Positions 1-5,038 of a stretch of DNA of 5,038 bases are shown here, in pieces. A program made the position numbers and the translations under genes. The notes below the pieces were generated by a model. The model was not told the DNA's origin. It was given only the letters and a program-made list of their open reading frames with translations, and did not search any database. How positions within the stretch are numbered: the first letter of the stretch is position 1; every line of letters begins with the position of its first letter. The stretch comes from Candidatus Latescibacterota bacterium (GTDB taxonomy: Bacteria > JAAXHH01 > JACQVL01), in assembly GCA_016209865.1 (NCBI GenBank), contig JACQVL010000196.1:1-5038 (forward strand), written 5' to 3'.

Positions 1-27
1 GCCCTGTGTGGCCGCCCGTGTGGTGTC

Positions 28-47
28 ATTCCCGCGAAGGCGGGAAT
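28..47. repeat. Short perfect inverted repeat of dispersed-repeat type
   Basis: The arms ATTCCCGC (28-35) and GCGGGAAT (40-47) are exact reverse complements around a four-base GAAG loop. The sequence and its flanks resemble a very common intergenic repeat of many bacterial genomes, often mis-translated as a short peptide containing 'REGGNPSS'. Only one copy is in the window, so the repeat identity rests on memory of that type. It ends nine bases before the ribosome binding site of the following gene, so it may lie in that gene's 5' untranslated region. No protein should be read through it. Confidence 0.65.
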
Positions 48-55
48 CCATCATC

Positions 56-61
56 AAGGAG
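56..61 (+). promoter_or_regulatory. Ribosome binding site of the MBL-fold gene
   Basis: AAGGAG lies seven bases before the ATG at 69. It decides the start: the in-frame ATG at position 6 has no comparable site, and reading from it would translate the hairpin repeat into a non-homologous leader. Confidence 0.8.
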
Positions 62-68
62 CGTGCTT

Positions 69-722
69 ATGAAGATCACTTTCTACGGCCACGCGGCGTT
101 CAAGGTCGAAACGAACGGGACCCGGATCATCATGGATCCGTACAAATCGCCCGAGTGCAAGTACGACCCGATCGACGACGAGGCGGACATCGTCACGATC
201 TGCGACAAGGATGAATACCCGTTTCATGCGGCAACAGATGACATTCGGGGAAACTTCGAGGTTCTCTATGGGCTGGACGCGGTCGAGCGGCCACGGACGA
301 TCAAGGGGATCACGTTCCACGGCATCAAGACGTATGAATTAGAAGACAGGGTGCAGCCGAACGCGATGATTCACTTCACGGTGGAGGGGGTCCACCTGTG
401 TCACATGGGGGACTGCGGGATTCGGCTGGAGGAGGAACATATCGCGCCCATCCGGCATGTGGATGTGCTGCTCGCGCTCGCGGGTGGAGAGCGGACGATC
501 GCGTTAGACGCGCTGAAGGACGCGATCGACCGGATTCAGCCGCGCCTGATCATCCCGATGCACTACCGGACGGAGAAGCTGCAGTTCGCAGAACCGGTGG
601 ATGAATTCCTCTCGTACTTCCCCGCCGATGAAGTTGAGCAGAGCGCGTCCTCTTCGGTTGAAATTACCCCTCAGAGTTTGCCAAGCAGTCGCCGGGTGCT
701 CGTCCTCCGGTATGCGCGGTAG
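69..722 (+). CDS. MBL-fold protein, UlaG-like (COG2220), altered metal-binding motif
   Basis: This 217-residue protein belongs, by sequence pattern, to the small metallo-beta-lactamase-fold hydrolases of the UlaG-like/Lactamase_B_3 group. The start MKITFYGHAAFKVE, the strand ending IIMDPY (20-25), ADIVTI (39-44), HMGDCG (112-117), DVLLALAGG (132-140) and IPMHY (162-166) follow that family in order, and the length is normal. The oddity is at residues 45-53. Family members usually carry HxHxDH directly after the 'DIVTxS' strand, but here the chain reads CDKDEYPFH. The four usual zinc ligands of that motif are therefore absent, while His8, Asp23, His112, Asp115 and His165 remain. The frame is intact and the rest is well kept, so this looks like a divergent subfamily rather than a decayed gene. 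Enzymatic activity and substrate cannot be stated. There is no signal peptide, so it is probably cytoplasmic. The start at 69 is supported by AAGGAG seven bases upstream and by family alignment. The gene ends with TAG and converges with the minus-strand gene across a palindromic element. Confidence 0.88.
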   Translation: MKITFYGHAAFKVETNGTRIIMDPYKSPECKYDPIDDEADIVTICDKDEYPFHAATDDIRGNFEVLYGLDAVERPRTIKGITFHGIKTYELEDRVQPNAMIHFTVEGVHLCHMGDCGIRLEEEHIAPIRHVDVLLALAGGERTIALDALKDAIDRIQPRLIIPMHYRTEKLQFAEPVDEFLSYFPADEVEQSASSSVEITPQSLPSSRRVLVLRYAR

Positions 723-729
723 GACGTTT

Positions 730-847
730 CCCCTCACCCCCGGCCCCTCTCCCACGGCGGGGAGAGGGGAGCCAACCAGTCCCACTGAGGACTCCCCCTT
801 TCTCTCCCCAACGTGGGAGAGAAAGGGGGCGGGGGGATAGTGAGGGG
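730..847. repeat. Palindromic cloverleaf-like intergenic element
   Basis: An outer stem pairs CCCCTCAC (730-737) with GTGAGGGG (840-847). Inside are three hairpins, each with a six-base loop: a perfect 10-bp stem at 744-753/760-769, a 5-bp stem AGTCC/GGACT at 778-782/789-793, and a perfect 15-bp stem at 794-808/815-829. The element begins seven bases after the stop of the plus-strand gene and ends one base before the stop codon of the minus-strand gene, so it fills the convergent gap. The wording CCCCTCACCCCCGGCC and the GGGAGAGGGG arms resemble a widespread intergenic palindromic repeat (spurious translation 'LTPGPSP..GRGE'). It probably also limits read-through from both sides, although neither side has the T-run of a classical intrinsic terminator. 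Confidence 0.75.
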
Positions 848-848
848 T

Positions 849-2456
849 TTACTTCAGCAACGTCATCCGCTTCGTCTGGCTGAACCCGGCGCTCGTCGTC
901 AGCCGGTACAGGTAGACGCCGCTGGCCACCGACAGCCCCTGCCCAGTCCGCCCGGCCCAGACGACCTCATATCGCCCCGGTTGCTGGTCAGCATCGACCA
1001 GCCGGATGACTTCCTGACCGAGCAGATTGTACACCGCTAAGACAATGTGCGCCGCCTGGGGCACGTCGTAGGCGAGCCGGGTGGTCGGGTTGAACGGGTT
1101 TGGTTGGTTGGGCTTCAGGGCGAACGTGGTTGGCAGGGGCGCGACCTTCACCGTGCTCGTCCCCAGGGTCACCGGAATCACCTGCGCCTGGCGGGTGGCC
1201 AGGATGACCTGAGAAAGCGTGAGGCTGGGCTGGGCACTCGCGTCACCTAAGATGGTCACCGGGATGAGGAGGGTCGTCCCACTGCCGGCCGTGATGCCCT
1301 GCCCGGTGGCGCTGTAGACGATGATCCGGAGGGTGCCCTCGGTCACATGGCTGACGAGGGTCATGCCATCCGCCCGGCCGGTCAGTTGGGGCGTGCCGAC
1401 CTGGAGCTGGGCCGGGTCGAACGCGAACGCCATTTGCGCGCCCGCGATCGTGCCGTCGGCCTGCATCGTCACCGGGATGGCGAGTTGGCCGGCGGAGAGC
1501 GTCTGGACGTCGCCTAAGTTGACCGTCACCGAGAACGCCGGCCCGGCGACTACCTTCATCGGAAGCTCCAGGATCAGGTTCACCAGATGGACGACATCCA
1601 GGATGTTCAATACACCGTCTTCGTTCACATCCGCCAGGGCAAACGACAGCGACTCAACGGGCGGCGTAGGATCCAGCCCTAAGATCAGCCGGACGAGGGC
1701 GATGATGTCCAGAATGTTGAGCCGCATATCCCGCGTCAGGTCGCCGCGCCGCAGGGTCATGCCGGACGGCAGGCGATCCAGCGCGGCGATCAGGTCTCTC
1801 GTCAGCGCACCATCGTAGAGGCGAATCCGGGCGACCGCCCCGGCTGAATGTTCACCGGAGACATCACTATCATCTTGGAAGAAACGGAGGACATTGTTCT
1901 CATCGATCACAGCGAGGTCAAACGTATCGAGAAATGAGAATTGTGAGATTCCGTTGACGTATCCGACGACATTCTTGGCCGAGTCCCGCGTAAGCACGAC
2001 TTGTGCATACGTGTTTGGAACGAGAGGTCCGCCGGTGCCGTATGCCTCGTCATAAAACACCAGGTCGCCGTCGAGGTTGTACAAGCCTTCATCAGCAGTC
2101 GCGTTCTTGAACTCCACAAGCCGCCGGTAGTCGGACACCGTAGAGAAACGGAACAGGATGACGATGGAGTAGGTCTCGTTCAGGATCACCCCTGTGGTCG
2201 GAGAGAGGGCAAGTCCATTACCTTCCGGGAACGCGAGCACGGTGCGCGTCTGACCGTCTATCGTGTCAACGATGAACGCATTGCTGCCACTGCCGAGGTC
2301 AGTCAGTGCCGGGGGCGTGCCGACGGAACTGGACCGAGTATTCTCGAACTGATAGTCTGCAACCAGTGTCTGGGCTGATGCGGACACGGCCAGAGGTCCG
2401 TACCACGCGATCAGGCCACTGAGGGCCATCATCAAGACCACACGGGCTCTGTACAT
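849..2456 (-). CDS. Secreted LamG-dockerin-cohesin protein with FlgD-like/T9SS tail
   Basis: This 535-residue exported modular protein starts with a signal peptide (1 to about 28: basic MYRAR, a hydrophobic core, then SASAQ). Next comes a LamG/concanavalin-type beta-sandwich (about 31-225; phrases such as YSIVILFRFS, VVGYVNG and VARIRLYDGALT are typical). Two dockerin type I repeats follow: GDLTRDMRLNILD at 238-250 and ADVNEDGVLNILD at 275-287, each followed by a hydrophobic helix. A cohesin-like domain spans about 308-435 (PVTMQADGTIAGAQMAFAFDPAQLQV, split here as PVTMQADG and AGAQMAFAFDPAQLQV). The tail, about 445-535, has PNPFNPTT, VYNLLGQEV and SGVYLYRL, the usual marks of FlgD-Ig-like/type IX sorting domains. 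The likely role is surface-attached or secreted binding or scaffolding; no catalytic domain is visible. The start at 2456 is preferred over the ATG seven codons upstream because AAGGAGG lies six bases before it and the signal peptide then begins normally. The LamG part is clearly less GC-rich than the later domains. The preceding gene on the same strand ends 92 bases upstream. Confidence 0.88.
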   Translation of the reverse strand: MYRARVVLMMALSGLIAWYGPLAVSASAQTLVADYQFENTRSSSVGTPPALTDLGSGSNAFIVDTIDGQTRTVLAFPEGNGLALSPTTGVILNETYSIVILFRFSTVSDYRRLVEFKNATADEGLYNLDGDLVFYDEAYGTGGPLVPNTYAQVVLTRDSAKNVVGYVNGISQFSFLDTFDLAVIDENNVLRFFQDDSDVSGEHSAGAVARIRLYDGALTRDLIAALDRLPSGMTLRRGDLTRDMRLNILDIIALVRLILGLDPTPPVESLSFALADVNEDGVLNILDVVHLVNLILELPMKVVAGPAFSVTVNLGDVQTLSAGQLAIPVTMQADGTIAGAQMAFAFDPAQLQVGTPQLTGRADGMTLVSHVTEGTLRIIVYSATGQGITAGSGTTLLIPVTILGDASAQPSLTLSQVILATRQAQVIPVTLGTSTVKVAPLPTTFALKPNQPNPFNPTTRLAYDVPQAAHIVLAVYNLLGQEVIRLVDADQQPGRYEVVWAGRTGQGLSVASGVYLYRLTTSAGFSQTKRMTLLK

Positions 2457-2462
2457 GGGGAA

Positions 2463-2469
2463 CCTCCTT
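2463..2469 (-). promoter_or_regulatory. Ribosome binding site of the LamG-dockerin-cohesin gene
   Basis: On the minus strand AAGGAGG, a near-perfect anti-16S match, is spaced six bases from the ATG at 2456. It lies inside the first codons of the longer reading that starts at 2477, which argues that the longer start is not used. Confidence 0.85.
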
Positions 2470-2548
2470 GGAGGCATTGATTATGGTTCGGAGAGTGAGG
2501 ATCTATCCCCTATTCTACGATAACAGCGAAAGAGGTCTGTGAACCCGA
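2470..2548 (-). other. Intergenic gap between the two minus-strand genes
   Basis: This stretch follows the stop of the FG-GAP/ASPIC gene and precedes the ribosome binding site of the next gene. It is more AT-rich than its surroundings. On the minus strand TAGAAT and CATAAT could serve as -10 boxes, but neither has a convincing -35 box at normal spacing. I see no strong terminator hairpin, so co-transcription of the two genes is possible but not shown. Confidence 0.4.
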
Positions 2549-5038
2549 TCACTTCAGGCGCGGCAACACATCCCCATAACGCCGGATCGCGTCCCGGAAT
2601 CGCGCGGCCGAAACCCAGCGCGTGTTGTCCGTCGAAAGGTACGCCCGGTGCGCTTCATCGTCGGGATCGTGCTCCTCCGGACCGTACGGATACCGCGACA
2701 TGCCGTGGAAGGGCAGCGGCTCGATCGTGGCGGCGGAGGCGGTGTTGAGATCGCCCTCCTTGAGCCACCCGTCGGAGTAGAGGACGTAGTCCCGCGTCCA
2801 GCCCGGACGGAGCGGCGGCAGGGTCGTCGCATCGAAGGTGGCAGTGATTTCTTCGCCGGAGCTGAAGATCGCGTACCGATCGTCGGACGCCCGCAGGAGC
2901 GGGGTCACAGACCCGTAGCGCGTCCGCATTCCCTCGAAGGGCAGCCACTGCTGGGCGGGATCGACGACGGCATACTCGCGCAGGTACGGGCCGGACGGGC
3001 TGTCCCGATACTCCTTAGAGAAGCCCCGGTAGTGCAAATCCGCACGCTGCGGGAAGAGAGGGGTGATCGTCCAGGCGACGGCCGGCTCATCGACGGTGAA
3101 GAACGCCTCGTTCCAGTACACCTGAAGGTTCGTGGTGATGCGAACCCGAAAATCATCCGTCAGGAATTTCCCGGTCAGGTCGACGACGATCGTCTTGTTC
3201 TCGCCCGCCGGGAAGCCCATGAACGGGATCACCGTCTGCCACCGTCCCCGTGCATCGGGCACCTGGAGGGCAGGCCCCATCGCTCTCAGCCCCTCGCGCT
3301 GTGACAACGCCAGGTTCGTGCTCGGCTCGATGGGCATGACCCAGCCGTTGAGGAACAGCCGGATGGCGGTCGCGCCCCTTAGGTCGCCTAAGTTGAGAGT
3401 GATGACGTGCGGCTCAGTCAACCCCTGGTACGCGGTCGGCGCAAAATCCCCCACGTACCGCTCATCCCGCGCGATGAGGAGGGGCAGGACATCGTGTCCG
3501 TGCTCATCGACCGCCGCCCGTGGCCGTCGCGGACGGGTCGCGGTGTGCAACCGGAACGGCGGGAACGGCGGCAGGAGGTATTTTTCATCCACGTACACGT
3601 TCGACGCCGTCGGATGGTCGATGACGAGCAGCTTTAAGGCATCTAAGTAGACCGCGTCCCAGAGCTCCTCGACGATCTGCAGGGTGTACCGCCCGTCCTT
3701 CGGTCTGAGCTGATCCCCCTGGATCTTCACGTAATCGTTGGCGGCGTCCGGAAACGCCGGAGCGCCGGTGTCCGTCAGTGCCCCGATCGCGCTGCGAGTC
3801 ATGAGATGGGTGACGAACGTGTAGCCGCGTCCGTCCCAGGTGTACAGGGACGGGCACGACCCCTTCAGTCGCTGCTGCTCGACGACCCGCTGGTTGACGG
3901 CCGGGCTGACCGTGTTCTGCGGAGTTCCGTTGCTCCAGAACACCCGCAGGACGTCCGCATTCGGGCGTGAGCCAAGCCCGAAGTGCGTGACCGGCGCGGT
4001 GACGACCCGACGCTGATACTGGGTCTCCGCGTTGAGTTCGATCGTCGAGCCGATTCCGTACACGTTGTTCTTACTGCTGCCCATCGTCGCGGCCGCGAGC
4101 TGGACATCCAGCCAGTGATGAGTATTCCCCCCCTCGTTGCGGAGGACGCTGAACGTCCCGTCCGGCGTCACCAGCGCGAGGTCGAGGTCGCCATCGTGGT
4201 CGACATCACCGGCCGTCACGGCAGAGAGGGATGGCGGCAACGGCGGCAGGAGGGACGACGCATCCTCGAACCGTCCATTTCCCAGGTTGCGGAGCAGACG
4301 CGCGCCTGACGCGGCAGTCCCGGATGTGCCCACGACGACGAGGTCGAGAAACCCGTCGTTATCGAAGTCGAGCGGGACGGCGGACTGCGCCTTGAGCCTC
4401 GCACACAGCCTGGCCAGGATCACCGACGTGCTGTCCTGCACGAATATCCGCCCGTTCTGGTTCCAGGACAGCGCGCACGACGGCGTGCCCGCGCCCGCTA
4501 CGACGAGGTCGAGAAATCCGTCGTTGTTGTAGTCCCCCGCCGCCACCGCGTCAGCCGGCGGCAGTCCTCTCAACCCGAATCGCGCCGTCCAATCGGCCAT
4601 CTTCCCCTGCCGGAGGTTACGGTAGAGGCGGTGCCGTCCCGTCCCATCCGCCACGACGAGGTCGAGCGCGCCGTCGTCATCGAAATCCCCGAATGCAGCG
4701 GCCCGGCTGTCCATGCCCTGGCGTCCGACGTCGGCCTGGGCAGTGGCCTCCTCGAACGTGCCATCCGCACGGTTCCGGTACAGATGATCCGCATGGTCCT
4801 CCGCACTTGCTAAGAAGAGGTCAAGGTCGCCGTCGTGGTCGAAGTCGGCGAAGAGGGCGGCCACCCCTCCGGCCCCACTCCCAGGGGATCGGGGGTCAGG
4901 GGTCAGGGATCGGAAAATCAGGCGAGAAGAGCTGAGGACAAAGCCCTTGCGTCCACGATTCTGATACAGCCCATTAGGGCCATTCCGATTGATGACGTAG
5001 AGGTCCTGCAGGCTGTCGTTGTCCACATCGGCGAACAC
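2549..5038 (-). CDS. FG-GAP/VCBS and ASPIC/UnbV (CRTAC1-like) protein, N-terminus outside window
   Basis: The last 829 residues of a large protein are present; the start lies beyond base 5038, because the window edge falls just before an FG-GAP calcium loop. Numbering from the edge, six DxDxDGxxDL-type loops are seen at 4, 65, 118, 169, 224 and 278, each followed by LYRN-, LLRN- or LRN-like text typical of beta-propeller blades in FG-GAP/VCBS proteins. About 305-390 matches an ASPIC/UnbV domain (GIGSTIELNAETQYQRRVV, HFGLGSRPNADVLRVFWSNG). From about 394 to the end is a long region with no named function: CPSLYTWDGRGYTFVTHL, DGRYTLQIVEELWDAVYLD, and near the end RYGSVTPLL, GWTRDYVLYSDGW and EPLPFHGMSRYPYG. 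I recall similar C-termini in CRTAC1-like proteins of Acidobacteriota and candidate phyla. No transmembrane helix or type IX tail is visible at this end. The likely role is an extracytoplasmic binding protein; ligand unknown. A G-rich repeat is embedded in the first linker. The gene ends with TGA. Confidence 0.88.
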   Translation of the reverse strand: MFADVDNDSLQDLYVINRNGPNGLYQNRGRKGFVLSSSRLIFRSLTPDPRSPGSGAGGVAALFADFDHDGDLDLFLASAEDHADHLYRNRADGTFEEATAQADVGRQGMDSRAAAFGDFDDDGALDLVVADGTGRHRLYRNLRQGKMADWTARFGLRGLPPADAVAAGDYNNDGFLDLVVAGAGTPSCALSWNQNGRIFVQDSTSVILARLCARLKAQSAVPLDFDNDGFLDLVVVGTSGTAASGARLLRNLGNGRFEDASSLLPPLPPSLSAVTAGDVDHDGDLDLALVTPDGTFSVLRNEGGNTHHWLDVQLAAATMGSSKNNVYGIGSTIELNAETQYQRRVVTAPVTHFGLGSRPNADVLRVFWSNGTPQNTVSPAVNQRVVEQQRLKGSCPSLYTWDGRGYTFVTHLMTRSAIGALTDTGAPAFPDAANDYVKIQGDQLRPKDGRYTLQIVEELWDAVYLDALKLLVIDHPTASNVYVDEKYLLPPFPPFRLHTATRPRRPRAAVDEHGHDVLPLLIARDERYVGDFAPTAYQGLTEPHVITLNLGDLRGATAIRLFLNGWVMPIEPSTNLALSQREGLRAMGPALQVPDARGRWQTVIPFMGFPAGENKTIVVDLTGKFLTDDFRVRITTNLQVYWNEAFFTVDEPAVAWTITPLFPQRADLHYRGFSKEYRDSPSGPYLREYAVVDPAQQWLPFEGMRTRYGSVTPLLRASDDRYAIFSSGEEITATFDATTLPPLRPGWTRDYVLYSDGWLKEGDLNTASAATIEPLPFHGMSRYPYGPEEHDPDDEAHRAYLSTDNTRWVSAARFRDAIRRYGDVLPRLK
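4172..5029 (-). repeat. Coding array of six FG-GAP calcium-loop repeats
   Basis: Loops lie at 4994-5029, 4811-4846, 4652-4687, 4499-4534, 4334-4369 and 4172-4207. On the plus strand four of them share the recurring text GAGGTCGAG followed by a CGTCGT or CCATCG block. The starts are spaced 61, 53, 51, 55 and 54 residues apart, one propeller blade each; the first spacing is the longest. More copies probably continue beyond the window. Confidence 0.85.
4884..4912. repeat. G-rich repeat with G-quadruplex pattern inside the FG-GAP gene
   Basis: On the plus strand, G-runs at 4884-4887, 4891-4895, 4899-4902 and 4906-4908 are separated by three-base ATC or TCA spacers, followed by ATCGG. This fits the standard G-quadruplex pattern and looks like a dispersed GGGGTCA-type repeat. 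It is translated on the minus strand as SLTPDPRSP (residues 44-52 of the partial protein), which does not fit the FG-GAP consensus. Confidence 0.65.

Follow-up and report, generated by a model that had tools for sequence, protein, structure and literature searches.

A conserved non-canonical subfamily of TM0207-type MBL-fold proteins with a replaced HxHxDH motif and a glutamate at the fourth coordinating histidine

Proteins of the metallo-beta-lactamase (MBL) fold family coordinate two metals through five His and two Asp residues (PMC7846560). In the standard scheme, Zn1 is bound by residues 116, 118, and 196 and Zn2 by residues 120, 121 or 221, and 263 (PMC7785958). TM0207 of Thermotoga maritima (PDB 1VJN), a member of PF13483, is the nearest solved protein to the gene product described here; beta-lactamase activity has been reported for it, without an assigned physiological role (PMC7504333). 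The UPF0173 metal-dependent hydrolases (TM1162, Igni18; PRK00685.1) also bind two metals via five His and two Asp (PMC7846560). Departures from this ligand set have been described. The fourth coordinating His is an acid in CmlA, a diiron MBL-fold enzyme (Glu377), and in the iron-binding protein 3BV6 (Asp184) (PMC7846560). In INTS9, HxHxDH has become NYHC; three of the four motif ligands are lost, and the protein has been described as incapable of coordinating metal (PMC7980224).

The window, meaning the whole stretch of DNA that was analyzed, is an entire contig of 5,038 bases from a draft genome (3.75 Mb, 356 contigs). It contains a gene for an MBL-fold protein in which this motif is replaced. 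The features used below are as follows.

56 to 61, + strand: AAGGAG, a likely ribosome-binding site 7 bases 5' of the ATG, read from the sequence
69 to 722, + strand, stop codon included: gene for an MBL-fold protein (217 aa, PF13483), from its open frame, Pfam score, and likeness to 1VJN
201 to 227, + strand: codons 45 to 53, CDKDEYPFH replacing (S)HxHxDH and longer by about two inserted residues, from alignments and row counts
225 to 227, + strand: His53, the kept last His of the motif, an invariant column in alignments A3 and A4
336 to 338, + strand: Glu90, standing where the fourth coordinating His ('TYHD') would be, from row counts
402 to 404, + strand: His112 of 'HxGD', conserved and a non-ligand by homology, from the alignment and the ligand set of PMC7846560
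411 to 413, + strand: Asp115 of 'HxGD', kept, the bridging Asp by homology, invariant in the subfamily
561 to 563, + strand: His165 of 'PMHY', the kept last coordinating His, invariant in the subfamily

The gene starts with the ATG at position 69 on the + strand. In a Pfam search, the 217-aa protein matched PF13483 (Lactamase_B_3, the TM0207 branch) over positions 1-160 of the 160-position profile with 120.9 bits, against a curated cut-off of 24. An AlphaFold2 model built with 21 sequences reached a pLDDT of 93.8, and its structural comparison with 1vjn_B gave a Z of 26.9 and an rmsd of 1.6 across 187 residues. The lowest confidence in the model falls on the rebuilt loop (blocks of about 84-86 pLDDT, residues 41-60). 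The Pfam score, the pLDDT, and the likeness to 1vjn_B together make the MBL fold secure, and the earlier note, which had assigned this fold from the DNA sequence, was right in this respect. Judged from the profile match and the predicted structure, the product is a single-domain TM0207-type MBL-fold protein.

TM0207 resembles it in fold and length, is about 35% identical to it from end to end, but has SHQHFDH and TFHD where the window protein has CDKDEYPFH and Glu90. The UPF0173 proteins share the fold with a Z of about 19-20, and their HxGD and PMHY segments align; the window protein, however, misses the cut-off of the UPF0173 equivalog PRK00685.1 (NCBIfam), scoring 55.2 bits against 144.

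A REP-like palindrome, CATTCCCGCGAAGGCGGGAAT, lies directly 5' of the MBL-fold gene at window positions 27-47; it was found at about 75 sites in the genome at up to 2 mismatches, while its reversed control gave 0. On the 3' side, strong inverted repeats occupy positions 729-829, between two convergent genes, and may be either a terminator or a further repeated palindrome. The convergent gene (849-2477, - strand) encodes a secreted-looking protein of 542 aa that carries Dockerin_1, Cohesin, and FlgD_ig above their curated cut-offs in one chain, with Laminin_G_3 scoring slightly below its cut-off. An FG-GAP / UnbV_ASPIC repeat protein (2549-5038, - strand) is interrupted by the contig end.

The motif was compared with 86 relatives lying outside the non-canonical groups of a 105-row alignment. 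HxHxDH is present in 84 of them, the exceptions being SREHEDH and SHENPGH, so the departure seen in the window protein is far beyond chance. The presence of CDKDEYPFH in place of this motif at 201-227, reported in the earlier note, is thereby confirmed. That note took all four motif ligands to be substituted. His53, however, falls on the fourth motif ligand in every alignment made, preceded by an insertion of about two residues, and its column is His in 85 of the 86 canonical rows. Three of the four motif ligands are therefore replaced: His by D48, His by Y50, and Asp by F52 in the numbering of alignment A4, although the register of residues 45-52 varies between alignments. His8, Asp23, His112, Asp115, and His165, named in the note as kept, were all found where it placed them. 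His112 is no metal ligand by homology (PMC7846560), though, and a further loss was overlooked: the 'TYHD' His, present in 85/86 canonical rows, is Glu90 here.

Compared with a canonical two-metal MBL hydrolase, the window protein thus lacks HxHxDH and the TYHD His and has the bridging Asp and the last His. By alignment, the kept members of the ligand set are His53, Asp115, and His165, with His112 outside the set. Mapped onto the standard scheme, the Zn1 residues appear to be lost or changed, whereas Zn2 would retain two of its three residues, and the bridging Asp would also be left. A frameshift or misread as the origin of the altered motif was considered and rejected: inspected by eye, the other two frames around 195-240 contain no HxHxDH, and conserved relatives exist.

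Relatives were first surveyed in a broad sample of 384 genomes, about 70 of which had relatives, mostly canonical. Two proteins from one genome of this sample (G331) had a replaced motif together with further features common to the window protein. A profile search of the phylum of that genome (84 genomes) then gave ten full-length motif-less relatives in nine genomes, a phylum different from that of the window genome.

Subfamily genomes: G331 (two copies), G395, G396, and G399-G404
Subfamily proteins: L194-L202 and L205

All ten read SS[AL]TD[RE]xH, and the window protein is 27-42% identical to them. Position 90 is Glu in all eleven proteins, positions 23 and 115 are Asp, and positions 53, 112, and 165 are His. 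The ten also share 'NAM' and 'TIxLDxL' with the window protein. The SSxTD[RE]xH text itself is absent from it; CDKDEYPFH is one residue longer and has the acid and the final His in common with that text. An Asp or Glu adjoining position 48/49 is common to all eleven; the second motif His is either missing or changed to Tyr. A canonical relative from the same phylum (L203) reads SHSHSDH.

The earlier note's interpretation was borne out in part. Its proposal of a non-canonical subfamily holds: ten homologues without HxHxDH likewise have Glu90, His53, Asp115, and His165, fall into a single clade with the window protein, and evolve under purifying selection. The canonical motif is thus not universal among homologues with matching flanks. 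Conservation of the exact CDKDEYPFH text, for which the note had looked to homologues, was not seen in the other ten, and the loss of all four ligands did not hold up.

The distribution of the subfamily beyond these genomes was also searched. No homologue of the window protein was found in 15 other genomes of its own phylum, and no relative in the viral collection. A contig scan that included CDKDEYPF as a pattern gave canonical relatives only, among the best 80 alignable matches. Searching the phyla of four further genomes (G225, G055, G158, and G195) with the subfamily profile yielded no new member; canonical proteins were recovered from the phyla of G225 and G055, a single one came from that of G195, and that of G158 gave no match, though under the strict threshold used there a blank result says little. 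No description of the subfamily was found in open-access papers, most subscription journals being outside the scope of the literature search.

The motif and ligand columns were removed before phylogenetic trees were built, so that shared loss could not create the grouping. The window protein and the ten relatives formed one clade in a tree of 102 rows (SH-aLRT 97) and again in a tree of 43 rows (bootstrap 99, SH-aLRT 98). The highest identity of the window protein, 45%, is to a canonical protein of family f72, but forcing it together with this nearest canonical group was rejected (p-AU 0.031). The branch to the G331, G395, and G396 members is long (2.1). In an earlier tree, which used all columns and included just two members of the subfamily, the grouping was less strongly supported (79/90). 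The clade is well supported, if not beyond doubt.

Among six sequences of genus g336, dN/dS was 0.04-0.13, and the motif codons differed only synonymously. The computable comparisons among G331, G395, and G396 gave 0.07-0.15, with dS near saturation in several. These values cover the group of ten homologues, the window gene having no close relative for such a comparison. The range of 0.04-0.15 within the group shows that the subfamily proteins are functional. In genus g336 (L207, L208, L210, L215, and L216), the subfamily gene lies directly 3' of a same-strand Peptidase_S15/PepX_C hydrolase gene, with PhyH and molybdopterin-oxidoreductase genes farther along; these neighbors were identified with Pfam at L207 and matched through sequence starts at the other loci. 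Because the neighbors differ in the remaining members and at the window gene, no function was inferred from this context. One genome (G403) carries the subfamily gene twice, once intact and once truncated (L206 / L217, contig G403:C36).

Other branches of PF13483 also lack HxHxDH. L103, L117, and L193 group together with L185, L187, and L190, while L183, L189, and L192 stand apart and have also lost residues 23, 53, and 115. HxHxDH has thus been lost more than once in the family. Another degenerate member, L204 (G388, from the phylum of G331), reads SHENPGH and has Gly for the TYHD His and Asn for the PMHY His.

The protein probably binds metal in a different way or has a different job, because about half of the pocket is kept and a Glu replaces a ligand His. 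With both His and the Asp of the motif lost and the fourth coordinating His changed to Glu90, the two-metal site has most likely been dismantled. The Zn1 site would be gone, and at most one metal ion would be held by His53, Asp115, and His165, aided by Glu90 and possibly by a new acid at 48/49. Loss of the two-metal site would leave a mononuclear enzyme with altered chemistry or a metal-dependent binding protein. Our main reading, to which we give a probability of roughly 45%, is therefore that of a small, selected, non-canonical TM0207-type subfamily with one of these two roles rather than that of a two-zinc hydrolase. Residues 53, 115, and 165 and Glu90 are fixed in 11/11 proteins despite 27-42% identity, and the existence of a motif-less subfamily, its clade support, the low dN/dS, the confident fold, and the precedent of a Glu in CmlA are also consistent with a single metal. 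That precedent is partial. CmlA beta-hydroxylase (4JO0) and 3BV6 have an acid for the fourth His, as the window protein has Glu90, but they bind two irons, belong to a different branch of the superfamily, and are reported as differing at that His, with no other loss of motif ligands described, whereas here most of the motif is lost too. His53, Asp115, and His165 might also be kept for folding or ligand binding. In addition, the motif text of the window protein is unlike that of the other ten, and the dN/dS values come from homologues.

The main rival, which we hold to be a real if lesser prospect, is a pseudoenzyme with a metal-free pocket, the fold persisting as a ligand-binding or scaffold protein. 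Three of the four motif ligands and the fourth His are lost, a loss on the scale of the one that accompanies the inability of INTS9 to coordinate metal (PMC7980224), and purifying selection suits a binding role equally well as an enzyme. INTS9 and CPSF100 are pseudonucleases that, like the window protein, lost HxHxDH and retained the fold; they are, however, eukaryotic MBL/beta-CASP proteins paired with an active partner, and none is known for the window protein. Every member of the subfamily has the remaining ligands and Glu90, but the motif-less L183, L189, and L192 lost 23, 53, and 115, a difference that tips the balance slightly toward metal. A new single-metal or iron/manganese site made of His53, Glu90, Asp115, His165, and an acid of the rebuilt loop, with a reaction new for the fold, would be a more specific outcome and is unlikely. 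We think it improbable that Cys45, Asp46, Asp48, and Glu49 of the inserted loop, with Glu90, substitute for the lost ligands in a rebuilt two-metal site. All eleven proteins do share an acid adjoining 48/49, and 3BV6 and CmlA have an acid where the fourth His would be (PMC7846560). Cys45 and Asp46, suggested earlier as ligands, are nevertheless either missing or changed to Ser in the ten relatives, so they are unlikely to serve as ligands throughout the subfamily. The second motif His is lost or has become Tyr, and the loop is where the model is least confident. That the gene is an ordinary member which has decayed or been mis-sequenced is very improbable and largely refuted by the conserved subfamily. 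The scan, within its best 80 alignable matches, held no exact CDKDEYPFH match, none of the 15 other genomes in the phylum has the gene, and the contig is short, but the frame is open behind a ribosome-binding site, a similar change with Glu90 occurs in ten genes elsewhere under purifying selection, and the contig bears the palindrome that is repeated in the window genome. HxHxDH is present in all four remaining PF13483 proteins of the genome, so a general assembly fault can be dismissed.

On the alignments and trees, this is a real, conserved, non-canonical subfamily of the known family PF13483 that spans two bacterial phyla. Repeated loss of the motif in PF13483 makes a single finding less surprising, yet the set is useful for comparison. 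Annotation by family profile labels the subfamily as MBL-fold hydrolases although most residues of the catalytic site are lost. The coordinated change of His to Glu, together with the rebuilt motif, would offer a clear test of whether the MBL fold may be re-purposed around half of its metal site.
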